Below the pieces are notes generated by a model. The model saw only the letters and a list, made by a program, of their open reading frames with translations, did no database searches and was not told the origin of the DNA. From an uncultured Macellibacteroides sp. (lineage in GTDB: Bacteria; Bacteroidota; Bacteroidia; Bacteroidales; Tannerellaceae), in contig NZ_OY762974.1 in assembly GCF_963667135.1 (NCBI RefSeq), forward strand, positions 992,001 to 1,056,000: a stretch of DNA of 64,000 nt, given 5' to 3'. Made by a program: the position numbers and the translations under genes. Positions 1 through 64,000 of this stretch are shown piece by piece (the first letter of the stretch is position 1; the number at the start of each line of letters is the position of its first letter).

Positions 1-2113
1 AGGCAGTAATTCTCAAAAGAATACCTTCAATTTAAACAGTACCATTAAGTTGGCCGACAATGTTTCAATTGACGCTATCGCTTCGTATGTTAATACATAT
101 ACAGAAAATCGTCCGTATCAGTTAGGACAGGTTTTGGGTTCGTATGGTGGATTCTTTAGCCGTGCCGAAGATATGGATGTTATGCTTGATAAGTATAAAA
201 CCTCAAACGGATATAAATATGTTACCTATGATCATCCGGAACGTTCGGACGAAGCATTTAAATATAACATCCGTGCAACCAACTTGCTTGATTTCTTCTG
301 GCAACAGTTAAGAAATAAATACGAAGAAAATGAAGATCGTTTGATTTCAAGTGTTACATTAAACTGGAGTATACTTGACCACTTAAAATTCAGAGGAAGA
401 ATTGGTAATGACTACACTGGCATTACAACTGAAAACAAACAGTTCAACGAATATTCTACTGCATTTAATTCAACAAGCTCAAGTACAGGAGGATATACAA
501 CAGCGAAGGGTATTTATAAAGTATTCTATGGCGACGCTTTGTTAACATGGGACGGTAAGGTTGGAGAAAAACTGGGATATTCTGTTAGTGCAGGTTATCA
601 GGGTCGTTCCGAAGAATACAAAGATCAGTCAACATCAACAAAAAATGGTTTGATTACTGAAAATTGGTTTTCACTTAGCAACTCTTACGGCATTCTGAAT
701 GCAAGTGCTAAAAGACAAGAGCTTTTAAAATATGCTTATCTGGGAATTCTTAATTTAAGCTACAGTGACTATCTGTTTTTGGAAGCCACAGCTCGTAAAG
801 AGTATTCTTCTACGCTTCCTCCTAAAAACAACAATTACTTCTACCCTTCTGTAAATGGTAGTTTTGTTTTCTCTGATGCATTTACAATGCCCGAAGCGAT
901 CAGCTACGGAAAAGTAAGAGCATCATACGGTATCGTGGGTAACGCTGCTCCGATGTATGTATCCAATGTATCTTATACACAGGATGCTTTACAATCAATC
1001 AACGGATCGGTTGCTGCGTTGGCTCTTTCTTCTTCGTATGGTAACAACAACCTGAAGGCAGAAACGAAGTATGAACGTGAACTTGGTTTGGAAATGAAGT
1101 TCCTCGAAGATCGTATCGGATTCGACATCAGCTACTATGACAATGTGGTGAAAGACCAGATTATGGATTTATCTACAGCTGCCTCTGTTGGTGCAACAAG
1201 TCAGATTGTAAACGTAGGGGAGATCGCAAGTAATGGTCTGGAATTGGCTTTAAATGCAACTCCAGTACGAGGAACAGTTCATTGGTCAACTCGCTTTAAC
1301 ATAGGCTTTAACAAATCCAAAGTAAACAAACTTGCTACAGGGGTACCTCAGCTTATATTTTATGACGCAGAACAATCGGCTATACGCGTTGTAGCCAAAG
1401 AAGGCGAAGACCTGGGTAATATTTACGTTTACGATCGTGCTAAGAATGAAAATGGAGATCTTTTGATCAATGACGATGGATACTATGTTATTGACAAGTC
1501 AAAGTATGTTAAGGTCGGAAATATTATGCCGAAAGCTACAGGTGGGTGGTCAAATACAATCATGTATAACAATCTATCTCTTGACTTTACCCTTGACTAC
1601 CGCTTTGGTGGTAAGATGGTTTCGACCCCAACCAAGTATGCAACGGGTGCCGGTATGTTTGAGAATACAATGAAATACCGTGATGCGGAACATGGAGGAC
1701 TCACATTTACTGACGATTACGGTACCTGGAATGATGGTGTATTACTAAATGGTGTAAATGCGAATACAGGAGCTAAGAACACAAAAGTAATTGGTGCCGC
1801 TGATTATTATATGAATACATATGGTTGGGGATACGATGCATGGAATGAAGATGGAGCCATTTTTGACAACAGCTTTATCAAAATGCGTGAAATATCTCTT
1901 GCTTACCGCGTTCCTTCTAAGGTAACCAGCAAGCTTGGATTAAACAACCTTCGCGTATCTGTAATCGGTCGTAACCTGTTCTATGTATGGAAAACTTTGG
2001 AAAATGTAGATCCGGAAGCCCCTCTTGGAAATAAATGGTGGTCTCAGGGAATTGACGTAGGTTCTACTGCAGCTTCCAGAAGTTTTGGTATCTCTATTAA
2101 TGCTAATTTTTAA
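1..2113 (+). CDS. SusC/RagA-family TonB-linked outer membrane receptor (5' end outside window)
   Basis: Outer membrane beta-barrel that imports a substrate, usually a glycan oligomer or peptide, using TonB energy and a surface lipoprotein lid. The frame is open from base 2, so the gene starts upstream and the plug domain is missing here; 703 residues of barrel are visible. Alternating aromatic strands fill the sequence. The C-terminus has the SusC-type segment with NNLRVSVIGRNLF, then a positively oriented last strand ending in Phe, as needed for barrel insertion. The SusD-like gene follows after 10 bp, the classic SusCD order. The substrate cannot be told, because no glycoside hydrolase or regulator lies beside the pair in the window. 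Confidence 0.93.
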   Translation, partial: GSNSQKNTFNLNSTIKLADNVSIDAIASYVNTYTENRPYQLGQVLGSYGGFFSRAEDMDVMLDKYKTSNGYKYVTYDHPERSDEAFKYNIRATNLLDFFWQQLRNKYEENEDRLISSVTLNWSILDHLKFRGRIGNDYTGITTENKQFNEYSTAFNSTSSSTGGYTTAKGIYKVFYGDALLTWDGKVGEKLGYSVSAGYQGRSEEYKDQSTSTKNGLITENWFSLSNSYGILNASAKRQELLKYAYLGILNLSYSDYLFLEATARKEYSSTLPPKNNNYFYPSVNGSFVFSDAFTMPEAISYGKVRASYGIVGNAAPMYVSNVSYTQDALQSINGSVAALALSSSYGNNNLKAETKYERELGLEMKFLEDRIGFDISYYDNVVKDQIMDLSTAASVGATSQIVNVGEIASNGLELALNATPVRGTVHWSTRFNIGFNKSKVNKLATGVPQLIFYDAEQSAIRVVAKEGEDLGNIYVYDRAKNENGDLLINDDGYYVIDKSKYVKVGNIMPKATGGWSNTIMYNNLSLDFTLDYRFGGKMVSTPTKYATGAGMFENTMKYRDAEHGGLTFTDDYGTWNDGVLLNGVNANTGAKNTKVIGAADYYMNTYGWGYDAWNEDGAIFDNSFIKMREISLAYRVPSKVTSKLGLNNLRVSVIGRNLFYVWKTLENVDPEAPLGNKWWSQGIDVGSTAASRSFGISINANF

Positions 2114-2123
2114 TTAAAAAACT

Positions 2124-3671
2124 ATGAACAAGAAAATAGTACAAGGATTATTGTTGGCTACCACCCTTATTTTCGGTAGTTGTACAGATCAGCTTGAAGA
2201 AAAATATTACAATCCGGAAAAATCGACGACAATGAGCATACCCGGATTCTTTACCTCTGCTTTGAACAGCGACAGAGTTCGCCCTTCATACTGGAATGTA
2301 AGAACATTCCTGGAAATGCAACCCGGTGTATATGCCCAGACAAATTATTTTGGCAACGGAAATACGGCTTATCAACAAGCAGACAGTTATTGTGAACAAT
2401 ACTGGAACGATTTTTATGGCAGAGGGATCATGTCATTGTACAGAGCAATGGAAGTAACCTACGCAAATCTACCGGACGCAGACAAAAAGAATCAGGAGAT
2501 CTTTATGAAAGCTGTTAAAGTTGTATTATACGACAGAGCTTCTCAAATGGTTGATCTTTGGGGTGACATTCCTTTCTCCGAAGCCGGAAGTCTGGAAACA
2601 AACAGTACAATCACAAATGCAAAATTTGATGATTCTGCCGAATTATATGCAACTTTTATCGCTGGTTTGGATGAATGCGCAACCTATTTTGCATCAGCTT
2701 CTACTACGGCCGATTTTAGCAAATACGATATTCTGTTGAGCGGTAATGTAAAGAAATGGCAACAGTATGCCAACTCTCTTCGCTTACGTCTTTTAATGAG
2801 AATGTCTAACGCGAACGAAAACACAGCAAAAACTAAGGTCCTGGAAATGCTTAATAACCCGGCTTCTTACCCATTGGTAGACGGTGCAATGGCAAGCAAC
2901 TATAATCCAGCCAATGTGGATGTATTATTGTTCCCTCTTACCACCTACACAGACAACCTGAACTCGGCTTTAAGTGAACTAAATTGCAACTGGGCTCCGG
3001 ATTATTTGCTGAACAAGGTAATGGCACCAAGTAACGACCCCCGCCTTCCGGTTTTCTTTGACAACACAAGCAAGGGATACCGTGCTATGCCTGTAGAATC
3101 AAGCACATCATGGGCCGAAGCAAACTATGCAGATTATTGTTATCTCGATTCAACTACGTTTGTGCAGAACGCACAGATGCCGGGTTTTGTAATGACATCC
3201 TCTGAAGTAAACTTCTTGAAAGCTGAAGCTTTCCAACGTTGGGGAAATTCTTCGGATGCAAAGACTGCTTTCGAAACTGCAGTAAAACAATCCGTATCTT
3301 TCTATTACTATGTAAACAACCTGAATTCAGCAGGTTTACGTAAAGAGTCTAAGCCTTCCGACAGCGTAATCGAAGCATTTATTGAAAGTGGCGTTAGTTA
3401 TACAGGAACCGATGCACAGAAGTTAGCCTTGATTTATACTCAGAAGTGGCTTCACTTCGGCTTATGGCAGGCCAACCAGGCATGGGCCGAATATAGAAGG
3501 ACAGATGTACCGGCACTTACATTCCCATCCGAAGGTAAACTTTCGGGGTACACAACACCTCCTACCCGTTTGATATATCCTTCAGGAGAAGTATCAAACA
3601 ACTCAGAAAATTATAAAAGTGTAGCTGGCAAGGATACCCGCAGCACGAAGTTATTCTGGGACGTAAAGTAA
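2124..3671 (+). CDS. SusD/RagB-family nutrient-binding outer membrane lipoprotein
   Basis: Surface lipoprotein that captures substrate and caps the SusC partner encoded 10 bp upstream. Residues 1-20 form a lipoprotein signal peptide with lipobox FGSC (Cys20). At 515 residues with helical TPR-like segments it fits the SusD-like_2 branch, which differs from starch SusD; this subgroup assignment is from overall look, not a search. The pair is probably co-transcribed and ends at the hairpin terminator near 3724. The ligand is unknown. Confidence 0.9.
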   Translation: MNKKIVQGLLLATTLIFGSCTDQLEEKYYNPEKSTTMSIPGFFTSALNSDRVRPSYWNVRTFLEMQPGVYAQTNYFGNGNTAYQQADSYCEQYWNDFYGRGIMSLYRAMEVTYANLPDADKKNQEIFMKAVKVVLYDRASQMVDLWGDIPFSEAGSLETNSTITNAKFDDSAELYATFIAGLDECATYFASASTTADFSKYDILLSGNVKKWQQYANSLRLRLLMRMSNANENTAKTKVLEMLNNPASYPLVDGAMASNYNPANVDVLLFPLTTYTDNLNSALSELNCNWAPDYLLNKVMAPSNDPRLPVFFDNTSKGYRAMPVESSTSWAEANYADYCYLDSTTFVQNAQMPGFVMTSSEVNFLKAEAFQRWGNSSDAKTAFETAVKQSVSFYYYVNNLNSAGLRKESKPSDSVIEAFIESGVSYTGTDAQKLALIYTQKWLHFGLWQANQAWAEYRRTDVPALTFPSEGKLSGYTTPPTRLIYPSGEVSNNSENYKSVAGKDTRSTKLFWDVK

Positions 3672-3723
3672 GATAAGCCATACATCCGTTTGAAATTAAT
3701 TTTCAACTGGAAGAAATGATTTT

Positions 3724-3766
3724 GAGGATGGACTCTGGTTATACAGAGTTCATCCTCTTTCTTTTT
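3724..3766 (+). terminator. Rho-independent terminator after susCD
   Basis: A 14-bp stem (3724-3737 pairing with 3744-3757, one G-U pair) is followed by a T-rich run (TTTCTTTTT). It ends the SusCD transcript. Confidence 0.8.
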
Positions 3767-3858
3767 GTTAAAGTAAGGTTAATAATACATGTTGTAAAAC
3801 ATATATTGAGGTATAAGTGTTATCTTTGTAACGGTATAAAAAAACACAATATAAGCCT

Positions 3859-4209
3859 ATGCTTAGCCAAGTATTTTATATTCTCTTTTTTTTCTTTAGC
3901 GGCGAATTTATCAGCTACTTTCTTGGGGGCTTTATACCCGGAAGTGTGATTGGAATGATTCTTCTGTTTTTGGCGCTTGTTCTTGGGATTGTGAATCCTG
4001 TAAAAGTTAAAAAAGTATCGACACTTCTCACTCAAAACATGGGTCTTTTCTTTCTGCCTGCCGGAGTCGGACTTATGAATTCATTGGGCATTATCTCCGA
4101 ATATTGGGTGGTTATCGTTACAGCATCTGTTATTAGTACGGTTCTGGTTATCGCAAGTGTAGCCATTGTTCAACAAAAAATGGGTAAGGAGATAAAAGAC
4201 AATGAATAA
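3859..4209 (+). CDS. CidA/LrgA family membrane protein
   Basis: Small polytopic inner membrane protein (116 aa, about four hydrophobic segments) of the CidA/LrgA family, first described as holin/antiholin-like proteins and later linked to export of overflow metabolites. The family signature GGFIPGSVIGMILLFLAL is present near residue 22 and NMGLFFLPAGVGLM near residue 65. It overlaps the LrgB gene by 8 bp, so the two are translationally coupled. A TATCTTTG -7-like box lies about 30 bp upstream. Whether it acts in lysis or transport cannot be decided from sequence. Confidence 0.9.
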   Translation: MLSQVFYILFFFFSGEFISYFLGGFIPGSVIGMILLFLALVLGIVNPVKVKKVSTLLTQNMGLFFLPAGVGLMNSLGIISEYWVVIVTASVISTVLVIASVAIVQQKMGKEIKDNE

Positions 4210-4900
4210 TCTGCTCGAATCCCAAATTTTTATACTCACGCTGGTAATAGGAACTTATCTTGCCGCCTCTTTGTTGTATAGAAAAACAAAGTTAAGTATA
4301 CTGCACCCTTTGCTCACCTCAATTCTGGTTATTATTGCCATTCTTAAGGTGACTGGCATTCAATATGAATCATTCAAAGAGGGTAGTAAATTAATTGAAT
4401 TCATGCTTGGTCCGACAGTCGTAGCATTGGGATATGTTCTTTTTGAACAGATGAAGAATCTGAAAGGGAATGTGATCTCAATCCTTACTTCGCTTTTTAT
4501 TGGAGCAATCACCGGAATAGTGAGTGTAATTGGCATATGTAAACTAATGGGCGCCAACGATATCCTTATCGCCACACTCCAGCCTAAATCGGTTACAACA
4601 CCGATTGCAATGGAAATTGCTGAAAAATCGGGAGGAATTCCATCACTCACAGCTGTTATAGTTGTTGCGGTTGGTATATTCGGGAGCATGGCCGGGCCAA
4701 TGATTCTTAGAGTATTGGGTATTGAAAGCCGCATTGCCAAAGGTTTGGCTCTGGGAGCATCGTCTCATGGTATCGGCACTTCTGTAGCTATACAAATCGG
4801 AGCTATTGAAGGTGCAATTAGTGGTCTTGCCATCGGATTAATGGGCATTATGACGGCTCTTCTGGTTCCAGCCATCAAGCTACTCTTAGGCCTCTTCTAA
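4202..4900 (+). CDS. LrgB family membrane protein
   Basis: Partner of the CidA/LrgA-type protein, with which it overlaps by 8 bp. The 232 residues contain about six or seven membrane spans and the LrgB signature TLQPKSVTTPIAMEIAEK near residues 122-140, plus a glycine-rich GASSHGIGTSVA segment. The length is normal for LrgB. In plants and some bacteria fused LrgA-LrgB acts as a glycolate/lactate exporter; a similar role here is inference. Confidence 0.92.
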   Translation: MNNLLESQIFILTLVIGTYLAASLLYRKTKLSILHPLLTSILVIIAILKVTGIQYESFKEGSKLIEFMLGPTVVALGYVLFEQMKNLKGNVISILTSLFIGAITGIVSVIGICKLMGANDILIATLQPKSVTTPIAMEIAEKSGGIPSLTAVIVVAVGIFGSMAGPMILRVLGIESRIAKGLALGASSHGIGTSVAIQIGAIEGAISGLAIGLMGIMTALLVPAIKLLLGLF

Positions 4901-4952
4901 ATTCATACCACATTGATTTGCAATCGATTTTATTCATAAAAGGAATATATAT

Positions 4953-4984
4953 ATTGCTTTATTGGATGAAAAACTCTACTTTTG
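4953..4984 (+). promoter_or_regulatory. Bacteroidota-type promoter of efp
   Basis: ATTG at 4953-4956 is separated by 20 bp from TACTTTTG at 4977-4984, matching the primary sigma promoter pattern of Bacteroidota (TTTG, about 20 bp, TAnnTTTG). It is 45 bp upstream of the efp start. Confidence 0.6.
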
Positions 4985-5028
4985 CAGTCAATTCAGAAAT
5001 TATTAATCTTATTATATAAAAGACTTTT

Positions 5029-5592
5029 ATGGCTAGTACAGCAGATTTCAGAAACGGCATGTGCCTGGACATTGATGGAACATACTATTTCATCGTTGAA
5101 TTTTTACATGTAAAACCAGGTAAAGGACCGGCTTTTGTAAGAACTAAACTTAAAAATGTTACCACAGGTCGCGTAATCGATAAAACATGGAACTCGGGTG
5201 TTAAGGTAGAGGAAGTTCGTATTGAACGTCGTCCTTACCAATTCTTATATAAGGATGAAATGGGGTACAACTTTATGCACCCTGAAACATTCGAACAGAT
5301 TTCAATTCCCGGAGGCACAATAGATGGCGTACAGTTTTTAAAAGAAGGCGATACTGTAGAAGCAATGGTTCACGCTGCAACAGAAACAGTGCTTACCTGC
5401 GAATTACCTGTTAAGGTTACGCTTCAGGTTACCTATACAGAACCGGGCATTAAAGGAGATACAGCAACCAACACACTGAAACCTGCAACTGTTGAAACCG
5501 GTGCAGAAGTACGTGTTCCTTTATTTATCAACGAAGGAGAATTTATTGAAATCGACACACGCGACGGATCCTATCTTGGACGTGTTCGTTAA
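5029..5592 (+). CDS. efp: Elongation factor P
   Basis: Cytoplasmic translation factor that binds stalled ribosomes between P and E sites and rescues polyproline synthesis. At 187 aa it has the standard length: N-terminal KOW-like domain (about 1-65), then two OB-fold domains. The conserved C-terminal segment [21 protein letters not shown] is the EF-P family signature. The modification loop near residue 32 reads [12 protein letters not shown], with Lys at the tip position. It has its own promoter and terminator, so it is probably monocistronic. Confidence 0.97.
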
Positions 5593-5615
5593 TCGAATTT
5601 TGTAAATACAAATAC

Positions 5616-5658
5616 AAAAAAGCAGAGATGCCCTCATACATCTCTGCTTTCTTTTTTT
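5616..5658 (+). terminator. Terminator after efp
   Basis: A perfect 10-bp stem (AGCAGAGATG at 5621-5630 with 5639-5648), 8-nt loop and a following T-run. Confidence 0.85.
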
Positions 5659-5675
5659 AATTAAACCTTACATCT

Positions 5676-6398
5676 ATGTCTGAAAAAACCAACAACCTCC
5701 CCATCAAATCATGGGCTACGGAAGACCGTCCCCGCGAGAAAATGCTGCTTAAAGGAATTTCGGCTCTAAGCGATGCCGAGCTACTTGCCATCCTTATCGG
5801 ATCTGGCAACAGCGATGAAACTGCCGTACAGCTGTCGCAGCGCATACTTCATCGGGCAGAAAATAATCTAAATTCATTGGGCAAACTATCAGTCAACGAC
5901 CTTATCTCCGAATTCAAGGGAATAGGCCAGGCAAAGGCCATAACAATTTGCGCCGCGATGGAGTTAGGAAAACGCAGGGGAGCAAGCGAAACGCTCCAGA
6001 GATCGGTGATACGGTGCAGCAATGACGGCTATCAGCTTTTTCACCCCCATCTTTGCGATCTGCCTCACGAAGAACTGTGGCTGGCATTAATGAACCGATC
6101 TGCCAAAGTGATCGACCGGGTAAAGATTAGTCAGGGCGGCACCGGCGAAACATCAGCCGATATCCAGTTAATGCTTAAAGCTGCTATTACAAGCCTTGCC
6201 ACGGGGATCATTCTTTGCCATAATCACCCTTCAGGAAATACACAACCAAGTCTGAGCGACGATCGTCTTACGCACAAACTATATAAATCAGCCAAATTAA
6301 TGGATATTTCTCTCCTTGACCATATCATAGTATGCGACGGATGCTACTATAGCTATGCCGACGAAGGACGATTGACTCCGCAAGAGGAGAGAATCTAA
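5676..6398 (+). CDS. radC: RadC family JAMM/MPN-domain protein
   Basis: Member of the RadC family (UPF0758). Despite the name its repair role is doubtful. An N-terminal helix-hairpin-helix region (about residues 20-95) precedes a JAMM metalloprotease-like domain with zinc ligands His182, His184 and Asp195 in the HNHPSGN segment. The 240-aa length is typical of the chromosomal family. It starts 84 bp after efp, beyond a terminator, and is followed at 40 bp by the iron-sulfur assembly gene. Confidence 0.93.
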   Translation: MSEKTNNLPIKSWATEDRPREKMLLKGISALSDAELLAILIGSGNSDETAVQLSQRILHRAENNLNSLGKLSVNDLISEFKGIGQAKAITICAAMELGKRRGASETLQRSVIRCSNDGYQLFHPHLCDLPHEELWLALMNRSAKVIDRVKISQGGTGETSADIQLMLKAAITSLATGIILCHNHPSGNTQPSLSDDRLTHKLYKSAKLMDISLLDHIIVCDGCYYSYADEGRLTPQEERI

Positions 6399-6438
6399 AG
6401 AAAAAATGTATATTTGCAGTATATAAATTAGTAGAACT

Positions 6439-6756
6439 ATGAACAACGAATTTCTGCAAACTGAAGAAGCTATCGTAGCGATGCTTAAAACAGTATATGA
6501 TCCGGAAATCCCGGTTAATGTGTATGACCTGGGACTGATATACAAAGTAGATGTAGACGACGAAAAGAACGTACGCATCGACATGACTCTCACCGCCCCC
6601 AACTGCCCGGCTGTAGACTTCCTCGTTGAAGATGTACGGATGAAGGTGGAAAGTGTGGACGGTGTAAAGAATGTGGAGATAAACCTGGTATTCGAACCCG
6701 AATGGCACAAAGATATGATGTCTGAAGAGGCCAAGCTGGAACTGGGATTTCTCTAA
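6439..6756 (+). CDS. MIP18/SufT-type (DUF59) iron-sulfur assembly factor
   Basis: Small cytoplasmic protein of the MIP18/DUF59 family, involved in maturing iron-sulfur proteins. The sequence shows the family core DPEIPVNVYDLGLIYKV near residue 22 and the conserved Cys in LTAPNCPAVDF near residue 55. The length, 105 aa, is that of the stand-alone domain. It ends 10 bp before lpxH, suggesting co-transcription. A TATATTTG -7-like box sits at 6409-6416. Confidence 0.92.
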   Translation: MNNEFLQTEEAIVAMLKTVYDPEIPVNVYDLGLIYKVDVDDEKNVRIDMTLTAPNCPAVDFLVEDVRMKVESVDGVKNVEINLVFEPEWHKDMMSEEAKLELGFL

Positions 6757-6766
6757 ACGACCGGGA

Positions 6767-7522
6767 ATGGAAAAAGGGAAAAAAATATACTTTGCGTCCG
6801 ACGCCCATCTGGGTGCCCGTTTTCATGCCGACCCCAGAGCTATTGAACTGAAACTGGTCCGATGGCTCGACAGCATCAAAGAAAATGCTTCGTCCATATA
6901 CCTGCTGGGCGATATGTTCGATTACTGGTATGAATACAAGTACGTAGTACCCAAAGGATACACCCGTTTTCTTGGAAAACTGGCCGAGCTGTCTGATATG
7001 GGTATCGAAATTCACCTTTTTATAGGGAATCACGATATCTGGATGTTCGATTACCTGGAAAAAGAGATAGGTGCAGTGATTCACCGCGAACCCATTACTG
7101 TCGATTTACTGGGAAAGCGCTTTTTTCTGGCTCACGGAGACGAAGTTGACGACCGTAGCCTTGCCTTCCGGTTTATCCGTGGGTTATTCCGAAACAAGTT
7201 TTGCCAATGGCTGTATGGCGGAATCCATCCCCGGTGGACTTTTGGATTTGCTATGGGGTGGTCTCTTAGTAGCCGAAAAAACGGGTTAGTACGCGAAGAT
7301 AAGTACGAGGGAGAAGCTTCCGAATACCTTGTTGCCTTTGCCAAAAAGTATCTTAAGACTCATCCGGATATCAACTTCTTTATTTTCGGACATCGGCATG
7401 TTATGCTGGACCTATTGCTAACCCGAACATCGCGTTTACTGATCGGCGGCGACTGGATGCAGTTCTTTTCCTATATTGAATGGGATGGAACAACCCTGTT
7501 TCTGGATCAGTTCGAAGGGTAA
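6767..7522 (+). CDS. lpxH: UDP-2,3-diacylglucosamine diphosphatase (LpxH-type)
   Basis: Peripheral membrane metallophosphoesterase that cleaves UDP-2,3-diacylglucosamine to lipid X in lipid A synthesis. Calcineurin-like motifs appear in order: SDAHLGA, GDMFDYWYEY, GNHDIWM, AHGDEVDD and GHRHVM, together giving the binuclear metal site. The 251-aa length suits LpxH. It is the last gene of a short cluster and shares a bidirectional terminator with the convergent ackA. Confidence 0.93.
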   Translation: MEKGKKIYFASDAHLGARFHADPRAIELKLVRWLDSIKENASSIYLLGDMFDYWYEYKYVVPKGYTRFLGKLAELSDMGIEIHLFIGNHDIWMFDYLEKEIGAVIHREPITVDLLGKRFFLAHGDEVDDRSLAFRFIRGLFRNKFCQWLYGGIHPRWTFGFAMGWSLSSRKNGLVREDKYEGEASEYLVAFAKKYLKTHPDINFFIFGHRHVMLDLLLTRTSRLLIGGDWMQFFSYIEWDGTTLFLDQFEG

Positions 7523-7544
7523 CAGGGTAACAATATTCTTATAC

Positions 7545-7592
7545 AAAAAAAGAGAATGTCTCAGCCATTTCCGGCGTCGACATTCTCTTTTT
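7545..7592. terminator. Bidirectional terminator between lpxH and ackA
   Basis: A 9-bp stem (GAGAATGTC at 7552-7560 with 7579-7587) is flanked by an A-run on the left and a T-run on the right, so it can work in both directions. Confidence 0.85.
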
Positions 7593-7613
7593 ATATCTTG
7601 TAGTAATCTAAAC

Positions 7614-8813
7614 TTATTTGCTTAGAATTTCCAGCGTATCTTTAGCTATAGTAAGTTCCTCGTCCGTTGGAACAACGATCACAGTCACTTTACTGTCCGG
7701 CGTACTAATCACCATTTCTTTTCCACGCATGTGGTCGTTTTTAGCTTCATCAAGCTTAATACCCATGAATTCCATATCACGACAAACCTCAGTACGTGTA
7801 GACCACTGGTTCTCGCCAACACCGCCGGTAAAAACCAGAATATCCAATCCGCCTAATGCTGCAGCGTAAGCTCCGATATATTTCTTGATGCGGTAATTAA
7901 ATACATTCATCGTCAGAATCGCTTTCTTATCGCCTTCTTCTATAGCTGCTTCAATTTCACGCATATCAGAAGAAATATTGGAAAGGCCCATTACTCCACT
8001 TTGCTTGTTGATCAAATCTGACAGGCCAGCGGCATTTAAACCTTCTTTGTCCATAATAAAAGACAAAGCTCCGGCATCTACATCTCCGCAACGTGTTCCC
8101 ATCAGCAAACCTTCCACTGGTGTAAGCCCCATGGTTGTATCGATGCTCTTGCCATCCTTAATAGCAGTAATTGAACCACCATTACCAATGTGAGCAGTAA
8201 TGATCCGTTGCTTTTCGTAGGGTACGCCCAAAACATCACAAGCACGCTGAGATACAAAACGGTGACTTGTTCCATGGAATCCATAACGGCGGATACCATA
8301 TTTCTTATACAAAGAATAAGGCAAGCCATACATATAAGCATAATCAGGCATTGTCTGATGGAAAGCCGTATCAAACACTGCAACCTGAGGTATACCCGGA
8401 ATCAACGATTCCATGGCACGTATACCCTTTAAGTTAGGAGGGTTATGAAGGGGAGCAAGGTCAATACATTCAACAACCTTACCAATTACCTCGTTAGTAA
8501 TCTGTACACTGCTGCTAAACTTTTCTCCTCCGTGAACAACACGGTGGCCTACTGCGTCAATTTCATTATACGATTTAATACAACCGTATTTTTCGTGCGT
8601 AAGAATGCTCAAAATAAACTGAATAGCCACATTATGCTCGGGCAACTCCTTTTCGAGAACTACCTTTTCGCCGTTGGGCATGGTAAATTTAAGAAAAGAT
8701 CCGGGTAAACCGAGCTTTTCCACACCTCCCTGAGCCATCACTTCCTGACGCTCCATATCAAACAGCTTGTACTTTACGGATGAACTACCGCAATTCAAAA
8801 CTAAAATTATCAT
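7614..8813 (-). CDS. ackA: Acetate kinase
   Basis: Converts acetyl phosphate and ADP to acetate and ATP, the ATP-yielding step of acetate fermentation. The 399-aa protein has the ASKHA-type phosphate loop LNCGSSSVKYKLF at the N-terminus, HRVVHGGEKF near residue 88, the FHGTSHRFV segment and the GGVGEN segment near residue 328. It lies 32 bp downstream of pta in the same direction, the usual pta-ackA operon order. Confidence 0.98.
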   Translation of the reverse strand: MIILVLNCGSSSVKYKLFDMERQEVMAQGGVEKLGLPGSFLKFTMPNGEKVVLEKELPEHNVAIQFILSILTHEKYGCIKSYNEIDAVGHRVVHGGEKFSSSVQITNEVIGKVVECIDLAPLHNPPNLKGIRAMESLIPGIPQVAVFDTAFHQTMPDYAYMYGLPYSLYKKYGIRRYGFHGTSHRFVSQRACDVLGVPYEKQRIITAHIGNGGSITAIKDGKSIDTTMGLTPVEGLLMGTRCGDVDAGALSFIMDKEGLNAAGLSDLINKQSGVMGLSNISSDMREIEAAIEEGDKKAILTMNVFNYRIKKYIGAYAAALGGLDILVFTGGVGENQWSTRTEVCRDMEFMGIKLDEAKNDHMRGKEMVISTPDSKVTVIVVPTDEELTIAKDTLEILSK

Positions 8814-8845
8814 GATTTCTTTACTTAATTTATGTCTTTAGCCTT

Positions 8846-9862
8846 TTATTTTGCAGAAGCCTTTAAGCCGATTGACTGGTTGGCGGCAACAGCTACCATT
8901 TTATAAATATCATCAACCGAGCAACCACGGCTCAAATCATTTACAGGAGCTGCAATTCCTTGCAGAATGGGGCCTACAGCCTCAGCTCCAGCTAAGCGCT
9001 GCACCAATTTGTAAGCAATATTTCCTACTTCAAGTGTTGGGAACACCAATACATTTGCCTGACCAGCAATTTCACTTTCCGGAGCTTTCTTTAAAGCAAC
9101 AACTTCAACAATTGCAGCATCAGCCTGTAATTCGCCATCAATCTTTAGATCGGGAGCCATCTCTTTAGCCAAGCGGGTAGCTTCAACCACTTTATCAACC
9201 ATTTCATGAGATGCACTTCCTTTTGTGGAGAAGCTTAACATAGCCACTTTAGGTTCCACACCAACTATATCACGTGTTGTCTGAGCTGTAGACACTGCAA
9301 TCTGTGCCAGTTCGGCAGAGGTTGGATTAGGCATAACAGCACAATCAGCAAACACTAAAATTCCATCACTTCCGTAGGACTTATCTTTAAGGAACATCAA
9401 AAATGCACCTGAAACACAGCTAATACCCGGAGCAGTCTTTACAATCTGAAGAGCAGGTCTCAATACATCGCCTGTTGTATTCTGCGCACCGGCAATCTCT
9501 CCGTCGGCATCTCCAGCCTTAATCATCAAACAGCCCAGATACAGGGGATTTTCTACCAAGACAGCCGCCTTTTCGGGAGTCATGCCTTTTTTCTGTCTCA
9601 ACTGGAAAAGCAAGTCGGCATACGCCTCTTTCTTTTCATGATTTAACGGATCAACAATTGTAGCAAGACCAATATTTTTCAATTCGTAAGCAGCAGATAG
9701 ATCGTTAATTTCTGCATGATTTCCAATTAAAATGATGTTGGCAACACCATCTGCCAATAATTTGTCGGCGGCACGAAGAGTTCTTTCTTCGGTCCCTTCG
9801 GGAAGAACGATACGTTGCTTGTTAGCTTTAGCGCGTGCAATAATGTCTTGCATTAAGTCCAT
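8846..9862 (-). CDS. pta: Phosphate acetyltransferase
   Basis: Makes acetyl phosphate from acetyl-CoA and phosphate, feeding acetate kinase encoded just downstream. The 338-aa single-domain form lacks the N-terminal DRTGG region of the long Pta. Conserved blocks visible include LPEGTEERTLRAADKL near the start, AGAQNTTGDVLRPALQ near residue 124 and SCVSGAFLM. It probably leads the pta-ackA operon. Confidence 0.97.
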   Translation of the reverse strand: MDLMQDIIARAKANKQRIVLPEGTEERTLRAADKLLADGVANIILIGNHAEINDLSAAYELKNIGLATIVDPLNHEKKEAYADLLFQLRQKKGMTPEKAAVLVENPLYLGCLMIKAGDADGEIAGAQNTTGDVLRPALQIVKTAPGISCVSGAFLMFLKDKSYGSDGILVFADCAVMPNPTSAELAQIAVSTAQTTRDIVGVEPKVAMLSFSTKGSASHEMVDKVVEATRLAKEMAPDLKIDGELQADAAIVEVVALKKAPESEIAGQANVLVFPTLEVGNIAYKLVQRLAGAEAVGPILQGIAAPVNDLSRGCSVDDIYKMVAVAANQSIGLKASAK

Positions 9863-9986
9863 AGCGGAAGATATTTATTTTCTTAAGTTAATTATCTCAT
9901 TTCGGCTACAAAATTAGGTAAAATGCAATATAGAGTTTGCAAAACAGACAAGATAATTACACCTCAACTTGACAGTTTCACAAACA

Positions 9987-10772
9987 TTAACAAAAATTTG
10001 TCACTTCTCGCTCACCAGAAAGAATCTGTTGAAGCTCTTCGGCCGACACATTTACACAAAGATTACCTAAGTGTGCAACCGAGATACGACCACGCTCTTC
10101 AGACACTATAATAACAAGCGCATCCGTTTCCAGCGACATTCCCAATCCGGAGCGATGTCTTAGGCCTAATTCTTTGGGAATATTGGCATTTTGAGCTACA
10201 GGCAAAATACAACCGGCCGCTCGTATTTTATTATCAGAAATAATCATTGCCCCATCGTGCAAGGGACTGTTTTTAAAGAAAATATTTTCAATAAGACGGG
10301 CATTAACATCTGCATTAAACATTTCTCCGGTATGCTCGTAAATAGCCAGGTCCATCTCTTTCTCCAGCACAATCAACGCACCGGTTTTCTTTCGGGCCAT
10401 ATTCATACAAGACAACACAACAGGAGCAATATATTTCCCTTCCCGTTCGCCCGTATCTTCTCTGTTAGAGAAAAGCTTGGCCAAAAACTTCCAGCCCTTG
10501 TGAGATCCCAAAGCAAGTAAAAAACGGCGTATTTCATCCTGAAACAAAACAATCAGGACAACAAAACCCACGCTGATAAACTTATCCAGAATAGCCCCCA
10601 TCAAGCGCATTTCCAAAATTTGGGACGTCAGAATCCAAACAACTACAAAAGACACGACTCCACTGAAAATGCCCAATGTCCCCGAAGACTTCATCAATTT
10701 ATATGTCTGATAGAGGAAGAAGGCTACCAGTAATACATCAATGATGTCCTTTATACCAAAATTCATCCACAT
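9987..10772 (-). CDS. cdaA: Diadenylate cyclase (CdaA type)
   Basis: Membrane-bound enzyme that condenses two ATP to cyclic di-AMP, a second messenger for osmotic and cell-wall control. Three N-terminal membrane segments (about residues 5-90) precede a DAC domain with the catalytic DGA motif (PLHDGAMII) and RHR motif (RHRSGLG). The length of 261 aa is typical. The first ATG is used because relatives begin a few residues before NFGIKDIID; a second ATG is two codons on. It starts 1 bp after the folP stop, so the two are coupled, an arrangement common in Bacteroidota. Confidence 0.95.
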   Translation of the reverse strand: MWMNFGIKDIIDVLLVAFFLYQTYKLMKSSGTLGIFSGVVSFVVVWILTSQILEMRLMGAILDKFISVGFVVLIVLFQDEIRRFLLALGSHKGWKFLAKLFSNREDTGEREGKYIAPVVLSCMNMARKKTGALIVLEKEMDLAIYEHTGEMFNADVNARLIENIFFKNSPLHDGAMIISDNKIRAAGCILPVAQNANIPKELGLRHRSGLGMSLETDALVIIVSEERGRISVAHLGNLCVNVSAEELQQILSGEREVTNFC

Positions 10773-10773
10773 A

Positions 10774-11622
10774 CTATTTATGTATATTTGCGAGTTTACT
10801 TACCATACGTACCGTATCAACAGCCTCTTTTACATCATGAACTCTTAAGATATTGGCACCCCTTTGCAATGCAAACGTATTTAATACAGTGGTGCCGTTC
10901 AGACTTTCAGCCGGAGTCAAATTAAGAAACTTATATATCATACTTTTTCTTGAAATTCCAACCAAAAGAGGCATTTCGAATATTTCAAATTCATCCAGAC
11001 GGCTCATCAGCTCGAAGTTCTGATCAAGGGTTTTACTAAATCCAAAACCGGGATCAAGAATAATGTCATTAACACCCAACTGGTTAAGAGTCCGGATTTT
11101 CTCAGAAAAATAAAGCATTACTTCTCCCATAAAATCGGCATATTGAGTCTGCTTCTGCATGGACTGCGGAGTCCCCCGCATATGCATCAATATATAAGGA
11201 ACCTGAAGCTCAGAGACAGTCCGGAACATATCGGCATCCAGCTCACCCCCCGATATATCATTAATGATTGCAACACCATATTTTTCCACACACTCCCGGG
11301 CAATCCCGGCTCTGAATGTATCGACAGAAGTAGTTACCTGCGGATAATGACGGTTAATTATTTCAAGAGCCAGCACAAGTCTTTTCATCTCCTCTTCGGG
11401 AGAAACTTCCTGCGCGTCCGGACGAGAAGAATAGCCACCAATATCGATCATCTTCCCTCCTTCGTCCAGAATTGTTTCAATCCGTTCGGTAATCTCCATT
11501 TCAGTCTGCTTTCTGCTTCCCGAAAAGAATGAATCCGGAGTAATATTTAAAATTCCCATTACTACAGGTTCTTTAAAATCAATAAGAGTTCCCTTGATGT
11601 TTAACGTTTTATTCCTGTTCAT
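10774..11622 (-). CDS. folP: Dihydropteroate synthase
   Basis: Condenses p-aminobenzoate with dihydropterin diphosphate in folate synthesis. The TIM-barrel protein (282 aa) carries the pterin-binding signatures MGILNITPDSFF near residue 24 and DPGFGFSKTLDQN near residue 190. It lies directly upstream of cdaA with 1 bp between them and diverges from murF, the two start codons being about 100 bp apart. Confidence 0.97.
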   Translation of the reverse strand: MNRNKTLNIKGTLIDFKEPVVMGILNITPDSFFSGSRKQTEMEITERIETILDEGGKMIDIGGYSSRPDAQEVSPEEEMKRLVLALEIINRHYPQVTTSVDTFRAGIARECVEKYGVAIINDISGGELDADMFRTVSELQVPYILMHMRGTPQSMQKQTQYADFMGEVMLYFSEKIRTLNQLGVNDIILDPGFGFSKTLDQNFELMSRLDEFEIFEMPLLVGISRKSMIYKFLNLTPAESLNGTTVLNTFALQRGANILRVHDVKEAVDTVRMVSKLANIHK

Positions 11623-11726
11623 GCTATAATTCTCTCTGAAGTTTCAAACAATTTTCCACAAATGTAAGGAAATAATATAATATGCTTTACTTTTGCAACG
11701 CGATAAAATGCTAATCACGTAAGGCT

Positions 11727-13013
11727 ATGAGTATTTCTGAATTGTACGAATTATATCTTCACAATCCAAAAGTTACGACCGACAGTCGTAACTGTTCTTT
11801 GGGTTCAATCTTTTTTGCTTTAAAGGGCGAAAACTTTGACGGAAATCAATATGCATCCAAGGCGCTTCGCTCCGGATGCTCCTATGCTGTGATCGACAAT
11901 CCCGAATATTTCATTGGAGAAAGAACTATTTTGGTTGAAAATGTGCTGAAAGCGCTTCAACAGATTGCCCACAAGCATCGTAAAGCTCTCGGAACGCCCG
12001 TTATCGGGATTACCGGAACAAATGGTAAAACAACAACCAAAGAATTACTTGCCGCCGTTTTATCTACCAAATACAACCTGCTGTATACAGAAGGAAATTT
12101 GAACAACCAGATTGGTGTTCCTTTAACCTTGCTTCGGTTAAATCATCAACATGAGATGGCCGTTATTGAAATGGGAGCCAGTCACCCGGGTGATATAAAG
12201 GAACTTGTTGAAATAGCCTCTCCCAACTTTGGGTTAATAACGAATGTCGGACAGGCTCACCTGGAAGGATTTGGATCATTCGAAGGCGTTATCAAAACCA
12301 AAGGCGAATTATACGACTACATACGGCAGACCAAGGGAAAAATCTTCATCAAAAAAGAAAACGAATACCTTCAGTCCATCGCCAGGGGTATCGAGCAAAT
12401 CAACTATGGGGCAGACGAAAATTCATTTGCTTCCGGCTGCATCGTATCCAGCAGTCCGTTTTTAGTATTCAACTGGAAACAACAAGGAAAAATACATACG
12501 GTAGAAACACATCTGATTGGAGGATATAATGTCGACAATGTACTGGCAGCAGTTGCAATAGGTCGCTATTTCAAAATTCCGGCCGAAAGAATCAGCAGAG
12601 CTATTGCAGCCTACGAGCCCACAAATAACCGTTCGCAGTTCAAAGAAACAGAAAATAACAAGCTGATTATAGATGCTTACAATGCAAATCCAAGCAGCAT
12701 GAAAGTGGCGATAGACAACTTTGCCGCGATGGATGTAACAACACCGAAGGCTGTCATTCTCGGAGATATGCGCGAACTTGGACCATCAAGCGAATTCCTT
12801 CATGCGGAAATTGTAAACCAGATCGAAGCTGCCGGATTAGACAAGGTATACCTTTGCGGCGATCATTTTTCCACCACCGGAACAAACTTTCTGCACTTTA
12901 AATCTATTGATGAATTAATAGCCGAGCTGACCAGCAATCCTCTAAAAGGATATCATATTCTAATAAAAGGATCAAGAGGCATGACGCTTGAGAAAACGCT
13001 TCCGCTACTTTAA
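11727..13013 (+). CDS. murF: UDP-N-acetylmuramoyl-tripeptide--D-alanyl-D-alanine ligase
   Basis: Last cytoplasmic step of peptidoglycan precursor synthesis: it adds D-Ala-D-Ala to the UDP-MurNAc tripeptide. At 428 aa it has the Mur ligase order: N-terminal substrate domain with the TDSRN motif, central ATPase domain with P-loop GITGTNGKTTTKE (about residues 92-104), and C-terminal domain with DAYNANPSSM and GDMRELG. It stands alone here rather than in the mur/fts cluster. TACTTTTG about 35 bp upstream resembles a -7 box. Confidence 0.97.
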   Translation: MSISELYELYLHNPKVTTDSRNCSLGSIFFALKGENFDGNQYASKALRSGCSYAVIDNPEYFIGERTILVENVLKALQQIAHKHRKALGTPVIGITGTNGKTTTKELLAAVLSTKYNLLYTEGNLNNQIGVPLTLLRLNHQHEMAVIEMGASHPGDIKELVEIASPNFGLITNVGQAHLEGFGSFEGVIKTKGELYDYIRQTKGKIFIKKENEYLQSIARGIEQINYGADENSFASGCIVSSSPFLVFNWKQQGKIHTVETHLIGGYNVDNVLAAVAIGRYFKIPAERISRAIAAYEPTNNRSQFKETENNKLIIDAYNANPSSMKVAIDNFAAMDVTTPKAVILGDMRELGPSSEFLHAEIVNQIEAAGLDKVYLCGDHFSTTGTNFLHFKSIDELIAELTSNPLKGYHILIKGSRGMTLEKTLPLL

Positions 13014-13026
13014 ATAGAAATAATAT

Positions 13027-13083
13027 AAACACAATAAAGGGTTGATGGAATGTATTTTACACCATCAACTCTTTATTGTGTTT
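13027..13083. terminator. Long bidirectional terminator between murF and porin-like gene
   Basis: A 22-bp stem (13027-13048 with 13062-13083, one G-U pair) encloses a 13-nt loop and is AT-rich at its base, flanked by A/T runs. It lies between converging genes. Confidence 0.75.
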
Positions 13084-13096
13084 ATAAGTAATATCT

Positions 13097-14338
13097 TTAA
13101 AAGCTATACGAGAACAGCGCAGCCACACGATGATTATCCGCTGCGTGTGTATCAACCACTTTACCTGTTGCTTCCTGAATCGTTCCGTAATCGGCCGAAG
13201 TATACGAATACTCAGCCCCAACAGTAAACTGCTTGAAATTATAGGAAGTCTGGAGACTCACACAATACAACTGATCAATATCCAGCCCCATACCATACAC
13301 CAAAGATGAATTTGCCAACGGTTTGTTGGTTCCTAAGTTTTTGGTATATCCTCCAAAAACTCCAACCTGCCAGGTCTTACCGTAAACAACATTTACCCAA
13401 CTTGTGCTGTGATTAAAGTTTACATATTTATATTCGTTAGTAAGAGGATCGATGGATGAAACACCATAACCACCTAAAGAAAGGGTATGCACATTGTTTT
13501 GACCATAGATGGTTTTAGCGTTCAGCTTCCACCACTCGCTGGTATAACTGGCAAAGGCAGTAACCGAAGCCGACACATTCCGTTCAGAAACCTTATAAGT
13601 AAGGTCCCCCTTCGTCGACTGGGTACGTGGTGCAAGCGTAAGCATATCTACACCTACTCCGGCCAACAGGCCTTTACTTCTATAATCTATTCCGGCATAC
13701 AATTCAGGAACTACAGCATCACGCGAATAATCCATCAACTTAGAACCCTTTGGTCCGCTTGAACGGTACTGATTCTGGAAAACGGTAGCCGCACGCAGAT
13801 TAAACTTGCTAAATTTATAATTATACTGAAACTGAGGACTCCGGTTAAAAGGCTGAAACGGACTTCCGGTATTAAGATTTATTATATTAGGAAGCACATC
13901 GCCAAACAAAGGATGCCAGGTCTGACCCGCCAATAAGGATGCATGTTCCCAGTCAAGTTTGATATAAGCGTGACGTATACGCAAGGTTGTGAAATTGCCC
14001 AGCACAGCTGTCGAAAATCCACCAAAGTCGGTTTCAATCTTAGCACTACTCTTGGCATTCAAAAGCATCGGACCTGTAACATCTAGCCCCAAACGGGTAC
14101 AAAAAATGAAATTGCCTGTATTAGGAACCGAATTTAAATCTTCGCCATTGGCATCAGCCTTTATATCCGACGGATATAAAAAAAATGTACCTTCTACCGA
14201 TTCAACATTGTGGCGGTTATTGTAAAACACATCACCACGCACACGTCCATAAAATTTGTAATTGAAATCTTTTAGTTGAGCAGTTACAGTTACCGATACA
14301 ATCGTAGCCATAATCAGAAGAAATAAAATTCGTTTCAT
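13097..14338 (-). CDS. Porin-like outer membrane beta-barrel protein
   Basis: Predicted outer membrane barrel of 413 aa. A Sec signal peptide (about residues 1-20, ending VTAQ) is followed by amphipathic strands throughout and a C-terminal strand ending in Phe (AALFSYSF). The N-terminal YKFYGRVRGDVFYNNR region and LDWEHASLLAGQTWHPLFGD resemble DcaP-like/porin proteins of Bacteroidota, but I do not recognise a named family with confidence. It has no operon partner: murF converges and the trpB2 gene diverges. Substrate unknown. Confidence 0.78.
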   Translation of the reverse strand: MKRILFLLIMATIVSVTVTAQLKDFNYKFYGRVRGDVFYNNRHNVESVEGTFFLYPSDIKADANGEDLNSVPNTGNFIFCTRLGLDVTGPMLLNAKSSAKIETDFGGFSTAVLGNFTTLRIRHAYIKLDWEHASLLAGQTWHPLFGDVLPNIINLNTGSPFQPFNRSPQFQYNYKFSKFNLRAATVFQNQYRSSGPKGSKLMDYSRDAVVPELYAGIDYRSKGLLAGVGVDMLTLAPRTQSTKGDLTYKVSERNVSASVTAFASYTSEWWKLNAKTIYGQNNVHTLSLGGYGVSSIDPLTNEYKYVNFNHSTSWVNVVYGKTWQVGVFGGYTKNLGTNKPLANSSLVYGMGLDIDQLYCVSLQTSYNFKQFTVGAEYSYTSADYGTIQEATGKVVDTHAADNHRVAALFSYSF

Positions 14339-14500
14339 TATATAATGGGGAAAACTTAGTTACATTGCCTGAATCGGGGGGCAAAGATATACATTTTTCA
14401 TAATATCTAATTTGATAAACGAAATATTATTTGTTACTTTGCTACCAGCTTGTAAGCGCTGAGGTCTAAAAAGTTAACAATGTAAATCATATATAGCAAA

Positions 14501-15865
14501 ATGAGTACAAAAAAATTTTTATTGCAAGAAAGCGAAATACCTACTGCCTGGTATAATATCGTTGCGGACATGAAGACTAAACCTCTTCCTCCGTTAAATC
14601 CTAAAACAAAAGAACCACTTAATCCGGAAGATCTTTACCCATTATTTGCGAAAGAATTGGTTCATCAGGAAATGAATCAAACCGATGCCTGGATAGAAAT
14701 TCCGGAAGAAGTTCGTGATATGTATAAGATATGGCGTCCAACCCCCCTGGTTCGTGCCTACGGTCTTGAAAAAGCGCTTGATACACCCGCACACATCTAC
14801 TTTAAGAACGAAAGTGTAAGTCCGGTTGGTTCACATAAACTAAACTCGGCCATTGCTCAGGCTTACTTCTGCAAAAAGGAAGGGGTTACCAATATTACGA
14901 CCGAAACAGGAGCCGGCCAATGGGGTGCTGCTCTTTCATATGCAGCCCAGGCATTTGGATTGGAACTTGCCGTATATATGGTAAAAGTCAGCTATCACCA
15001 AAAACCATATCGCCGTTCTATTATGCAATCCTACGGAGCCGAAGTTATTGCTTCACCAAGTATGAGTACCCGTGCCGGTCGCGATATCATCACCAAACAT
15101 CCTAACTATCAGGGGAGTTTAGGTACAGCAATTTCTGAAGCAGTCGAACTGGCTATGCAAACGCCTAATTGCAAATACACATTGGGGAGCGTGTTGAATC
15201 ACGTCATGTTACATCAGACAGTTATTGGATTGGAAGCCGAAAAGCAGATGGAAATGGCAGGCGAATACCCTGACATTGTAATTGGTTGCTTTGGAGGTGG
15301 TTCAAACTTCTCAGGTATTTCGTTTCCCTTTCTGCGTCATAAACTGACGGAAGGAAAAGACATCCGTATCATCGCCGCCGAACCAGCATCTTGTCCAAAG
15401 CTGACCCGCGGACAATTCCAGTACGACTTTGGCGACGAAGCCGGCTATACGCCACTTCTTCCTATGTACACATTGGGACACAACTTTGCCCCCGCAAACA
15501 TTCATGCAGGCGGACTTCGTTATCATGGAGCAGGATCAATCGTTAGTCAGCTGAAAAAAGACAACCTGATGGAAGCGGTAGACATCAAACAAATGGATAC
15601 TTTCAAGGCTGCGTTGCTTTTTGCAAAGACCGAAGGAATCATTCCTGCGCCCGAATCATCGCATGCCATTGCAGCAGCTATAAATGAAGCGTTGGTTTGT
15701 AAAGAAGAAGGAAAGCAGAAAACAATTCTGTTCAACCTATCCGGACATGGACTAATCGATATGGCAGCCTACGATCAGTATTTATCAGGAGATCTTAGCA
15801 ACCATGAATTATCGGACGAAGAAATAAGTCAGAACCTTGACCAACTTGAACAGATTATCAAATAA
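14501..15865 (+). CDS. trpB: TrpB-like pyridoxal-phosphate enzyme (TrpB2 type)
   Basis: Beta subunit-like tryptophan synthase (indole + serine to tryptophan) of the longer TrpB2 class. It has 454 aa against about 400 for TrpB1, including the N-terminal extension and the PRPTPL-like segment WRPTPLVRAYGLE. The PLP lysine lies in VSPVGSHKLNSA near residue 112, and the phosphate-binding glycines in CFGGGSNFSG near residue 265. No trpA is adjacent; TrpB2 proteins often act without TrpA, for indole salvage or as a serine deaminase. It is monocistronic with its own terminator. Confidence 0.92.
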   Translation: MSTKKFLLQESEIPTAWYNIVADMKTKPLPPLNPKTKEPLNPEDLYPLFAKELVHQEMNQTDAWIEIPEEVRDMYKIWRPTPLVRAYGLEKALDTPAHIYFKNESVSPVGSHKLNSAIAQAYFCKKEGVTNITTETGAGQWGAALSYAAQAFGLELAVYMVKVSYHQKPYRRSIMQSYGAEVIASPSMSTRAGRDIITKHPNYQGSLGTAISEAVELAMQTPNCKYTLGSVLNHVMLHQTVIGLEAEKQMEMAGEYPDIVIGCFGGGSNFSGISFPFLRHKLTEGKDIRIIAAEPASCPKLTRGQFQYDFGDEAGYTPLLPMYTLGHNFAPANIHAGGLRYHGAGSIVSQLKKDNLMEAVDIKQMDTFKAALLFAKTEGIIPAPESSHAIAAAINEALVCKEEGKQKTILFNLSGHGLIDMAAYDQYLSGDLSNHELSDEEISQNLDQLEQIIK

Positions 15866-15881
15866 GAATAAAGGATCAAAT

Positions 15882-15920
15882 AAAAAAGCTTTAAGGATTT
15901 CTCCTTAAAGCTTTTTTTTT
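15882..15920 (+). terminator. Terminator after trpB2
   Basis: A perfect 13-bp stem (15885-15897 with 15902-15914), 4-nt loop TTTC and a T-run. Confidence 0.88.
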
Positions 15921-15942
15921 GGTGTGTGTGTGTATATATAAG
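15921..15942. repeat. Short GT/AT dinucleotide run
   Basis: About six GT units followed by about four AT units directly after the trpB2 terminator. It lies outside coding sequence; the only possible effect would be length variation. Confidence 0.6.
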
Positions 15943-15949
15943 TCAAATA

Positions 15950-16360
15950 TTAAGAGAATATTGAATCGTAAGCAGATGCCGGAGTAACCAGCTGTTGCTT
16001 ATTAAAGCTAAAGTCTTTTTTCTTTTTATCCCACATTCCGTATACCGAATTAATTTCGCCAGTTTCCTGGTTATACTGATATGATATAAGATAATAAGGA
16101 TCCCAGTTTTCCGTACTCTTATTCCAGCGGTAAGCCTTCTTTTCAGACACTTTACCTGCCTCGTTGTAAGAGAATTCATACTTCACCTCTTTATTTAGCA
16201 AACCTTCTTCCTGAAGGAATACTACTTTGGAGACAATCTTGCCATCTACTTCTTTCGTATCATATAAATAGTTACGGGGAGAAGTTGCCGAAGCAAACAA
16301 ACCAAAAGCAAAAACAATTACTAAAGCAAAGATGCTTTTTCTCAAAATAGATGTTTTCAT
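15950..16360 (-). CDS. DUF3836-like secreted protein
   Basis: Small exported protein of unknown function. The ATG at 16360 (MKTSILRKS) is chosen over the upstream in-frame ATG because it gives a clean Sec signal peptide (residues 1-26, cut near ASA). The mature part resembles the DUF3836 family of Bacteroidales, with YDTKEVDGKIVSKVVFL, then SYNEAGKVSEKKAYRW, then a YQYNQETGEINSVYGMWD repeat-like hairpin. It has 136 aa in this form and no operon partner. Confidence 0.75.
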   Translation of the reverse strand: MKTSILRKSIFALVIVFAFGLFASATSPRNYLYDTKEVDGKIVSKVVFLQEEGLLNKEVKYEFSYNEAGKVSEKKAYRWNKSTENWDPYYLISYQYNQETGEINSVYGMWDKKKKDFSFNKQQLVTPASAYDSIFS

Positions 16361-16586
16361 AAAAATTATCATTACTAAGTTTACCAACAAAATGATATGC
16401 AAATCTCCGTATAAAAGTTGAATTATCCAACTTTGGTTTACATTTTGTCAGCACAATTTCAATATTTAACTTTTGATAAGAAATACACCTATTTAATTTT
16501 AACGCTTAACTTACGATTTGTAAGCAATATATTAAAATACTAAATAAAACATCCTTTTAGCCCTTTAAAAACTAAGATTTATTCAC

Positions 16587-17258
16587 TTACGATTTTTCAT
16601 GAAATTCATCAACCGTATAATTCAAAAAGCGGTTTAGAGGAAGTAACTTCTGAAATTCGGCTATTGCACGGTCAATCCAGTCTTCTCCAGCGAAAAAAGA
16701 TTCGGGTTTAACACTTGCCACGCAAAAATCTTTATGTTTCAAAATGTCACCATAAGGCATATCTGCCGGAAAACCCACAGGCATTCGTTTTAGCAGCTCC
16801 CCTTCCAGCTCCGGGAAAGAATCCTTAAAGGTAGGATCGTTCAAAATGCCTGCAAATTCATCCATATGATCATAAATATCCTTACGCAGCATTTTGAGTA
16901 ACTTAGGCTCCGGGCACCAGATTCCGCCGGACAACATACAGTTTCCCAGTTCGATATGAATATAGTAACCTCCACGGTCGCTCGACCTGCCCCCTCGGGC
17001 AATATACGCGGCAAAATGATTTTTGTATGGAAGTTTGTTGGGAGAAAAACGAATATCCCGGTAAATACGGAAGAGACAATCTTTGGCTTCCATTCCGGAT
17101 ACTTCGGGATCAAAAAGGGAAATACGATCTATTAATTTCTGCACATCCTGAATAAACAGCTGGCGTAATCCATCGTAACGCTCTTTGTTTTCCTGAAACC
17201 AAACCCGGTTATTGTTTTTTTGCAGTTCACTAAGAAAAGAAATTATATCCGATACCAT
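16587..17258 (-). CDS. DUF2461 family protein
   Basis: Conserved cytoplasmic protein of 223 aa in the DUF2461/TIGR02453 family, with no known activity. Family features visible are FLSELQKNNNRVWFQENKERYD at the N-terminus, FRIYRDIRFSPNKLPYKNHFAAYI near residue 65 and GGYYIHIELGNCMLSGGIW near residue 97. It lies alone between the DUF3836-like gene and the M56 gene, both in the same direction but over 150 bp away. Confidence 0.9.
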   Translation of the reverse strand: MVSDIISFLSELQKNNNRVWFQENKERYDGLRQLFIQDVQKLIDRISLFDPEVSGMEAKDCLFRIYRDIRFSPNKLPYKNHFAAYIARGGRSSDRGGYYIHIELGNCMLSGGIWCPEPKLLKMLRKDIYDHMDEFAGILNDPTFKDSFPELEGELLKRMPVGFPADMPYGDILKHKDFCVASVKPESFFAGEDWIDRAIAEFQKLLPLNRFLNYTVDEFHEKS

Positions 17259-17421
17259 AATATGAAGTATTTATTGCTTCAAAGATATAAATAAATAAAA
17301 CACAAGAGCCGTGCGGAACAAGACTCTTGTGTTAATTACATCCGGCTATCCTTTAAGACACACCGTATAGATACCAATCAGAATAAAGAGTTAAAAGTAA
17401 GGAATAGTCAATATAAGTGCT

Positions 17422-18807
17422 TTATTGCAATCTAAAAGTAATAGGCACCGTATAACGTACATTAGCTGGTTTCCCGTCTTGTTTTCCGGGTTGCCATACA
17501 GGCATCAAAGAGATAACCCTCAATGCTTCCGCATCCAGTAAGGGTGAAACACCGCGAAGAATTTCAGGATCGACTATATTACCTTTTTTATCCACAGTAA
17601 ATGAAGCAATAACCCGTCCTTGCGTACCAGTCTTCTGATCTTCGACCGGATATTTTATATTTTTGGCAAGAAACTGTAACAGTGCTTTATCGCCACCCGG
17701 AAACATGGGCATCACATCAACAACAGTAAGGACTTCCTCTCCATTGAGCATTCTGGGTTTTTCTTCCTTAATAGGGAGTTGACCTTTCTTTACGGCTTTT
17801 TTCTGAGGTTGGGCAACTTTTTTCTGTTGGTTTGCAGCCTGTTGTTGATCTGCCGGGGCATAACCTGTAACAACAATTTCGGACATTAGCGTATCTCTTG
17901 GCTGGGAGTCAGTAGGAGTAATACTGGCCACAGCGTTCATATTACTTACTAACATCAATGTGGCGGCTAAAGGGACAAACAACAGATACTTTGTTCTGCC
18001 GATGTCGTGCGAACGTTTTTTATTCATCATACGAATTCTGTTTTTAAGGGGTAAGACATTAAAACTATTATATAAATTTGCTGCAGCCTTTTGATTGGCA
18101 AGCCCTAACAGATGATACTGATAGCTCTTGCGGTCGTGTCCGTTTAAAATCACCGTCTGGTCAGCCAGGTATTCAAGGTTTTGGCGGACTTCACGTTTCA
18201 GAAGCCAGACAAACGGATTGATCCAGCACACAATCGTTAACAACTCACCCAGCATAACATCCAGGGAATGATACTGTCTTGCATGTGTTTGTTCGTGTGT
18301 AAGTATTTCTTCCAGTTCTTTTTCCGAATGAGACTGTGGATGAACAAAAACCAACTGAAAGAAAGAGAAAGGGCCGGCTTGTTCGTTCAGTAAATGCACT
18401 TTTGATCCATTAATCCAGGTGGTTTTACAGCGGAAAGACATCAGTAAAATACTTCCCAGCTGAACCAGAAAACGAATTCCAAGTAGTACAACTCCAGACC
18501 AGTAAGCAATGAGAAGTAAATCCGTAATCAAATCTTTTGCCTGTACGGCAGGAGTTTTACTTGCGTTAACAAAAACTTCGGGTAGCATGGCCACATACAG
18601 GGTGGCTGCTTCTGTTACCGGTTTATATTCTTTCACCCATCCACTGATATCCAGCAAAGGGTACAAGACAGCCATTAGCAGGAAAGTCTGTAGCATCCCC
18701 CTTCTTAAATTGAAGAAAGTGTCACTGTAGAAAAACAGCCGGTAAAAAGCGTAAAAAAGCACCAAGGCTATATTTACCTTCAAAAAGTAAATGAATTCAG
18801 GGTACAT
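17422..18807 (-). CDS. M56 (BlaR1/MecR1-like) metallopeptidase fused to a TonB C-terminal domain
   Basis: Membrane signal-transducing peptidase. Four membrane segments (about residues 10-30, 38-55, 92-125 and 270-290) surround a cytoplasmic zinc peptidase domain with HEQTH (His171, Glu172, His175). In BlaR1/MecR1 systems this domain triggers cleavage of the paired BlaI-type repressor, encoded 19 bp upstream here. Instead of a penicillin-sensing domain, the periplasmic C-terminus (about 370-461) is a TonB C-terminal domain (GRVIASFTVDKKGNIVDPEILRG, then VRYTVPITFRLQ) after a Lys/Gln/Pro-rich linker. So the signal is probably not a beta-lactam. Confidence 0.9.
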   Translation of the reverse strand: MYPEFIYFLKVNIALVLFYAFYRLFFYSDTFFNLRRGMLQTFLLMAVLYPLLDISGWVKEYKPVTEAATLYVAMLPEVFVNASKTPAVQAKDLITDLLLIAYWSGVVLLGIRFLVQLGSILLMSFRCKTTWINGSKVHLLNEQAGPFSFFQLVFVHPQSHSEKELEEILTHEQTHARQYHSLDVMLGELLTIVCWINPFVWLLKREVRQNLEYLADQTVILNGHDRKSYQYHLLGLANQKAAANLYNSFNVLPLKNRIRMMNKKRSHDIGRTKYLLFVPLAATLMLVSNMNAVASITPTDSQPRDTLMSEIVVTGYAPADQQQAANQQKKVAQPQKKAVKKGQLPIKEEKPRMLNGEEVLTVVDVMPMFPGGDKALLQFLAKNIKYPVEDQKTGTQGRVIASFTVDKKGNIVDPEILRGVSPLLDAEALRVISLMPVWQPGKQDGKPANVRYTVPITFRLQ

Positions 18808-18826
18808 AGGTTAACTTATTTAAAGG

Positions 18827-19195
18827 TTACTCTTTTCCTTTTTCGATCATATCAATAACCTCTTTCAGGTCGTCTGCCGATAATTTCTGCTCTTTGGCAA
18901 AAAAGGACACCAACTCCTTATAGGAGTTTTCGAAGTAATTGCTCACAACACCACTCATAAACATACGTTTATATTCTGCTTCGGACACAAGTGGATTATA
19001 TTCGTACGTATTGCCATATCGTTTGGCTTTAACATACTTCTTACGTTCCAGATTTTTGACTATCGAAGCCAGTGTAGTATAAGGAGGTTTCGGATCGTCG
19101 TATTTCGACAGTATATCCTTTACGAAACAAGGAGCTGTTTGCCATATATAGAGCATCGCTTCCTCTTCCTGCATGGTTAATCTTTCCATATTCAT
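18827..19195 (-). CDS. BlaI/MecI/CopY family transcriptional repressor
   Basis: Winged-helix repressor of 122 aa, first gene of the operon with the M56-TonB protein. The family pattern is clear: LTMQEEEAMLYIWQT at the start, PPYTTLASIVKNLERKKYVKAKRYGNTYEYNPLV in the recognition-helix and wing region, and a C-terminal dimerisation helix pair. It is expected to be inactivated by cleavage. An inverted repeat overlapping its own promoter (19199-19240) suggests autoregulation. Confidence 0.94.
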   Translation of the reverse strand: MNMERLTMQEEEAMLYIWQTAPCFVKDILSKYDDPKPPYTTLASIVKNLERKKYVKAKRYGNTYEYNPLVSEAEYKRMFMSGVVSNYFENSYKELVSFFAKEQKLSADDLKEVIDMIEKGKE

Positions 19196-19198
19196 TAT

Positions 19199-19244
19199 TT
19201 ATTACGATTACTTCGCAAATCTACGTATATTTCGTAATAAACAA
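19199..19244 (-). promoter_or_regulatory. blaI promoter with overlapping inverted-repeat operator
   Basis: On the minus strand TTG (19242-19244) lies 18 bp from TAGATTTG (19216-19223), a Bacteroidota-type promoter. Perfect 9-bp inverted arms TTATTACGA (19199-19207) and TCGTAATAA (19232-19240) straddle the -7 box, the right placement for repression by the BlaI-type protein. Confidence 0.5.
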
Positions 19245-19297
19245 TATATAAGATGTATAAATAGTGTTAATAACTAAAAAGAATATACTAAAGAAGC

Positions 19298-20173
19298 TTA
19301 TTTTGTAACTGTGGCAAGTAAATAATCCTTTTGATACTGTAAAGGTGTTTTTCCTTTAAACTCTTTAAATTGATGATGAAAGTTTGAAGCATTGTTGTAT
19401 CCGCAGGCGTAGCACACCTCGGCAACATTCAGTTCGTTTTCCATTAGTAGCTTACATGCATACCCGATACGAACCTCCATCAGAAACTGAACATACGTCT
19501 TTCCGGTTTTTTGTTTAAAATAGCGGCAAAACGATTCTTTCGAAAGATTAAGCTGATCTGCCACATCGGTAATGCTAATATCCTTTTGAAAATTTTTAAA
19601 CGTGAAGTTGTAAATCTTATTAATACGCGAATTGTCGCTTATCGAAAAACTGTTGGTAAAGCCCTTGCTGGCAATTAAATCGTACTCTTTATCGCGGGCA
19701 ATCCGATGCAGTATCTTTAGCAATATAAATAACCTTTCTGAATAATCGGCTTCATACAAGGTAAACATCTCTTTTTCAAGGAAAGCCAACGTCTCTCCCT
19801 TTACGGACAAGCCATAGGTGGTAAGGGAGAAAAGTTCCTTTACAGGAGCCATTTCGGGTAAATCCATAAAAGCAGTCCCCAATACATCGGGAAAAAAGTG
19901 AACCACAATGGCCTCCACCTCTTTCTGCTCGTCGGCCCGCTCGTACGAAAGTGCGTGTGGAAGATAAGGCCCCGTAATAATCATATGACATCCTTCTGTG
20001 ATATTACTGGTACTATCTCCTACAATCTGAATTCCTTTTCCACCCCGAATAAGAAAAAGTTCTATTTCCGGATGGTGATGCCACAGGTTATACAGGGTGT
20101 TTGGACCTATATCTTTCCTTACATTAAATGAATATTCAGGATTGCGGGTTACACGACGTAAAGCAGGTTTCAT
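19298..20173 (-). CDS. AraC family transcriptional regulator with cupin sensor
   Basis: One-component regulator of 291 aa. The N-terminal half is an AraC-type cupin (LYNLWHHHPEIELFLIRGGKGIQIVGD at about 27-55). The C-terminal half has two helix-turn-helix units, ISITDVADQLNLSKESFCRYFKQKTGKTY and VAEVCYACGYNNASNFHHQFKEFKGKTPLQYQ. It is transcribed divergently from the kdgK-eda operon, with about 210 bp between starts, so control of that operon, perhaps by a uronate or gluconate catabolite, is a reasonable inference. Confidence 0.93.
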   Translation of the reverse strand: MKPALRRVTRNPEYSFNVRKDIGPNTLYNLWHHHPEIELFLIRGGKGIQIVGDSTSNITEGCHMIITGPYLPHALSYERADEQKEVEAIVVHFFPDVLGTAFMDLPEMAPVKELFSLTTYGLSVKGETLAFLEKEMFTLYEADYSERLFILLKILHRIARDKEYDLIASKGFTNSFSISDNSRINKIYNFTFKNFQKDISITDVADQLNLSKESFCRYFKQKTGKTYVQFLMEVRIGYACKLLMENELNVAEVCYACGYNNASNFHHQFKEFKGKTPLQYQKDYLLATVTK

Positions 20174-20382
20174 CTCTTTTTTACTTTTTTGCAGTATTTA
20201 GAAGCAAAGATGCTACTATTATTCAATATAAAGGCATAAAAAAACACATTATATGCGCTATTCTGCCGAATAACATATAAAACATAGATAATATAATACA
20301 GTAAATAGGCATAATAACAAAGTAGCGCTACCTATAAAACCTTTACTTTTGCATCAGGAAATAATTTAAACATCAGCAGTTT

Positions 20383-21426
20383 ATGAAAAAGAGAATTGTA
20401 ACATTCGGAGAAATTATGTTGCGGTTGGCCACACCGGATAACCTTCGTTTTAATCAAAGCAACCAATATATTGCTTCTTTTGGCGGGGGCGAAGCCAACG
20501 TGGCCGTTTCATTGGCAAATTATGGTTTGGACGCTTCGTTTGTAACGCGTCTTCCGCAAAACGACATTGCACGTGCCTGTTTGATGGACTTACATAAATA
20601 TGGGGTAGATACATCATCTATTATATATGGAGGCGAACGCCTCGGCATTTATTTTCTGGAAACCGGAGCTGTTGCCCGTGCAAGCAAGGTAGTGTACGAC
20701 CGCGCTCATTCTTCAATCGCAGATATTCAGCCCGGCATGATTAACTGGAGAGAGGTATTGAAAGAGGCAAGCTGGTTTCACTGGACTGGCATCACCCCTG
20801 CTCTGTCGCAAGGTGCTGCCGATGCGTGTCTGGAGGCAATTCAGACCGCCAACGAAATGGGTGTTCCTGTTTCGTGCGACCTGAACTATCGCAAGAACCT
20901 GTGGAAATATGGCAAAACAGCCTCCGAAGTGATGCCTGCTCTTGTAGCAGGTTGCGATGTTCTTTTAGGCAACGAAGAAGATGCAGAGAAAGTATTTGGC
21001 ATCAAACCCGAAGGTTTTGACGTTAGCCAGACTTCCGGTACTGTTAACGCAGGTGAGTTTGAGTCGGTTTGCCGTCAGCTGCAGAGCCGCTTTCCCCGTG
21101 CAAAAAAGGTGATCATCACCCTTCGCGGCTCAATAAATGCCAATCACAATACCTGGAGCGGCGTTCTGTTTAACGGAGAAAAGTTGTTTACAGCACCCTC
21201 GTACGACATTACACATATAGTTGACCGTGTTGGCGGCGGCGATTCCTTTATGGGTGGACTTATTTATGGTTTGCTTACCTACTGGGGAGACGACGAAAAA
21301 GCATTACGCTTCGCTGTAGCAGCCTCGTGCCTGAAGCATACAATCTACGGCGACTATAACCAGGTTACTGTCGGCGAGGTTGAGAATCTGATGAAAGGGG
21401 ATGGATCCGGACGAGTATCCCGGTAA
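20383..21426 (+). CDS. kdgK: PfkB-family sugar kinase, probable 2-dehydro-3-deoxygluconate kinase
   Basis: Phosphorylates 2-keto-3-deoxygluconate to KDPG, the substrate of the aldolase encoded 32 bp downstream; the substrate is assigned by that context. At 347 aa it shows the ribokinase/PfkB fold: N-terminal FGEIMLRLATPDNLRF, GGGEANVAVSLANYGL near residue 29, and the C-terminal anion-hole and catalytic Asp motif DRVGGGDSFMGGLIYG near residue 286. TACTTTTG at 20344-20351 resembles the -7 box. Confidence 0.9.
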   Translation: MKKRIVTFGEIMLRLATPDNLRFNQSNQYIASFGGGEANVAVSLANYGLDASFVTRLPQNDIARACLMDLHKYGVDTSSIIYGGERLGIYFLETGAVARASKVVYDRAHSSIADIQPGMINWREVLKEASWFHWTGITPALSQGAADACLEAIQTANEMGVPVSCDLNYRKNLWKYGKTASEVMPALVAGCDVLLGNEEDAEKVFGIKPEGFDVSQTSGTVNAGEFESVCRQLQSRFPRAKKVIITLRGSINANHNTWSGVLFNGEKLFTAPSYDITHIVDRVGGGDSFMGGLIYGLLTYWGDDEKALRFAVAASCLKHTIYGDYNQVTVGEVENLMKGDGSGRVSR

Positions 21427-21458
21427 ATAAAATTCAGTAATCGTTTATAGCTAAACAT

Positions 21459-22127
21459 ATGGCAAGATTTACAAAAATTCAGGTTATAACAGCCATGTCC
21501 ACCACCGGAATGGTACCTGTTTTCTATCACAAAGATACGGAAGTAGCCAAAGAGGTACTCAAAGCTTGTTACAATGGTGGAGTAAGGGCATTCGAGTTTA
21601 CAAACCGCGGCGACTTCGCCCACGAAGTATTCGGCGAACTGGTCAAGTTCGCTCAAAAAGAATGTCCGGATATGATCATGGGTGTCGGATCGATAGTAGA
21701 TCCTGCTACCGCATCCCTGTACATTCAACTGGGAGCCAATTTCGTAGTAGGTCCGTTGTTTAATCCGGAAATCGCAAAAGTCTGCAACCGCAGACTCATA
21801 CCCTATACACCTGGATGTGGCTCGGTGTCCGAAATAGGCTTTGCTCAGGAAGCCGGATGCGATTTATGTAAAGTATTCCCTGCCGGAAATGTAGGAGGAC
21901 CCTCTTTTGTAAAGAACGTAAAAGCCCCTATGCCCTGGTCGATGCTTATGGTAACAGGAGGTGTAGAACCAACCAAAGAAAATCTTTCGGGCTGGATGAA
22001 AGCCGGAGCCACCTGCGTAGGAATGGGCTCCAACCTATTCCCCGCAGATGTTATTGCCTCCAGATCGTGGGAAACCATCACACAATATTGCCGCGAAGCG
22101 CTGGATATTATCGCCAGCGTACGCTAA
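21459..22127 (+). CDS. eda: KDPG/KHG aldolase
   Basis: Class I aldolase that splits 2-keto-3-deoxy-6-phosphogluconate to pyruvate and glyceraldehyde 3-phosphate, completing uronate or Entner-Doudoroff-type breakdown with the upstream kinase. The 222-aa protein has the catalytic Glu in [12 protein letters not shown] (near residue 45) and the Schiff-base Lys in [16 protein letters not shown] (near residue 138). It ends at a strong terminator, so kdgK-eda is a two-gene operon. Confidence 0.95.
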
Positions 22128-22135
22128 AACACAAC

Positions 22136-22171
22136 AAGAAGGATGCCCCAAAAGGCATCCTTCTTTGATTT
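22136..22171 (+). terminator. Terminator after kdgK-eda
   Basis: A perfect 12-bp GC-containing stem (22136-22147 with 22154-22165), 6-nt loop, then TGATTT. Confidence 0.82.
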
Positions 22172-22189
22172 ACTCCATTCAACCAAAAC

Positions 22190-22375
22190 GAAAAACCATG
22201 AAATGATCTACCACCCACCACCTTTTACAAACAGGCCTCTGTAAATAAACACCATACCCTCCCATTTCCCTGATTCATCTACCACTAATCCCTCACCTAT
22301 TCCTCACCAATCAGTCACAAAAAATAGAAGTGTCACCGCAATAGCGTACAAGAAAATCTACACATTCGTTCCTAG
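22190..22375. other. G-poor, C-rich intergenic tract
   Basis: The plus strand at 22201-22320 contains only 6 G in 120 bases, with many ACC, CTCACC and TACCAC words. It has no ORF or hairpin and lies between the eda terminator and the end of the convergent DUF3307 gene. Confidence 0.4.
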
Positions 22376-22380
22376 CAAAG

Positions 22381-23088
22381 CTACTTAATTATAAATCCAG
22401 TTAAAATGGCTATGGTAAAACTGGTTAGAGTACCAACCAACACATATTCTGTCGTTTTGATGTCTTTTGCTTTATTGAGGTCTCCAAATCGGAAAACGGA
22501 TTTTGCAGCCAAAAGGAAACCAACTCCGTCCAAACTCCCGGATATGATAAATGTAAAAATCAATATACGTTCCAGATAGCCAATCCATTGTCCTGCATTT
22601 GGCAGGCTATTATTGAAACTATCATCAACATTCCATCTTTTTAGAAGTAAACTCATAAAAAGAGAACTTGGCTTAAGCATAAGTGCATATCCTATTAATA
22701 ATTTCCAAAACATGCTGTTGTCAACATTCAACAAACTCTGCAATTCTTGCCATAAATCACAATCCGTGATGTACAACCATAAAGCAAGTATAACAAGTAA
22801 GTGAGCCACCTGATCAATAACAAAAGCTTGTATGTCTTTAGCTTTCAGAGAACTTTTAATACTGTCTATTATAAAATGTGATACGAATATTACCAACGGA
22901 ATAATCCAATTGCTCCATTGAGAAACAAACAAGTATGTAACAAAGGCATGGATTGAACTATGAGTAAGCTGATACAGCCATCGTTTATTATCTGATACAT
23001 TTTTTCCCTCGTTCATCTTGTCTGTTTGCAAAAAGAAATCGGATAATATATGGGCAAAAAGCAGTCGAAATAGAAGTGCTAATGTCAT
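22381..23088 (-). CDS. DUF3307 polytopic membrane protein
   Basis: Inner membrane protein of 235 aa in the DUF3307 family. About six hydrophobic segments are visible: near 1-20, 42-78, 85-110, 122-145, 168-195 and 212-233. Family features include FAHILSDFFLQTDKMNEGK near the N-terminus and FVSHFIIDSIKSSLK near residue 70. The start codon overlaps the stop of the SatD-family gene by 4 bp (ATGA), so the two products are made together. Function unknown. The region is AT-richer than the neighbouring kdgK-eda and transpeptidase genes. Confidence 0.88.
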   Translation of the reverse strand: MTLALLFRLLFAHILSDFFLQTDKMNEGKNVSDNKRWLYQLTHSSIHAFVTYLFVSQWSNWIIPLVIFVSHFIIDSIKSSLKAKDIQAFVIDQVAHLLVILALWLYITDCDLWQELQSLLNVDNSMFWKLLIGYALMLKPSSLFMSLLLKRWNVDDSFNNSLPNAGQWIGYLERILIFTFIISGSLDGVGFLLAAKSVFRFGDLNKAKDIKTTEYVLVGTLTSFTIAILTGFIIK

Positions 23089-23720
23089 GGCTGTTTATTC
23101 ATAATTATTTGAGTGCAACGATTGATATAGGTACGTATGAGTTTTTCTTTTGCTACATTTGATAATTTGCTTATATTCTGAGATGATTGTCCTAATTTTT
23201 CTGCAATTTCTTTTTGGGTCATTTGATATGCCAAAGACATATATATTACCAAAGACTGACTTGAAGTCCAATTAGTTATAATATCATCTGCAAATGCCGT
23301 GCTAATCTTTAATTCTTCGTTGGCATCTTCCCATCGTGTACGTACTGCAAGATTTCGCTTGCCTAATTCATCAAACTCTCGACCTGATAGTCGGAAAGCT
23401 TCACCATCTGAAACTAAAATACTATCGGAAATAAACTCAATTTCACCAATACCAACAGCAATACGAGCATCCCAATTTTGTTTAGATCCTTTAGGTACAC
23501 GACTTTTCAATCCGGCTCTTAGCAAAATTGCAATCAGCATTGCCATTTCTGGACGATTAACTACAATCTGAAAACTATCGCCTCTATAAATTTCGCACTT
23601 CAATGGCGAAAAAACTTGTAGTTCTTCTGAAATAACAGAAATAGCGGTCAACAAATCCTTTCTCTGTTCAATTGGAATTGAAGTTGAGTCTATTATATCT
23701 CCTGTAATTATACCATTCAT
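23085..23720 (-). CDS. SatD-family protein with cyclase-like N-domain and C-terminal HTH
   Basis: Protein of 211 aa in the SatD family (named from Streptococcus mutans; biochemical role unclear). The N-terminal 120 residues line up by eye with class III nucleotide cyclases. Asp8 (GDIIDST) and Asp48 (YRGDSF), 40 residues apart, sit where the two metal Asp residues are; RIAVGIGEIE matches the strand after them; GEAFRLSGRE has Arg114 where cyclases have the transition-state Arg, with Arg110 replacing the usual Asn. Residues 160-190 form a helix-turn-helix (TQKEIAEKLGQSSQNISKL). It is coupled to DUF3307 by ATGA. Cyclase activity is an inference. Confidence 0.85.
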   Translation of the reverse strand: MNGIITGDIIDSTSIPIEQRKDLLTAISVISEELQVFSPLKCEIYRGDSFQIVVNRPEMAMLIAILLRAGLKSRVPKGSKQNWDARIAVGIGEIEFISDSILVSDGEAFRLSGREFDELGKRNLAVRTRWEDANEELKISTAFADDIITNWTSSQSLVIYMSLAYQMTQKEIAEKLGQSSQNISKLSNVAKEKLIRTYINRCTQIIMNKQP

Positions 23721-23742
23721 ATGACTTGAATTCTATTATAAA

Positions 23743-23750
23743 CAAAAGTA
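23743..23750 (-). promoter_or_regulatory. -7 box of the SatD/DUF3307 operon
   Basis: On the minus strand TACTTTTG occurs 23 bp upstream of the SatD start, matching the Bacteroidota -7 pattern TAnnTTTG. A TTG is found only 17 bp further upstream, a shorter spacer than usual. Confidence 0.4.
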
Positions 23751-23777
23751 ATAAAAATATAGCAATACAATCATATT

Positions 23778-23861
23778 TAGTTGTTTATTTTATATCAACC
23801 AAAAATAGTTGTTTTATTGAAATCAACCAAAACAGGTTGTTTATATCTTTCATTCAAATCA
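23778..23861. repeat. Three tandem 28-bp repeats with GTTG-N12-CAAC dyads upstream of SatD
   Basis: Units start at 23778, 23806 and 23834, exactly 28 bp apart. The first two each contain GTTG, 12 bp, CAAC; the third keeps only the GTTGTTTAT half. They lie just upstream of the putative promoter of the SatD gene, as expected for an operator or activator-binding array. The HTH of SatD itself is a candidate binder. Confidence 0.6.
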
Positions 23862-24240
23862 TTAACAAATAATCATTAAACGCAAAACCTCTAACAAGGA
23901 TTAATCCTTAATTATACCCGATTAAGAGCTATAAACAGGACATACCAAGGTATAAATATCAAACAAATTCAGGAGGAGGGTTAGACGAAAAGGCAGATGC
24001 AAGAGACAGATGGAAAGTATCTGTCTCTTGCATCTGTCACTCCTTGTTTCCCCATCAACAAATGGTTCTTACCCTAAAAGTGAGAAGTGAGAGATAAAAA
24101 TTGGATTATTTGATAATTACAAAATTTCGATTAACTTTGTAAGAGTACATATAATAGCATTCTCCCTATAGAAAATAAGACAAACGACAATATATTGTTT
24201 CTTATCAGCAAAACAATTATTTAACGAAATATAGATAAAT
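23862..24240. other. Intergenic stretch between SatD operator and L,D-transpeptidase
   Basis: Apart from the hairpin at 23992-24038 I see no gene, RNA or repeat here. The last 120 bases are AT-rich and should hold the promoter of the transpeptidase gene, but no clear TAnnTTTG box stands out. Confidence 0.4.
23992..24038. repeat. Strong 20-bp-arm hairpin of unknown role
   Basis: Arms 23992-24011 and 24019-24038 pair over 20 bp with one G-U, loop GGAAAGT. There is no T-run after it and the nearest plus-strand gene end is at 22127, so it is not an obvious terminator. Confidence 0.6.
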
Positions 24241-25272
24241 ATGAAGCGAGTACACCTGCTTTCACCATTACTGACGTTCTTATTTATCTTCACCTTTTGC
24301 TCACAAAAGGAGCGTACATCTGTACTGGAAGAAAGCAATGAACCCGACTCCATTTCCACCGTCATATCTGATTCCTTAACCGACTCCATAACCACCGCCC
24401 CGCCGGCGCCCATTATAATCGTCATCGAAAAGGAACTGCTTTACAACGAACATGGACTGACCGACGAATACCCTTACAAAGATACGGTCCGGAGTTTCCA
24501 ATGGGACAAGATCCGCGACCTGTTACATCTCCTGGATTCCGTCCAACAGGGACAAAATAATTGGGCTATCCTGCAAAACTACAAAAACAAGAATGGCGAA
24601 GCCCCGCTGGTCAAACAATTCAAACGCAACGTCTACAAGCGCATAACAGACATGCAGGAAGTAGAGCGTTTTCAGTCCGTTCCCCTGTTTCATCCCGCTG
24701 ATACGGTAACCGGAGAACGTTACGGGCGCGACGGCTCGCCAGTCAGATGCATCGGAGAAGAAGGCGGTTTAGCCCGTGTATGTCTCCTGTCATCAGACGA
24801 AGAGTGGTTGGTTCCAAAAAAATACGTCAAAGTGATCGGAGACACCATCACTTTCAGCCATGCCGTTTTTGTTGATCGGCACAACCAGAATATCACCACG
24901 CTGGAAAAGGTCGGCTCAAAGTGGCTGGTACGGAGCATGAATCCCATAACCTCCGGCTTGCACCGTCCTCCATACGCGCAGGAAACGCCATTAGGGATTT
25001 TCCTCATCCAGGATAAGAAACAAAAGATGATATATCATAAAGACGGTTCTACCGAAACGGGAGGTTTTGCTCCCTGGGCAAGCCGTTTTACCACCGGAGC
25101 TTACCTGCATGGCGTACCCGTGAATGTACCTCGCAAGGCCATGATCGAGTATAGTCCGAGCCTGGGTACAACGCCTCGTTCGCACATGTGTGTGCGTAAT
25201 GCCACCTCACACGCCAAATTTATATACGAATGGGCGCCAAAAGAAAAAACGGTAGTATTTGTACTGGAATAG
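24241..25272 (+). CDS. YkuD-type L,D-transpeptidase lipoprotein
   Basis: Predicted peptidoglycan L,D-transpeptidase anchored as a lipoprotein (signal peptide with Cys20 in FTFCS). A Ser/Thr/Pro-rich linker (about 26-60) and an SH3-like middle region (about 145-205) precede the C-terminal YkuD domain. The catalytic pattern is His290 (HGVPV) then SHMCVRN with nucleophile Cys317; families usually read SHGC, so Met replaces Gly. Length 343 aa. A second, different L,D-transpeptidase follows after 49 bp with its own promoter. GC content is higher than the SatD region upstream. Confidence 0.82.
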   Translation: MKRVHLLSPLLTFLFIFTFCSQKERTSVLEESNEPDSISTVISDSLTDSITTAPPAPIIIVIEKELLYNEHGLTDEYPYKDTVRSFQWDKIRDLLHLLDSVQQGQNNWAILQNYKNKNGEAPLVKQFKRNVYKRITDMQEVERFQSVPLFHPADTVTGERYGRDGSPVRCIGEEGGLARVCLLSSDEEWLVPKKYVKVIGDTITFSHAVFVDRHNQNITTLEKVGSKWLVRSMNPITSGLHRPPYAQETPLGIFLIQDKKQKMIYHKDGSTETGGFAPWASRFTTGAYLHGVPVNVPRKAMIEYSPSLGTTPRSHMCVRNATSHAKFIYEWAPKEKTVVFVLE

Positions 25273-25273
25273 G

Positions 25274-25302
25274 TTGTCGCACAGAATAATAGTATATCTT
25301 TG
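25274..25302 (+). promoter_or_regulatory. Promoter of second L,D-transpeptidase gene
   Basis: TTG at 25274-25276, 18-bp spacer, TATCTTTG at 25295-25302, 19 bp upstream of the ATG at 25322. This close fit to the Bacteroidota promoter also supports the 25322 start. Confidence 0.55.
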
Positions 25303-25321
25303 CACACGTAATTTATTTTTT

Positions 25322-25999
25322 ATGTATAAATTTTTATTTTTTATATTGTTTTTACTGACTCCTGTTCATTTCAACTCAACAACTTCCCGGTTAGAAGCCG
25401 CCGACAACCAATTGTCCGGAAGCATGCAGTTGTATATGGATATGCAGTTGTCAGGCCGGGTAAGTTATCCGGCTTTTGAGCAGGCGCTTTCCGGCTACGG
25501 AAAGATCGCGCACCGGAAAAATATTATGACGCTGATCGACTTCACCAAACCATCCTCGGAAGAACGTCTTTTCGTATTGGATATGGATCAGCGCTGTTTA
25601 TTATATTCCTCTGTTGTCTCACACGGCAGAAACAGCGGTGCCAATTATGCCACTTCCTTCTCCAATGAGACGGGCTCGTATCAAAGCTCCCTCGGATTTT
25701 ATGTAACCGAAAACACCTATAAAGGGAAAAACGGTTACTCCCTTATCCTGGACGGACTTGAAAAAGGGTTCAACGACCGGGCCAAGGAACGCGCCATTGT
25801 AATCCACGGAGCCGCCTATTCCAATCCTTCGGTAATCGCCAATACAGGAAGGCTAGGCCGCAGCCAGGGGTGTCCGGCACTACCCAAAGCAATCAGCGCC
25901 AAAATCATCGATGCCATTAAAGGCGGCAGTGTATTGTATATCTATGCCGATAATTCCGAGTACTCCCAGAAAAGTGACTTCCTGAACACAAACAGCTGA
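25322..25999 (+). CDS. Murein L,D-transpeptidase catalytic-domain family protein (YkuD_2)
   Basis: Periplasmic protein of 225 aa with an N-terminal signal peptide (about 1-18) and a YkuD_2-type catalytic domain. His162 (VIHGAAYSN) and Cys184 (GRSQGCPALP) form the expected catalytic pair. The start at 25322 is preferred to the longer upstream frame because it gives the signal peptide directly and follows a good promoter. It may crosslink peptidoglycan or attach proteins; substrate unknown. Confidence 0.88.
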   Translation: MYKFLFFILFLLTPVHFNSTTSRLEAADNQLSGSMQLYMDMQLSGRVSYPAFEQALSGYGKIAHRKNIMTLIDFTKPSSEERLFVLDMDQRCLLYSSVVSHGRNSGANYATSFSNETGSYQSSLGFYVTENTYKGKNGYSLILDGLEKGFNDRAKERAIVIHGAAYSNPSVIANTGRLGRSQGCPALPKAISAKIIDAIKGGSVLYIYADNSEYSQKSDFLNTNS

Positions 26000-26014
26000 G
26001 TTTGTTCGCATGAA

Positions 26015-26046
26015 TTTGTTGGTATTGATTATAAATTGTATTTTTG
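26015..26046 (+). promoter_or_regulatory. Promoter of cupin gene
   Basis: TTTG at 26015-26018, a 20-bp spacer and TATTTTTG at 26039-26046: an exact match to the Bacteroidota consensus spacing, 27 bp before the ATG. Confidence 0.65.
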
Positions 26047-26073
26047 TATTTACAATAAATACCCTGATTTATA

Positions 26074-26532
26074 ATGAAAAAAGTAGAAACAATTTCGGAA
26101 AACAAAAACTTCACGGCAATCAATGTCGGTAGTTTAGACAGTATCGTCGATTATTCTTTTATTCATCCGAAAACCCAAAAGGAAGTTACAGGGAAAGTCT
26201 TTGTTAAGGAAGCGACAAAGGCTACTGGTTCGGAAATCTCTTTTACAACAATTCCCCCACAGACTGAACTGCCTTACTTTCATATTCACGATAAGGACGA
26301 AGAGACTTATATTATCTTGAGAGGATCAGGGTATTATCAAGTAGATGAAGATTGTTTTCCTATAACCGAAGGCAGTGTTATCCGGGTTGCTCCGGCAGGT
26401 AAAAGAGGACTGTGTAACACATCAAACGAACCCATGGTTTACATTTGCATCCAAACCAAAGAAAATTCGCTTGAAGAACATACAACTGATGACGGAAGCA
26501 GGGTTGTTGTCGAACCCAAGTGGCGAAAGTAA
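26074..26532 (+). CDS. Cupin-domain protein
   Basis: Small cytoplasmic protein of 152 aa with one cupin fold. Motif 1 is LPYFHIHDKDEETYIILRGSGYYQVD (about 66-92, His and Glu metal ligands) and motif 2 is GSVIRVAPAGKRGLCNTSNEPMVYICIQ (about 99-126). His in motif 2 is absent from its usual place. Function is not predictable beyond small-molecule binding or isomerase-like activity. It has its own promoter and converges with the AlkD-like gene. Confidence 0.85.
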   Translation: MKKVETISENKNFTAINVGSLDSIVDYSFIHPKTQKEVTGKVFVKEATKATGSEISFTTIPPQTELPYFHIHDKDEETYIILRGSGYYQVDEDCFPITEGSVIRVAPAGKRGLCNTSNEPMVYICIQTKENSLEEHTTDDGSRVVVEPKWRK

Positions 26533-26582
26533 AATTGCTTTCTACCTGACTACTTTTGTTGGTTGATTTGTATATCGCAGGT

Positions 26583-27293
26583 TTATCTTTTCATGGCTTG
26601 CGCTTTCATCTCCTGCGGCATTTTTTCAATGGCGTAGCGAAGGGCTGTTCTGGGCATTGTGGTCTTGTTTTTCAATACAAAATCAAGAACTTCTGTCTGG
26701 TAAGCTTGGCTTGCTGCCTTCAACATCCAACCGTAACCTTTTTGCACCAAATCGTCTTTATCAGCAAGAAGTATCTCTGCTATTTCAAAAATGTCGTTCA
26801 GAAATAAACCTTTCCGCGCCGGAATTATCAGCGTAACGGCTGCTGCGCGACGCATCCAGCGGTTTTCGGAAGTTGCCCATTCTTTCAGTTTAGACAGAAA
26901 TTGGGGATACATTTCAATAAACTCCCCAACAGTGTGATTACATAAAGTATCGCAAGATGCCCAGTTATCTACATAGTTTTGCACCCAACGCTCGAAGACT
27001 TCAAAATCGGACGGCTCAAATTTCTTACAGATGGCATACGACCAGCTGCAGGCAATAAACGATTCTTCCAGCATGCCAGAACGCCAAAGCTCTTCGCATA
27101 AGTCAAAGACTTCTTGTTTGGATTTACTTCTTATTTCGGAGAGGAATGCACTGCTTATTTTATTAACAACCGGCACTTTTACACCATAAGCGGTAATTTG
27201 CTCTTTGAAGAAATGCTGCGCAGTATCCAGGGTTTTCTCGTCTACACTATTTTTAAGTTCCAAACGAACCTGTTCAATAATTGAGTTTTTCAT
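26583..27293 (-). CDS. DNA alkylation repair (AlkD-like) HEAT-repeat protein
   Basis: About 236 aa of paired helices typical of the AlkD/DNA alkylation repair family, whose glycosylases remove bulky alkylated bases. Recognisable segments are YGVKVPVVNKI near the start, NYVDNWASCDTLCNHTVGEFI near the middle and SENRWMRRAAAVTLIIPAR. The ATG at 27293 (MKNSII) is preferred to a TTG three codons upstream. The gene stands alone, and AlkD-like activity has not been shown for this subgroup. Confidence 0.87.
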   Translation of the reverse strand: MKNSIIEQVRLELKNSVDEKTLDTAQHFFKEQITAYGVKVPVVNKISSAFLSEIRSKSKQEVFDLCEELWRSGMLEESFIACSWSYAICKKFEPSDFEVFERWVQNYVDNWASCDTLCNHTVGEFIEMYPQFLSKLKEWATSENRWMRRAAAVTLIIPARKGLFLNDIFEIAEILLADKDDLVQKGYGWMLKAASQAYQTEVLDFVLKNKTTMPRTALRYAIEKMPQEMKAQAMKR

Positions 27294-27578
27294 GCCATTC
27301 AACAGTTATCATAAACATCCAATGATGTTTACGTGCTTTTGCCGTATTTTCATCATATAGAATACTGACACAAAAATAACCAGAATTTAAATGAATGACA
27401 AATGTTTTTTATAAATCCGTATTTTGATCTGTACCGAGAAAGTTAACTTAATTATTACTTATTAACGTATTATATTTTTGGTTCATAATTTATTGTTATA
27501 TGTTTGCAATTAGTTAATCTACTCTTAAAAAGAAGATTCAATGTCTCTAATCCACCTCGCTAATAATACTTATTACCT

Positions 27579-28001
27579 ATGAAACAAAAGCTATTTTACT
27601 TCCTTTTAATTTTACCACTATCCCTTCTTTCATGCGGAAACGATGAAGCTAATCCTGATGATTATCACCATCCCTATGGCTATATGGAAGGGACATTCCC
27701 CGACGCAACATTAGGTCGAAATTTAATTCTGGTAATAAACGGTGATACGCTGGAAAACAAGAAGGTTCAATTTGTCTCCAGGGGCAGTTCAGAAAAACCG
27801 CAAGCTGTTTTGACGTTCTTAAACATAATAAACGGTGAAGAAAAAACCGAGATTATAGCAGACCTAACAAAAACAGTAAATCCTAACAACATTGAATTAA
27901 CTAGACTAAAGTTTGAAGGTGTTTATACTACAAAATCGCATTCTGTAAAATATTCAGGATATGTAGAACCTATGGCATTATCTTTAAATCTCGAAGAATA
28001 A
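27579..28001 (+). CDS. Small lipoprotein of unknown function
   Basis: A 140-aa exported lipoprotein with signal peptide 1-18 and lipobox LLSC (Cys19). The mature part looks like a short beta-sandwich: LGRNLILVINGDTLENKKVQF, then KPQAVLTFLNIINGEEKTEI, then HSVKYSGYVEPMALSLNLEE. I do not recognise a family. It is followed by a strong terminator, so it is probably transcribed alone. The upstream 275 bp hold an AT-rich region with TATTTTTG near 27472. Confidence 0.65.
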   Translation: MKQKLFYFLLILPLSLLSCGNDEANPDDYHHPYGYMEGTFPDATLGRNLILVINGDTLENKKVQFVSRGSSEKPQAVLTFLNIINGEEKTEIIADLTKTVNPNNIELTRLKFEGVYTTKSHSVKYSGYVEPMALSLNLEE

Positions 28002-28030
28002 AAGATTTGATAAAAAATGACTGATACACA

Positions 28031-28070
28031 CCTGTGAAGAAAAGAATATTTCTTCACAGGCGTCTTTTTT
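28031..28070 (+). terminator. Terminator after small lipoprotein gene
   Basis: Perfect 12-bp stem (28031-28042 with 28049-28060), 6-nt loop and a CGTCTTTTTT tail. Confidence 0.85.
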
Positions 28071-28105
28071 AATGGAATTAAGTCTGTTTCTTTATATATG
28101 ATAGT

Positions 28106-30556
28106 ATGAACAGTATAATTTTTTTAAAGCACATTCTGTATACAACAACAATGATATTCCTGTGCAATATGTACGTAATGGCCACGGATACGCTTGTAGT
28201 TGTAAAAGGATATGTATATGATGCCTCAAACCGTCTACCATTAGCGAATGTAAATATTATTGAAACGAATACACTAATTGGCTCTTCTACAGATGCAAAC
28301 GGATTTTTCAATCTACGGGCGCCGACAAAGAATTTCAGGCTACGAATCACTCATGTTGCCTATAAAGATAAAACAATTTCAATAGCAAGTTATACGTCAG
28401 ATTCATTACTTTATATTATGCTTGCCAAATCGGATATACAGCTTGGCGAAGTGAGTATAACAGGATCTAAACCGAATACATTGAATGCCCCGCAAATGGG
28501 CGTTCTCTCGTTCTCACAAGAAGCGATTAAAAGTATTCCCTCCCTGTTTGGAGAAGCCGACGTTATTAAAGCTTTGCAGACACAGCCCGGAGTATCGGCA
28601 GGAACTGAAGGAATGTCGGGAATGTATGTGCGCGGGGGGAACGAAGACGAAAATCTATACATGCTAGACGGCATTCCTGTATATAAGATTGTGCATTTAG
28701 GAGGACTATTTTCTGCCATCAATGTGGAGGCCATTCAGGATGTAACATTTTACAAGTCGTCCTTTCCTTCACATTACGGAGGACGTTTGTCAAGCGTGCT
28801 CGATGTTCGAACGCGCGAAGGCGATCTGTATAATTATCACGGCAGTCTGATGATGGGATTAACTTCTGCCAACTTCAATATCGGAGGGCCAATTAGTAAG
28901 GGGAAAACGTCGTTTACAGCATCTGTTCGCCGATCATGGCTTGAAGCCATTTCAGGTCCCGGATTGGCTATTAAGAACCAAAAAAACAAGAGCAAGGGAG
29001 AAAAGACCTTCGGGAGATATGCTTTCACTGATGCCAATGTAAAGCTTAGCCATAATTTCAACAGCCGAAGTACAGCCAGTTTGATGTTTTATTATGGCAA
29101 TGACTATTTTAAAATAGGTGATGAGACTTTTATGGATGATGGGTTCTATTTTGCAAGAGAAAACATGACCCATATGAACTGGGGCAATCTGCTGGTCGCG
29201 GGGAAATGGCAGTATCGTTTCAATGACAGGATGAACGTCAATGTGTCCACTTCGTATGTAGATTATGCCTCCTCACTCCGAAAAAATGTATTTGAAAGCA
29301 ATAATCAAAAAGATGATAGTGATTATAAAGAGTTAACGATTGAAAAAACAAGTGAGAACGGAATAAGCGACCTGAACAGTAACATCCATTTCGCTTATCA
29401 ACTGTCTGATCGACATCACATCAATTTTGGTGCAAGCTATACACATCACCGTTTTCTGCCCGAACTCAACAACATACAGACCTCCAGTCTCGACACCGTT
29501 ATCAGATACAAATCCAATAACAAGTCGGTAATGGCTAACGAAATGGCTTTTTATGTCGAAGACGACTGGATTATTTCGGACATTTTTCGCCTGAATGCAG
29601 GTTTGCGTCTGAGCTTATTCGATGTTGACAGGAAAATTTATCAAACATTGGAGCCTCGTATTTCACTTCGCACAGCATTGTCAGACCGGTTAAGTTTGAA
29701 ATCTTCCTATTCGCGGATGAATCAATTTGTACAACAAATAAGCGACAGCTACATCAGTCTGCCTACCGACTTTTGGATGCCGGTAAACAGCAATTTCAAA
29801 CCGCTGGCGAGTGATCAGGTTTCAGCTGGATTGTATTACGAGCATCCTCGGGGTTATTCTTTTTCTGTAGAAGGTTTCTATAAGTATATGCGTAATTTGC
29901 TCGAATATAAAGAAGGTTATGCGTATATGCCTGTTTCTGTTAGTTGGGATCAGAAACTGACACAGGGACGGGGATGGTCTTACGGTGCGGAATTGACTGT
30001 AGAGAAGAAGACGGGAAAGTTAACTGGGATGCTTGGTTACGGACTGCTGTGGTCGGACAGACAGTTTGCGGAACTCAATAAAGGAAATCGCTTCCCGTCC
30101 AAGTATGACAACCGACATAAAATCAATATAGTAGTCAACTACAAGTTGAACGAAACGTTCGAACTCAACGGAGGTTGGACATATATTACAGGAAACCGGA
30201 TGACGCTTATGTTTGAAGACTATCTTAATTTTTCCGTAGACGGATTCGATCCTACGCTCGCGCCTACTAATCCCTTCCAAGAGGATTGGGTCAATTACTA
30301 TAAAGAGAAAAACAACGTCCGCTTACCTGCCTATCATCGGTTGGATCTAGGTCTGAATATCTACCGTCCTTTAAAAAAAGGGCGTATGGGTATCTGGAAT
30401 ATCAGTGTATGGAATGCCTATTGCCGGATGAATCCGATTGCGATACGTACCTATACAATGTATTCGGATAGAGATAAACAAAAAATATCTCCTCGCTTTC
30501 AGACAATAGGGCTGTTTCCTCTTATTCCATCTGTTTCCTATACATATAAATTCTGA
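28106..30556 (+). CDS. TonB-dependent receptor with CarboxypepD_reg-like N-domain
   Basis: Outer membrane active-transport protein of 816 aa. After a signal peptide (about 1-26) comes a carboxypeptidase regulatory-like beta-sandwich (about 32-112), then the plug (QTQPGVSAGTEGMSGMYVRGGNEDENLYMLDGIPVY at about 164-200) and a 22-stranded barrel ending in YTYKF. It has no STN signalling domain. It is followed after 8 bp by a DUF4249 lipoprotein gene, a recurring receptor partner in Bacteroidota. The substrate is unknown. Confidence 0.93.
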   Translation: MNSIIFLKHILYTTTMIFLCNMYVMATDTLVVVKGYVYDASNRLPLANVNIIETNTLIGSSTDANGFFNLRAPTKNFRLRITHVAYKDKTISIASYTSDSLLYIMLAKSDIQLGEVSITGSKPNTLNAPQMGVLSFSQEAIKSIPSLFGEADVIKALQTQPGVSAGTEGMSGMYVRGGNEDENLYMLDGIPVYKIVHLGGLFSAINVEAIQDVTFYKSSFPSHYGGRLSSVLDVRTREGDLYNYHGSLMMGLTSANFNIGGPISKGKTSFTASVRRSWLEAISGPGLAIKNQKNKSKGEKTFGRYAFTDANVKLSHNFNSRSTASLMFYYGNDYFKIGDETFMDDGFYFARENMTHMNWGNLLVAGKWQYRFNDRMNVNVSTSYVDYASSLRKNVFESNNQKDDSDYKELTIEKTSENGISDLNSNIHFAYQLSDRHHINFGASYTHHRFLPELNNIQTSSLDTVIRYKSNNKSVMANEMAFYVEDDWIISDIFRLNAGLRLSLFDVDRKIYQTLEPRISLRTALSDRLSLKSSYSRMNQFVQQISDSYISLPTDFWMPVNSNFKPLASDQVSAGLYYEHPRGYSFSVEGFYKYMRNLLEYKEGYAYMPVSVSWDQKLTQGRGWSYGAELTVEKKTGKLTGMLGYGLLWSDRQFAELNKGNRFPSKYDNRHKINIVVNYKLNETFELNGGWTYITGNRMTLMFEDYLNFSVDGFDPTLAPTNPFQEDWVNYYKEKNNVRLPAYHRLDLGLNIYRPLKKGRMGIWNISVWNAYCRMNPIAIRTYTMYSDRDKQKISPRFQTIGLFPLIPSVSYTYKF

Positions 30557-30564
30557 CTTGATTT

Positions 30565-31560
30565 ATGAATAAAAAACTATTTCTTGTCCTTGCTACTTTG
30601 TCGGCAGTATTGTTTTCCTGTTACAAGGATATAGACATGGAAAAATACCGTCCTGAGCCCGAACTAGTGCTCAATGGGATCATATCTGCCGACACAAATA
30701 TTATACTCAGTATCAGCCGTACAAAGTTTTTTACTGATACAAGCCGTTACGAAATTGTTAAAGATGCCGGTGTATCATTGTCTGTGAATGGCATATTTCG
30801 TGAGCAAATGCAATGGATGGTGGACAAATCATTTTATGGCGGAGGAATATATTCCTCCAGTTATAAGCCGCAAACGGGCGACTTAATCAAAATTGAAGCG
30901 ACAACAACCTATGGTGAAGCGTGGGTGGAAGAAACCATTCCCCCCAAAGTCCTGATTGAGGATGTAACCTTTTCTCGCAAGCTGATTTATGATCATACAA
31001 ACTTTAATGTAGACCCCAACGGGAATATAATTGAAGTACCTACAATCGAAATAACGTACCGAATTACCTTTACTGATAATTCCGAAACAATGAACTACTA
31101 CTTTATTCGTATCGATAATCCCAGACCGCCATTTGAAGATTTGGGGAACCTTGACTATTCTTCAGATCCAGTGTTTGTTGAGCAAGTTTCGGTGGTAGAT
31201 GGTTTGTTTGGCGACAAAACGATTCAGGGACAGGGAGGGCGTTCTTTTACCGACCATCTCATAAACGGGCAACGCTATACGCTTGTTATCAGAGAAACTC
31301 TGCCAGGAGGCAATTATGATTATGCTCCGGCTTGGGATCGAAGAATACTCTTATACACTATCACGAAATCCTACTATAATTATCTTACGTCTATGCAGAC
31401 ATCTGCCGATGCAGCGAATAGTACAAATCTGTCAACATTCGGTTTTACTGAACCTGTCCGGATTTTTACGAATATAAACGGAGGTGTCGGCATCATGGCA
31501 ACAAGCCAGCATGACATCACTTTGGCTAATTTAAAACAGGTTTTAACTGATCCAAAATAA
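30565..31560 (+). CDS. DUF4249 lipoprotein, receptor partner
   Basis: Exported lipoprotein of 331 aa (signal peptide with lipobox LFSC, Cys19) in the DUF4249 family. It shows the family start YRPEPELVLNGIISADTNIILSISRTKFF, and beta-rich Ig-like segments follow. It sits 8 bp downstream of the TonB-dependent receptor and is almost surely co-transcribed. DUF4249 proteins are thought to act as surface lids or binders for such receptors, but this is unproven. Confidence 0.9.
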   Translation: MNKKLFLVLATLSAVLFSCYKDIDMEKYRPEPELVLNGIISADTNIILSISRTKFFTDTSRYEIVKDAGVSLSVNGIFREQMQWMVDKSFYGGGIYSSSYKPQTGDLIKIEATTTYGEAWVEETIPPKVLIEDVTFSRKLIYDHTNFNVDPNGNIIEVPTIEITYRITFTDNSETMNYYFIRIDNPRPPFEDLGNLDYSSDPVFVEQVSVVDGLFGDKTIQGQGGRSFTDHLINGQRYTLVIRETLPGGNYDYAPAWDRRILLYTITKSYYNYLTSMQTSADAANSTNLSTFGFTEPVRIFTNINGGVGIMATSQHDITLANLKQVLTDPK

Positions 31561-31610
31561 ATAATAATGCGGGACAAGATGAATTTACAAATAATTTTTG
31601 GTAGAATCAA

Positions 31611-32183
31611 CTAATCACCCTTTAACGCGATCATTTCCCAAATAAGTTCAAAGGTATCATTAATAACCTCAGTCCGTTTGGACTCAGATAGTTGATTGTC
31701 AATTAAATATTTATTGATTGCAAAAGTATGTCCGCCAATCAGCGTAAAGAGAACTCCAATATCCATAGGCTTAATAATCTTATTATCTATTCCTTCCTTT
31801 AAAATTGCGACGAAAGGCTTGGTGTGCTTCTCAATTTCTTCGCAGGATATTTGCTTCAGGTAAGTTGATGCATTAAACTGCTCAATAAAAAGAAATTCAG
31901 TTTTGTGCTCCAAAGCCCAACGAAGCGATTCGGTATAATGTACTTTCAGGATTTCTTTTAATGTACTTTCTCCCCTCATGGTTTCTGTCACATAATTGGT
32001 CAAACGACTCTTCACGTCGAGGTACAAAACTTTAACCAAGTCGTCTTTAGTTGGAAAGAAGTAAAACAAGGTGCCATTTGCAACACCGGCTTCCTTTGCA
32101 ATTTTACTTGTTGGCGTGTTATGAAAACCAAACTCCACAAAGAGCTTTAGAGCTGCCTGAAGTATTTGTTCTTTTTTGTCCAT
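31611..32183 (-). CDS. TetR/AcrR family transcriptional regulator
   Basis: Ligand-responsive repressor of 190 aa. The N-terminal HTH (residues 1-50) is typical: KEQILQAALKLFVEFGFHNTPTSKIAKEAGVANGTLFYFFPTKDDL. The rest is the helical ligand domain. It follows the metallo-beta-lactamase-fold gene by 43 bp on the same strand, so it likely represses its own operon through the palindrome at 33416-33431. Confidence 0.95.
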   Translation of the reverse strand: MDKKEQILQAALKLFVEFGFHNTPTSKIAKEAGVANGTLFYFFPTKDDLVKVLYLDVKSRLTNYVTETMRGESTLKEILKVHYTESLRWALEHKTEFLFIEQFNASTYLKQISCEEIEKHTKPFVAILKEGIDNKIIKPMDIGVLFTLIGGHTFAINKYLIDNQLSESKRTEVINDTFELIWEMIALKGD

Positions 32184-32226
32184 TTGCTTTCGCTATTATG
32201 TAATTATCGTGTTCGTAATGAAATCC

Positions 32227-33336
32227 CTATTCAATACCATTCCACCATTCTGTAAATGTCCGGGTACTGTCTTTAAGATTCACCCTATCGCCAATCATTG
32301 GTGTTAAAAGTTTAATAGAAAGTTTCTTGCTGGATTTAGTAATTTTCTTCAACGGTTCGTCCCATGGGTGATTGGCCAAAGCAAATTTCGATGAATGTAC
32401 AGCGAGTAATTGTTTAGCGTTTAAATCACGAAACGCTTTTAGAAGATCTTCGGGCAACAAATGAATATACTTCCAATTCTTGTCGTACTGACCGTTCTCT
32501 ACTATGGCTAAATCAATGGGGCCAAACTTTTTTCCAACCTCGGCAAAGTGTTTATCGTAACCACCATCTCCACCAAGAAAGAATTTCATAGTAGGTGTCT
32601 GTAAAACAAACGCTGCCCAAAGGGTTTGGTTTCGCTTTAACCCGCGTCCGGAAAAGTGTCTTGCCGGCACTGCATTGGCAACAAATCCGCTATCCAATGA
32701 TACCTGCTCGTTCCAATCCAATTCAATGATCGAATCCTTGCTGAATCCCCAATATTCAAAATTTTCTCCCACCCCAAGACCGCAGATAACTTTATTGATC
32801 TTTGGCTTCAATCCCATGATTGTTTCATAATCAAGGTGATCCCAATGGTCGTGCGAGATAAACAGGTAATCTATTTCCGGTATATCGGCAGGGCTGTAGA
32901 CCGACGTTCCTTTAAAAGCTTTGACCGTAAATGAAAATGGGGATGCGCTTTCACTTAAAACAGGATCGACCAGGATTCTTTTGCCATCTATCTGCATAAA
33001 ATAGGATGAATGCCCGAACCAGACCAAAATATCTTCCTCCTTATCCAGATTTAACAAATCGGTTTTTACAGTTGGAATTTCGTCGATAGGGTAAACCCGC
33101 TTCTTTTCTCCAAAAAAGAATTCTTTACCAACGGAGTAATAACTGGCATCCTCTGCCATAACAGGAGTTTCACTCTGATTCTGAAATGACCCGTTTTTAT
33201 AGTTCGGCGACTTTTTAATTCTTTCTAAACGCTCTCCCGATGGTAATTTACCAAACTTAGTCTGTCTTAGAGTCAGAACAGTTATAATAGAAAGCAAAAT
33301 AGTTACAGACGCTGTAATAAGCATAATCTTCTTCAT
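32227..33336 (-). CDS. MBL-fold metallohydrolase (NAPE-PLD/UlaG-like)
   Basis: Protein of 369 aa with an N-terminal membrane segment (about 4-24) and a metallo-beta-lactamase fold. Metal-binding motif HDHWDH (HxHxDH) is near residue 156. Preceding GHSSYFMQIDGKRILVDPVLS and following ARHFSGRGLKRNQTLWAAFVL, FLGGDGGYDKHF match the family of N-acylphosphatidylethanolamine phospholipase D and L-ascorbate-6-P lactonase homologues. A role on phospholipids or on a toxic compound is possible. It heads an operon with a TetR regulator. Confidence 0.88.
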   Translation of the reverse strand: MKKIMLITASVTILLSIITVLTLRQTKFGKLPSGERLERIKKSPNYKNGSFQNQSETPVMAEDASYYSVGKEFFFGEKKRVYPIDEIPTVKTDLLNLDKEEDILVWFGHSSYFMQIDGKRILVDPVLSESASPFSFTVKAFKGTSVYSPADIPEIDYLFISHDHWDHLDYETIMGLKPKINKVICGLGVGENFEYWGFSKDSIIELDWNEQVSLDSGFVANAVPARHFSGRGLKRNQTLWAAFVLQTPTMKFFLGGDGGYDKHFAEVGKKFGPIDLAIVENGQYDKNWKYIHLLPEDLLKAFRDLNAKQLLAVHSSKFALANHPWDEPLKKITKSSKKLSIKLLTPMIGDRVNLKDSTRTFTEWWNGIE

Positions 33337-33415
33337 TTAAAAAACTGATCAATAAACACATACATCAAGAATCACACAAACTAACAGTATGATAAAACAT
33401 ACATCAAACCTTAAA

Positions 33416-33441
33416 GACTGACTAAACAGTCGGCAAAGATA
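33416..33441 (-). promoter_or_regulatory. Promoter with TetR-type operator upstream of the MBL-fold gene
   Basis: On the minus strand TATCTTTG (33434-33441) is a good -7 box. Just downstream, over the expected start of transcription, lies the palindrome GACTG-N6-CAGTC (33416-33431). Position and symmetry fit repression by the TetR protein of this operon. Confidence 0.5.
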
Positions 33442-33717
33442 AAGGAAATCTTTATGCCCGTAAGTCTTTTTAGTTTTTTTATAAAATTAGCAGGTGAGAA
33501 ATCGATGGTAACAAAAATGAATTATGTAAAAGGAAACTTTGTATCAACTCTTGTCCTAGAATAACTTTACAGATTATATTAGAACTAATAAATTTATTCA
33601 AAAACAAATATTACTTAAAGTATAATGGTTACAACGTTTTATTTTCACAATCGTTCCTGTTTACCCATTGTCTTTTATACATTTGCACAACAATATAGTT
33701 ACTAATTCACAATATCC
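33442..33717. other. AT-rich intergenic stretch before the sigma factor gene
   Basis: No gene or strong hairpin is seen. TACATTTG near 33680-33687 is a -7-like box about 30 bp upstream of the ECF sigma gene. Confidence 0.4.
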
Positions 33718-34263
33718 ATGGAAATATCAACCATTGAAGCATTGCAGCACGGCGATCATAAGGCTTTTGAAGAAGTGTTTTTAGCTTACTACGATAAGGT
33801 AAAATATCTCTTGACCGGACTTTTGAAGTCAGAAAGTGATGCCGAAGAACTGGCACAGGATATTTTCGTAAAGTTGTGGATGAATCACACATCTGTAGAC
33901 CCAAACAACGCATTCAGTACCTATCTATATACCATTACAAGGAATACAGCTTTAAATTTTCTAAAGCATAAACTGGTCGAAGAGAATTTTAAGAACAGCT
34001 TTAATAACTTGAATGAAGAAGAAGCTGATAGTTCAGACGAAATACTATTTGCAAAGGAAATCAGCCTTTTAGTAGAAATGGCAGTATGCGGTATGCCAGT
34101 TCAAAGGAGAAAAATTTATCAAATGAGCCGGGAGAAAGGTATTTCCAATATTGAAATAGCCGAAGAGCTGGGAATATCAAAGAAAACAGTTGAAAATCAG
34201 ATTAGTTTAGCTTTACAGGAAATCAAACGTGTTATTTCGGCTTTCTTGATATTCTTCCTATGA
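33718..34263 (+). CDS. ECF RNA polymerase sigma factor (FecI-like, Bacteroidota type)
   Basis: Extracytoplasmic-function sigma factor of 181 aa. Region 2 includes FEEVFLAYYDKVKYLL and SDAEELAQDIFVKLW (about 18-60); region 4 includes the HTH KGISNIEIAEELGISKKTVENQISLAL (about 140-168). It heads a locus of outer membrane protein, FecR anti-sigma and STN-containing receptor, the layout of surface-signalling systems in which substrate binding at the receptor releases the sigma factor. Confidence 0.95.
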   Translation: MEISTIEALQHGDHKAFEEVFLAYYDKVKYLLTGLLKSESDAEELAQDIFVKLWMNHTSVDPNNAFSTYLYTITRNTALNFLKHKLVEENFKNSFNNLNEEEADSSDEILFAKEISLLVEMAVCGMPVQRRKIYQMSREKGISNIEIAEELGISKKTVENQISLALQEIKRVISAFLIFFL

Positions 34264-34349
34264 CGAAGAAATATCAGGTTTAGGTCGGGAGCAACAAAGC
34301 ACATGATTGTATATATAGTATAAGCTCCATAAAAGAAAGGTAAACAATC

Positions 34350-35024
34350 ATGAATAAACGAATTACAATATTACTATTTTTAGTTTTTACATTTGTTGCA
34401 TCTATTTCTGCTCAAACTGTCGAAGATAAGAAAAAAGTAGATATACAAAGTAATTCCTCTGTCAAGGAAGTGGAACAAATTTTGAGTGAAGAACCAATCA
34501 AACCCGAACTACCGAATGAAATTAATAGAATGCTTTTAAAAACAAATCCTATTCTGACGGACTTTTACCGGTTTCAACAAAACAATATATACAAACAGTT
34601 TTCATTTATCGGAAGTGGTGAAAAAAAAATTTATATAGGACTGGGAGAATATATTTCGCTGAACGGTGCTATACGTTGGATACCGTCTAAAAGATTGTCT
34701 ATAGATATCGGGGGAATGTTCAGCCGACAATTCTATTTTGCGTCGCCTCTTTTTCGTCAGGATATTATGGGTATGAATGTAAGAATACAATATGCTCTTG
34801 CTAATAATATCAGATTAAATATGTGGGGGCAGTCTATTTTTCCGGGAGAAGAATTTTCATTCTCTGCCTATAACTCACTATTTCCGCAGACAGGTGTTGG
34901 GTCTTCTGTATCTGTCGATTTTAAGAAAGATGCAGAAATGAGTGTCAGATCGGAATATCAGTATGACAATAAATCGCAGAAATGGAAATTAGAGTCGTCC
35001 GGACGTGTTTCTATTGGTTTTTAA
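34350..35024 (+). CDS. Predicted exported outer membrane protein of unknown function
   Basis: Protein of 224 aa with a Sec signal peptide (about 1-21, ending SISAQ). After an acidic linker the second half (about 85-224) alternates in short amphipathic strands and ends in SGRVSIGF, which fits a small beta-barrel. It lies between the sigma and fecR genes, 16 bp before the fecR start, where usually no gene is found. I do not recognise the family; a helper for the downstream receptor is possible. Confidence 0.7.
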   Translation: MNKRITILLFLVFTFVASISAQTVEDKKKVDIQSNSSVKEVEQILSEEPIKPELPNEINRMLLKTNPILTDFYRFQQNNIYKQFSFIGSGEKKIYIGLGEYISLNGAIRWIPSKRLSIDIGGMFSRQFYFASPLFRQDIMGMNVRIQYALANNIRLNMWGQSIFPGEEFSFSAYNSLFPQTGVGSSVSVDFKKDAEMSVRSEYQYDNKSQKWKLESSGRVSIGF

Positions 35025-35040
35025 TGATAATAAAACGGCC

Positions 35041-36033
35041 ATGAAAGAGAATTATATTTATCAAATACTCAACCAGTTCTTTTTAAACTCATATCCTCCT
35101 GAAATAGAGAAAAAGGTACAAAAATGGATTGTCAATGACAAATGGATTACTGAAAAGAATAATGCTATGTCTGTTATTTGGGTTGAAATGGAAGTCGCCT
35201 CGAATGATAATACCTATAAGGCATTGGATAAAGTAAAGAATAGAATTAAGCAAATAGAGAACCAAAAAAAGCATTTAAGAATACGCCGCATGCTGCTGGG
35301 AAGTGCTGCGGTTATTATCCCTATACTTTTGATATTGGGGAGTTACCTCTATATAAATCAGGATCCAAAAATGATAGAGGTGGCAACTTCCATCAACCAA
35401 CAGAAACAATGCACATTGGCGGACGGTACAACCATTCTATTAAACTCTTGTACTAAAATAACCTACCCCTCTAAATTCAAAGACACTACCCGTATAGTGA
35501 CTTTGGAAGGTGAAGCCTATTTTTCGGTAGCAAGTGATTCCGCAAAACCATTTATTGTAAAAACAAGCAATTTATCTGTAAGAGTTCTCGGTACTAAATT
35601 TAATATATCAGCTTACCCAACGAATGACCGAACCATTGCAACCCTTAATAGTGGAAAGATACAGGTGAATATCCAATCAAGAAAGACTAATAGTAAGTAT
35701 ATCCTTAAACCTAATCAGGAGATAGTGATTAACAAGATAGACAATTCAGTATTAATAAATACAGTTACAGGAGAAAACAGTAGTTGGAAAGATGGCTCGC
35801 TCGTATTTCAGGATGCCACGTTCAATGATATTGTGAATACGATTGAACGTCGATATGGTATAACTGTTGATTATAACAAGCAGGCGTTCCTGAATACACC
35901 ATATACCATTAAGTTCATTCATAACGAAAGCCTTGAAGATATTTTGAACGTATTACAGGATGTTGTAGGTGGTTTTGAATATAAGAAAGATAATAGTAAA
36001 ATAACCATCATTAAGAAAGGGGGTAATAAATAA
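35041..36033 (+). CDS. FecR family anti-sigma factor
   Basis: Inner membrane regulator of 330 aa that relays the signal from the receptor to the ECF sigma factor. The start at 35041 (MKENYIYQ) is used because the upstream frame runs into the preceding gene. A cytoplasmic anti-sigma part (about 1-80), one membrane span (about 84-106), a FecR domain (CTLADGTTILLNSCTKITYPSKF then GEAYFSV) and a DUF4974-type C-terminal domain with FNDIVNTIERRYGITVDYN are visible. Confidence 0.94.
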   Translation: MKENYIYQILNQFFLNSYPPEIEKKVQKWIVNDKWITEKNNAMSVIWVEMEVASNDNTYKALDKVKNRIKQIENQKKHLRIRRMLLGSAAVIIPILLILGSYLYINQDPKMIEVATSINQQKQCTLADGTTILLNSCTKITYPSKFKDTTRIVTLEGEAYFSVASDSAKPFIVKTSNLSVRVLGTKFNISAYPTNDRTIATLNSGKIQVNIQSRKTNSKYILKPNQEIVINKIDNSVLINTVTGENSSWKDGSLVFQDATFNDIVNTIERRYGITVDYNKQAFLNTPYTIKFIHNESLEDILNVLQDVVGGFEYKKDNSKITIIKKGGNK

Positions 36034-36038
36034 AAAAA

Positions 36039-36073
36039 GAACCGGAAATTGTTTCGAAGCCACTTCCCGGTTC
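36039..36073 (+). terminator. Hairpin between fecR and receptor gene
   Basis: GAACCGG (36039-36045) pairs with CCGGTTC (36067-36073), extended by AA/TT across a bulged C. A preceding A-run but no clear T-run suggests a partial terminator or a processing hairpin that sets fecR and receptor levels apart. Confidence 0.4.
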
Positions 36074-36135
36074 ATAAAAGTCAAACTTGTTCCATTTAAA
36101 GAAGTAGTATTTAACTTTTTAATTATAATAAAAAT

Positions 36136-38769
36136 ATGTTTTTATTGAAATTCAAAATTAGGCAAAATTACACAGGCTATAAAATAACCAGCCTGATTAT
36201 TTTCCTTTTTATCTCTATTCATTCAATTGCCCAAAATGAGAAATTAACAATTTCAGGGCGAGACATCACCGTAAAACAAATCTTTGAACAAATTGAAGCA
36301 CAAAGTAAATACACAGTGGCCTATAGCAAAGCACAAATAGATGTAGACAGGAAGATAACAATAAAAGTCCAAAATGTCAATCTCAAAGAAGTGCTTGAAC
36401 AAACACTAAAAGACAGCGGATTTTCTTATAAAATCAATGGATTGCATATTATTATTGTCCCAATACCTACTAATATTTCGCAAGATATTCTCCGACAAAC
36501 TATCAAAGGGATTGTCAAAGATGCGGCATCAGGTTCTTCTATCCCATACGCTACTGTCGTTCTTTCAAATACCAATCCACAAGTAGGTACTACAAGTGAT
36601 AGCTTGGGGCGTTTTAGGTTCAATAATATACCCATTGGCAGATATGATATTCAAGTGTCTTATTTGGGATATGAACCTACTGCAATGAAAGAAATTTTAC
36701 TTACTTCAGTCAAAGAAGTGAACTGCGATATAACTTTGGTTGAAAGTTCCCAGAAGTTGGACGAAGTAGTGGTACGTGCAAAAATAAATAAAGAACATCC
36801 TCTCAATTCAATGGCTTTAACTGGGGGACATATGATTAGTGTTGAAGAAGCGAACCGATTTGCCGGCGGGCTGAATGATCCGGCTCGGCTCGCCACATCT
36901 TTTGCTGGCGTGGCAGGAACTCCGGGAACAAATGCGATTGCCATACGTGGTAATTCCCCGCAATTTTCGCAGTGGAAAATGGAAGGTATAGAAATACCGA
37001 ATCCTACTCACTTTGCCGATATCGCAGGTGTAGGTGGTGGTCTGTTTTCAGGACTTAGTAGTCAGGTAATGGGTAATTCTGACTTCTTTAATAGTGCTTT
37101 TCCGGCAGAATACAGCAATGCCTTATCGGGAGTATTTGATATGTCTATCCGAAACGGGAATAATGAGAAGTTTGAGCACGTTGTTCAAATCGGGCTTTTG
37201 GGGCTTGATTTCGCTTCAGAGGGCCCTATAAATAGGAAAACCGGAAGTTCTTATATTTTCAACTACCGATATTCGACAACCGGACTAATAGGAGCTTTTA
37301 CAGAAAATACAGGCATAAGCTATCAAGATCTTACTTTCAAACTGAATTTCCCAACGCGTAAAGCTGGAACATTCTCTGTTTGGGGGATAGGGTTACTGGA
37401 TATGAATAAAGCTGATGCATTAAAAAATCACTCCGAGTGGGAAACGTTTGCTGACAGACAAAAGTCCAAAACAACAATGGCGAAAGGAGCAGGTGGAATT
37501 ACGCATAGGTATAATTTAGATTCTGATGCTTATCTTAAAACATCTCTTGGTGCAACTTATTCAGATAATCGGCCCAAAATAGAACAGCTTCTTTCTCAAA
37601 ATTCGTCCTACTATTTGCCTGTTGTAGATATGAAAAGCACCAATTTAGACATTGTTCTAAATTCTTATTTCAACAAAAAGTATAGCTCCCGGCATACCAA
37701 CCGTTCTGGAATTACAATTACTGGGTTATTATATGATTTGGATTTTAACTTATCACCGAACTTCGGGCAAAATAAACCGATGCAAAGGATTGTGAAAGGT
37801 AATGGTGAAGCAATTGTATTATCGGCATATAGTAATTCTATATTCAAATTGACAGATAAATTGATTGCCAATGTGGGAGTAAACACCCAATTGTTTACTT
37901 TAAATTCAAATTGGACGGTAGAGCCCCGCTTGGCATTAAAGTGGAATTTCAATTCTAAACAATCTATCTCTTTTGCTTATGGATTACATAGTCGCCGTGA
38001 AAAGCTGGATTACTACTATGTAAAATCTACGGAAACAGGAAAAGATGCAGTGAATAAAGACCTGGACTTTGCCAAAGCACACCATTTTATGTTATCCTAT
38101 GATTTAAGTCTTTCAGAAAACACCCATCTGAAAATAGAACCTTACTATCAGGCATTATTTAATGTACCTGTCGAACCGGGAACATCATTTTCTATCATTA
38201 ACCACGACACCTACTACCTAGATCGTCAATTAGTTAATGAAGGGAAAGGCAGGAATTATGGTGTAGACATCACCTTAGAGCGTTATCTAAACAAAGGATA
38301 TTATTATATGCTAACTGGTTCTGTCTTTAAGTCAGAATATCTTGGTGGTGATAATGTTTGGCGCAATACACGGCTTGACCGTGGCTATTTGTTCAACGCA
38401 TTAGGCGGTAAAGAATGGATATGGGGCAAACAACGCCAACATATATTTAATACAAATATCCGTTTGTCTTATCAAGGTGGTGATCACTATACTCCTATTG
38501 ATGAAGCTGCATCACTGATTGAAAAAGATATTATCTATGATGAAACAAAAGCCTTTAGTAGGCAGTTCTCACCGGCCTTTACAGTCGATTTAGGTGTCAG
38601 CTATAAGCTAAACAAGAAACGTGTATCTCACGAGTTTGAGCTTCAATTTCTGAATTTAACCGGATATACCGGACAACATGGATATCAATACAACGAACAG
38701 AAAAAAGTTATAGAAAAAATAGATGTAAGTAATATGTTACCTAATCTAAGTTATAAAATTCAGTTCTAA
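36136..38769 (+). CDS. TonB-dependent transducer with STN signalling domain
   Basis: Outer membrane receptor of 877 aa. A signal peptide (about 1-32) is followed by an STN (secretin/TonB short N-terminal) domain at about 35-108 (KLTISGRDITVKQIFEQIEAQ, then DSGFSYKINGLHIIIV), which contacts FecR. Next come a carboxypeptidase regulatory-like domain (about 120-205), plug and barrel. With the sigma and fecR genes upstream it forms a complete surface-signalling system. The substrate is unknown; there is no SusD-type partner. Confidence 0.93.
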   Translation: MFLLKFKIRQNYTGYKITSLIIFLFISIHSIAQNEKLTISGRDITVKQIFEQIEAQSKYTVAYSKAQIDVDRKITIKVQNVNLKEVLEQTLKDSGFSYKINGLHIIIVPIPTNISQDILRQTIKGIVKDAASGSSIPYATVVLSNTNPQVGTTSDSLGRFRFNNIPIGRYDIQVSYLGYEPTAMKEILLTSVKEVNCDITLVESSQKLDEVVVRAKINKEHPLNSMALTGGHMISVEEANRFAGGLNDPARLATSFAGVAGTPGTNAIAIRGNSPQFSQWKMEGIEIPNPTHFADIAGVGGGLFSGLSSQVMGNSDFFNSAFPAEYSNALSGVFDMSIRNGNNEKFEHVVQIGLLGLDFASEGPINRKTGSSYIFNYRYSTTGLIGAFTENTGISYQDLTFKLNFPTRKAGTFSVWGIGLLDMNKADALKNHSEWETFADRQKSKTTMAKGAGGITHRYNLDSDAYLKTSLGATYSDNRPKIEQLLSQNSSYYLPVVDMKSTNLDIVLNSYFNKKYSSRHTNRSGITITGLLYDLDFNLSPNFGQNKPMQRIVKGNGEAIVLSAYSNSIFKLTDKLIANVGVNTQLFTLNSNWTVEPRLALKWNFNSKQSISFAYGLHSRREKLDYYYVKSTETGKDAVNKDLDFAKAHHFMLSYDLSLSENTHLKIEPYYQALFNVPVEPGTSFSIINHDTYYLDRQLVNEGKGRNYGVDITLERYLNKGYYYMLTGSVFKSEYLGGDNVWRNTRLDRGYLFNALGGKEWIWGKQRQHIFNTNIRLSYQGGDHYTPIDEAASLIEKDIIYDETKAFSRQFSPAFTVDLGVSYKLNKKRVSHEFELQFLNLTGYTGQHGYQYNEQKKVIEKIDVSNMLPNLSYKIQF

Positions 38770-38843
38770 ATAGATATAACAGTTCTCTGATAGAATATTA
38801 GCAACGGAGGATAGTCCTTTATGATAATATCTGCCAATCGTTC

Positions 38844-38905
38844 ATAATTCTGGTTATTGCTGTAAAGTTTACGGTCGTAAACTTTACAGCAATAACCAGA
38901 ATTAT
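38844..38905. repeat. Perfect 30-bp inverted repeat (near-complete palindrome)
   Basis: Arms 38844-38873 and 38876-38905 are perfectly complementary over 30 bp with only GT between them. It is AT-rich and has no T-run, and lies between the receptor stop and a separate terminator. Role unknown. Confidence 0.75.
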
Positions 38906-38974
38906 AATAAAAATGGAAATATGGATTAAAAGAAGATTATTTTGGGGCCGGATTTAGTTGAGTATAGGACACAA

Positions 38975-39005
38975 AAAAAGCCTTTCTTTTCAGAAAGGCT
39001 TTTTT
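38975..39005. terminator. Terminator between receptor gene and tRNA-Lys
   Basis: A 13-bp A-to-T-rich stem (38975-38987 with 38992-39004) with core AGCCTTTCT, flanked by A-run and T-run. It can end both the plus-strand receptor transcript and the minus-strand tRNA transcript. Confidence 0.75.
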
Positions 39006-39007
39006 AT

Positions 39008-39083
39008 TGGTGATCCGCCTGGGGCTCGAACCCAGGACCCCATCCTTAAAAGGGATGTGCTCTACCTGCTGAGCTAGCGAATC
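39008..39083 (-). tRNA. tRNA-Lys (anticodon UUU)
   Basis: Cloverleaf on the minus strand: acceptor GATTCGC/GCGGATC with one G-U, D-stem GCTC/GAGC, anticodon stem CATCC/GGATG enclosing loop CTTTTAA with anticodon TTT, T-stem CTGGG/CCCAG with loop TTCGAGC, discriminator A, and an encoded CCA at 39008-39010. Confidence 0.95.
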
Positions 39084-39163
39084 ATCCTGTGCGTTACTTC
39101 TGTAATGCGGGTGCAAAGGTACGGTTTATTTTTTAACACGCAAGCTTTCGCTAAACTTTTTTA

Positions 39164-40309
39164 CTATTGATCTCCACTTATTTTTTCTCTTTTAATCTGC
39201 CTTTTCGCATTTTCTTTCTCTATCTTACTGTGTTCCATTAAGATAAATCGCTTATAATAGGAAAGACAAAGCGTGGTAAGAGGTAAGGCAACGATAAGTC
39301 CGACAAAGCCCAGCAAGGTTCCCCAGATGGAAAGCGAGAGAAGTATAATCGCTGGATTAAGTCCCATAGCCTTTCCCATGATCTTTGGAGTGAGAAATAA
39401 ATCCTGAATAGATTGAACAACACATAAAACCAAAAGAGATAATCCAAAAATCAGCCAAAAGTTTTCGCCTGTTTCTGTCGATTTAAGCAGACTTAGTAAC
39501 GCCATGGGAATTAGACCCAAAGTCTGCAGATACGGAATAAGATTCAGGAATCCGATAAACAGGCCCAGAGAGACTGCAAGCGGAAAATCAATTATCCGGA
39601 ATCCGATTGCAAAAAGGATACCTACACACAGGGCGATAAGTGCCTGTCCGCGGAAATATCGGTTCATACTATCTTCAACGTCTTCGGCCAGCCCTTTTGT
39701 AAAAGGACGATAGCGTTCCGGGATAAGTTTTATCCACCCTTCGGCTATCTTTTCATAATCAAGCAGAATAAAAATAAAATAAAGCAGAATAACAAAAACG
39801 ATGGTGATACTAAACAGCAAAGAGAAGGTGCCCGACAACAGGGACCATAACTGAGGGGCTATCTGTTTCACTGCGTTAAGCATATTTTCACGGCTAACCA
39901 GCTCACTTAGCTGAAGCACATCAAGCTGATTGGCAATATATAAACGCCATGACTCTGGTATTAACGGTACATCTCCGGGGTTTCCCTGATGCGTTTGAAT
40001 CAGGTCGAACGTTCGTTGAATCTCGTCAACGATAGACGGCACGACAAGAAAATAGAGTAATGTTAATATCCCGGCCGACAGTAAAAGCACCATCACAATG
40101 GACAGAACCCTACTCCGCAGCTTTAGTTTGTATTGAAAGAACCGAACAAACGGTTGCATCATATAAGCCATAAGCCATGCGATGAGAAACGGAAGCAACG
40201 CATTTTTCAGGATGGCCACCAGATAGAGAATTCCCGAGATCATAAGGATACTAAAAACGATCCTTGCCACACGATCGAAGGTAAATGGTTTATCAAACAG
40301 CGGATTCAT
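39164..40309 (-). CDS. AI-2E family transporter
   Basis: Inner membrane permease-like protein of 381 aa in the AI-2E (UPF0118) family. About eight hydrophobic segments are visible, with the C-terminal family signature near residues 315-350 (QDLFLTPKIMGKAMGLNPAIILLSLSIWGTLLG; PKI...G region). Named for autoinducer-2 export in E. coli TqsA, but most members have unknown substrates, some being sodium/proton antiporters. It diverges from the dacB-like gene. Confidence 0.92.
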   Translation of the reverse strand: MNPLFDKPFTFDRVARIVFSILMISGILYLVAILKNALLPFLIAWLMAYMMQPFVRFFQYKLKLRSRVLSIVMVLLLSAGILTLLYFLVVPSIVDEIQRTFDLIQTHQGNPGDVPLIPESWRLYIANQLDVLQLSELVSRENMLNAVKQIAPQLWSLLSGTFSLLFSITIVFVILLYFIFILLDYEKIAEGWIKLIPERYRPFTKGLAEDVEDSMNRYFRGQALIALCVGILFAIGFRIIDFPLAVSLGLFIGFLNLIPYLQTLGLIPMALLSLLKSTETGENFWLIFGLSLLVLCVVQSIQDLFLTPKIMGKAMGLNPAIILLSLSIWGTLLGFVGLIVALPLTTLCLSYYKRFILMEHSKIEKENAKRQIKREKISGDQ

Positions 40310-40369
40310 AGTAAAAGTTTTTATCTTTGCTTCCTACAAAGATATAACAAAGAAATTAGTGATATAAGG

Positions 40370-41827
40370 ATGAATAAGAAAATATTATCTTCCGCCCTTC
40401 TTCTCTGCCTCACCTTATCGGTCTGGGGACAAACACCTCAACCGGTGAAAAGGTTACTAAAGATGCCCTCAATGAAAGGGGCTACCCTCTCTCTGATAAT
40501 CCAGGAGGTGGGAAGCGACAAACCCAAGTATGCTGTCGCTCAGGATATGGCTGTTATTCCGGCTTCGGTAATGAAGACAATTACGACGGCCAGTGCGCTT
40601 GAATTGCTGGGCACCGACTACCGCTTTCCGACAACCATATCATATGACGGCTATATCAAAGAGGGCGTTTTGCATGGCAACTTGTATATTGAAGGAAGCG
40701 GCGATCCTACGCTTGGTTCCCGGTTTGTTAAAGACAATAACGACGAGTTTCTGGCTGACTGGCTTAAAGGAATACAGGCAGCAGGAATACAGTCCGTAAC
40801 CGGATCGGTTATAGCAGACGAACGTTGTTTCGACACCGAAGGAGTTTCAATCAAGTGGGTGGGCGAAGATCTGGGTAGTTATTTCGGAGCCGGAAGTTAC
40901 GGCCTTTCTGTATTCGATAACCAGTATAAACTGTATGTACAAACAGGGGAAGTAGGATCGAAGCCGGTCATAAAACATTCGGAACCCGCCATGAACAGTT
41001 TGCGCTTTCACAATTACCTAATTGCCGGTTCGGTTGCCGCCGACAGTTCCTATACGCTTGGCGCTCCTTTTTCGGACGACCGCTATCTGTACGGGGTTGT
41101 TCCGGCAGACAGGTCGCTTTATACCCTAAAAGGTGATATGCCTGACCCACCCTATTTTCTGGCAGATTATTTTACGCGCTACCTTAAAAATAAAGGAATC
41201 AAAGCTACAGGCGAGCCTACTAACTTCAGGTTATTGAATGAAAAGCAGCAGGAAAGCAACGGGAAAAGAGTAAAACTGATTACCACGTACTCGCCCACCG
41301 TAAGCGAAATAGTGAAAATAACCAACGAAGTGAGTCAGAATCTCTATGCGGATGCATTGCTCAAAACCATTGGTAATTCTTACAAGCCTCTCCCCGGCGA
41401 GGTAATCTCTTCGTTCGGTAATGGGATTAAACGGGTAAAACAGTTTTGGGATGAAAAGGGTATAGACACTTATCCGCTTTGGATGTTCGACGGAAGCGGT
41501 CTCTCGTCGAGCGATAAACTCTCCGCGCGATTTATGACAGACGTGCTTTTATACATGGCAAAGGATGCCTCCTCGTCACGGGCATTTTACAACTCACTGC
41601 CCCGGGCCGGTCTGGAAGGCTCCGTTCGTAATTTCTTAAAGGGATTCTCTCTGGAAGGAAGTATCCGCTTAAAAAGCGGAAGTATGAGCCGGGTGAAAGG
41701 ATATGCAGGCTATGTGGACAAAGATGGAAAGCGTTACTGTCTGGCTCTTTTTGTAAACAACTATTCCTGCGATGGAAAAGAGATGACCTACGAGCTGGAT
41801 CGGTTACTACGTACGTTGCTCGATTAA
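40370..41827 (+). CDS. dacB: D-alanyl-D-alanine carboxypeptidase/endopeptidase (PBP4, peptidase S13)
   Basis: Periplasmic penicillin-binding protein of 485 aa that trims and cleaves peptide crosslinks. The ATG at 40370 is chosen over a longer frame because it gives a signal peptide (about 1-20, WGQ) and avoids overlapping the divergent transporter gene. Active-site motifs: SxxK at Ser66-Lys69 (ASVMK), SxN in EVSQNLYADALL, and KSG in RLKSGSMSRVKGYAG. The domain inserted between the first two motifs is the PBP4 type. Confidence 0.94.
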   Translation: MNKKILSSALLLCLTLSVWGQTPQPVKRLLKMPSMKGATLSLIIQEVGSDKPKYAVAQDMAVIPASVMKTITTASALELLGTDYRFPTTISYDGYIKEGVLHGNLYIEGSGDPTLGSRFVKDNNDEFLADWLKGIQAAGIQSVTGSVIADERCFDTEGVSIKWVGEDLGSYFGAGSYGLSVFDNQYKLYVQTGEVGSKPVIKHSEPAMNSLRFHNYLIAGSVAADSSYTLGAPFSDDRYLYGVVPADRSLYTLKGDMPDPPYFLADYFTRYLKNKGIKATGEPTNFRLLNEKQQESNGKRVKLITTYSPTVSEIVKITNEVSQNLYADALLKTIGNSYKPLPGEVISSFGNGIKRVKQFWDEKGIDTYPLWMFDGSGLSSSDKLSARFMTDVLLYMAKDASSSRAFYNSLPRAGLEGSVRNFLKGFSLEGSIRLKSGSMSRVKGYAGYVDKDGKRYCLALFVNNYSCDGKEMTYELDRLLRTLLD

Positions 41828-41836
41828 AAAAGAAAT

Positions 41837-41896
41837 AAAAAACCCTTCACTTTCCTGGTTAGCTTTTTAAAGCAACCTCGAAGTAAAGGGTTTTCT
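41837..41896. terminator. Bidirectional terminator between dacB and tricorn-like gene
   Basis: An outer stem AAAACCCTTCACTT (41839-41852) with 41881-41894 (one mismatch) and an inner GGTT/AACC plus GCTTT/AAAGC stem, flanked by A- and T-runs, between converging genes. Confidence 0.72.
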
Positions 41897-41903
41897 GTTT
41901 TTA

Positions 41904-44900
41904 TTACTTACTGAAATCTCTCGGAGCCGGTACCGGAGGCAACGGCTTGCGATCTTTCATTTGAGCTTTTACTTCCTCTATTGCCCGGTTCAGCTGCTGA
42001 TCTTCTCCCGCCCATTCCTTTGCCGGGTCGTTATCAATCAGAATATCCGGATCAACACCATGATTTTCGATAATCCACTCACCAGTCTTCGGATCATAGC
42101 TTGTAAAGAAGGGGACACGCATATCGGTTCCGTCGATAAAAGGCAGCGAACCACTGATTCCCACAATACCGCCCCATGTACGGGTACCGATAAGCTTTCC
42201 TAAGCCAAGGGAACGGAATCCCCAGGGGAACAGATCCCCGTCAGAAGCCGAATACTTGTTAATAAGACAAACCTTCGGACCAATCTGTACAGCATCAGGC
42301 ACCGTACCCCGACGGGTCGAACCCCGGCGCATGGTTACACGGTATGCTTCTCTTGAAAGTCGTTCCAGAATCATCGGCGAAACATTACCTCCGCCATTGG
42401 CACGATCGTCAACAATCAGCCCTTCCTTATCCAACTGCGGATAGAAATAGCGCGAAAACTCGTTAAGTCCTTCCGGACCCATATCGGGAATATAAATATA
42501 TCCGATCTTTCCGTTTGAGGCCTCATCTACCTTGCGGATGTTGTTTTGTATCCAGTTGTAGTGATACAAGGGATATTCGTTGGCAATAGGATTGATAACC
42601 ACTTTACGTGCTCCGGCAGCCGATGGCGTACTGTTTAATGTAAGTTCGGTTGGAACACCGGCTTTACCTGTCAGCAGCGAGTACATATCTTTCACACTGT
42701 TGGCCGGAACGCCATCGATGGCTATAATATAATCACCCTCTTTCGCTTTCACGCCCGGCTCGGTTAACGGCGAACGTAGTTCCTTACTCCAGGAAGCTCC
42801 GGGAATAATCTTCTCAATGCGGAAAAAGCCACTCTTGTCGCGAGACACTTCAGCACCAAGTAGTCCGGTTTGAATCCGGTCGGCACGGTCGGTTTCGCCC
42901 GGACTGATATAAGCATGACCGCAATTCAATTCCCCAATCAACTCTCCAATAATGTAATTCAGGTCGAGGCGTGTTTTCACGTAAGGCAATAAGACTTCGT
43001 ATTTAGCCTTCATTGCTTTCCAATCCACACCATGCATATTCTCGAGATAGAAACCATCCCGCATGTGACGCCATCCTTCATTGTAAATCTGTGCCCACTC
43101 TTTTGCATAGTCTGTGGTCACCTTCATATTAGACGTGTTAACAGCCTCTTTCAGGTCGGCCTTCCCGGAAGGAATGTCCGTAACATAAACCATATTGTTT
43201 TTCAGGAACAGCGCCTTCTTTGATCCGTTTTCAACAAACATCCGGGCATCGTCCGCAACCACTTCCTCTTTCTGTTTATCCAGGTCGTACACCTGCGTAG
43301 CTCCTCTGCCCCAATAGTATACCTTCTTTCCATCCGAATAGATATTACCATAGTATCCTCCCGGTATCGGCAGACGGACAATACGGTCAATGATTCCGTC
43401 GGCATCAAATTTCACAGCCTGGGCTGCCTTATCAACAGACTTATCAACACCTTTATCAACAGTCTTATCAACAGCCTTGTCCGATTTCTTTCCGGACTTT
43501 ACATCGGTTACAGTTACCGTCACTTCTTTCTTGGCTGCCACTTCATCATCCTTTTCAAGGAAAGGAGACGGGGTATCTTTGGATAAAATAGCCATATACA
43601 CACTAGACATGTTGTTGTACACGTGATTCCACTCTACGGCACCGTAGGTAGGATTAAAATCGCGGGCCGAAGTAAACAACAGATACTTGCCATCGGTACT
43701 GAATACAGGACTGTCGGAGTTATACCATTTGTCGGTTACCGGATATTCTTTTTTGGCTGCCAGGTTATAAACATATACAATATTGAACTCATTTTCGGCT
43801 GTACGGCTATAAGTAAGCCATTTGCCATCCGGCGATATAGCCAAATCCCTGAATTCGCCTACAGAATCATGCAAAACAAGACTCACCTGCCTGGTGGTCA
43901 CATCCAGTTGATTCACCCGGTTCTTTCTGTCCGTATAAAAGATTTTGGACGCATCGGGGCTCCACTGAAAAGAACGGATATAGGTATCGTTGTTTTTGGT
44001 CAGCTGTACAGCTTCGCCACCAGCTGCAGGCTGCAAGTAGAGTTCGGTTTCGCCAGTAACATCGGAAATGTAAGCGATATGCTTGCCATTGGGCGACCAG
44101 CTTGCATCCCGTTCGTGTGCACCAGGCGTACGGGTAATGTTTTTGGTTACCCCTTTATCTGCCGGAAGATTAAAAACTTCTCCACGGGCAGTAATAGCCA
44201 GACGTTCGCCGGCGGGAGACAAACTTACAGCACTTATGTTTCGGGAAACATCCTTCACTTCCGCACGTGCATAAATATTGTCGGATTTCAAGGTAATGCT
44301 AACCTTCTCGGCTTTCTTAGAAGCAGCATCCATCATATAAATAAAGCCCGCATTTTCGAAAACTATCTTTGAACCATTGCAGCTTGGGAACTTCACATCG
44401 TACTCGGTAAAGTTGGTCACCTTACTGGTCTGTTTGGTTTTGGTATTATAAACAAAAATATTCATGGTGCGGTCGCGGTCGGAGATAAAGAATATCTCGT
44501 CGCCAATCCACATCGGCATGATATCCTGCGCCACATTGTTGGTAATATTATCTGTCTTCTTTGACTGTTCGTCGTATATCCAAATATCATCGGCCATTCC
44601 ACCCTTATAATATTTCCAGGTCCGGAATTCGCGGAAAACGCGGTTATAAGCAAATTGTTTTCCATCGGGCGAGTAGCAGCAGAATCCACCTTCTGGAAGG
44701 GGAATCACCTGAGAAAGTCCGCCTTCGGGAGAAACCGTATAAAGTTTACCCGCAAACCCATCGCTGATGCGGTTACGGTACACGATGGAAGCACCATCGG
44801 GAGTCCATGTCATCACAATATTATTGGGCCCCATGCGGTCGCCCAGATCATCACGGGAATTGGTGGCCGTATAGGTTACACGAAGCGGCTCACCACCGGT

Positions 44901-45185
44901 CGAAGGCATCGAATACACTTCCGTATTTCCGTCGTACTGACCGGTAAAAGCGATTGTTTTACCATCGGGAGAAAACCGGGGAAACATTTCGTAACCCACA
45001 TGCGATGTTAATCGCTGAGCCTCTCCCCCTTTGGCTGCAACCTTATACAAATCGCCTCCATAGGTAAACACTATCTCACTCCCGTTGGTAGCCGGGAAGC
45101 GCAATAACCTCGCCTCATCTGCCGCCTGAAGGAACAATGGAGCAGAGGCAAATACAAAAAGCCCAAGCATAAATCGTTTATTCAT
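41904..45185 (-). CDS. Tricorn-like protease (S41 family) with beta-propellers and PDZ domain
   Basis: Large periplasmic protein of 1093 aa. The ATG at 45185 (MNKRFMLG) gives a signal peptide cut near LQAAD. The N-terminal two thirds carry PD40/WD40-like beta-propeller repeats (many FSPDGK, SPDGKW, WSPDASK units). Then come a Lys-rich linker (about 555-600), a tricorn C1 domain, a PDZ domain near residue 830 and an S41-type protease core (IGYIYIPDMG, VDDRANGGGN, SASDGDLFPW with the nucleophile Ser). It likely degrades periplasmic peptides. It lies downstream of lysO. Confidence 0.93.
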   Translation of the reverse strand: MNKRFMLGLFVFASAPLFLQAADEARLLRFPATNGSEIVFTYGGDLYKVAAKGGEAQRLTSHVGYEMFPRFSPDGKTIAFTGQYDGNTEVYSMPSTGGEPLRVTYTATNSRDDLGDRMGPNNIVMTWTPDGASIVYRNRISDGFAGKLYTVSPEGGLSQVIPLPEGGFCCYSPDGKQFAYNRVFREFRTWKYYKGGMADDIWIYDEQSKKTDNITNNVAQDIMPMWIGDEIFFISDRDRTMNIFVYNTKTKQTSKVTNFTEYDVKFPSCNGSKIVFENAGFIYMMDAASKKAEKVSITLKSDNIYARAEVKDVSRNISAVSLSPAGERLAITARGEVFNLPADKGVTKNITRTPGAHERDASWSPNGKHIAYISDVTGETELYLQPAAGGEAVQLTKNNDTYIRSFQWSPDASKIFYTDRKNRVNQLDVTTRQVSLVLHDSVGEFRDLAISPDGKWLTYSRTAENEFNIVYVYNLAAKKEYPVTDKWYNSDSPVFSTDGKYLLFTSARDFNPTYGAVEWNHVYNNMSSVYMAILSKDTPSPFLEKDDEVAAKKEVTVTVTDVKSGKKSDKAVDKTVDKGVDKSVDKAAQAVKFDADGIIDRIVRLPIPGGYYGNIYSDGKKVYYWGRGATQVYDLDKQKEEVVADDARMFVENGSKKALFLKNNMVYVTDIPSGKADLKEAVNTSNMKVTTDYAKEWAQIYNEGWRHMRDGFYLENMHGVDWKAMKAKYEVLLPYVKTRLDLNYIIGELIGELNCGHAYISPGETDRADRIQTGLLGAEVSRDKSGFFRIEKIIPGASWSKELRSPLTEPGVKAKEGDYIIAIDGVPANSVKDMYSLLTGKAGVPTELTLNSTPSAAGARKVVINPIANEYPLYHYNWIQNNIRKVDEASNGKIGYIYIPDMGPEGLNEFSRYFYPQLDKEGLIVDDRANGGGNVSPMILERLSREAYRVTMRRGSTRRGTVPDAVQIGPKVCLINKYSASDGDLFPWGFRSLGLGKLIGTRTWGGIVGISGSLPFIDGTDMRVPFFTSYDPKTGEWIIENHGVDPDILIDNDPAKEWAGEDQQLNRAIEEVKAQMKDRKPLPPVPAPRDFSK

Positions 45186-45243
45186 AAAGATAAAATTTAA
45201 AACAGAATTAGTATTAATAATCAAACCGAACTCAAACGCTTTT

Positions 45244-45846
45244 TTAAACCGTACAAAAGAAAGTAACAAAAAACGGGACTGTAAAGTCCACTACAAATCC
45301 GTGAATAACCGCCACGAACACCAGGTCTTTTCCCGAATAACGGGTAATAATCGGTAAAGTAGTATCCATCGTAGTTGCCCCGCCGGAACAAATAGGTGCC
45401 AGACGTCCGAAATACCTCACCAGCAAAGGGGCTCCCAGCAACGTAATCAGTTCACGGGAGATATTGGCTATCAGAGCGATCGTTCCCATCTCGGCCCCTT
45501 TGTACTGAGTAATAAAAACCGAAGACAGCGAATAATAGCCGAATCCGGTTCCCACCGCCATACAATCGGTAAACGACAAATCAATCAGCACCAGACTAAT
45601 CAACGCCGAACCGAGCAACGTACCTACGATCGTAGCAAGCGGGACAAGCAGTACGTGAAACCGAAGCCTGAGTAAAATCTCCCTCAGTTTATTATCACCT
45701 CCGATACTCAACCCCACCAGAAACATCAGCAAATACAAAACATATTGGGTGTAATCAGTCTCAAGCAGAAAATCGGGAAGCCATCCGGCCCATCCCATTA
45801 AGACCCCTATAATAAAGAAAGAAACGATAATGATGCTACCCTTCAC
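45244..45846 (-). CDS. lysO: LysO family lysine exporter, large part
   Basis: Polytopic membrane protein of 200 aa matching the C-terminal part of LysO (YbjE, DUF340), which exports L-lysine. Visible blocks are YVLYLLMFLVGLSIGGD, FGYYSLSSVFITQY and PICSGGATTMDTTLPIITRYSG. Its start overlaps the stop of the small LysO-N gene by 4 bp, so the two are made together and should form one transporter. In many bacteria LysO is a single chain of about 300 aa. Confidence 0.92.
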   Translation of the reverse strand: MKGSIIIVSFFIIGVLMGWAGWLPDFLLETDYTQYVLYLLMFLVGLSIGGDNKLREILLRLRFHVLLVPLATIVGTLLGSALISLVLIDLSFTDCMAVGTGFGYYSLSSVFITQYKGAEMGTIALIANISRELITLLGAPLLVRYFGRLAPICSGGATTMDTTLPIITRYSGKDLVFVAVIHGFVVDFTVPFFVTFFCTV

Positions 45847-46121
45847 GATTCGCCTCCTTTCTTAAAAAAGTAGCGATACACGATCCAGGCACATATCACG
45901 CTTCCCAAAGTGGCAGCAAGTGAAATAAGAATAGCTTTCCCTCCTATATCCGGCAGACTGGTAACAATCACTTTGTTGCTACCTACCGAAGTACCAAGAA
46001 GGAATAATAACAAAAATATGGTGTAGGAGATAAATCTCCCGGTATAACGTAGTTGCTTTTGGTTTCTTAGCAGATAACCTGCAATGATTCCAAGGAACAT
46101 AATCCCGATAACTGTAAACAT
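45843..46121 (-). CDS. LysO family N-terminal part
   Basis: Membrane protein of 92 aa with three hydrophobic segments, equal to the N-terminal LysO domain (GIIAGYLLRNQKQL, FLLLFLLGTSVGSNKVI). Translationally coupled (ATGA) to the large LysO part. The split form is common in Bacteroidota, so it is not read as a frameshift: the overlap is a proper stop/start. Confidence 0.88.
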   Translation of the reverse strand: MFTVIGIMFLGIIAGYLLRNQKQLRYTGRFISYTIFLLLFLLGTSVGSNKVIVTSLPDIGGKAILISLAATLGSVICAWIVYRYFFKKGGES

Positions 46122-46224
46122 CTTCTCTATAGTTTACAGCAAAGATAACGGAATACCACTTGCACTGCAAATGAATCTCCACAAAAGAATGTATGGGAAA
46201 CAGGAAACACAGAGGTGGCCGGCT

Positions 46225-46608
46225 CTATTCTTTTATACGTGAAAAAGTAACGGGCATTACATCGCCGTTCACTTCGGCCTTACCTGTTAATTTGGCACCC
46301 TCCGGTTGTAAGGTAACAACCACATTAGCTCCTTCAATATAAAGGGTACAGGTATACGTGTTTCCGGTTTGTTTAATTTCATTGATCGCTGTAATGTTTC
46401 CCTGAATATCAAGTTTGGCAGATAATTTACCCGCTTTATTGAGGATGTCAATCTTTCCCTGATTGTATCCGTAGGGAGCCGTTGGCGCTTCGTAATTCCA
46501 CTTTCCGGTAATATCACTCCCTTTTTTCACCTCTTTTTGGGCATAAACACCTGCACTCAAAAGAATACACATCAATGTGCAAATCAGAAATTTAAACTTG
46601 TTTTTCAT
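46225..46608 (-). CDS. Small secreted protein of unknown function
   Basis: Exported protein of 127 aa with signal peptide 1-23 (VYAQ). The mature part looks like a small lipocalin-like beta-sheet: GKWNYEAPTAPYGYNQGKIDI, KLSAKLDIQGN, YTCTLYIEGANVVVTLQPEGAKLTGKAEV. I do not recognise a named family. It lies 18 bp downstream of the DUF4252 gene and may be the fourth gene of the sigma factor operon. Confidence 0.72.
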   Translation of the reverse strand: MKNKFKFLICTLMCILLSAGVYAQKEVKKGSDITGKWNYEAPTAPYGYNQGKIDILNKAGKLSAKLDIQGNITAINEIKQTGNTYTCTLYIEGANVVVTLQPEGAKLTGKAEVNGDVMPVTFSRIKE

Positions 46609-46626
46609 AATTCAGCGATTTAATTG

Positions 46627-47130
46627 TTACTTATCTTTTACTTTGTCGAGCTGTTCCAATTCCTTTACGCCGGTAATGCCGGACAATTTGGACAACTGCT
46701 TCATATCAAGATTTCCTGCAATATTAACAACAACAAAAGAGGTATCATTCTTAACGAACATCACCAGCTCCTTCACCTTGTTTCTGGACCGTTTAACCAT
46801 AAGGCGCATATCCGATGCACCCGGACTACGGATCGACATCATTTCCTCGAAACCTGTCAACGTTTTAAGCGACCACTTTTCGTAAACAGGCTTATTGGAT
46901 GGAGCCGAAACAATTCGGAGTCCATCTATATTGTTAATCAGAGATTCTAAATCAGGATCATCAATCTTCATATCACCCATAAGACCAAACATTTCGGGGG
47001 TAATGTTTACCACCGAGAAATTGCGGTCATTATCAAACTCTTTTAAAAATTTTCCGGCAAACTGTTGGGCCTGCGTTGTCATCGAAGCGGTGCATATCAA
47101 AATAATAGTCAGCAACTTCTTCATAGTCAT
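46627..47130 (-). CDS. DUF4252 family secreted protein
   Basis: Exported protein of 167 aa (signal peptide about 1-21) in the DUF4252 family found beside ECF sigma factors in Bacteroidota. Family pattern: FDNDRNFSVVNITPEMFGLMG near residue 33, and KVKELVMFVKNDTSFVVVNIAGNLDMKQLSKL near the C-terminus. The start codon overlaps the stop of the anti-sigma-like gene (ATGA). Function unknown. Confidence 0.87.
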   Translation of the reverse strand: MTMKKLLTIILICTASMTTQAQQFAGKFLKEFDNDRNFSVVNITPEMFGLMGDMKIDDPDLESLINNIDGLRIVSAPSNKPVYEKWSLKTLTGFEEMMSIRSPGASDMRLMVKRSRNKVKELVMFVKNDTSFVVVNIAGNLDMKQLSKLSGITGVKELEQLDKVKDK

Positions 47131-47633
47131 TCTCCTTGTACTTTTTCAATATTATTGATCATATCAGTGATGGGTGCCGTTTTTTTCATTTCATTATAAA
47201 CCATTTTACGACCCCTTTTTATCTCGGAAGAAACAAAAGAAAGGGATACTTTCGCTGCTTTCAAAGCCTCTTCCGGACTTTGATACGTATCCTGATAAGA
47301 CGGGTCCGACGACCAGTCCGTTTGGTTAAAAACATAAAGCGAAGCTGAAATAAGAAGAGCTGCAGATGCTGCTATTCCAATAAAGTACCTCTTTCCTACA
47401 TGGAAAAGAGTCCGGTGTTTAGGCTTTATCTTATTCAGAATCATCGCATCGAAGCGGTTGTCCAACAAAGTAAGTTCAGCCTCTTCTTTTCCCGTAAACC
47501 AGGCTTTGTAAGCCTGCAACTGGGCTGGCACTTCGTCTGATGCGAAGAACCTCCGTAACTCACGCTCTTCATCAAGCGTGGTTTCACAAAGCCAGTATTT
47601 GTTTAACAACTCATTTATCATTGCGTAATCCAT
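47127..47633 (-). CDS. Probable membrane anti-sigma factor
   Basis: Protein of 168 aa with a cytoplasmic helical N-terminus (LLNKYWLCETTLDEERELRRFF, anti-sigma-like), a single membrane span near 86-107 and a short periplasmic tail. It overlaps the ECF sigma gene by 23 bp and the next gene by 4 bp, so the three are coupled. Role as anti-sigma factor is inferred from order and topology; no zinc-binding motif is visible. Confidence 0.8.
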   Translation of the reverse strand: MDYAMINELLNKYWLCETTLDEERELRRFFASDEVPAQLQAYKAWFTGKEEAELTLLDNRFDAMILNKIKPKHRTLFHVGKRYFIGIAASAALLISASLYVFNQTDWSSDPSYQDTYQSPEEALKAAKVSLSFVSSEIKRGRKMVYNEMKKTAPITDMINNIEKVQGE

Positions 47634-48132
47634 AACTATTTACTTTTTCGAATGCCTGTTTTAAATATTGGCGTATCCTGAACAGGTCTGATTTTACTTT
47701 ACTTTCCGTAATATTGAGTACGCCTGCAATATCAGCATAACTCATTTCCTCTTCTTCCCGCAGCTGGATCATCTTTTGCTGCAGTTCCGGCAGTGTGGCC
47801 ACAAGGCGCCGCACCCATTCTCGCTGATCATTATAAGCCGCTTCACTATAAGGAGTTACATCAGAAGAGACTACCACCTGATCATCGCCAACCTCCTCGT
47901 CAAGGCAACGCCAGTGCCTTATCCGGTCCAATGCCAGATTACGGCTCATCATCATGCAGTAGGCAGGAAGACTGTCAATCGTATCCCAGCTCTCTCGCTG
48001 GCTCCACATCTTAAGCATAACTTCCTGCACGACGTCTTCGGCCTCTTCGGTATTGCCCGTTATACGGAAAGCAACCCGTAGCAGATTATTCTTAAGAGGC
48101 AGTATTTTCGTCGTAAACTCTTCTATTTTCAT
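47611..48132 (-). CDS. ECF RNA polymerase sigma factor
   Basis: Sigma factor of 173 aa. Region 2 has RVAFRITGNTEEAEDVVQEVMLKMW (about 19-43) and region 4 has LREEEEMSYADIAGVLNITESKVKSDLFRIRQYL (about 124-157). It heads the operon sigma, anti-sigma, DUF4252, small secreted protein. Unlike the locus at 33718 it has no FecR or receptor, so the signal is probably an envelope condition. Confidence 0.95.
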   Translation of the reverse strand: MKIEEFTTKILPLKNNLLRVAFRITGNTEEAEDVVQEVMLKMWSQRESWDTIDSLPAYCMMMSRNLALDRIRHWRCLDEEVGDDQVVVSSDVTPYSEAAYNDQREWVRRLVATLPELQQKMIQLREEEEMSYADIAGVLNITESKVKSDLFRIRQYLKQAFEKVNSYGLRNDK

Positions 48133-48272
48133 CTATTTATAGTAAGACGCTAGAGACTTCCGAAAGTTGCAGCATAACGATTCTTTTTAGTAACTTTGTT
48201 GCCGGTTATCAACTTTTTCAGCCATTTCGCACGTTGAAATAATTACTACAAATTTAATATAATATTCAGAAA

Positions 48273-50528
48273 GTGAGAAGAACAATCGCATCTATTATTG
48301 CAATATCGTTTTATCTGTTTGCCGGAAGCCCGAAAACGATGGCTATTCAACATTCGGAAAACAAGATACAGTACGTAGACCCGTTTATCGGCACAGGCTT
48401 TCATGGACATACTTTTCCCGGATCCACCCGCCCGTTCGCCATGGTTCAGCTAAGTCCGGACACCCATATCCTGGGATGGGACGCCAGCAGCGGATACCAT
48501 TACGACGACCGACAACTATTCGCATTTAGTCATACCCACCTTAGCGGAACAGGGATTGGAGACCTTGGAGATGTGGCTCTTCTTCCTTTTTCGGGAGGAG
48601 ATTCCATCAAACCGGTGGCGACTTTTAAGAAAGAATCAGAACAAGCCTCTCCGGGCCTGTATAAAGTTACATTGGATAATTTCGGAGTCGACGTGGCGTT
48701 GACTTCCACCGACCGGGTGGGTTTCCACAAATATACCTACAAAAACAGAGCGGATCGCCGGGTAATGCTCGATCTTGGGCACATCCTTCAACCCAACTGG
48801 GGACATAAGCTGGTATCCAACGATGTGGAGCTTGTAAACGACAAAGAGATCAGAGGAACGTTGCGCACCCAAGGTTGGGCGCACTTTCATGCTGTTTCGT
48901 ACCGAATCCTGTTTTCTGAACCGGCCGAAAGCATCCGTTTATTCAAGGCGGGGAAAGAGGACAATCTTTCTGTTACCGAAGCGTTTACATCGACCGACGA
49001 CCTTAAAATACACTTCCGGTTTCCGGAATCCGACAAACCATTGCTGGTAAAGGTCGCTCTTTCGCCGGTTGATACCGACGGGGCTGTTAAGAATATGGAA
49101 GCAGAATTGCCGGGATGGGATTTCGATGCAACCGTTAATCAGTCGCAGCAAGTATGGAATAAGGCTTTAAACGGCATTGCCATGGAAAGCGCCGATCCAA
49201 AGGTTATGAAAAACTTCTACACCGCCTTGTATCATTCCATGATTGCGCCTTTTGCCTATCAGGATACGGATGGCCGCTACCTTGGTATGGATAAGCAGGT
49301 ACACCATGCCGAAGCCGGCTACACCAATTATAGCGTTTTCTCGCTTTGGGATACATTCCGGGCCTTGCATCCGTTGATGACCATAATCAATCCTCAACTG
49401 GCTGCCGATTGGGGCAAAGTAATGGTTCAGGGGTACAAAGAAGGAGGCATTCTTCCTAAATGGCCGCTTGCTTCCAACTATACCGGTTGCATGGTGGGCT
49501 ACCCAGCCACTTCAATTCTGGCGGACCTTATCTGTAAAGATCTGGCAGAAGGAGATTTAAGCGTCTGGACCGAAGCGGCCACCCGTTCGTCCGTATACAG
49601 GGAAGACCTTGCCAAAAAATTTAAGGGAACACGCGAACTCGATTTAATCACCCGTCACGCTTATTTTAAAGAAAAGCTTGGCTATGTTCCGGCCGACTCG
49701 CTTCCCGAATCTGTTTCATGGGGAGTAGAAATGGCTTACTACGACTGGTGTGTCTCTCAAATTGCTAAAAAGGCAGGCAAAACGGATGTAGCAGACAGCT
49801 ATGCTAAAAAAGGATCATTCTACAAACGTTACCTCGATCCGGAAACTAAAATGATGCGTGGTGTAATGGCCGACGGCTCCTTCCGCACGCCCTTCAATCC
49901 ACGCTATTCGGCACACATGAAAAGCGATTACACCGAGGGCAATGCCTTTCAGTGGAGCTTTTTCGTTCCCCACGACATGGATAACTTTATCACGGCTATC
50001 GGTGGAAAGAAAGAATTCGAAGCCCGCCTCGACACCTTGTTTACCACCTCATCTCAGGTAGACGGAGCCGAAGCTTCCGGCGATATTACGGGATTGATAG
50101 GTCAGTATGCCCACGGGAACGAGCCCAGCCACCACATGGCCTATCTGTATAACTGGACTTCTTCGCCCTACAAAGGACAAGATCGGCTGGATTATATCAT
50201 GCAAAACTTCTACACCAACGAGCCAGACGGGATTATTGGTAACGAAGACTGCGGACAAATGTCGGCCTGGTACGTACTCAGCGCATTAGGTATCTATCAG
50301 GTATGTCCGGGAGACCCTGTGTATTCGCTTGGGCGCCCAATGATCGATCGCGCTGAAATACCTGTAAAAGGAGGAACTTTCAAAATAATTGCGATTAACA
50401 ATAGCCCGGCAAACAAGTACGTAAAAGAGGTAAGACTGAACGGAAAGAAGCTGAAAAAGCCCTTTATAACCTACCAGGATATAGTAAAAGGCGGCGTGCT
50501 GGAATTCAAGATGACAAATAAATTATAA
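48273..50528 (+). CDS. GH92 family alpha-mannosidase
   Basis: Exported glycoside hydrolase of 751 aa, calcium-dependent exo-alpha-mannosidase family acting on N-glycan mannose or yeast mannan. The start is GTG at 48273, giving a signal peptide (about 1-24). Signatures: YVDPFIGTGFHGHTFPGSTRPF near the start, WDTFRALHPL near residue 360, GNEPSHHMAYLYNW with the catalytic acid Glu near residue 612, and GNEDCGQMSAWYVLSALG. No other mannan genes are adjacent. Confidence 0.95.
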   Translation: MRRTIASIIAISFYLFAGSPKTMAIQHSENKIQYVDPFIGTGFHGHTFPGSTRPFAMVQLSPDTHILGWDASSGYHYDDRQLFAFSHTHLSGTGIGDLGDVALLPFSGGDSIKPVATFKKESEQASPGLYKVTLDNFGVDVALTSTDRVGFHKYTYKNRADRRVMLDLGHILQPNWGHKLVSNDVELVNDKEIRGTLRTQGWAHFHAVSYRILFSEPAESIRLFKAGKEDNLSVTEAFTSTDDLKIHFRFPESDKPLLVKVALSPVDTDGAVKNMEAELPGWDFDATVNQSQQVWNKALNGIAMESADPKVMKNFYTALYHSMIAPFAYQDTDGRYLGMDKQVHHAEAGYTNYSVFSLWDTFRALHPLMTIINPQLAADWGKVMVQGYKEGGILPKWPLASNYTGCMVGYPATSILADLICKDLAEGDLSVWTEAATRSSVYREDLAKKFKGTRELDLITRHAYFKEKLGYVPADSLPESVSWGVEMAYYDWCVSQIAKKAGKTDVADSYAKKGSFYKRYLDPETKMMRGVMADGSFRTPFNPRYSAHMKSDYTEGNAFQWSFFVPHDMDNFITAIGGKKEFEARLDTLFTTSSQVDGAEASGDITGLIGQYAHGNEPSHHMAYLYNWTSSPYKGQDRLDYIMQNFYTNEPDGIIGNEDCGQMSAWYVLSALGIYQVCPGDPVYSLGRPMIDRAEIPVKGGTFKIIAINNSPANKYVKEVRLNGKKLKKPFITYQDIVKGGVLEFKMTNKL

Positions 50529-50598
50529 GAATGGGGCTTTGATGTATTGAATAATAAGAAAAAACGTATATTTGCCTCAGTAAATTAAATCAATTCAT

Positions 50599-50919
50599 AT
50601 GTTACTTACCACTACAAACACCATTGAAGGGAAACAAATTACCCAGTATTACGGGATTGTTTCCGGCGAAACCATTATCGGGGCAAATATGTTCAAAGAC
50701 TTCTTTGCCGGCATACGAGATATCGTTGGCGGACGCGCAGGATCGTACGAAAGCGTACTTCGCGAGGCCAAAGAGATAGCCATGAGAGAAATGAGCGACC
50801 AGGCCAAGAGTCTTGGTGCAAACGCTGTGATTGGCATCGATCTCGATTACGAAACAGTTGGAGCAAACGGAAGTATGCTGATGGTAACAGCCGCCGGAAC
50901 TGCGGTTCGATATCTCTGA
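50599..50919 (+). CDS. YbjQ family (UPF0145) protein
   Basis: Small cytoplasmic protein of 106 aa in the YbjQ/putative heavy-metal-binding family; members form pentamers. Typical blocks: [37 protein letters not shown] and [24 protein letters not shown] box lies near 50565. The gene originally faced a convergent pirin gene; only the pirin end now remains beside it. Confidence 0.93.
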
Positions 50920-50941
50920 GGCATTCAATCCCATATAAAAC

Positions 50942-50982
50942 AAAAGGGAGTATCTGAAAATTCAGGTACTCCCTTTTTAGTA
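50942..50982. terminator. Terminator between ybjQ and pirin remnant
   Basis: A long stem pairs AAAAGGGAGTATCTGA (50942-50957) with 50962-50977 (one mismatch) and ends in a T-run. It lies between two convergent gene ends and probably served both ybjQ and the original pirin gene. Confidence 0.8.
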
Positions 50983-51008
50983 TGTAAAATCCAATCGGAT
51001 CAGGAAAT

Positions 51009-51168
51009 AGAAAAGGAACAATCAATTTATCATAGGCACTTCCATCAACAATAACTTTGCATCCTGTGTCGCTTTAATGGTTACCTTATCCGTCTCCCAT
51101 ATTCCGTATCCGTCCCTTTTGTCGAGAAGCTGACCATCCACATCGGCCTGCCCTTCCAACACAAAGAT
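51009..51168. repeat. Left copy of 160-bp direct repeat (pirin 3' end)
   Basis: 158 of 160 bases are identical to 63392-63551; similarity stops sharply at both sides. The two copies flank about 12.2 kb of AT-richer DNA. Confidence 0.92.
51022..51168 (-). pseudogene. Remnant of pirin gene (last 48 codons)
   Basis: The minus strand encodes the last 48 residues of the pirin protein found complete at the right end of the window, ending MEVPMIN then stop (MEVPMTN in the other copy). Upstream of 51168 the sequence is unrelated, so this piece has no start and is not a working gene. Confidence 0.88.
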
Positions 51169-51203
51169 AATAAAGATCGGGCAATTCGGCTAACGAATTA
51201 AGG

Positions 51204-52865
51204 TTATATAAATAACAAGATAAATAACTGCGCTAAAAGTATCCTCAAGAACATTGTTAACGGATATACTGTAGCGTAAGCAGTTGCCTGCGCCTGACCA
51301 GGAGTAATACTATTTGCAAATTCTAATGCCGGAGGATCTGTCATCGCCCCTGAAATACAACCGCATATTTTCAAATAATTCAGGTTAAGCAATCTGGCAA
51401 TAATACCAACACACATAATGGGTATTAACGTAATTGCAACGCCATATAACATCCATTGCCATCCTCCATTTTGAATTGTTTCGACAAACTTTTCTCCTGA
51501 TAACAACCCAACACAGGAAAGGAACAAAATAATCCCCATTTCACGCATAAAAAGATTGGCTCCGGGCGTCATATAAAAATTTAATTTACCAATACGCCCT
51601 TTGTATCCTAACAATATTGAAATTAAAAGAGGCCCCCCCGCTAAGCCTAGTTTTGCTGGAGCGGGAATACCAGGGATAAATATTGGTATACTTCCAAGAA
51701 TAATTCCTGTAAAAATACCAAGGAATATTGAAATAATATTAGGTTTAGCTAATTCGTTAACAGAGTCTCCAAGCTCTTTTTTAATATCGTTTAACGATTC
51801 TTTTCTTCCTACAATTCGAATTGTATCACCTAACTCCAACGTCGTATCCAGTGTTGGTAAAATTTTCATTCCCGAACGGAAAATGCGGGTTACGTTGGCA
51901 GGATAACGACGATAAATCCCTATTTGTTCAATAGTTTTGCCAGCTAACTTTTTATTTGTCAATAATATATTTATTATACTTAACGGACCCGAAAGGTCGT
52001 CTCTATTATTTACTATTTCGACTTCACCAATTTTAACCTGCAGACTTTCAATCCTATTTTGAGCTGAAACTCCACATATGACATCTCCCGGCTGAATAAT
52101 TTCTTTATCAGTTGCCAGAATTGACTCCCCGCTTCTTAGGATTCGCGAAATTGCAAGATCTTTGTCCATTATATGCTTAACATAATCAACATCTTTTCCA
52201 AACAAGTTCGGATTAATCACCTTAATATCGACACTTTGCAATTTTGTTTCGGTACTTCCGAGCGCTTCGGTATAACGTTTAACCTCATCACTTATACTAA
52301 TTCTAAAAAATAAGCGGATAAGTATCATCGTAATAATAATTCCTAACACGCCAAAAGGATAGGCTAAAGCGTAGGCCATCGCTGTCTCTGTGGTTGCCGA
52401 CAATGCCCCGCCTTGCTCGGAGAAAACTTGTTGAGCAGCTCCAAGGCTAGGAGTATTGGTGACTGCCCCGCTTAAAATTCCAATAATTACAGCAGGAGAC
52501 AAATCAGTAAGATAATAAATAAGGCAGGCTATTCCAAATCCGCCGAGTACAATACCAATAGCTAAAATATTTAAAAGTAGTCCGTCTTTCTTAAATGAAG
52601 AAAAAAAGCGAGGTCCCATCGTAAGGCCTATGCTGTAAACAAATAATATCAGTCCAAAATCGCGAACAAAATGCAATATATGTTCATCAACAGGCGCTCC
52701 AAAATGAGCAATAAGAATCCCGCTGAACAATACCCCGGCTACACCTAATTTAATATTTTTGACTTCTAATTTTCCTAACATTACTCCTAAAAATGCCGTC
52801 AAGCACAAATACACTAATGTTGAAGCAATGCCTTGCATTGTAAAAAGATTCTGTATTAAGTTCAT
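51204..52865 (-). CDS. AspT/YidE-type transporter with two TrkA_C domains
   Basis: Inner membrane transporter of 553 aa in the aspartate-alanine exchanger family. Two homologous membrane halves (about 10-185 and 375-553, each with a GxxSGAxTNTP/SGAMTDPPAL-like signature) flank two soluble RCK_C/TrkA_C domains (about 200-370; IIQPGDVICGV and LELGDTIRIVG). It is the last gene downstream of the carboxylase operon, 12 bp after it. Members exchange dicarboxylates or amino acids, so export or uptake of a carboxylated product such as succinate is possible but unproven. Confidence 0.9.
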   Translation of the reverse strand: MNLIQNLFTMQGIASTLVYLCLTAFLGVMLGKLEVKNIKLGVAGVLFSGILIAHFGAPVDEHILHFVRDFGLILFVYSIGLTMGPRFFSSFKKDGLLLNILAIGIVLGGFGIACLIYYLTDLSPAVIIGILSGAVTNTPSLGAAQQVFSEQGGALSATTETAMAYALAYPFGVLGIIITMILIRLFFRISISDEVKRYTEALGSTETKLQSVDIKVINPNLFGKDVDYVKHIMDKDLAISRILRSGESILATDKEIIQPGDVICGVSAQNRIESLQVKIGEVEIVNNRDDLSGPLSIINILLTNKKLAGKTIEQIGIYRRYPANVTRIFRSGMKILPTLDTTLELGDTIRIVGRKESLNDIKKELGDSVNELAKPNIISIFLGIFTGIILGSIPIFIPGIPAPAKLGLAGGPLLISILLGYKGRIGKLNFYMTPGANLFMREMGIILFLSCVGLLSGEKFVETIQNGGWQWMLYGVAITLIPIMCVGIIARLLNLNYLKICGCISGAMTDPPALEFANSITPGQAQATAYATVYPLTMFLRILLAQLFILLFI

Positions 52866-52877
52866 ATTTGAATGTAT

Positions 52878-54410
52878 TTATAATGGAATATTTCCATGTT
52901 TTTTGGGAGGATTCGTTTTTATTTTATTCTTGGCCATTTCCAAAGCTTGTATTAGTTTTATACGGGTCTGTTTTGGTAAAATAACTTCGTCAATGTATCC
53001 TAATTCGGCTCCTCTGTAGGGATTGGCAAATTTTTCCCGATACGCTTCTATTGCTTTTTGCTTTGTCGCCCCATCTTCCTTACGATAGAGAATATTTACA
53101 GCTCCCTCGGCACCCATAACTGCCAGTTCAGCAGTAGGATAGGCAAAATTAATATCGCTCCCGGTCTCCTTACTTGACATAACAATATAGGCTCCTCCAT
53201 ATGCTTTTCGGGTAATCAGCGTCACTTTAGGAACTGTTGCTTCGGCATAAGCATAAACGATTTTTGCTCCGTGCCGGATTATTCCATTATGCTCCTGTAC
53301 TGTTCCTGGAAGAAAACCCGGAACATCTTCAAATGTTACGATTGGAATATTAAAACAATCGCAAAAACGAATAAAACGGGCTATTTTATCTGAAGCATCA
53401 ATATCTAATACGCCGGCTAAGTAAGCTGGCTGATTAGCCACAACGCCAATTGCTTCTCCATTTAGTCGACCAAATCCTGTGATTGCATTTCTGGCAAAAT
53501 GAGACATCACTTCAAAAAAGTAATGTTCATCCATAACGGGTTCAATAATATCTTTCATATCGTAAGGCACATTGGGATCCACTGGAACGATACTCTGCAA
53601 AGAGTCTATCTCCCGACTTCCGTCGTCTGTACATATAGCCAAAGGCGCATCTTCCATATTGTTGGAAGGAAGGAAACTTAATAGTTCACGAATACCCATC
53701 AAAACCTCCTCTTCTGTATTGCTAATAAAGTGTGTTACCCCACTTTTACTGCTATGTGTACGAGCTCCGCCAAGTTCTTCCTTACTTACGTCTTCATGAG
53801 TAACCGTTTTTACAACATCTGGCCCTGTCACAAACATATAACTACCTTTATCAACCATAAAAATAAAATCGGTTAATGCTGGAGAATAACAGGCTCCTCC
53901 TGCACATGGGCCTAAAATAGCAGATATCTGGGGAATAACCCCCGACGCCATCGTGTTTTGATAGAAAATAGAGGCGTAACCCGAAAGACTCTCAACACCT
54001 TCCTGTATACGAGCCCCGCCCGAATCATTCAGTGCAATAATAGGAGCCCCGTTTTTTAGAGCCAATTCTTGAACTTTCACTATTTTCCTGGCATTTATAG
54101 CACCCAATGTGCCCCCATAAACCGTAAAGTCGTACGCATACACGAATACCTTCCGACCATCTATTTTCCCATATCCTGAAACGATCCCATCACCCGGAAT
54201 ATGAGTTCTGTCCATTCCAAAATTTAAACAATGGTGTACCATTAGTTTATCTAACTCTACAAACGAACCTTTATCCAACAATGTATTAATGCGTTCGCGT
54301 GCTGTCATTTTTCCAGATTCATGCTGTTTAGCAATTTTATCAGCACCACCGCCTAACTCAGATGAATTATTTTTTTCTTCAAAAAGCTTATATTGTTCTT
54401 CTCTTTTCAT
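52878..54410 (-). CDS. Acyl-CoA carboxylase carboxyltransferase subunit (propionyl-CoA carboxylase beta/MmdA family)
   Basis: Transfers the carboxyl group from carboxybiotin to an acyl-CoA, or the reverse. The 510-aa protein has two crotonase-fold halves: ALNDSGGARIQEGVESLSGYASI near residue 128 and AYGGAYIVMSSKETGSDINFAYPTAELAVMG near residue 420. It is 3 bp downstream of the biotin carrier gene, with biotin carboxylase further upstream, so a complete ATP-dependent carboxylase is encoded. Propionyl-CoA is the likeliest substrate by family. The sodium-pump subunits of methylmalonyl-CoA decarboxylase are not here. Confidence 0.93.
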   Translation of the reverse strand: MKREEQYKLFEEKNNSSELGGGADKIAKQHESGKMTARERINTLLDKGSFVELDKLMVHHCLNFGMDRTHIPGDGIVSGYGKIDGRKVFVYAYDFTVYGGTLGAINARKIVKVQELALKNGAPIIALNDSGGARIQEGVESLSGYASIFYQNTMASGVIPQISAILGPCAGGACYSPALTDFIFMVDKGSYMFVTGPDVVKTVTHEDVSKEELGGARTHSSKSGVTHFISNTEEEVLMGIRELLSFLPSNNMEDAPLAICTDDGSREIDSLQSIVPVDPNVPYDMKDIIEPVMDEHYFFEVMSHFARNAITGFGRLNGEAIGVVANQPAYLAGVLDIDASDKIARFIRFCDCFNIPIVTFEDVPGFLPGTVQEHNGIIRHGAKIVYAYAEATVPKVTLITRKAYGGAYIVMSSKETGSDINFAYPTAELAVMGAEGAVNILYRKEDGATKQKAIEAYREKFANPYRGAELGYIDEVILPKQTRIKLIQALEMAKNKIKTNPPKKHGNIPL

Positions 54411-54413
54411 AAC

Positions 54414-54932
54414 CTATATTTTCTGTTCAATTAATTCCAGCCGTATCAGCAACTGATCTGTCTGTATTGTATCTCCTTCTGTAACAAGTATTTCTTTTAC
54501 TACGCAATCTGAGGAAACTTTATAATTATTTTGCATTTTCATTGCTTCAATCACGACTACAGTATCGTTTGTCGACAAGCAATCCCCAACCTTAACGGGA
54601 ATTTGTATAATCTTCCCCGGCATTGGCGAAATAATTATATTATCCTGACTTTCAGCCCTTCCTCTTTTCATTCGGAGGTATTTAGCTTTGGAATCTATTA
54701 TGCTAATAGTATGCGACGAGAAACGGGTGTTAACCTTATATTCTTTTCCGTTACCTGAACGGCTAAGCTCTGCATTGTAAGACTTGCCATTTTGAAGAAT
54801 TGAATATACCCCATCTTCAAGCATAGCAATATCGACTTCGTATACTTCTCCATCTATCTGCAAGCAAACCAAATTATCCTCTTTACTCAGCAGCTCAATT
54901 TCTGCAACTCTGTTTCCAATATGTATTTCCAT
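54414..54932 (-). CDS. Biotin carboxyl carrier protein subunit
   Basis: Carries biotin between the carboxylase and transferase subunits. The ATG at 54932 (MEIHIGN) is 2 bp past the upstream stop and is preferred to a longer overlapping frame. In this form it is 172 aa. The C-terminal biotinyl domain (about 100-170) has PMPGKI and the biotin Lys132 in EAMKM. The N-terminal 90 residues resemble the BT domain linking carrier and carboxylase in acyl-CoA carboxylases, supporting a propionyl/acyl-CoA type enzyme. Confidence 0.93.
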   Translation of the reverse strand: MEIHIGNRVAEIELLSKEDNLVCLQIDGEVYEVDIAMLEDGVYSILQNGKSYNAELSRSGNGKEYKVNTRFSSHTISIIDSKAKYLRMKRGRAESQDNIIISPMPGKIIQIPVKVGDCLSTNDTVVVIEAMKMQNNYKVSSDCVVKEILVTEGDTIQTDQLLIRLELIEQKI

Positions 54933-54934
54933 CT

Positions 54935-56455
54935 TTATATTCTTAAAATGCCTTTGTGCAATCCAAATTTTCTCCAACGATTGGTAGTCTGATTTTCTGC
55001 TTTATTGTCAGGCCGGTTTTCTTCCAAATTGATTATATAATCAATATAAGATGCGATCAACGCTATGTTTTCGGTCTCTTTTTCAATTGAAACAATCCCA
55101 TCATGCAACAGGTCGCTGTGTTTAGAGATAAAACTTGTATCGTACTCTCCTTTTACAAAGTCGGGCGTATCAATAATACAGTTTAAGTAATTAATATTTG
55201 TTTTTACCCCTGTAATTTTATACTCGTGCAAAACCCGCTGCATACGTTCAATAGCATATTTCCGATTTACCGCCCAAACAATAAGTTTACTTATCATGGG
55301 ATCATAATGTATTGGGATCTCATAACCTTCATATACATAACTGTCTACTCGGACTCCAATACCATTAGGTTCAATGATTTTTTTTATTACACCCGGAGAA
55401 GGTCTGAACTCCATCTCGGCATCTTCTGCACAAATACGAAGTTCAATAGCATGTCCACGCTGTTCTACGTCTTCTTGTTTCAGGCTTAAAACCTGCCCTT
55501 CAGCAATTTTTATTTGCTCTTTTACAAGGTCAATACCTAAAACTTCTTCTGTTATGGGGTGTTCAACTTGTAATCGGGTGTTCATTTCAAGGAAAAAGAA
55601 ATGGCCATGCATATCAACTAAAAATTCAATAGTACCGGCTCCAATATAATTTACTGCTTTGGCAGCCAACACCGCCTTCTCCCCCATCTCCTTACGAAGA
55701 TTGCGAGTTATAAACGGAGAAGGGCTTTCTTCCACTATTTTTTGATTTCTTCTTTGAATGGAACATTCTCGTTCGCATAAATGAATAATATTCCCATGAT
55801 TATCTCCGAGTATCTGAAATTCAATATGATGAGGCTCCTCTATAAATTTTTCGATATAAACAGTTTCATCGCCAAAAGAAGATAAGGATTCGGATTGGGC
55901 ATTCAGAAAAGCTTCTTTTACCTCACTTTCTTTTCGGATTAAACGAATACCTTTGCCTCCACCTCCCATTGCCGCTTTTAACATTATTGGTAATCCGATC
56001 CGACGGCACATCTCTGTAGCTTCATCCGCATCTTTTAATCCTTGCTCTGTTCCGGGAACTATAGGAACCTTTGCTTCCATCATTTGCTTGCGTGCCGAAA
56101 TTTTATCACCCATCATTTGGATTGTTTCGGGAGTGGGCCCGATAAAAATAATTCCCGCCTGCCTGCACCTAAAAGCAAAATGAGCATTTTCTGATAAAAA
56201 TCCATAACCGGGATGTATTGCATCTACCTGGTGCGATTTAGCTATTTCAATTATCTTTTCGATATTCAAATAACTATCTTTAGAAGCTGCTCCTCCCACA
56301 CAATATGCTTCGTCCGCGTACCAAACATGTTTGGCTGTCCTATCGGCAAGAGAAAATATCGCCACCGTATCTATTTTCATCTCTTTACACGAACGCATAA
56401 TACGAACAGCAATCTCACCTCGATTGGCAATAAGTATCTTTTTAATTTTATTCAT
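54935..56455 (-). CDS. Biotin carboxylase subunit
   Basis: ATP-grasp enzyme that carboxylates biotin with bicarbonate; 506 aa. Motifs in order: KILIANRGEIAVRIMRSCKE at the start, HPGYGFLSENA near residue 80, the ATP-binding GGGGKGIRL near residue 163, EMNTRLQVEHPITEEVLG near residue 286 and FRPSPGVI. Its ATG overlaps the stop of the truncated metE by 4 bp (ATGA), placing it under the cobalamin riboswitch at 57391-57550. Next genes: carrier protein, carboxyltransferase, AspT-type transporter. Confidence 0.95.
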   Translation of the reverse strand: MNKIKKILIANRGEIAVRIMRSCKEMKIDTVAIFSLADRTAKHVWYADEAYCVGGAASKDSYLNIEKIIEIAKSHQVDAIHPGYGFLSENAHFAFRCRQAGIIFIGPTPETIQMMGDKISARKQMMEAKVPIVPGTEQGLKDADEATEMCRRIGLPIMLKAAMGGGGKGIRLIRKESEVKEAFLNAQSESLSSFGDETVYIEKFIEEPHHIEFQILGDNHGNIIHLCERECSIQRRNQKIVEESPSPFITRNLRKEMGEKAVLAAKAVNYIGAGTIEFLVDMHGHFFFLEMNTRLQVEHPITEEVLGIDLVKEQIKIAEGQVLSLKQEDVEQRGHAIELRICAEDAEMEFRPSPGVIKKIIEPNGIGVRVDSYVYEGYEIPIHYDPMISKLIVWAVNRKYAIERMQRVLHEYKITGVKTNINYLNCIIDTPDFVKGEYDTSFISKHSDLLHDGIVSIEKETENIALIASYIDYIINLEENRPDNKAENQTTNRWRKFGLHKGILRI

Positions 56456-57210
56456 AAATTATTTATTGAATTAAATACGAGCAAAATCTTTATCCCTGGA
56501 CATTCATCAGCTAAATATTTATATGCTCTAACAAATGCTTGCGTCACCTCTTCTTCCAAGTCCAGTAGCAGAAACGGTTCGTCGAGCTGAATATAGGTTG
56601 CTCCTATATTATGCAAACTATCAAATACTTCTTTGTATACAGGTAAAAGTGATTCTAATAAACTAATGCTACGGAATCCGCTTTCTTTTTCTTTACCGGA
56701 TAAAAGATAGCTGACAGGACCTAAAATCACTGGTTTGGCGTTTATTCCTTGCTGCTTAGCCTCAAGAAATTCATTAATAATATCCGTTGAAAGAAAACTA
56801 AACTTTTGTTTCCTGTAGAATTCAGGAACGAGATAATGGCGATTGGTATCAAACCAGTTAGACTTCTCAAGAGCTGCAATATTCATCCCCTCTTTTTGAT
56901 ATCCGCGAGCCATGGCAAAGTATAAAGAGGGAAAAGATATCTTTTTTTCTTGCACAAGAGGTAAAAATCGGGAAGGAATATTCCCAAGCATTAAATTAGT
57001 ATCCAACACCCTATCGTAAAATGAAAAAACATTAACCGGGATAAGATCGATTCCGGCATCTTGTTGTAGTTTCCAATTTTCTTTACGAATTTGTTTCCTA
57101 ATCAATAATAATTGATCAATGGTGATACTACCTTCCCAAAAACTCTCACAGGCTTTTTTCAATTCACGCTGACTACCAATACGCGGGTAACCCAAATTGT
57201 ATGTTCGCAT
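56452..57210 (-). pseudogene. metE: Truncated metE (cobalamin-independent methionine synthase, N-terminal part only)
   Basis: MetE transfers a methyl group from 5-methyltetrahydrofolate-triglutamate to homocysteine; full proteins have about 750-770 aa. Here only the first 252 residues remain: start YNLGYPRIGSQRELKKA, DLIPVNVFSFYDRVLD near residue 57, KPVILGPVSYLLSG near residue 140, and YIQLDEPFLLLD near residue 207. After CPGIKILLV it ends in a short unrelated tail. The entire C-terminal domain with the zinc and homocysteine site is absent, so it cannot be an active synthase. It follows a cobalamin riboswitch, the usual control of metE, and is coupled to the biotin carboxylase gene. Confidence 0.9.
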
Positions 57211-57390
57211 ACTTTTAACTTTTTAAATGATAATTGAATCAGTTAAAAGTTCTTCTGAACTAAATACTTTACGGAAAAAAGGAAGAGGAGAGAAAAGGCC
57301 ACGCAAAAACACCTCAGGGTAATAGGTACATATGCATGACAGACCTTGCTCGACTCTGCTTCTTTCGCGAAAGCATTGTCAAACCGGATT

Positions 57391-57550
57391 AAGGCAGGTC
57401 TCCTGACTTGCTCTATTCTGTACACCTTCCCGGAATCTTACATTCCAGTGGCATAATTGTACAGAACTGTTTTCAGAGCTTACAGTTGCGCGACAGTCCG
57501 TGATTTTCACACGGTTCCCTTTTAATTCCACAAATGTGGAATACCTTAGC
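57391..57550 (-). promoter_or_regulatory. Cobalamin riboswitch upstream of metE remnant/carboxylase operon
   Basis: On the minus strand the conserved elements occur in order: AAAAGGGAA, GCGCAACTGTAAGC, GCCACTGG, GGGAAGG and the B12 box AGTCAGGAGACCTGCC (57391-57406). These are the standard marks of the adenosyl/methylcobalamin riboswitch. About 180 nt separate it from the metE start, leaving room for an expression platform. Binding of B12 should lower expression of the downstream genes. Confidence 0.93.
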
Positions 57551-57729
57551 GGCTATATATTAGAAAGAACTTTGAGCTGGTAAAGGTATAAAGAAAATTC
57601 TAATCCCCAACCAATTTGATGCAAGATAATAAGTTGGATCGGCCTTCGGCTGTCAACCTGTTCCGAAACTCAGAAACATTCGAAATAGAAAAAATATTTT
57701 AAAATAAGGCTAAAACAAAGATAACATGT

Positions 57730-59190
57730 TTAATATTTTAGTTTTCTTATAATATATTTTATTCCAAGCCAAACTCCTGATAGCGAAACGCACACTCCTC
57801 CTAAACATAAGATCCAGATTGCAATAGTCCATAATACAGGGCGTTCGATCAGGCACTTTATATTTAGGTAATGCAATCCGCTAAACACCCATTTTTTTGC
57901 TTTCCGGCTTTGGTTCAAATATTTAAAATCTCCGGTTTTAGGATCAATATAATAACAACTTTTATCTACATTATTAACTTCAATTTTGTAAACAGGCAAT
58001 GGAAGATCTTTTTCTCTCGACAGATAGTACTCTTCGTAACTATCTATAATTGAGACGGAAAAAGATTCATCTTTGCCATGTATATTTCGGACAGCCTTCT
58101 CTATCTGTTCCCGGGGTAAGTTAAGTTCTTTTACAACAGCAGAAGAAGCATCTATACATACCTCTTCGTCTCCTGTTACGATATTATATATAGGCGTATC
58201 CTGAAAATAAGACCACTCAACAGTCTTAATATCCGGATATTTTGCTTTTAAAGTACGATAGTCCAGTAAATAAGAGGGCATCGGTAAGCGCTTTCCTCTT
58301 ACTTGCGAACCGGTAATTCTATAATCACCATGCGTTTTTATTATCCATTGCGGAATTCTTTGTAAAGCCATTGCTCCACTAAAAGCAAATGTAATAAGGA
58401 AGACGCCAAATATGAGTCCTGAAATATGATGCCATTTATAGCAACTTTTTTTGTAAGGACTTTTTATTATTTTCTTGGTTACATATTGTTTGCGAATAGC
58501 GTATATACCTACATACATACCCGAAAGAGCCGCTATCAGAGCAATTATGCCTCCAAAAGTTAAAGCTAAAACCCAATTATCAGCATTTTTACGCAAAGCG
58601 GGTATATACAGTTTGTGAGGAATTGAACCCACCCATGCCCAAAAGCGCTGTTCACGGTTAGTAAATTGTTGTACTTCACCACTTCGGGACGCTATATAGA
58701 GTTGATGTTTATCCTCGTCATCGAAATAAAATTTATAAATAGGCATTTCACTGGCATAACGAGAATACATAATCCATATATCACGTTCGTTTAATGTATC
58801 TATCTTCACAATAGGAGCTTCAACCCATTTATTTGCAATACTTTCTATTGTTTCCCTTGTTACAGGGTTTACAGATTGCGTTGTATCATTACAAATAGTG
58901 TACGTACTGTCTTTTGTTTCAACGGTAAATAAGGGTTGTCCCTGAAAGCATCTCAGACTAAGACTTTTTATATTTATATCCGACTCTGGTAATTGAGCAA
59001 ATACAGTATTTATATCCAACAATGAATCAGGCAGGACATCCATTTTTTCATATTTCTGTGACTGACTTACATCCGGAAAAGAATGATAGATCAATACCAA
59101 TCCCGTTATAAACCACATAAGGAAAAACAAACTGATAATTGTACCTGTTATCCTATGTAACGAAAAAAAGAATATCCTGACCTTTTTCAT
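57730..59190 (-). CDS. PepSY-associated membrane protein
   Basis: Inner membrane protein of 486 aa with four hydrophobic spans (about 10-32, 205-230, 253-275 and 455-480) and large periplasmic PepSY-like loops, of the PepSY_TM family. Motifs LHRITGTIISLFFLMWFITGLVLIYH at the N-terminus and YKWHHISGLIFGVFLITFAFSG near residue 250 are typical and contain His pairs that may bind haem. Family members accompany siderophore and metal-complex receptors and may reduce the imported metal. It is the third gene of the second riboswitch operon, 21 bp after the DUF4374 gene. Confidence 0.9.
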   Translation of the reverse strand: MKKVRIFFFSLHRITGTIISLFFLMWFITGLVLIYHSFPDVSQSQKYEKMDVLPDSLLDINTVFAQLPESDINIKSLSLRCFQGQPLFTVETKDSTYTICNDTTQSVNPVTRETIESIANKWVEAPIVKIDTLNERDIWIMYSRYASEMPIYKFYFDDEDKHQLYIASRSGEVQQFTNREQRFWAWVGSIPHKLYIPALRKNADNWVLALTFGGIIALIAALSGMYVGIYAIRKQYVTKKIIKSPYKKSCYKWHHISGLIFGVFLITFAFSGAMALQRIPQWIIKTHGDYRITGSQVRGKRLPMPSYLLDYRTLKAKYPDIKTVEWSYFQDTPIYNIVTGDEEVCIDASSAVVKELNLPREQIEKAVRNIHGKDESFSVSIIDSYEEYYLSREKDLPLPVYKIEVNNVDKSCYYIDPKTGDFKYLNQSRKAKKWVFSGLHYLNIKCLIERPVLWTIAIWILCLGGVCVSLSGVWLGIKYIIRKLKY

Positions 59191-59211
59191 TTGGCTGTAT
59201 ATCTAAAATAA

Positions 59212-60474
59212 TTAATCTAATAATGCGACAATACGGTCAAAAGAATACCCTTCTGTTATTGTCAAACCTTTTGTAATTTTACCGGTAGGAATATCGTATA
59301 TATATATACAAGGATTGGATGTTTTTGGATTGGCTCCAATATAAGCCTTACTACCTAAAACAGCCGAACGTTGCGAGAAATTCCCCTGACTAAAAGGAAC
59401 TTCTGTTAATACAGTAAGCTTGTCTGAAGTCAGATCCAGTATTGAATAATAACAATTATAGTCTGCTCCCCAACCAGAGGCTCCGGTATATGCAGGATCC
59501 ATAATGTATAAAAGAGCTTTTCCGCTTGTTAAATGCTCAACGGTTATGATCTTTCCTTTTCCTCCCGATGGAGTTTTGTAGCCTACATAAGTTTTATCAA
59601 AGGCTAACGCTCCCTTTTTTATACGCAAAAGCGATCCGAACTGTTGTGTAGTACTGGGTGCTCCCGGAATTACTGTATTACATGCCAAATAATAATCACC
59701 ATTGTTGTCAAAGAACGATTTGCTCTGAAGCAATTCTCCGTACGCTGTTCCGGCCATAAATTCGGCACGGTCTTCACTAACAGTTGCTTCAACGCTCATA
59801 TCTGAAGCATTTACGAAAGCCATATAGAAACGAACTTTGTCTTTGTTGTTGCAATACGAATATAAAATTTTATTATCAGCTGAACGATAGCTTGCTATAC
59901 CTGAAGTACTAAACGTTCCCCCTGTAGGAAGAGCCGGAAGATTTAACACCCCTTCACTCAGAATTTTCATATTCGCTACATCTATTTTGGTCCAGAGCAC
60001 CTTGTCTTTAGCTCCGTTTGCAGCCAGAAGCACCAGCGTGTTATCATCAATCCAGGCGTTGGTATATTTACGCGCACTGTAGGTATTCGTTCCCCATACA
60101 ATTTCTTTTACCGTTTCAATACCATTCGTACCTATTTTATATTTTCCGAAACGGTCGTCCGATCTTGGAACCTGGTAGTAGTACTGACCTTTAATGATTG
60201 ATTCCTGATTGAGCTTTGCTGATACATTTGCACCTTTTCCCGCAAAATCGATCGTTCCCTGTTCTTCCAGCGATTTTGTGGGCATAACCAGTTGAGCCCC
60301 GGGATCGGCACCCATACCCGAAGTTCCTTCTCCTACAGTAACCCAGATATCAAAATGCGACGTATCTAAGGGATTTGGATCAGGTTTGGGATCATCTTCA
60401 TTTGAGCACGAAAAACAGAGCAAACCTAAGGCTGCAATAATGAATGTCGTAAAATAAAGTTTTAAAATTTTCAT
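59212..60474 (-). CDS. DUF4374 lipoprotein
   Basis: Exported lipoprotein of 420 aa (signal peptide with lipobox CFSC, Cys23) in the DUF4374 family. A beta-propeller-like pattern of repeated four-strand units fills the mature part. It lies 13 bp downstream of the receptor's C-terminal piece. In Bacteroides the surface propeller lipoprotein BtuG captures B12 for BtuB; a similar role for this protein is an inference from its place in a cobalamin-riboswitch operon. Confidence 0.88.
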   Translation of the reverse strand: MKILKLYFTTFIIAALGLLCFSCSNEDDPKPDPNPLDTSHFDIWVTVGEGTSGMGADPGAQLVMPTKSLEEQGTIDFAGKGANVSAKLNQESIIKGQYYYQVPRSDDRFGKYKIGTNGIETVKEIVWGTNTYSARKYTNAWIDDNTLVLLAANGAKDKVLWTKIDVANMKILSEGVLNLPALPTGGTFSTSGIASYRSADNKILYSYCNNKDKVRFYMAFVNASDMSVEATVSEDRAEFMAGTAYGELLQSKSFFDNNGDYYLACNTVIPGAPSTTQQFGSLLRIKKGALAFDKTYVGYKTPSGGKGKIITVEHLTSGKALLYIMDPAYTGASGWGADYNCYYSILDLTSDKLTVLTEVPFSQGNFSQRSAVLGSKAYIGANPKTSNPCIYIYDIPTGKITKGLTITEGYSFDRIVALLD

Positions 60475-60487
60475 TGTTTTGTTGATA

Positions 60488-61237
60488 TTAATTAATAAAT
60501 ACTCTTAATTTACAGAAAATAGCTCTACCCGGCTTTTGCATCATATAGTTATCATAAACCTTATTGTCAAATATATTGGTGCACTCCAGCGAGACATTAT
60601 AACTCTCTTTATTGAGGGAATAAGTAAGGGATACATTGTTAAGATACTGCGTAGGGATTACATAATCGGAATTGAAAGATCCGTAGTCTTTCCAGGTCAG
60701 ATAAAACCAGTGTACATACTGAAAATAATAAGCAGCCTTCAATTGATTGTTTTTCTGCCCGAATATATCCTTTTTCTTAAAATTCAATTCTATGTTACTA
60801 AACAACCATGGATTATTTGGCACACGATTATTATATGTAGCATTAGGCTTCCCGTTTAGCTGATATTTTGTTTTACTTTTTTCATCGAGATAGCTGATAT
60901 TTACAATTGTTTGAAACATGTCGTTATAGTCATAGTGAAGCTCTCCCTCTATACCGCTAACTGTTACATTGCTTACATTCTCGTATTGTCCGGTCCCCTC
61001 AGAATCAGATATAACATAGCGAATATAATCTTTGACTTTTCTATTAAACAGGTTAACATCGTAGTGTAAATTATGTTGAGGGGCTAACCTAAAAGTTCCA
61101 AATAATCCTAAGTTAAAATTCCGGCTATTTTCAGGTGTTAATAAGAAGTTCGGATAAATAGTAGATCCGTTTCCTAAATATTCTCGTGTCAAGGGTAACC
61201 TTACACTACGCTCAAAAGATGCTTTAACAGCCAACAA
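60488..61237 (-). CDS. TonB-dependent receptor, C-terminal part (after frameshift)
   Basis: C-terminal barrel part of the receptor begun at 62826. The frame is open back to about 61350, reading YYSPESWITGS then NNNWGYGITSRYFFSDLLAVKASFE without an ATG, so the nominal start at 61237 (TTG) is not a real one. The end has the typical last strand (GRAIFCKLRVFIN). Joined to the upstream part it would give a protein of about 780 aa. Confidence 0.82.
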   Translation of the reverse strand: MLAVKASFERSVRLPLTREYLGNGSTIYPNFLLTPENSRNFNLGLFGTFRLAPQHNLHYDVNLFNRKVKDYIRYVISDSEGTGQYENVSNVTVSGIEGELHYDYNDMFQTIVNISYLDEKSKTKYQLNGKPNATYNNRVPNNPWLFSNIELNFKKKDIFGQKNNQLKAAYYFQYVHWFYLTWKDYGSFNSDYVIPTQYLNNVSLTYSLNKESYNVSLECTNIFDNKVYDNYMMQKPGRAIFCKLRVFIN

Positions 61238-61317
61238 ATCTGAGAAAAAGTATCTGGACGTAATTCCATACCCCCAATTATTATTTGTAGAAGAGCTTTC
61301 TATTTTGTTAGATCCTG

Positions 61318-62826
61318 TTATCCAACTTTCAGGTGAGTAATATACTCTTTCACAAAAAAAGTATTCGCCAAGCGGTCTTGCAAAAAACTTTGTTTATAGG
61401 AAACACCTACAATGTGTTTACTGAGAAAATCCTCTGTGGGTTCAAATTCACTATCAAAATCATCAGTTCGCTTGTTTGAAACATGATCGAAAAGATAATT
61501 TACATTGAAAGAATGGTATTCGTTTAACAAATAATCAAAATTAGCGCGTCCGATTGTCAGAGGTCTTATGGTATGCCTTATAGACTTTCCTCGTCCAGTG
61601 ATTTCATTACGTGATGTTTCCGTATATGAACCATCCCAGCGATATTTTCGATAAGCAGTATCTACAACTATCGAGTAATCCCATGTCTGAGAAAGAAAAA
61701 GCTCTGTCGTCAATCCTTTTGTAAGGAAATTTCGTTTTCGGTATTGCCCTCCTATATTATAAGCGTCGCTCTCTCGGGTTGCCATACCATATACTTTATT
61801 CTGGACGCTACCCGTTTGCAAATCCTTGTCGGTTGAGGAGTAGGAAGCAGTAACAGAAAAAAGATCAGCCCATTTTTTATTTGCAACGCCGATAGATGTT
61901 TGTCCGAAAAATGAGCAGTAGTCGTCGTGAAAACGCTCTACGGTTACCATTTCGAACTCTTCGGTAGTGGTATTCCAGACTTCCACCCCCTTCATTTTAT
62001 AATTGTTTTTGGAATAATTGACACCTATGGAAGGTCTAATAAACAACCCGCTTTTGGGCTCTGTATATTGCGCACTAAAATCGGCCTTGTGTGTACCGAA
62101 CGAACCTATTCCATAGGATACATCCAGGTAGTTCTTTACCTCTTTTTTAGTTAATATATTAATAGCTCCCCCCAAGGCATCGGCACCTAAGTCGGCCGGT
62201 ACAACGCCTTTATAGATTTCAACACGATCTACAATATTTACAGGAAGATTGGCCAGCGATACACCGTTTCCGATAGACGTAAGAGGTACGCCATCAATAA
62301 AATACCTAACCGAGTTCCCGGATAGTCCATTAATCGAGAGATCGAAATCCGCACCTACTCCTCCATCTTCACGTATTTTTATTCCGCTACTTCTTCCTAC
62401 AAGAGCATTTAAATTATTCAACTCACTAGCCATACCCTTCACATCCAGTGAGTTTACAGAGAAGGAGCTTTCCCTGAGTTGCTGACTTTTCGTTTTACCG
62501 TATATTTCGACCGACGACAGATTAATGACCAATTTCTCAAGTATGAAATCTTGTTGTCTATTACTTCTAATTTCAACGGTGGTTTTCAGTAATTTAAACC
62601 CGATAGCAGATATCGAGATTACGCGTTTGCCTTGTGAGATTTCCAGAGAATAAGATCCATTATCATCTGTGTATACCCCTGTAGTCGTACCTTCAATGGC
62701 TACTAAAGCCTGGGGGATGGGGTTATTTTCGTTGTCAGTTACCTCTCCGGTGACAAATACTTTTTGTTGTGCATACAAGGCTGGCAACAAACTAATTAAT
62801 GTGACAAAAATGATTAAAAATCTCAT
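61318..62826 (-). CDS. Cobalamin-riboswitch-controlled TonB-dependent receptor, N-terminal part (frameshifted)
   Basis: Outer membrane receptor, likely BtuB-like by its riboswitch. A signal peptide (about 1-19), a carboxypeptidase regulatory-like domain (about 24-100), the plug (VRYFIDGVPLTSIGNGVSLANLPVNIVDRVEIYKGVVPADLGADALGGAINIL) and the first half of the barrel are present. The frame ends at 61318 with a tail unlike receptors, and the rest continues in another frame. A 7-T run followed by GTGAAAGAGTAT marks the break zone, consistent with one missing base. Two other genes follow in the same operon. Confidence 0.85.
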   Translation of the reverse strand: MRFLIIFVTLISLLPALYAQQKVFVTGEVTDNENNPIPQALVAIEGTTTGVYTDDNGSYSLEISQGKRVISISAIGFKLLKTTVEIRSNRQQDFILEKLVINLSSVEIYGKTKSQQLRESSFSVNSLDVKGMASELNNLNALVGRSSGIKIREDGGVGADFDLSINGLSGNSVRYFIDGVPLTSIGNGVSLANLPVNIVDRVEIYKGVVPADLGADALGGAINILTKKEVKNYLDVSYGIGSFGTHKADFSAQYTEPKSGLFIRPSIGVNYSKNNYKMKGVEVWNTTTEEFEMVTVERFHDDYCSFFGQTSIGVANKKWADLFSVTASYSSTDKDLQTGSVQNKVYGMATRESDAYNIGGQYRKRNFLTKGLTTELFLSQTWDYSIVVDTAYRKYRWDGSYTETSRNEITGRGKSIRHTIRPLTIGRANFDYLLNEYHSFNVNYLFDHVSNKRTDDFDSEFEPTEDFLSKHIVGVSYKQSFLQDRLANTFFVKEYITHLKVG

Positions 62827-62980
62827 TCTAATTAATGTTTAACTATTTAAAACATCACGAACTAAGATTTTTTCAAAAACAGACCAAGCATTAGTACTCT
62901 AAAAAAGTACAGACATAAGTTACCTGAAGTGCATTTGTTCTTTAGCCTTAGTCCACGAAAGCTTTACAACTATTTATTTT

Positions 62981-63155
62981 GGCAGGTCTTCTGACTTGCT
63001 CCATCTTTGAACATCCTTCCCATTCGTTAACGAACAGTGGCTTGAGTATTGTTCAAAGACTTTGATGGAGCTTACAGCAGCGGGTCTGTTCAGGATTTAC
63101 ACCTGATTCCCTTTTCATCATTTTTCCGAAGAAGCGGAATTATGACACCAAAATT
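62981..63155 (-). promoter_or_regulatory. Cobalamin riboswitch upstream of receptor/DUF4374/PepSY operon
   Basis: Minus strand elements: TTTGGTGTCAT, AAAAGGGAA, CCGCTGCTGTAAGC, AAGCCACTG, GGGAAGG and B12 box AGTCAGAAGACCTGCC. It lies about 155 nt upstream of the receptor start. Same class as the riboswitch at 57391-57550, but clearly diverged in the variable stems, so it is not a recent copy. Confidence 0.94.
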
Positions 63156-63161
63156 TCGACG

Positions 63162-63169
63162 CAAATATA
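63162..63169 (-). promoter_or_regulatory. -7 box ahead of second cobalamin riboswitch
   Basis: TATATTTG on the minus strand, followed by GCGTCG and then the riboswitch, so transcription would begin at the aptamer. No clear TTTG is found at the expected -33 position. Confidence 0.45.
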
Positions 63170-63241
63170 AAGATTATTTCACAATCAGTATCTCTTATTA
63201 TTAAAAACATATACTTTTACACCCTATTAAATTTCAAATCC

Positions 63242-63391
63242 TTATAGGTGCATTATTATTCGGTTACGAAATGCTATTTCTTCTTTATATTTGTGCTTAA
63301 AAGAAGGATTTATACCAACAGCGTGTGCAAATTGAGAAGCATTAAAAATGGGAATGATCTGAAGAATTCCGGGAAATTGTATTGATACTCC
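63242..63391 (-). pseudogene. Possible remnant of a HicB-like antitoxin C-terminus
   Basis: The minus strand frame that begins at the repeat border reads through 49 codons to a stop near 63242. Its middle, FNASQFAHAVGINPS then KYKEEIAF, resembles the HTH end of HicB-type proteins of Bacteroidota (pattern GIN-S-xxx-Y-G-A). No start codon or toxin gene is present. The resemblance is short, so this may be chance. Confidence 0.3.
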
Positions 63392-63551
63392 AGAAAAGGA
63401 ACAATCAATTTGTCATAGGCACTTCCATCAACAATAACTTTGCATCCTGAGTCGCTTTAATGGTTACCTTATCCGTCTCCCATATTCCGTATCCGTCCCT
63501 TTTGTCGAGAAGCTGACCATCCACATCGGCCTGCCCTTCCAACACAAAGAT
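63392..63551. repeat. Right copy of 160-bp direct repeat (pirin 3' end)
   Basis: Contains the last 49 codons of the pirin gene, including the stop, plus 13 bp beyond it; matches 51009-51168 with two differences (positions 63412 and 63450 or adjacent). Confidence 0.92.
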
Positions 63552-64000
63552 ATAAAGTCCGTTGCCCTCTTTCTTCCATGTATACGTATCCGATTTCCCT
63601 GCTTCGAATTTACCCAGATGAAACCACGCATCCTGATAAATCCACACCCCCTGATCATTCTGATCGGGCGAAAGAATCTGATAGAATGCGTTTTCTTTTT
63701 CTACATCCCTGATAGATAGCTGGTCGTAACGGGGAGTCACATCCTTCTTGTTGGAGAAAACCCAGATCTGAAGAAAGCGGGCATCACTATCCTGTCTTTT
63801 ATTGAACTCGCTGTGATACACCCCGGATCCTGCGCTCATCACCTGCACTTCGCCCTCTTTAATTACCGCCACATTCCCCATACTGTCTTTATGCTCCAGT
63901 TCGCCCGACAAAGGGATAGAGATAATTTCCATATTGTCGTGAGGGTGTTTTCCAAAACCCATACCTGCACTCACCCTATCATCGTTCAGCACCCTCAACG
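63405..64000 (-). CDS. Pirin family protein (5' end outside window)
   Basis: Bicupin protein of the pirin family, cytoplasmic metal-binding proteins, some with quercetinase activity. The open frame reaches the window edge, so about 40 N-terminal residues are missing; the TTG at 63998 is not the true start. The N-terminal cupin metal motif GFGKHPHDNMEIISIPLSGELEHKDSMG and SAGSGVYHSEFN are present, as is the C-terminal cupin (KEGNGLYIFVLEGQADVDG). Its 3' end is duplicated at 51009-51168. Confidence 0.93.
   Translation of the reverse strand, partial: LRVLNDDRVSAGMGFGKHPHDNMEIISIPLSGELEHKDSMGNVAVIKEGEVQVMSAGSGVYHSEFNKRQDSDARFLQIWVFSNKKDVTPRYDQLSIRDVEKENAFYQILSPDQNDQGVWIYQDAWFHLGKFEAGKSDTYTWKKEGNGLYIFVLEGQADVDGQLLDKRDGYGIWETDKVTIKATQDAKLLLMEVPMTN

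Follow-up and report, generated by a model that had tools for sequence, protein, structure and literature searches.

A satD-like gene of an uncultured Macellibacteroides sp. is preceded by a dedicated operator array that the original prediction for this locus had missed. The locus was analysed within a 64,000-nucleotide stretch of contig NZ_OY762974.1 (the window), where satD is joined to the gene of a DUF3307 membrane protein. The interval described earlier ends at 23861, 141 bases beyond the satD start codon, and the array lies there, unmentioned. The presence of a dedicated array makes it very probable, as judged from sequence, that SatD regulates its own operon. Our best reading of the pair, which we regard as somewhat probable, is that SatD is a nucleotide-gated autorepressor restraining a membrane effector.

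The satD-like gene and its landmarks are located in the window as follows:

23085..23720, minus strand: satD-like gene, 211 aa, with a cyclase-homology domain (approximately residues 1-135) and a C-terminal helix-turn-helix (HTH)
23697..23699, minus strand: Asp8 codon, first metal-Asp position (alignments A3 and A1)
23577..23579, minus strand: Asp48 codon, second metal-Asp position (alignments A3 and A1)
23379..23381, minus strand: Arg114 codon, proposed transition-state Arg, non-conserved (alignments A3 and A1)
23121..23258, minus strand: sigma-70 region-4-like HTH, residues 155-200, with sub-threshold Pfam and NCBIfam matches, common in relatives
23166..23168, minus strand: Lys185 codon in the recognition helix, which goes with C at operator base 7

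The motifs singled out in the original prediction are all found in the 211-aa open reading frame, namely GDIIDST (Asp8), YRGDSF (Asp48, 40 residues further on), RIAVGIGEIE (Arg86) and GEAFRLSGRE (Arg110 and Arg114); the C-terminal HTH and the ATGA junction with the DUF3307 gene that it described can likewise be read in the sequence. Its assignment of the protein to the SatD family does not reach the Pfam cut-off (PF16264 scores 21.1 bits against a curated cut-off of 29, E=2.6e-4) and is upheld by profile continuity with SatD proteins. PF16264 is matched at E<=0.1 by 59 of the 79 aligned proteins, the best at 3.8e-16, proteins of a second SatD clade match the SatD profile in hhalign (Prob 99.8, 6e-28), and a Fusobacterium SatD of that clade reaches 53.5 bits with PF16264 (cut-off 29). 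The window genome encodes one SatD; apart from it, two weak matches (E 0.008 and 0.12) are confined to the HTH end. A WYL domain was not matched in the window protein up to E=1 (Pfam), and the only PADLOC match of SatD was a weak one of the HTH to Csa3 (E=0.0099), with no Pycsar or other defence model.

A relation of the N-terminal domain to class III nucleotide cyclases, also proposed earlier, is supported by profile searches against PDB sequences and by hhalign comparison with PF00211 domains. Two protein alignments were used. A1 comprises 27 proteins collected without motif patterns, drawn from 30 loci of the window's order with omission of L032 (whose protein equals that of L031), L027 and L029. 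A3 contains the window protein and 78 of 84 loci (L040, L052, L059, L060, L064 and L116 were dropped); 80 genome loci had been retained from a contig scan with at least 583 relatives, in addition to four viral-contig loci. With A1 as the hmmsearch profile the best PDB match was the class III cyclase 3mr7 (E=1.5e-5), followed by Ma1120 (2e-3), and with A3 it was Ma1120 (E=2.7e-4); the remaining matches of both profiles were mostly HTH proteins aligned to the C-terminal end. In hhalign, 23 PF00211 domains from the same phylum gave P=2.7e-5 (A3) and 1.4e-4 (A1), setting Asp8 and Asp48 against both cyclase metal Asps, while column-shuffled cyclases used as a control gave P=0.33 and P=0.19 and no match came from the membrane families compared. 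Since the HHalign probabilities are moderate (74 and 52), the relation is a remote homology, and the Pfam matches of the window protein to E=1 do not include PF00211. The known cyclases Ma1120 and 3mr7 are colinear with the SatD N-terminal domain, including both metal Asp positions, whereas SatD has an incomplete catalytic set and a fused HTH.

Both metal-binding positions are conserved by comparison of the relatives, D8 and D48 each being present in 79/79 proteins of A3 and 27/27 of A1. Among the 30 loci of the first set D8 is kept in 28, the exceptions L027 and L029 reading VAGELAP and RMDEF and having no DUF3307 gene within the fetched stretch. In A3, whose loci were found by patterns around RGDSFQ and DARxxxGIG so that conservation at residues ~43-51 and 84-92 is biased upward, D8, R46, G47, D48, F50, Q51, A108 and G113 are invariant, R86 occurs in 78 of 79 proteins, and position 68 holds R in 71 proteins and K in 8. 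The pattern-free A1 has R46 in 23/27 and R86 in 26/27.

The residues expected for cyclisation are mostly gone. Arg114, put forward as a transition-state Arg and present in the window protein, is Arg in only 35/79 proteins of A3 and 11/27 of A1, so this part of the proposal, whose conservation had been named at the outset as one of its tests, is not supported. The base-specifying Lys of the KTIGD motif is found in 0/79 proteins of A3, position 44 being taken by I, F, M, L, R or V. The replacement of the usual cyclase Asn, noted earlier as Arg110 in the window protein, holds almost throughout: Asn occupies position 110 in at most 2/79 proteins, and the seven commonest residues there, Asn not among them, account for 77/79. 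With the Lys absent, the Asn rare at most and the Arg non-conserved, a nucleotide-binding regulator is likelier than the Pycsar-type enzyme that had been suggested, which these counts and the lack of any PADLOC match beyond the weak HTH one make unlikely; the fallback offered at the time, an inactive nucleotide sensor, fits better. Because the metal Asps are kept and the cyclisation residues mostly are not, SatD probably binds a nucleotide with metal, without cyclising it in the usual way.

The array upstream of satD consists of three operator sites followed by a promoter-like box:

23821..23842, minus strand: operator site 1, AAACAACCTGTTTTGGTTGATT, 7/9 scored pairs
23793..23814, minus strand: operator site 2, AAACAACTATTTTTGGTTGATA, 6/9 scored pairs
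23765..23786, minus strand: operator site 3, AAACAACTAAATATGATTGTAT, 6/9 scored pairs, most degenerate by eye
23743..23750, minus strand: promoter-like box TACTTTTG, fitting TAnnTTTG

The box TACTTTTG matches the Bacteroidetes -7 promoter consensus TAnnTTTG, and operator site 3 occupies the place expected for a -33 box, a position that suits repression. Many close relatives have, upstream of satD, the motif AATCAACC-N6-GGTTGATT or a variant of it in approximately three copies with 28-29 bp spacing, and these arrays often stand just before a TAnnTTTG box. The motif differs by lineage: Muribaculaceae and some Porphyromonadaceae have TGCAACC, a Vibrio plasmid has TTAGCC, and elsewhere the motif reads TATAACC or TTATAAG. 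Two palindromes 29 bp apart, a number under the three-site threshold, were seen in the archaeal loci L098 and L101, and similar repeats were seen by eye in Haloplanus (L254) and in the second SatD clade.

A joint criterion of three palindromes (score 17) with copies at least 60% alike (identity 0.6) was satisfied at 28-29 bp spacing by 45/91 satD promoters, some of them near-duplicates (84 from scans and 7 from plasmids), compared to 3/252 intergenic control promoters; the other 46/91 satD promoters fail it. The count was 0/91 at each of nine alternative period pairs between 20 and 39. The thresholds were chosen after inspecting the data, and four threshold pairs gave 39 to 46 of 91. The palindrome score alone selected 42/91 satD promoters, 4/252 controls and 2-7/91 satD promoters at other period pairs. 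A less specific early test found at least three recurring inverted repeats in 39/85 promoters compared to 22/425 shuffles. The first control set, with 9/236 by the joint criterion, was replaced by the cleaned set of 252, as it may include a satD promoter viewed from a divergent neighbour.

The array sequence is associated with the SatD HTH. Among 41 scored loci, base 7 of the half-site is C in 23/27 loci with Lys185 and in 0/14 others (12 G, 2 A), a rule noticed post hoc among many residue-base pairs and confounded by relatedness; three of the four Lys185 exceptions were read half a period out of register and one has a weak G. In partial Mantel tests the motif correlated with the HTH (r=0.278, 0/2000 permutations) and as strongly with the N domain (r=0.279), therefore shared ancestry is not removed from this association. 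The two-site pattern (at most one mismatch) was found in 9 of 10 whole-genome handles, of which G165 and G572 look like one genome and G059 and G573 perhaps do too, and in 8 of these 9 the satD promoter is its sole place; the reversed pattern had no match in the 10 handles. A fifth two-site array of the Bacteroidales bacterium F22 genome (L291:4546-4589, one mismatch) is intergenic, with no SatD in the 9 kb read.

The gene downstream of satD encodes the second protein of the pair:

22381..23088, minus strand: DUF3307 membrane protein gene, 235 aa, in ATGA overlap with satD (PF11750 E=2.1e-21)
22759..23076, minus strand: PF11750 part, residues 5-110, with D17, Q21, H43, H71, D75, D92, Q93 and H96 invariant (69/69 in A4)
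22384..22656, minus strand: C-terminal module, approximately residues 145-235 (LER, AAKS, EYxLxGT), shared with the small partners of second-clade SatD proteins

PF11750 scores 76.7 bits on this protein against a curated cut-off of 23 (Pfam). The six membrane spans attributed to it are plausible: the mean hydropathy of 69 homologues (A4, consisting of 68 loci and the window) has eight peaks, three of which are close together, giving about six regions. The invariant His and Asp residues in the PF11750 half suggest a membrane enzyme or channel. No match of DUF3307 was found in PADLOC, nor among PDB sequences up to E=1. A relation to YdjM or PgpA was considered and rejected, as the hhalign comparison stayed below significance, with Prob 0.7 and 1.3 for full-length DUF3307 and no more than 2.1 for its halves.

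The coupling of the two genes, noticed at first in the window alone, extends across the genomes compared. DUF3307 lies directly downstream of satD in 76/80 genome loci, in 4/4 viral-contig loci and in 26/30 loci of the window's order; at one of the four unpaired genome loci, L090, the contig ends 85 bases past satD. Among 247 genomes of the phylum, 76 have SatD, 71 have DUF3307 and 66 have both, where 21.8 would be expected (hypergeometric p 9e-43, uncorrected for relatedness); at 70 of 82 SatD places in these genomes DUF3307 follows on the same strand, no more than 600 bases downstream. Nine of the 12 unpaired places were read: seven, all of the second SatD clade (L268, L270 and L272-L276), have a 104-113-aa membrane protein, L267 has none, and L271 is a short SatD close to the end of its contig. 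The small partners correspond to the DUF3307 C-terminal module only (hhalign P=1.8e-5, versus P=0.18 for the PF11750 half). Of five genomes with DUF3307 only, one has a divergent SatD adjoining, one a fragment, and three (loci L262, L263 and L264) no SatD within the 5 kb fetched. The SatD of L267, which lacks a partner gene and, by eye, an array, has lost both Asps (GKILN, GGNAL), so that together with L027 and L029 some partner-less SatDs have an altered metal site, which we count in favour of the best reading; the SatDs of L004, L013, L049, L069 and L097, without a DUF3307 match, retain both. In Aeromonas and Acinetobacter phages (H20-H28) the matches to DUF3307 were confined, at the search sensitivity applied, to its N-terminal part (query residues 2-102).

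The occurrence of satD is patchy. It was found in 44/295 genomes of the order and in 2/34 genomes of the same family, and is absent from the one congener searched. In the window the interval 22128-24115, between a KDPG-aldolase-like and an L,D-transpeptidase-like gene, seems variable, and similarity to the congener G295 stops at 24115, beyond which that genome has different DNA. The pair was also found on 3.8- and 4.4-kb enterobacterial plasmids. Queried with the cassettes of pEC34A and E. kobei, complete E. coli genomes gave no match for the pair, and the SatD of pEC34A had no match among phage records.

A defence setting, raised in the original prediction, applies to part of the loci. Among 20 loci read in detail, picked from long contigs and with neighbours judged by sequence reading, five are located within or next to type I restriction genes, the pair standing at L159, L166 and L167 between a specificity gene and a restriction or methylase gene; the other 15 look ordinary, as do the surroundings of the window pair, which do not resemble a defence island. 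PADLOC families matched at E<=1e-10 numbered 220 for 140 neighbour genes versus 39 for 137 control genes of the same genomes, in counts of families and not of genes, with 3/140 control genes left out and proteins over 700 aa shortened. On a Sphingomonas plasmid the genes near the pair include an AAA ATPase-helicase pair that reads as Gabija-like, a TIR gene and Pycsar-annotated genes. In Bacteroidales bacterium F22 (L289:3700-15042 and L290:2930-17463) an intact pair and three satD remnants, all truncated, recur with their arrays every 9.4-9.8 kb among SIR2, HerA, PDC-S20, AbiL-like, Zorya and RT genes, and the remnants may delimit defence cassettes. The pair adjoins an ABC-F-type gene at L161, L164, L165 and L253 (the name was assigned by reading in the first three), with groESL near in L161 and L165, and this arrangement is possibly an old synteny.

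Several known systems can be compared with the pair. Pycsar consists of a class III-like cyclase and a membrane effector, and the SatD operon also joins a class III cyclase homologue to a membrane protein; unlike Pycsar enzymes, SatD is devoid of the base-specifying Lys, has the Asn rarely or not at all, does not conserve the Arg, carries an HTH, and has no PADLOC match to that system. The WYL-domain regulators BrxR and CapW, which according to the available portions of the reports occur with diverse defence systems and islands, are like SatD DNA-binding regulators with a ligand-type domain (PMC9122601, PMC9122588, PMC9122589); SatD differs in its cyclase-like ligand domain, its one usual membrane partner, and palindromes spaced 28-29 bp. 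The streptococcal sat operon shares the family name. As far as the accessible text of the source goes, satD is accessory in S. pyogenes, with 178 of 249 complete genomes having it, yet proved essential in those strains and conditions that were examined (PMC11323703), as might by analogy be expected of a gene restraining something harmful. The streptococcal protein differs in setting, the S. mutans copy sitting with ylxM, ffh, satC and satE in a satCDE-ffh-ylxM cluster that the available part of the report ties to protein translocation and acid tolerance (PMC12077213).

The proposed mechanism would operate as follows. The N-terminal domain of SatD would descend from class III cyclases and would have kept their two-metal nucleotide site and not the usual cyclisation residues. 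The HTH would bind the palindromes spaced 28-29 bp in its own promoter, probably as cooperating dimers, and bound SatD would keep the satD-duf3307 operon low. The homology, the conserved Asps, the near-obligate pairing, the array and its association with the HTH come from comparison; repression rather than activation, a nucleotide as ligand, toxicity of the membrane protein and a role in defence or stress are inferred. An NTP, dNTP or signal nucleotide whose level changes in infection or stress would bind at Asp8/Asp48 and alter the grip of SatD on the array, and the membrane protein, presumed harmful or growth-stopping when unrestrained, would then be made or released. That another regulator uses the array is very improbable. 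The assignment to SatD draws on sequence comparison and ancestry remains in the motif-HTH association, which leaves this alternative some room; against it, the array sequence follows SatD residue 185 over several bacterial groups, and the array stands only at satD in 8/9 genome handles.

The other explanations overlap with the preferred one, and the probabilities we attach to them do not add to one. An active cyclase or nucleotidyltransferase with unusual residues, whose product gates the membrane protein in Pycsar- or CBASS-like fashion and whose HTH only sets the amount, is an improbable alternative: the two-Asp site with its conserved polar residues (R46, Q51, R/K at 68, and R86 in 78/79 of A3), the near-obligate membrane partner and the annotated Pycsar cassette adjoining the pair on one Sphingomonas plasmid speak for it, whereas the state of positions 44, 110 and 114 in A3 does not, and a DNA-binding domain with its own operator already accounts for the role of the protein. 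It is possible but doubtful that the pair resembles a toxin-antitoxin system, SatD contacting and inactivating the C-terminal module of the membrane protein and also repressing the operon, an explanation that itself overlaps with the best one. That the partner of the second SatD clade is this module alone (7 loci), that the pair travels on plasmids of 3.8 and 4.4 kb, and that satD is accessory yet essential in S. pyogenes, within the accessible text of PMC11323703, would agree with it; yet no toxicity is known, DUF3307 stands without SatD at L262, L263 and L264 as far as the 5 kb fetched there extends, and such a system needs no nucleotide-type domain. A general regulator of envelope or acid stress without a defence role, its nearness to restriction systems reflecting shared hitch-hiking, is likewise possible but doubtful, and is compatible with the regulatory part of the preferred reading. 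It would suit the ordinary-looking neighbours at 15/20 loci, the repeated ABC-F neighbour and the S. mutans cluster as described in the available part of PMC12077213, but not the patchy occurrence (44/295 genomes of the order), the insertion among type I restriction genes, or the repeated copies through one defence island in F22.

Beyond the nucleotide-gated autorepressor itself, one may speculate, with less assurance, that bacteria and archaea share SatD-DUF3307 as an ancient module in which a single protein of cyclase descent would sense a nucleotide signalling infection or stress and also occupy a multi-site operator; derepression would then release the membrane effector, making the pair an immune or stress switch gated by a nucleotide. 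DUF3307 is mentioned in one paper of the literature searched, where the Pfam and InterPro accessions looked for gave no mention and no description of such a switch was found. The proposed mechanism would give a widespread pair of uncharacterised genes a testable function: the array provides the DNA to assay, residue 185 a prediction of specificity, and Asp8/Asp48 the candidate ligand site. It could also explain how satD can be accessory yet essential in S. pyogenes. If true, a cyclase-derived ligand domain would join the kinds of regulators that travel with defence systems.
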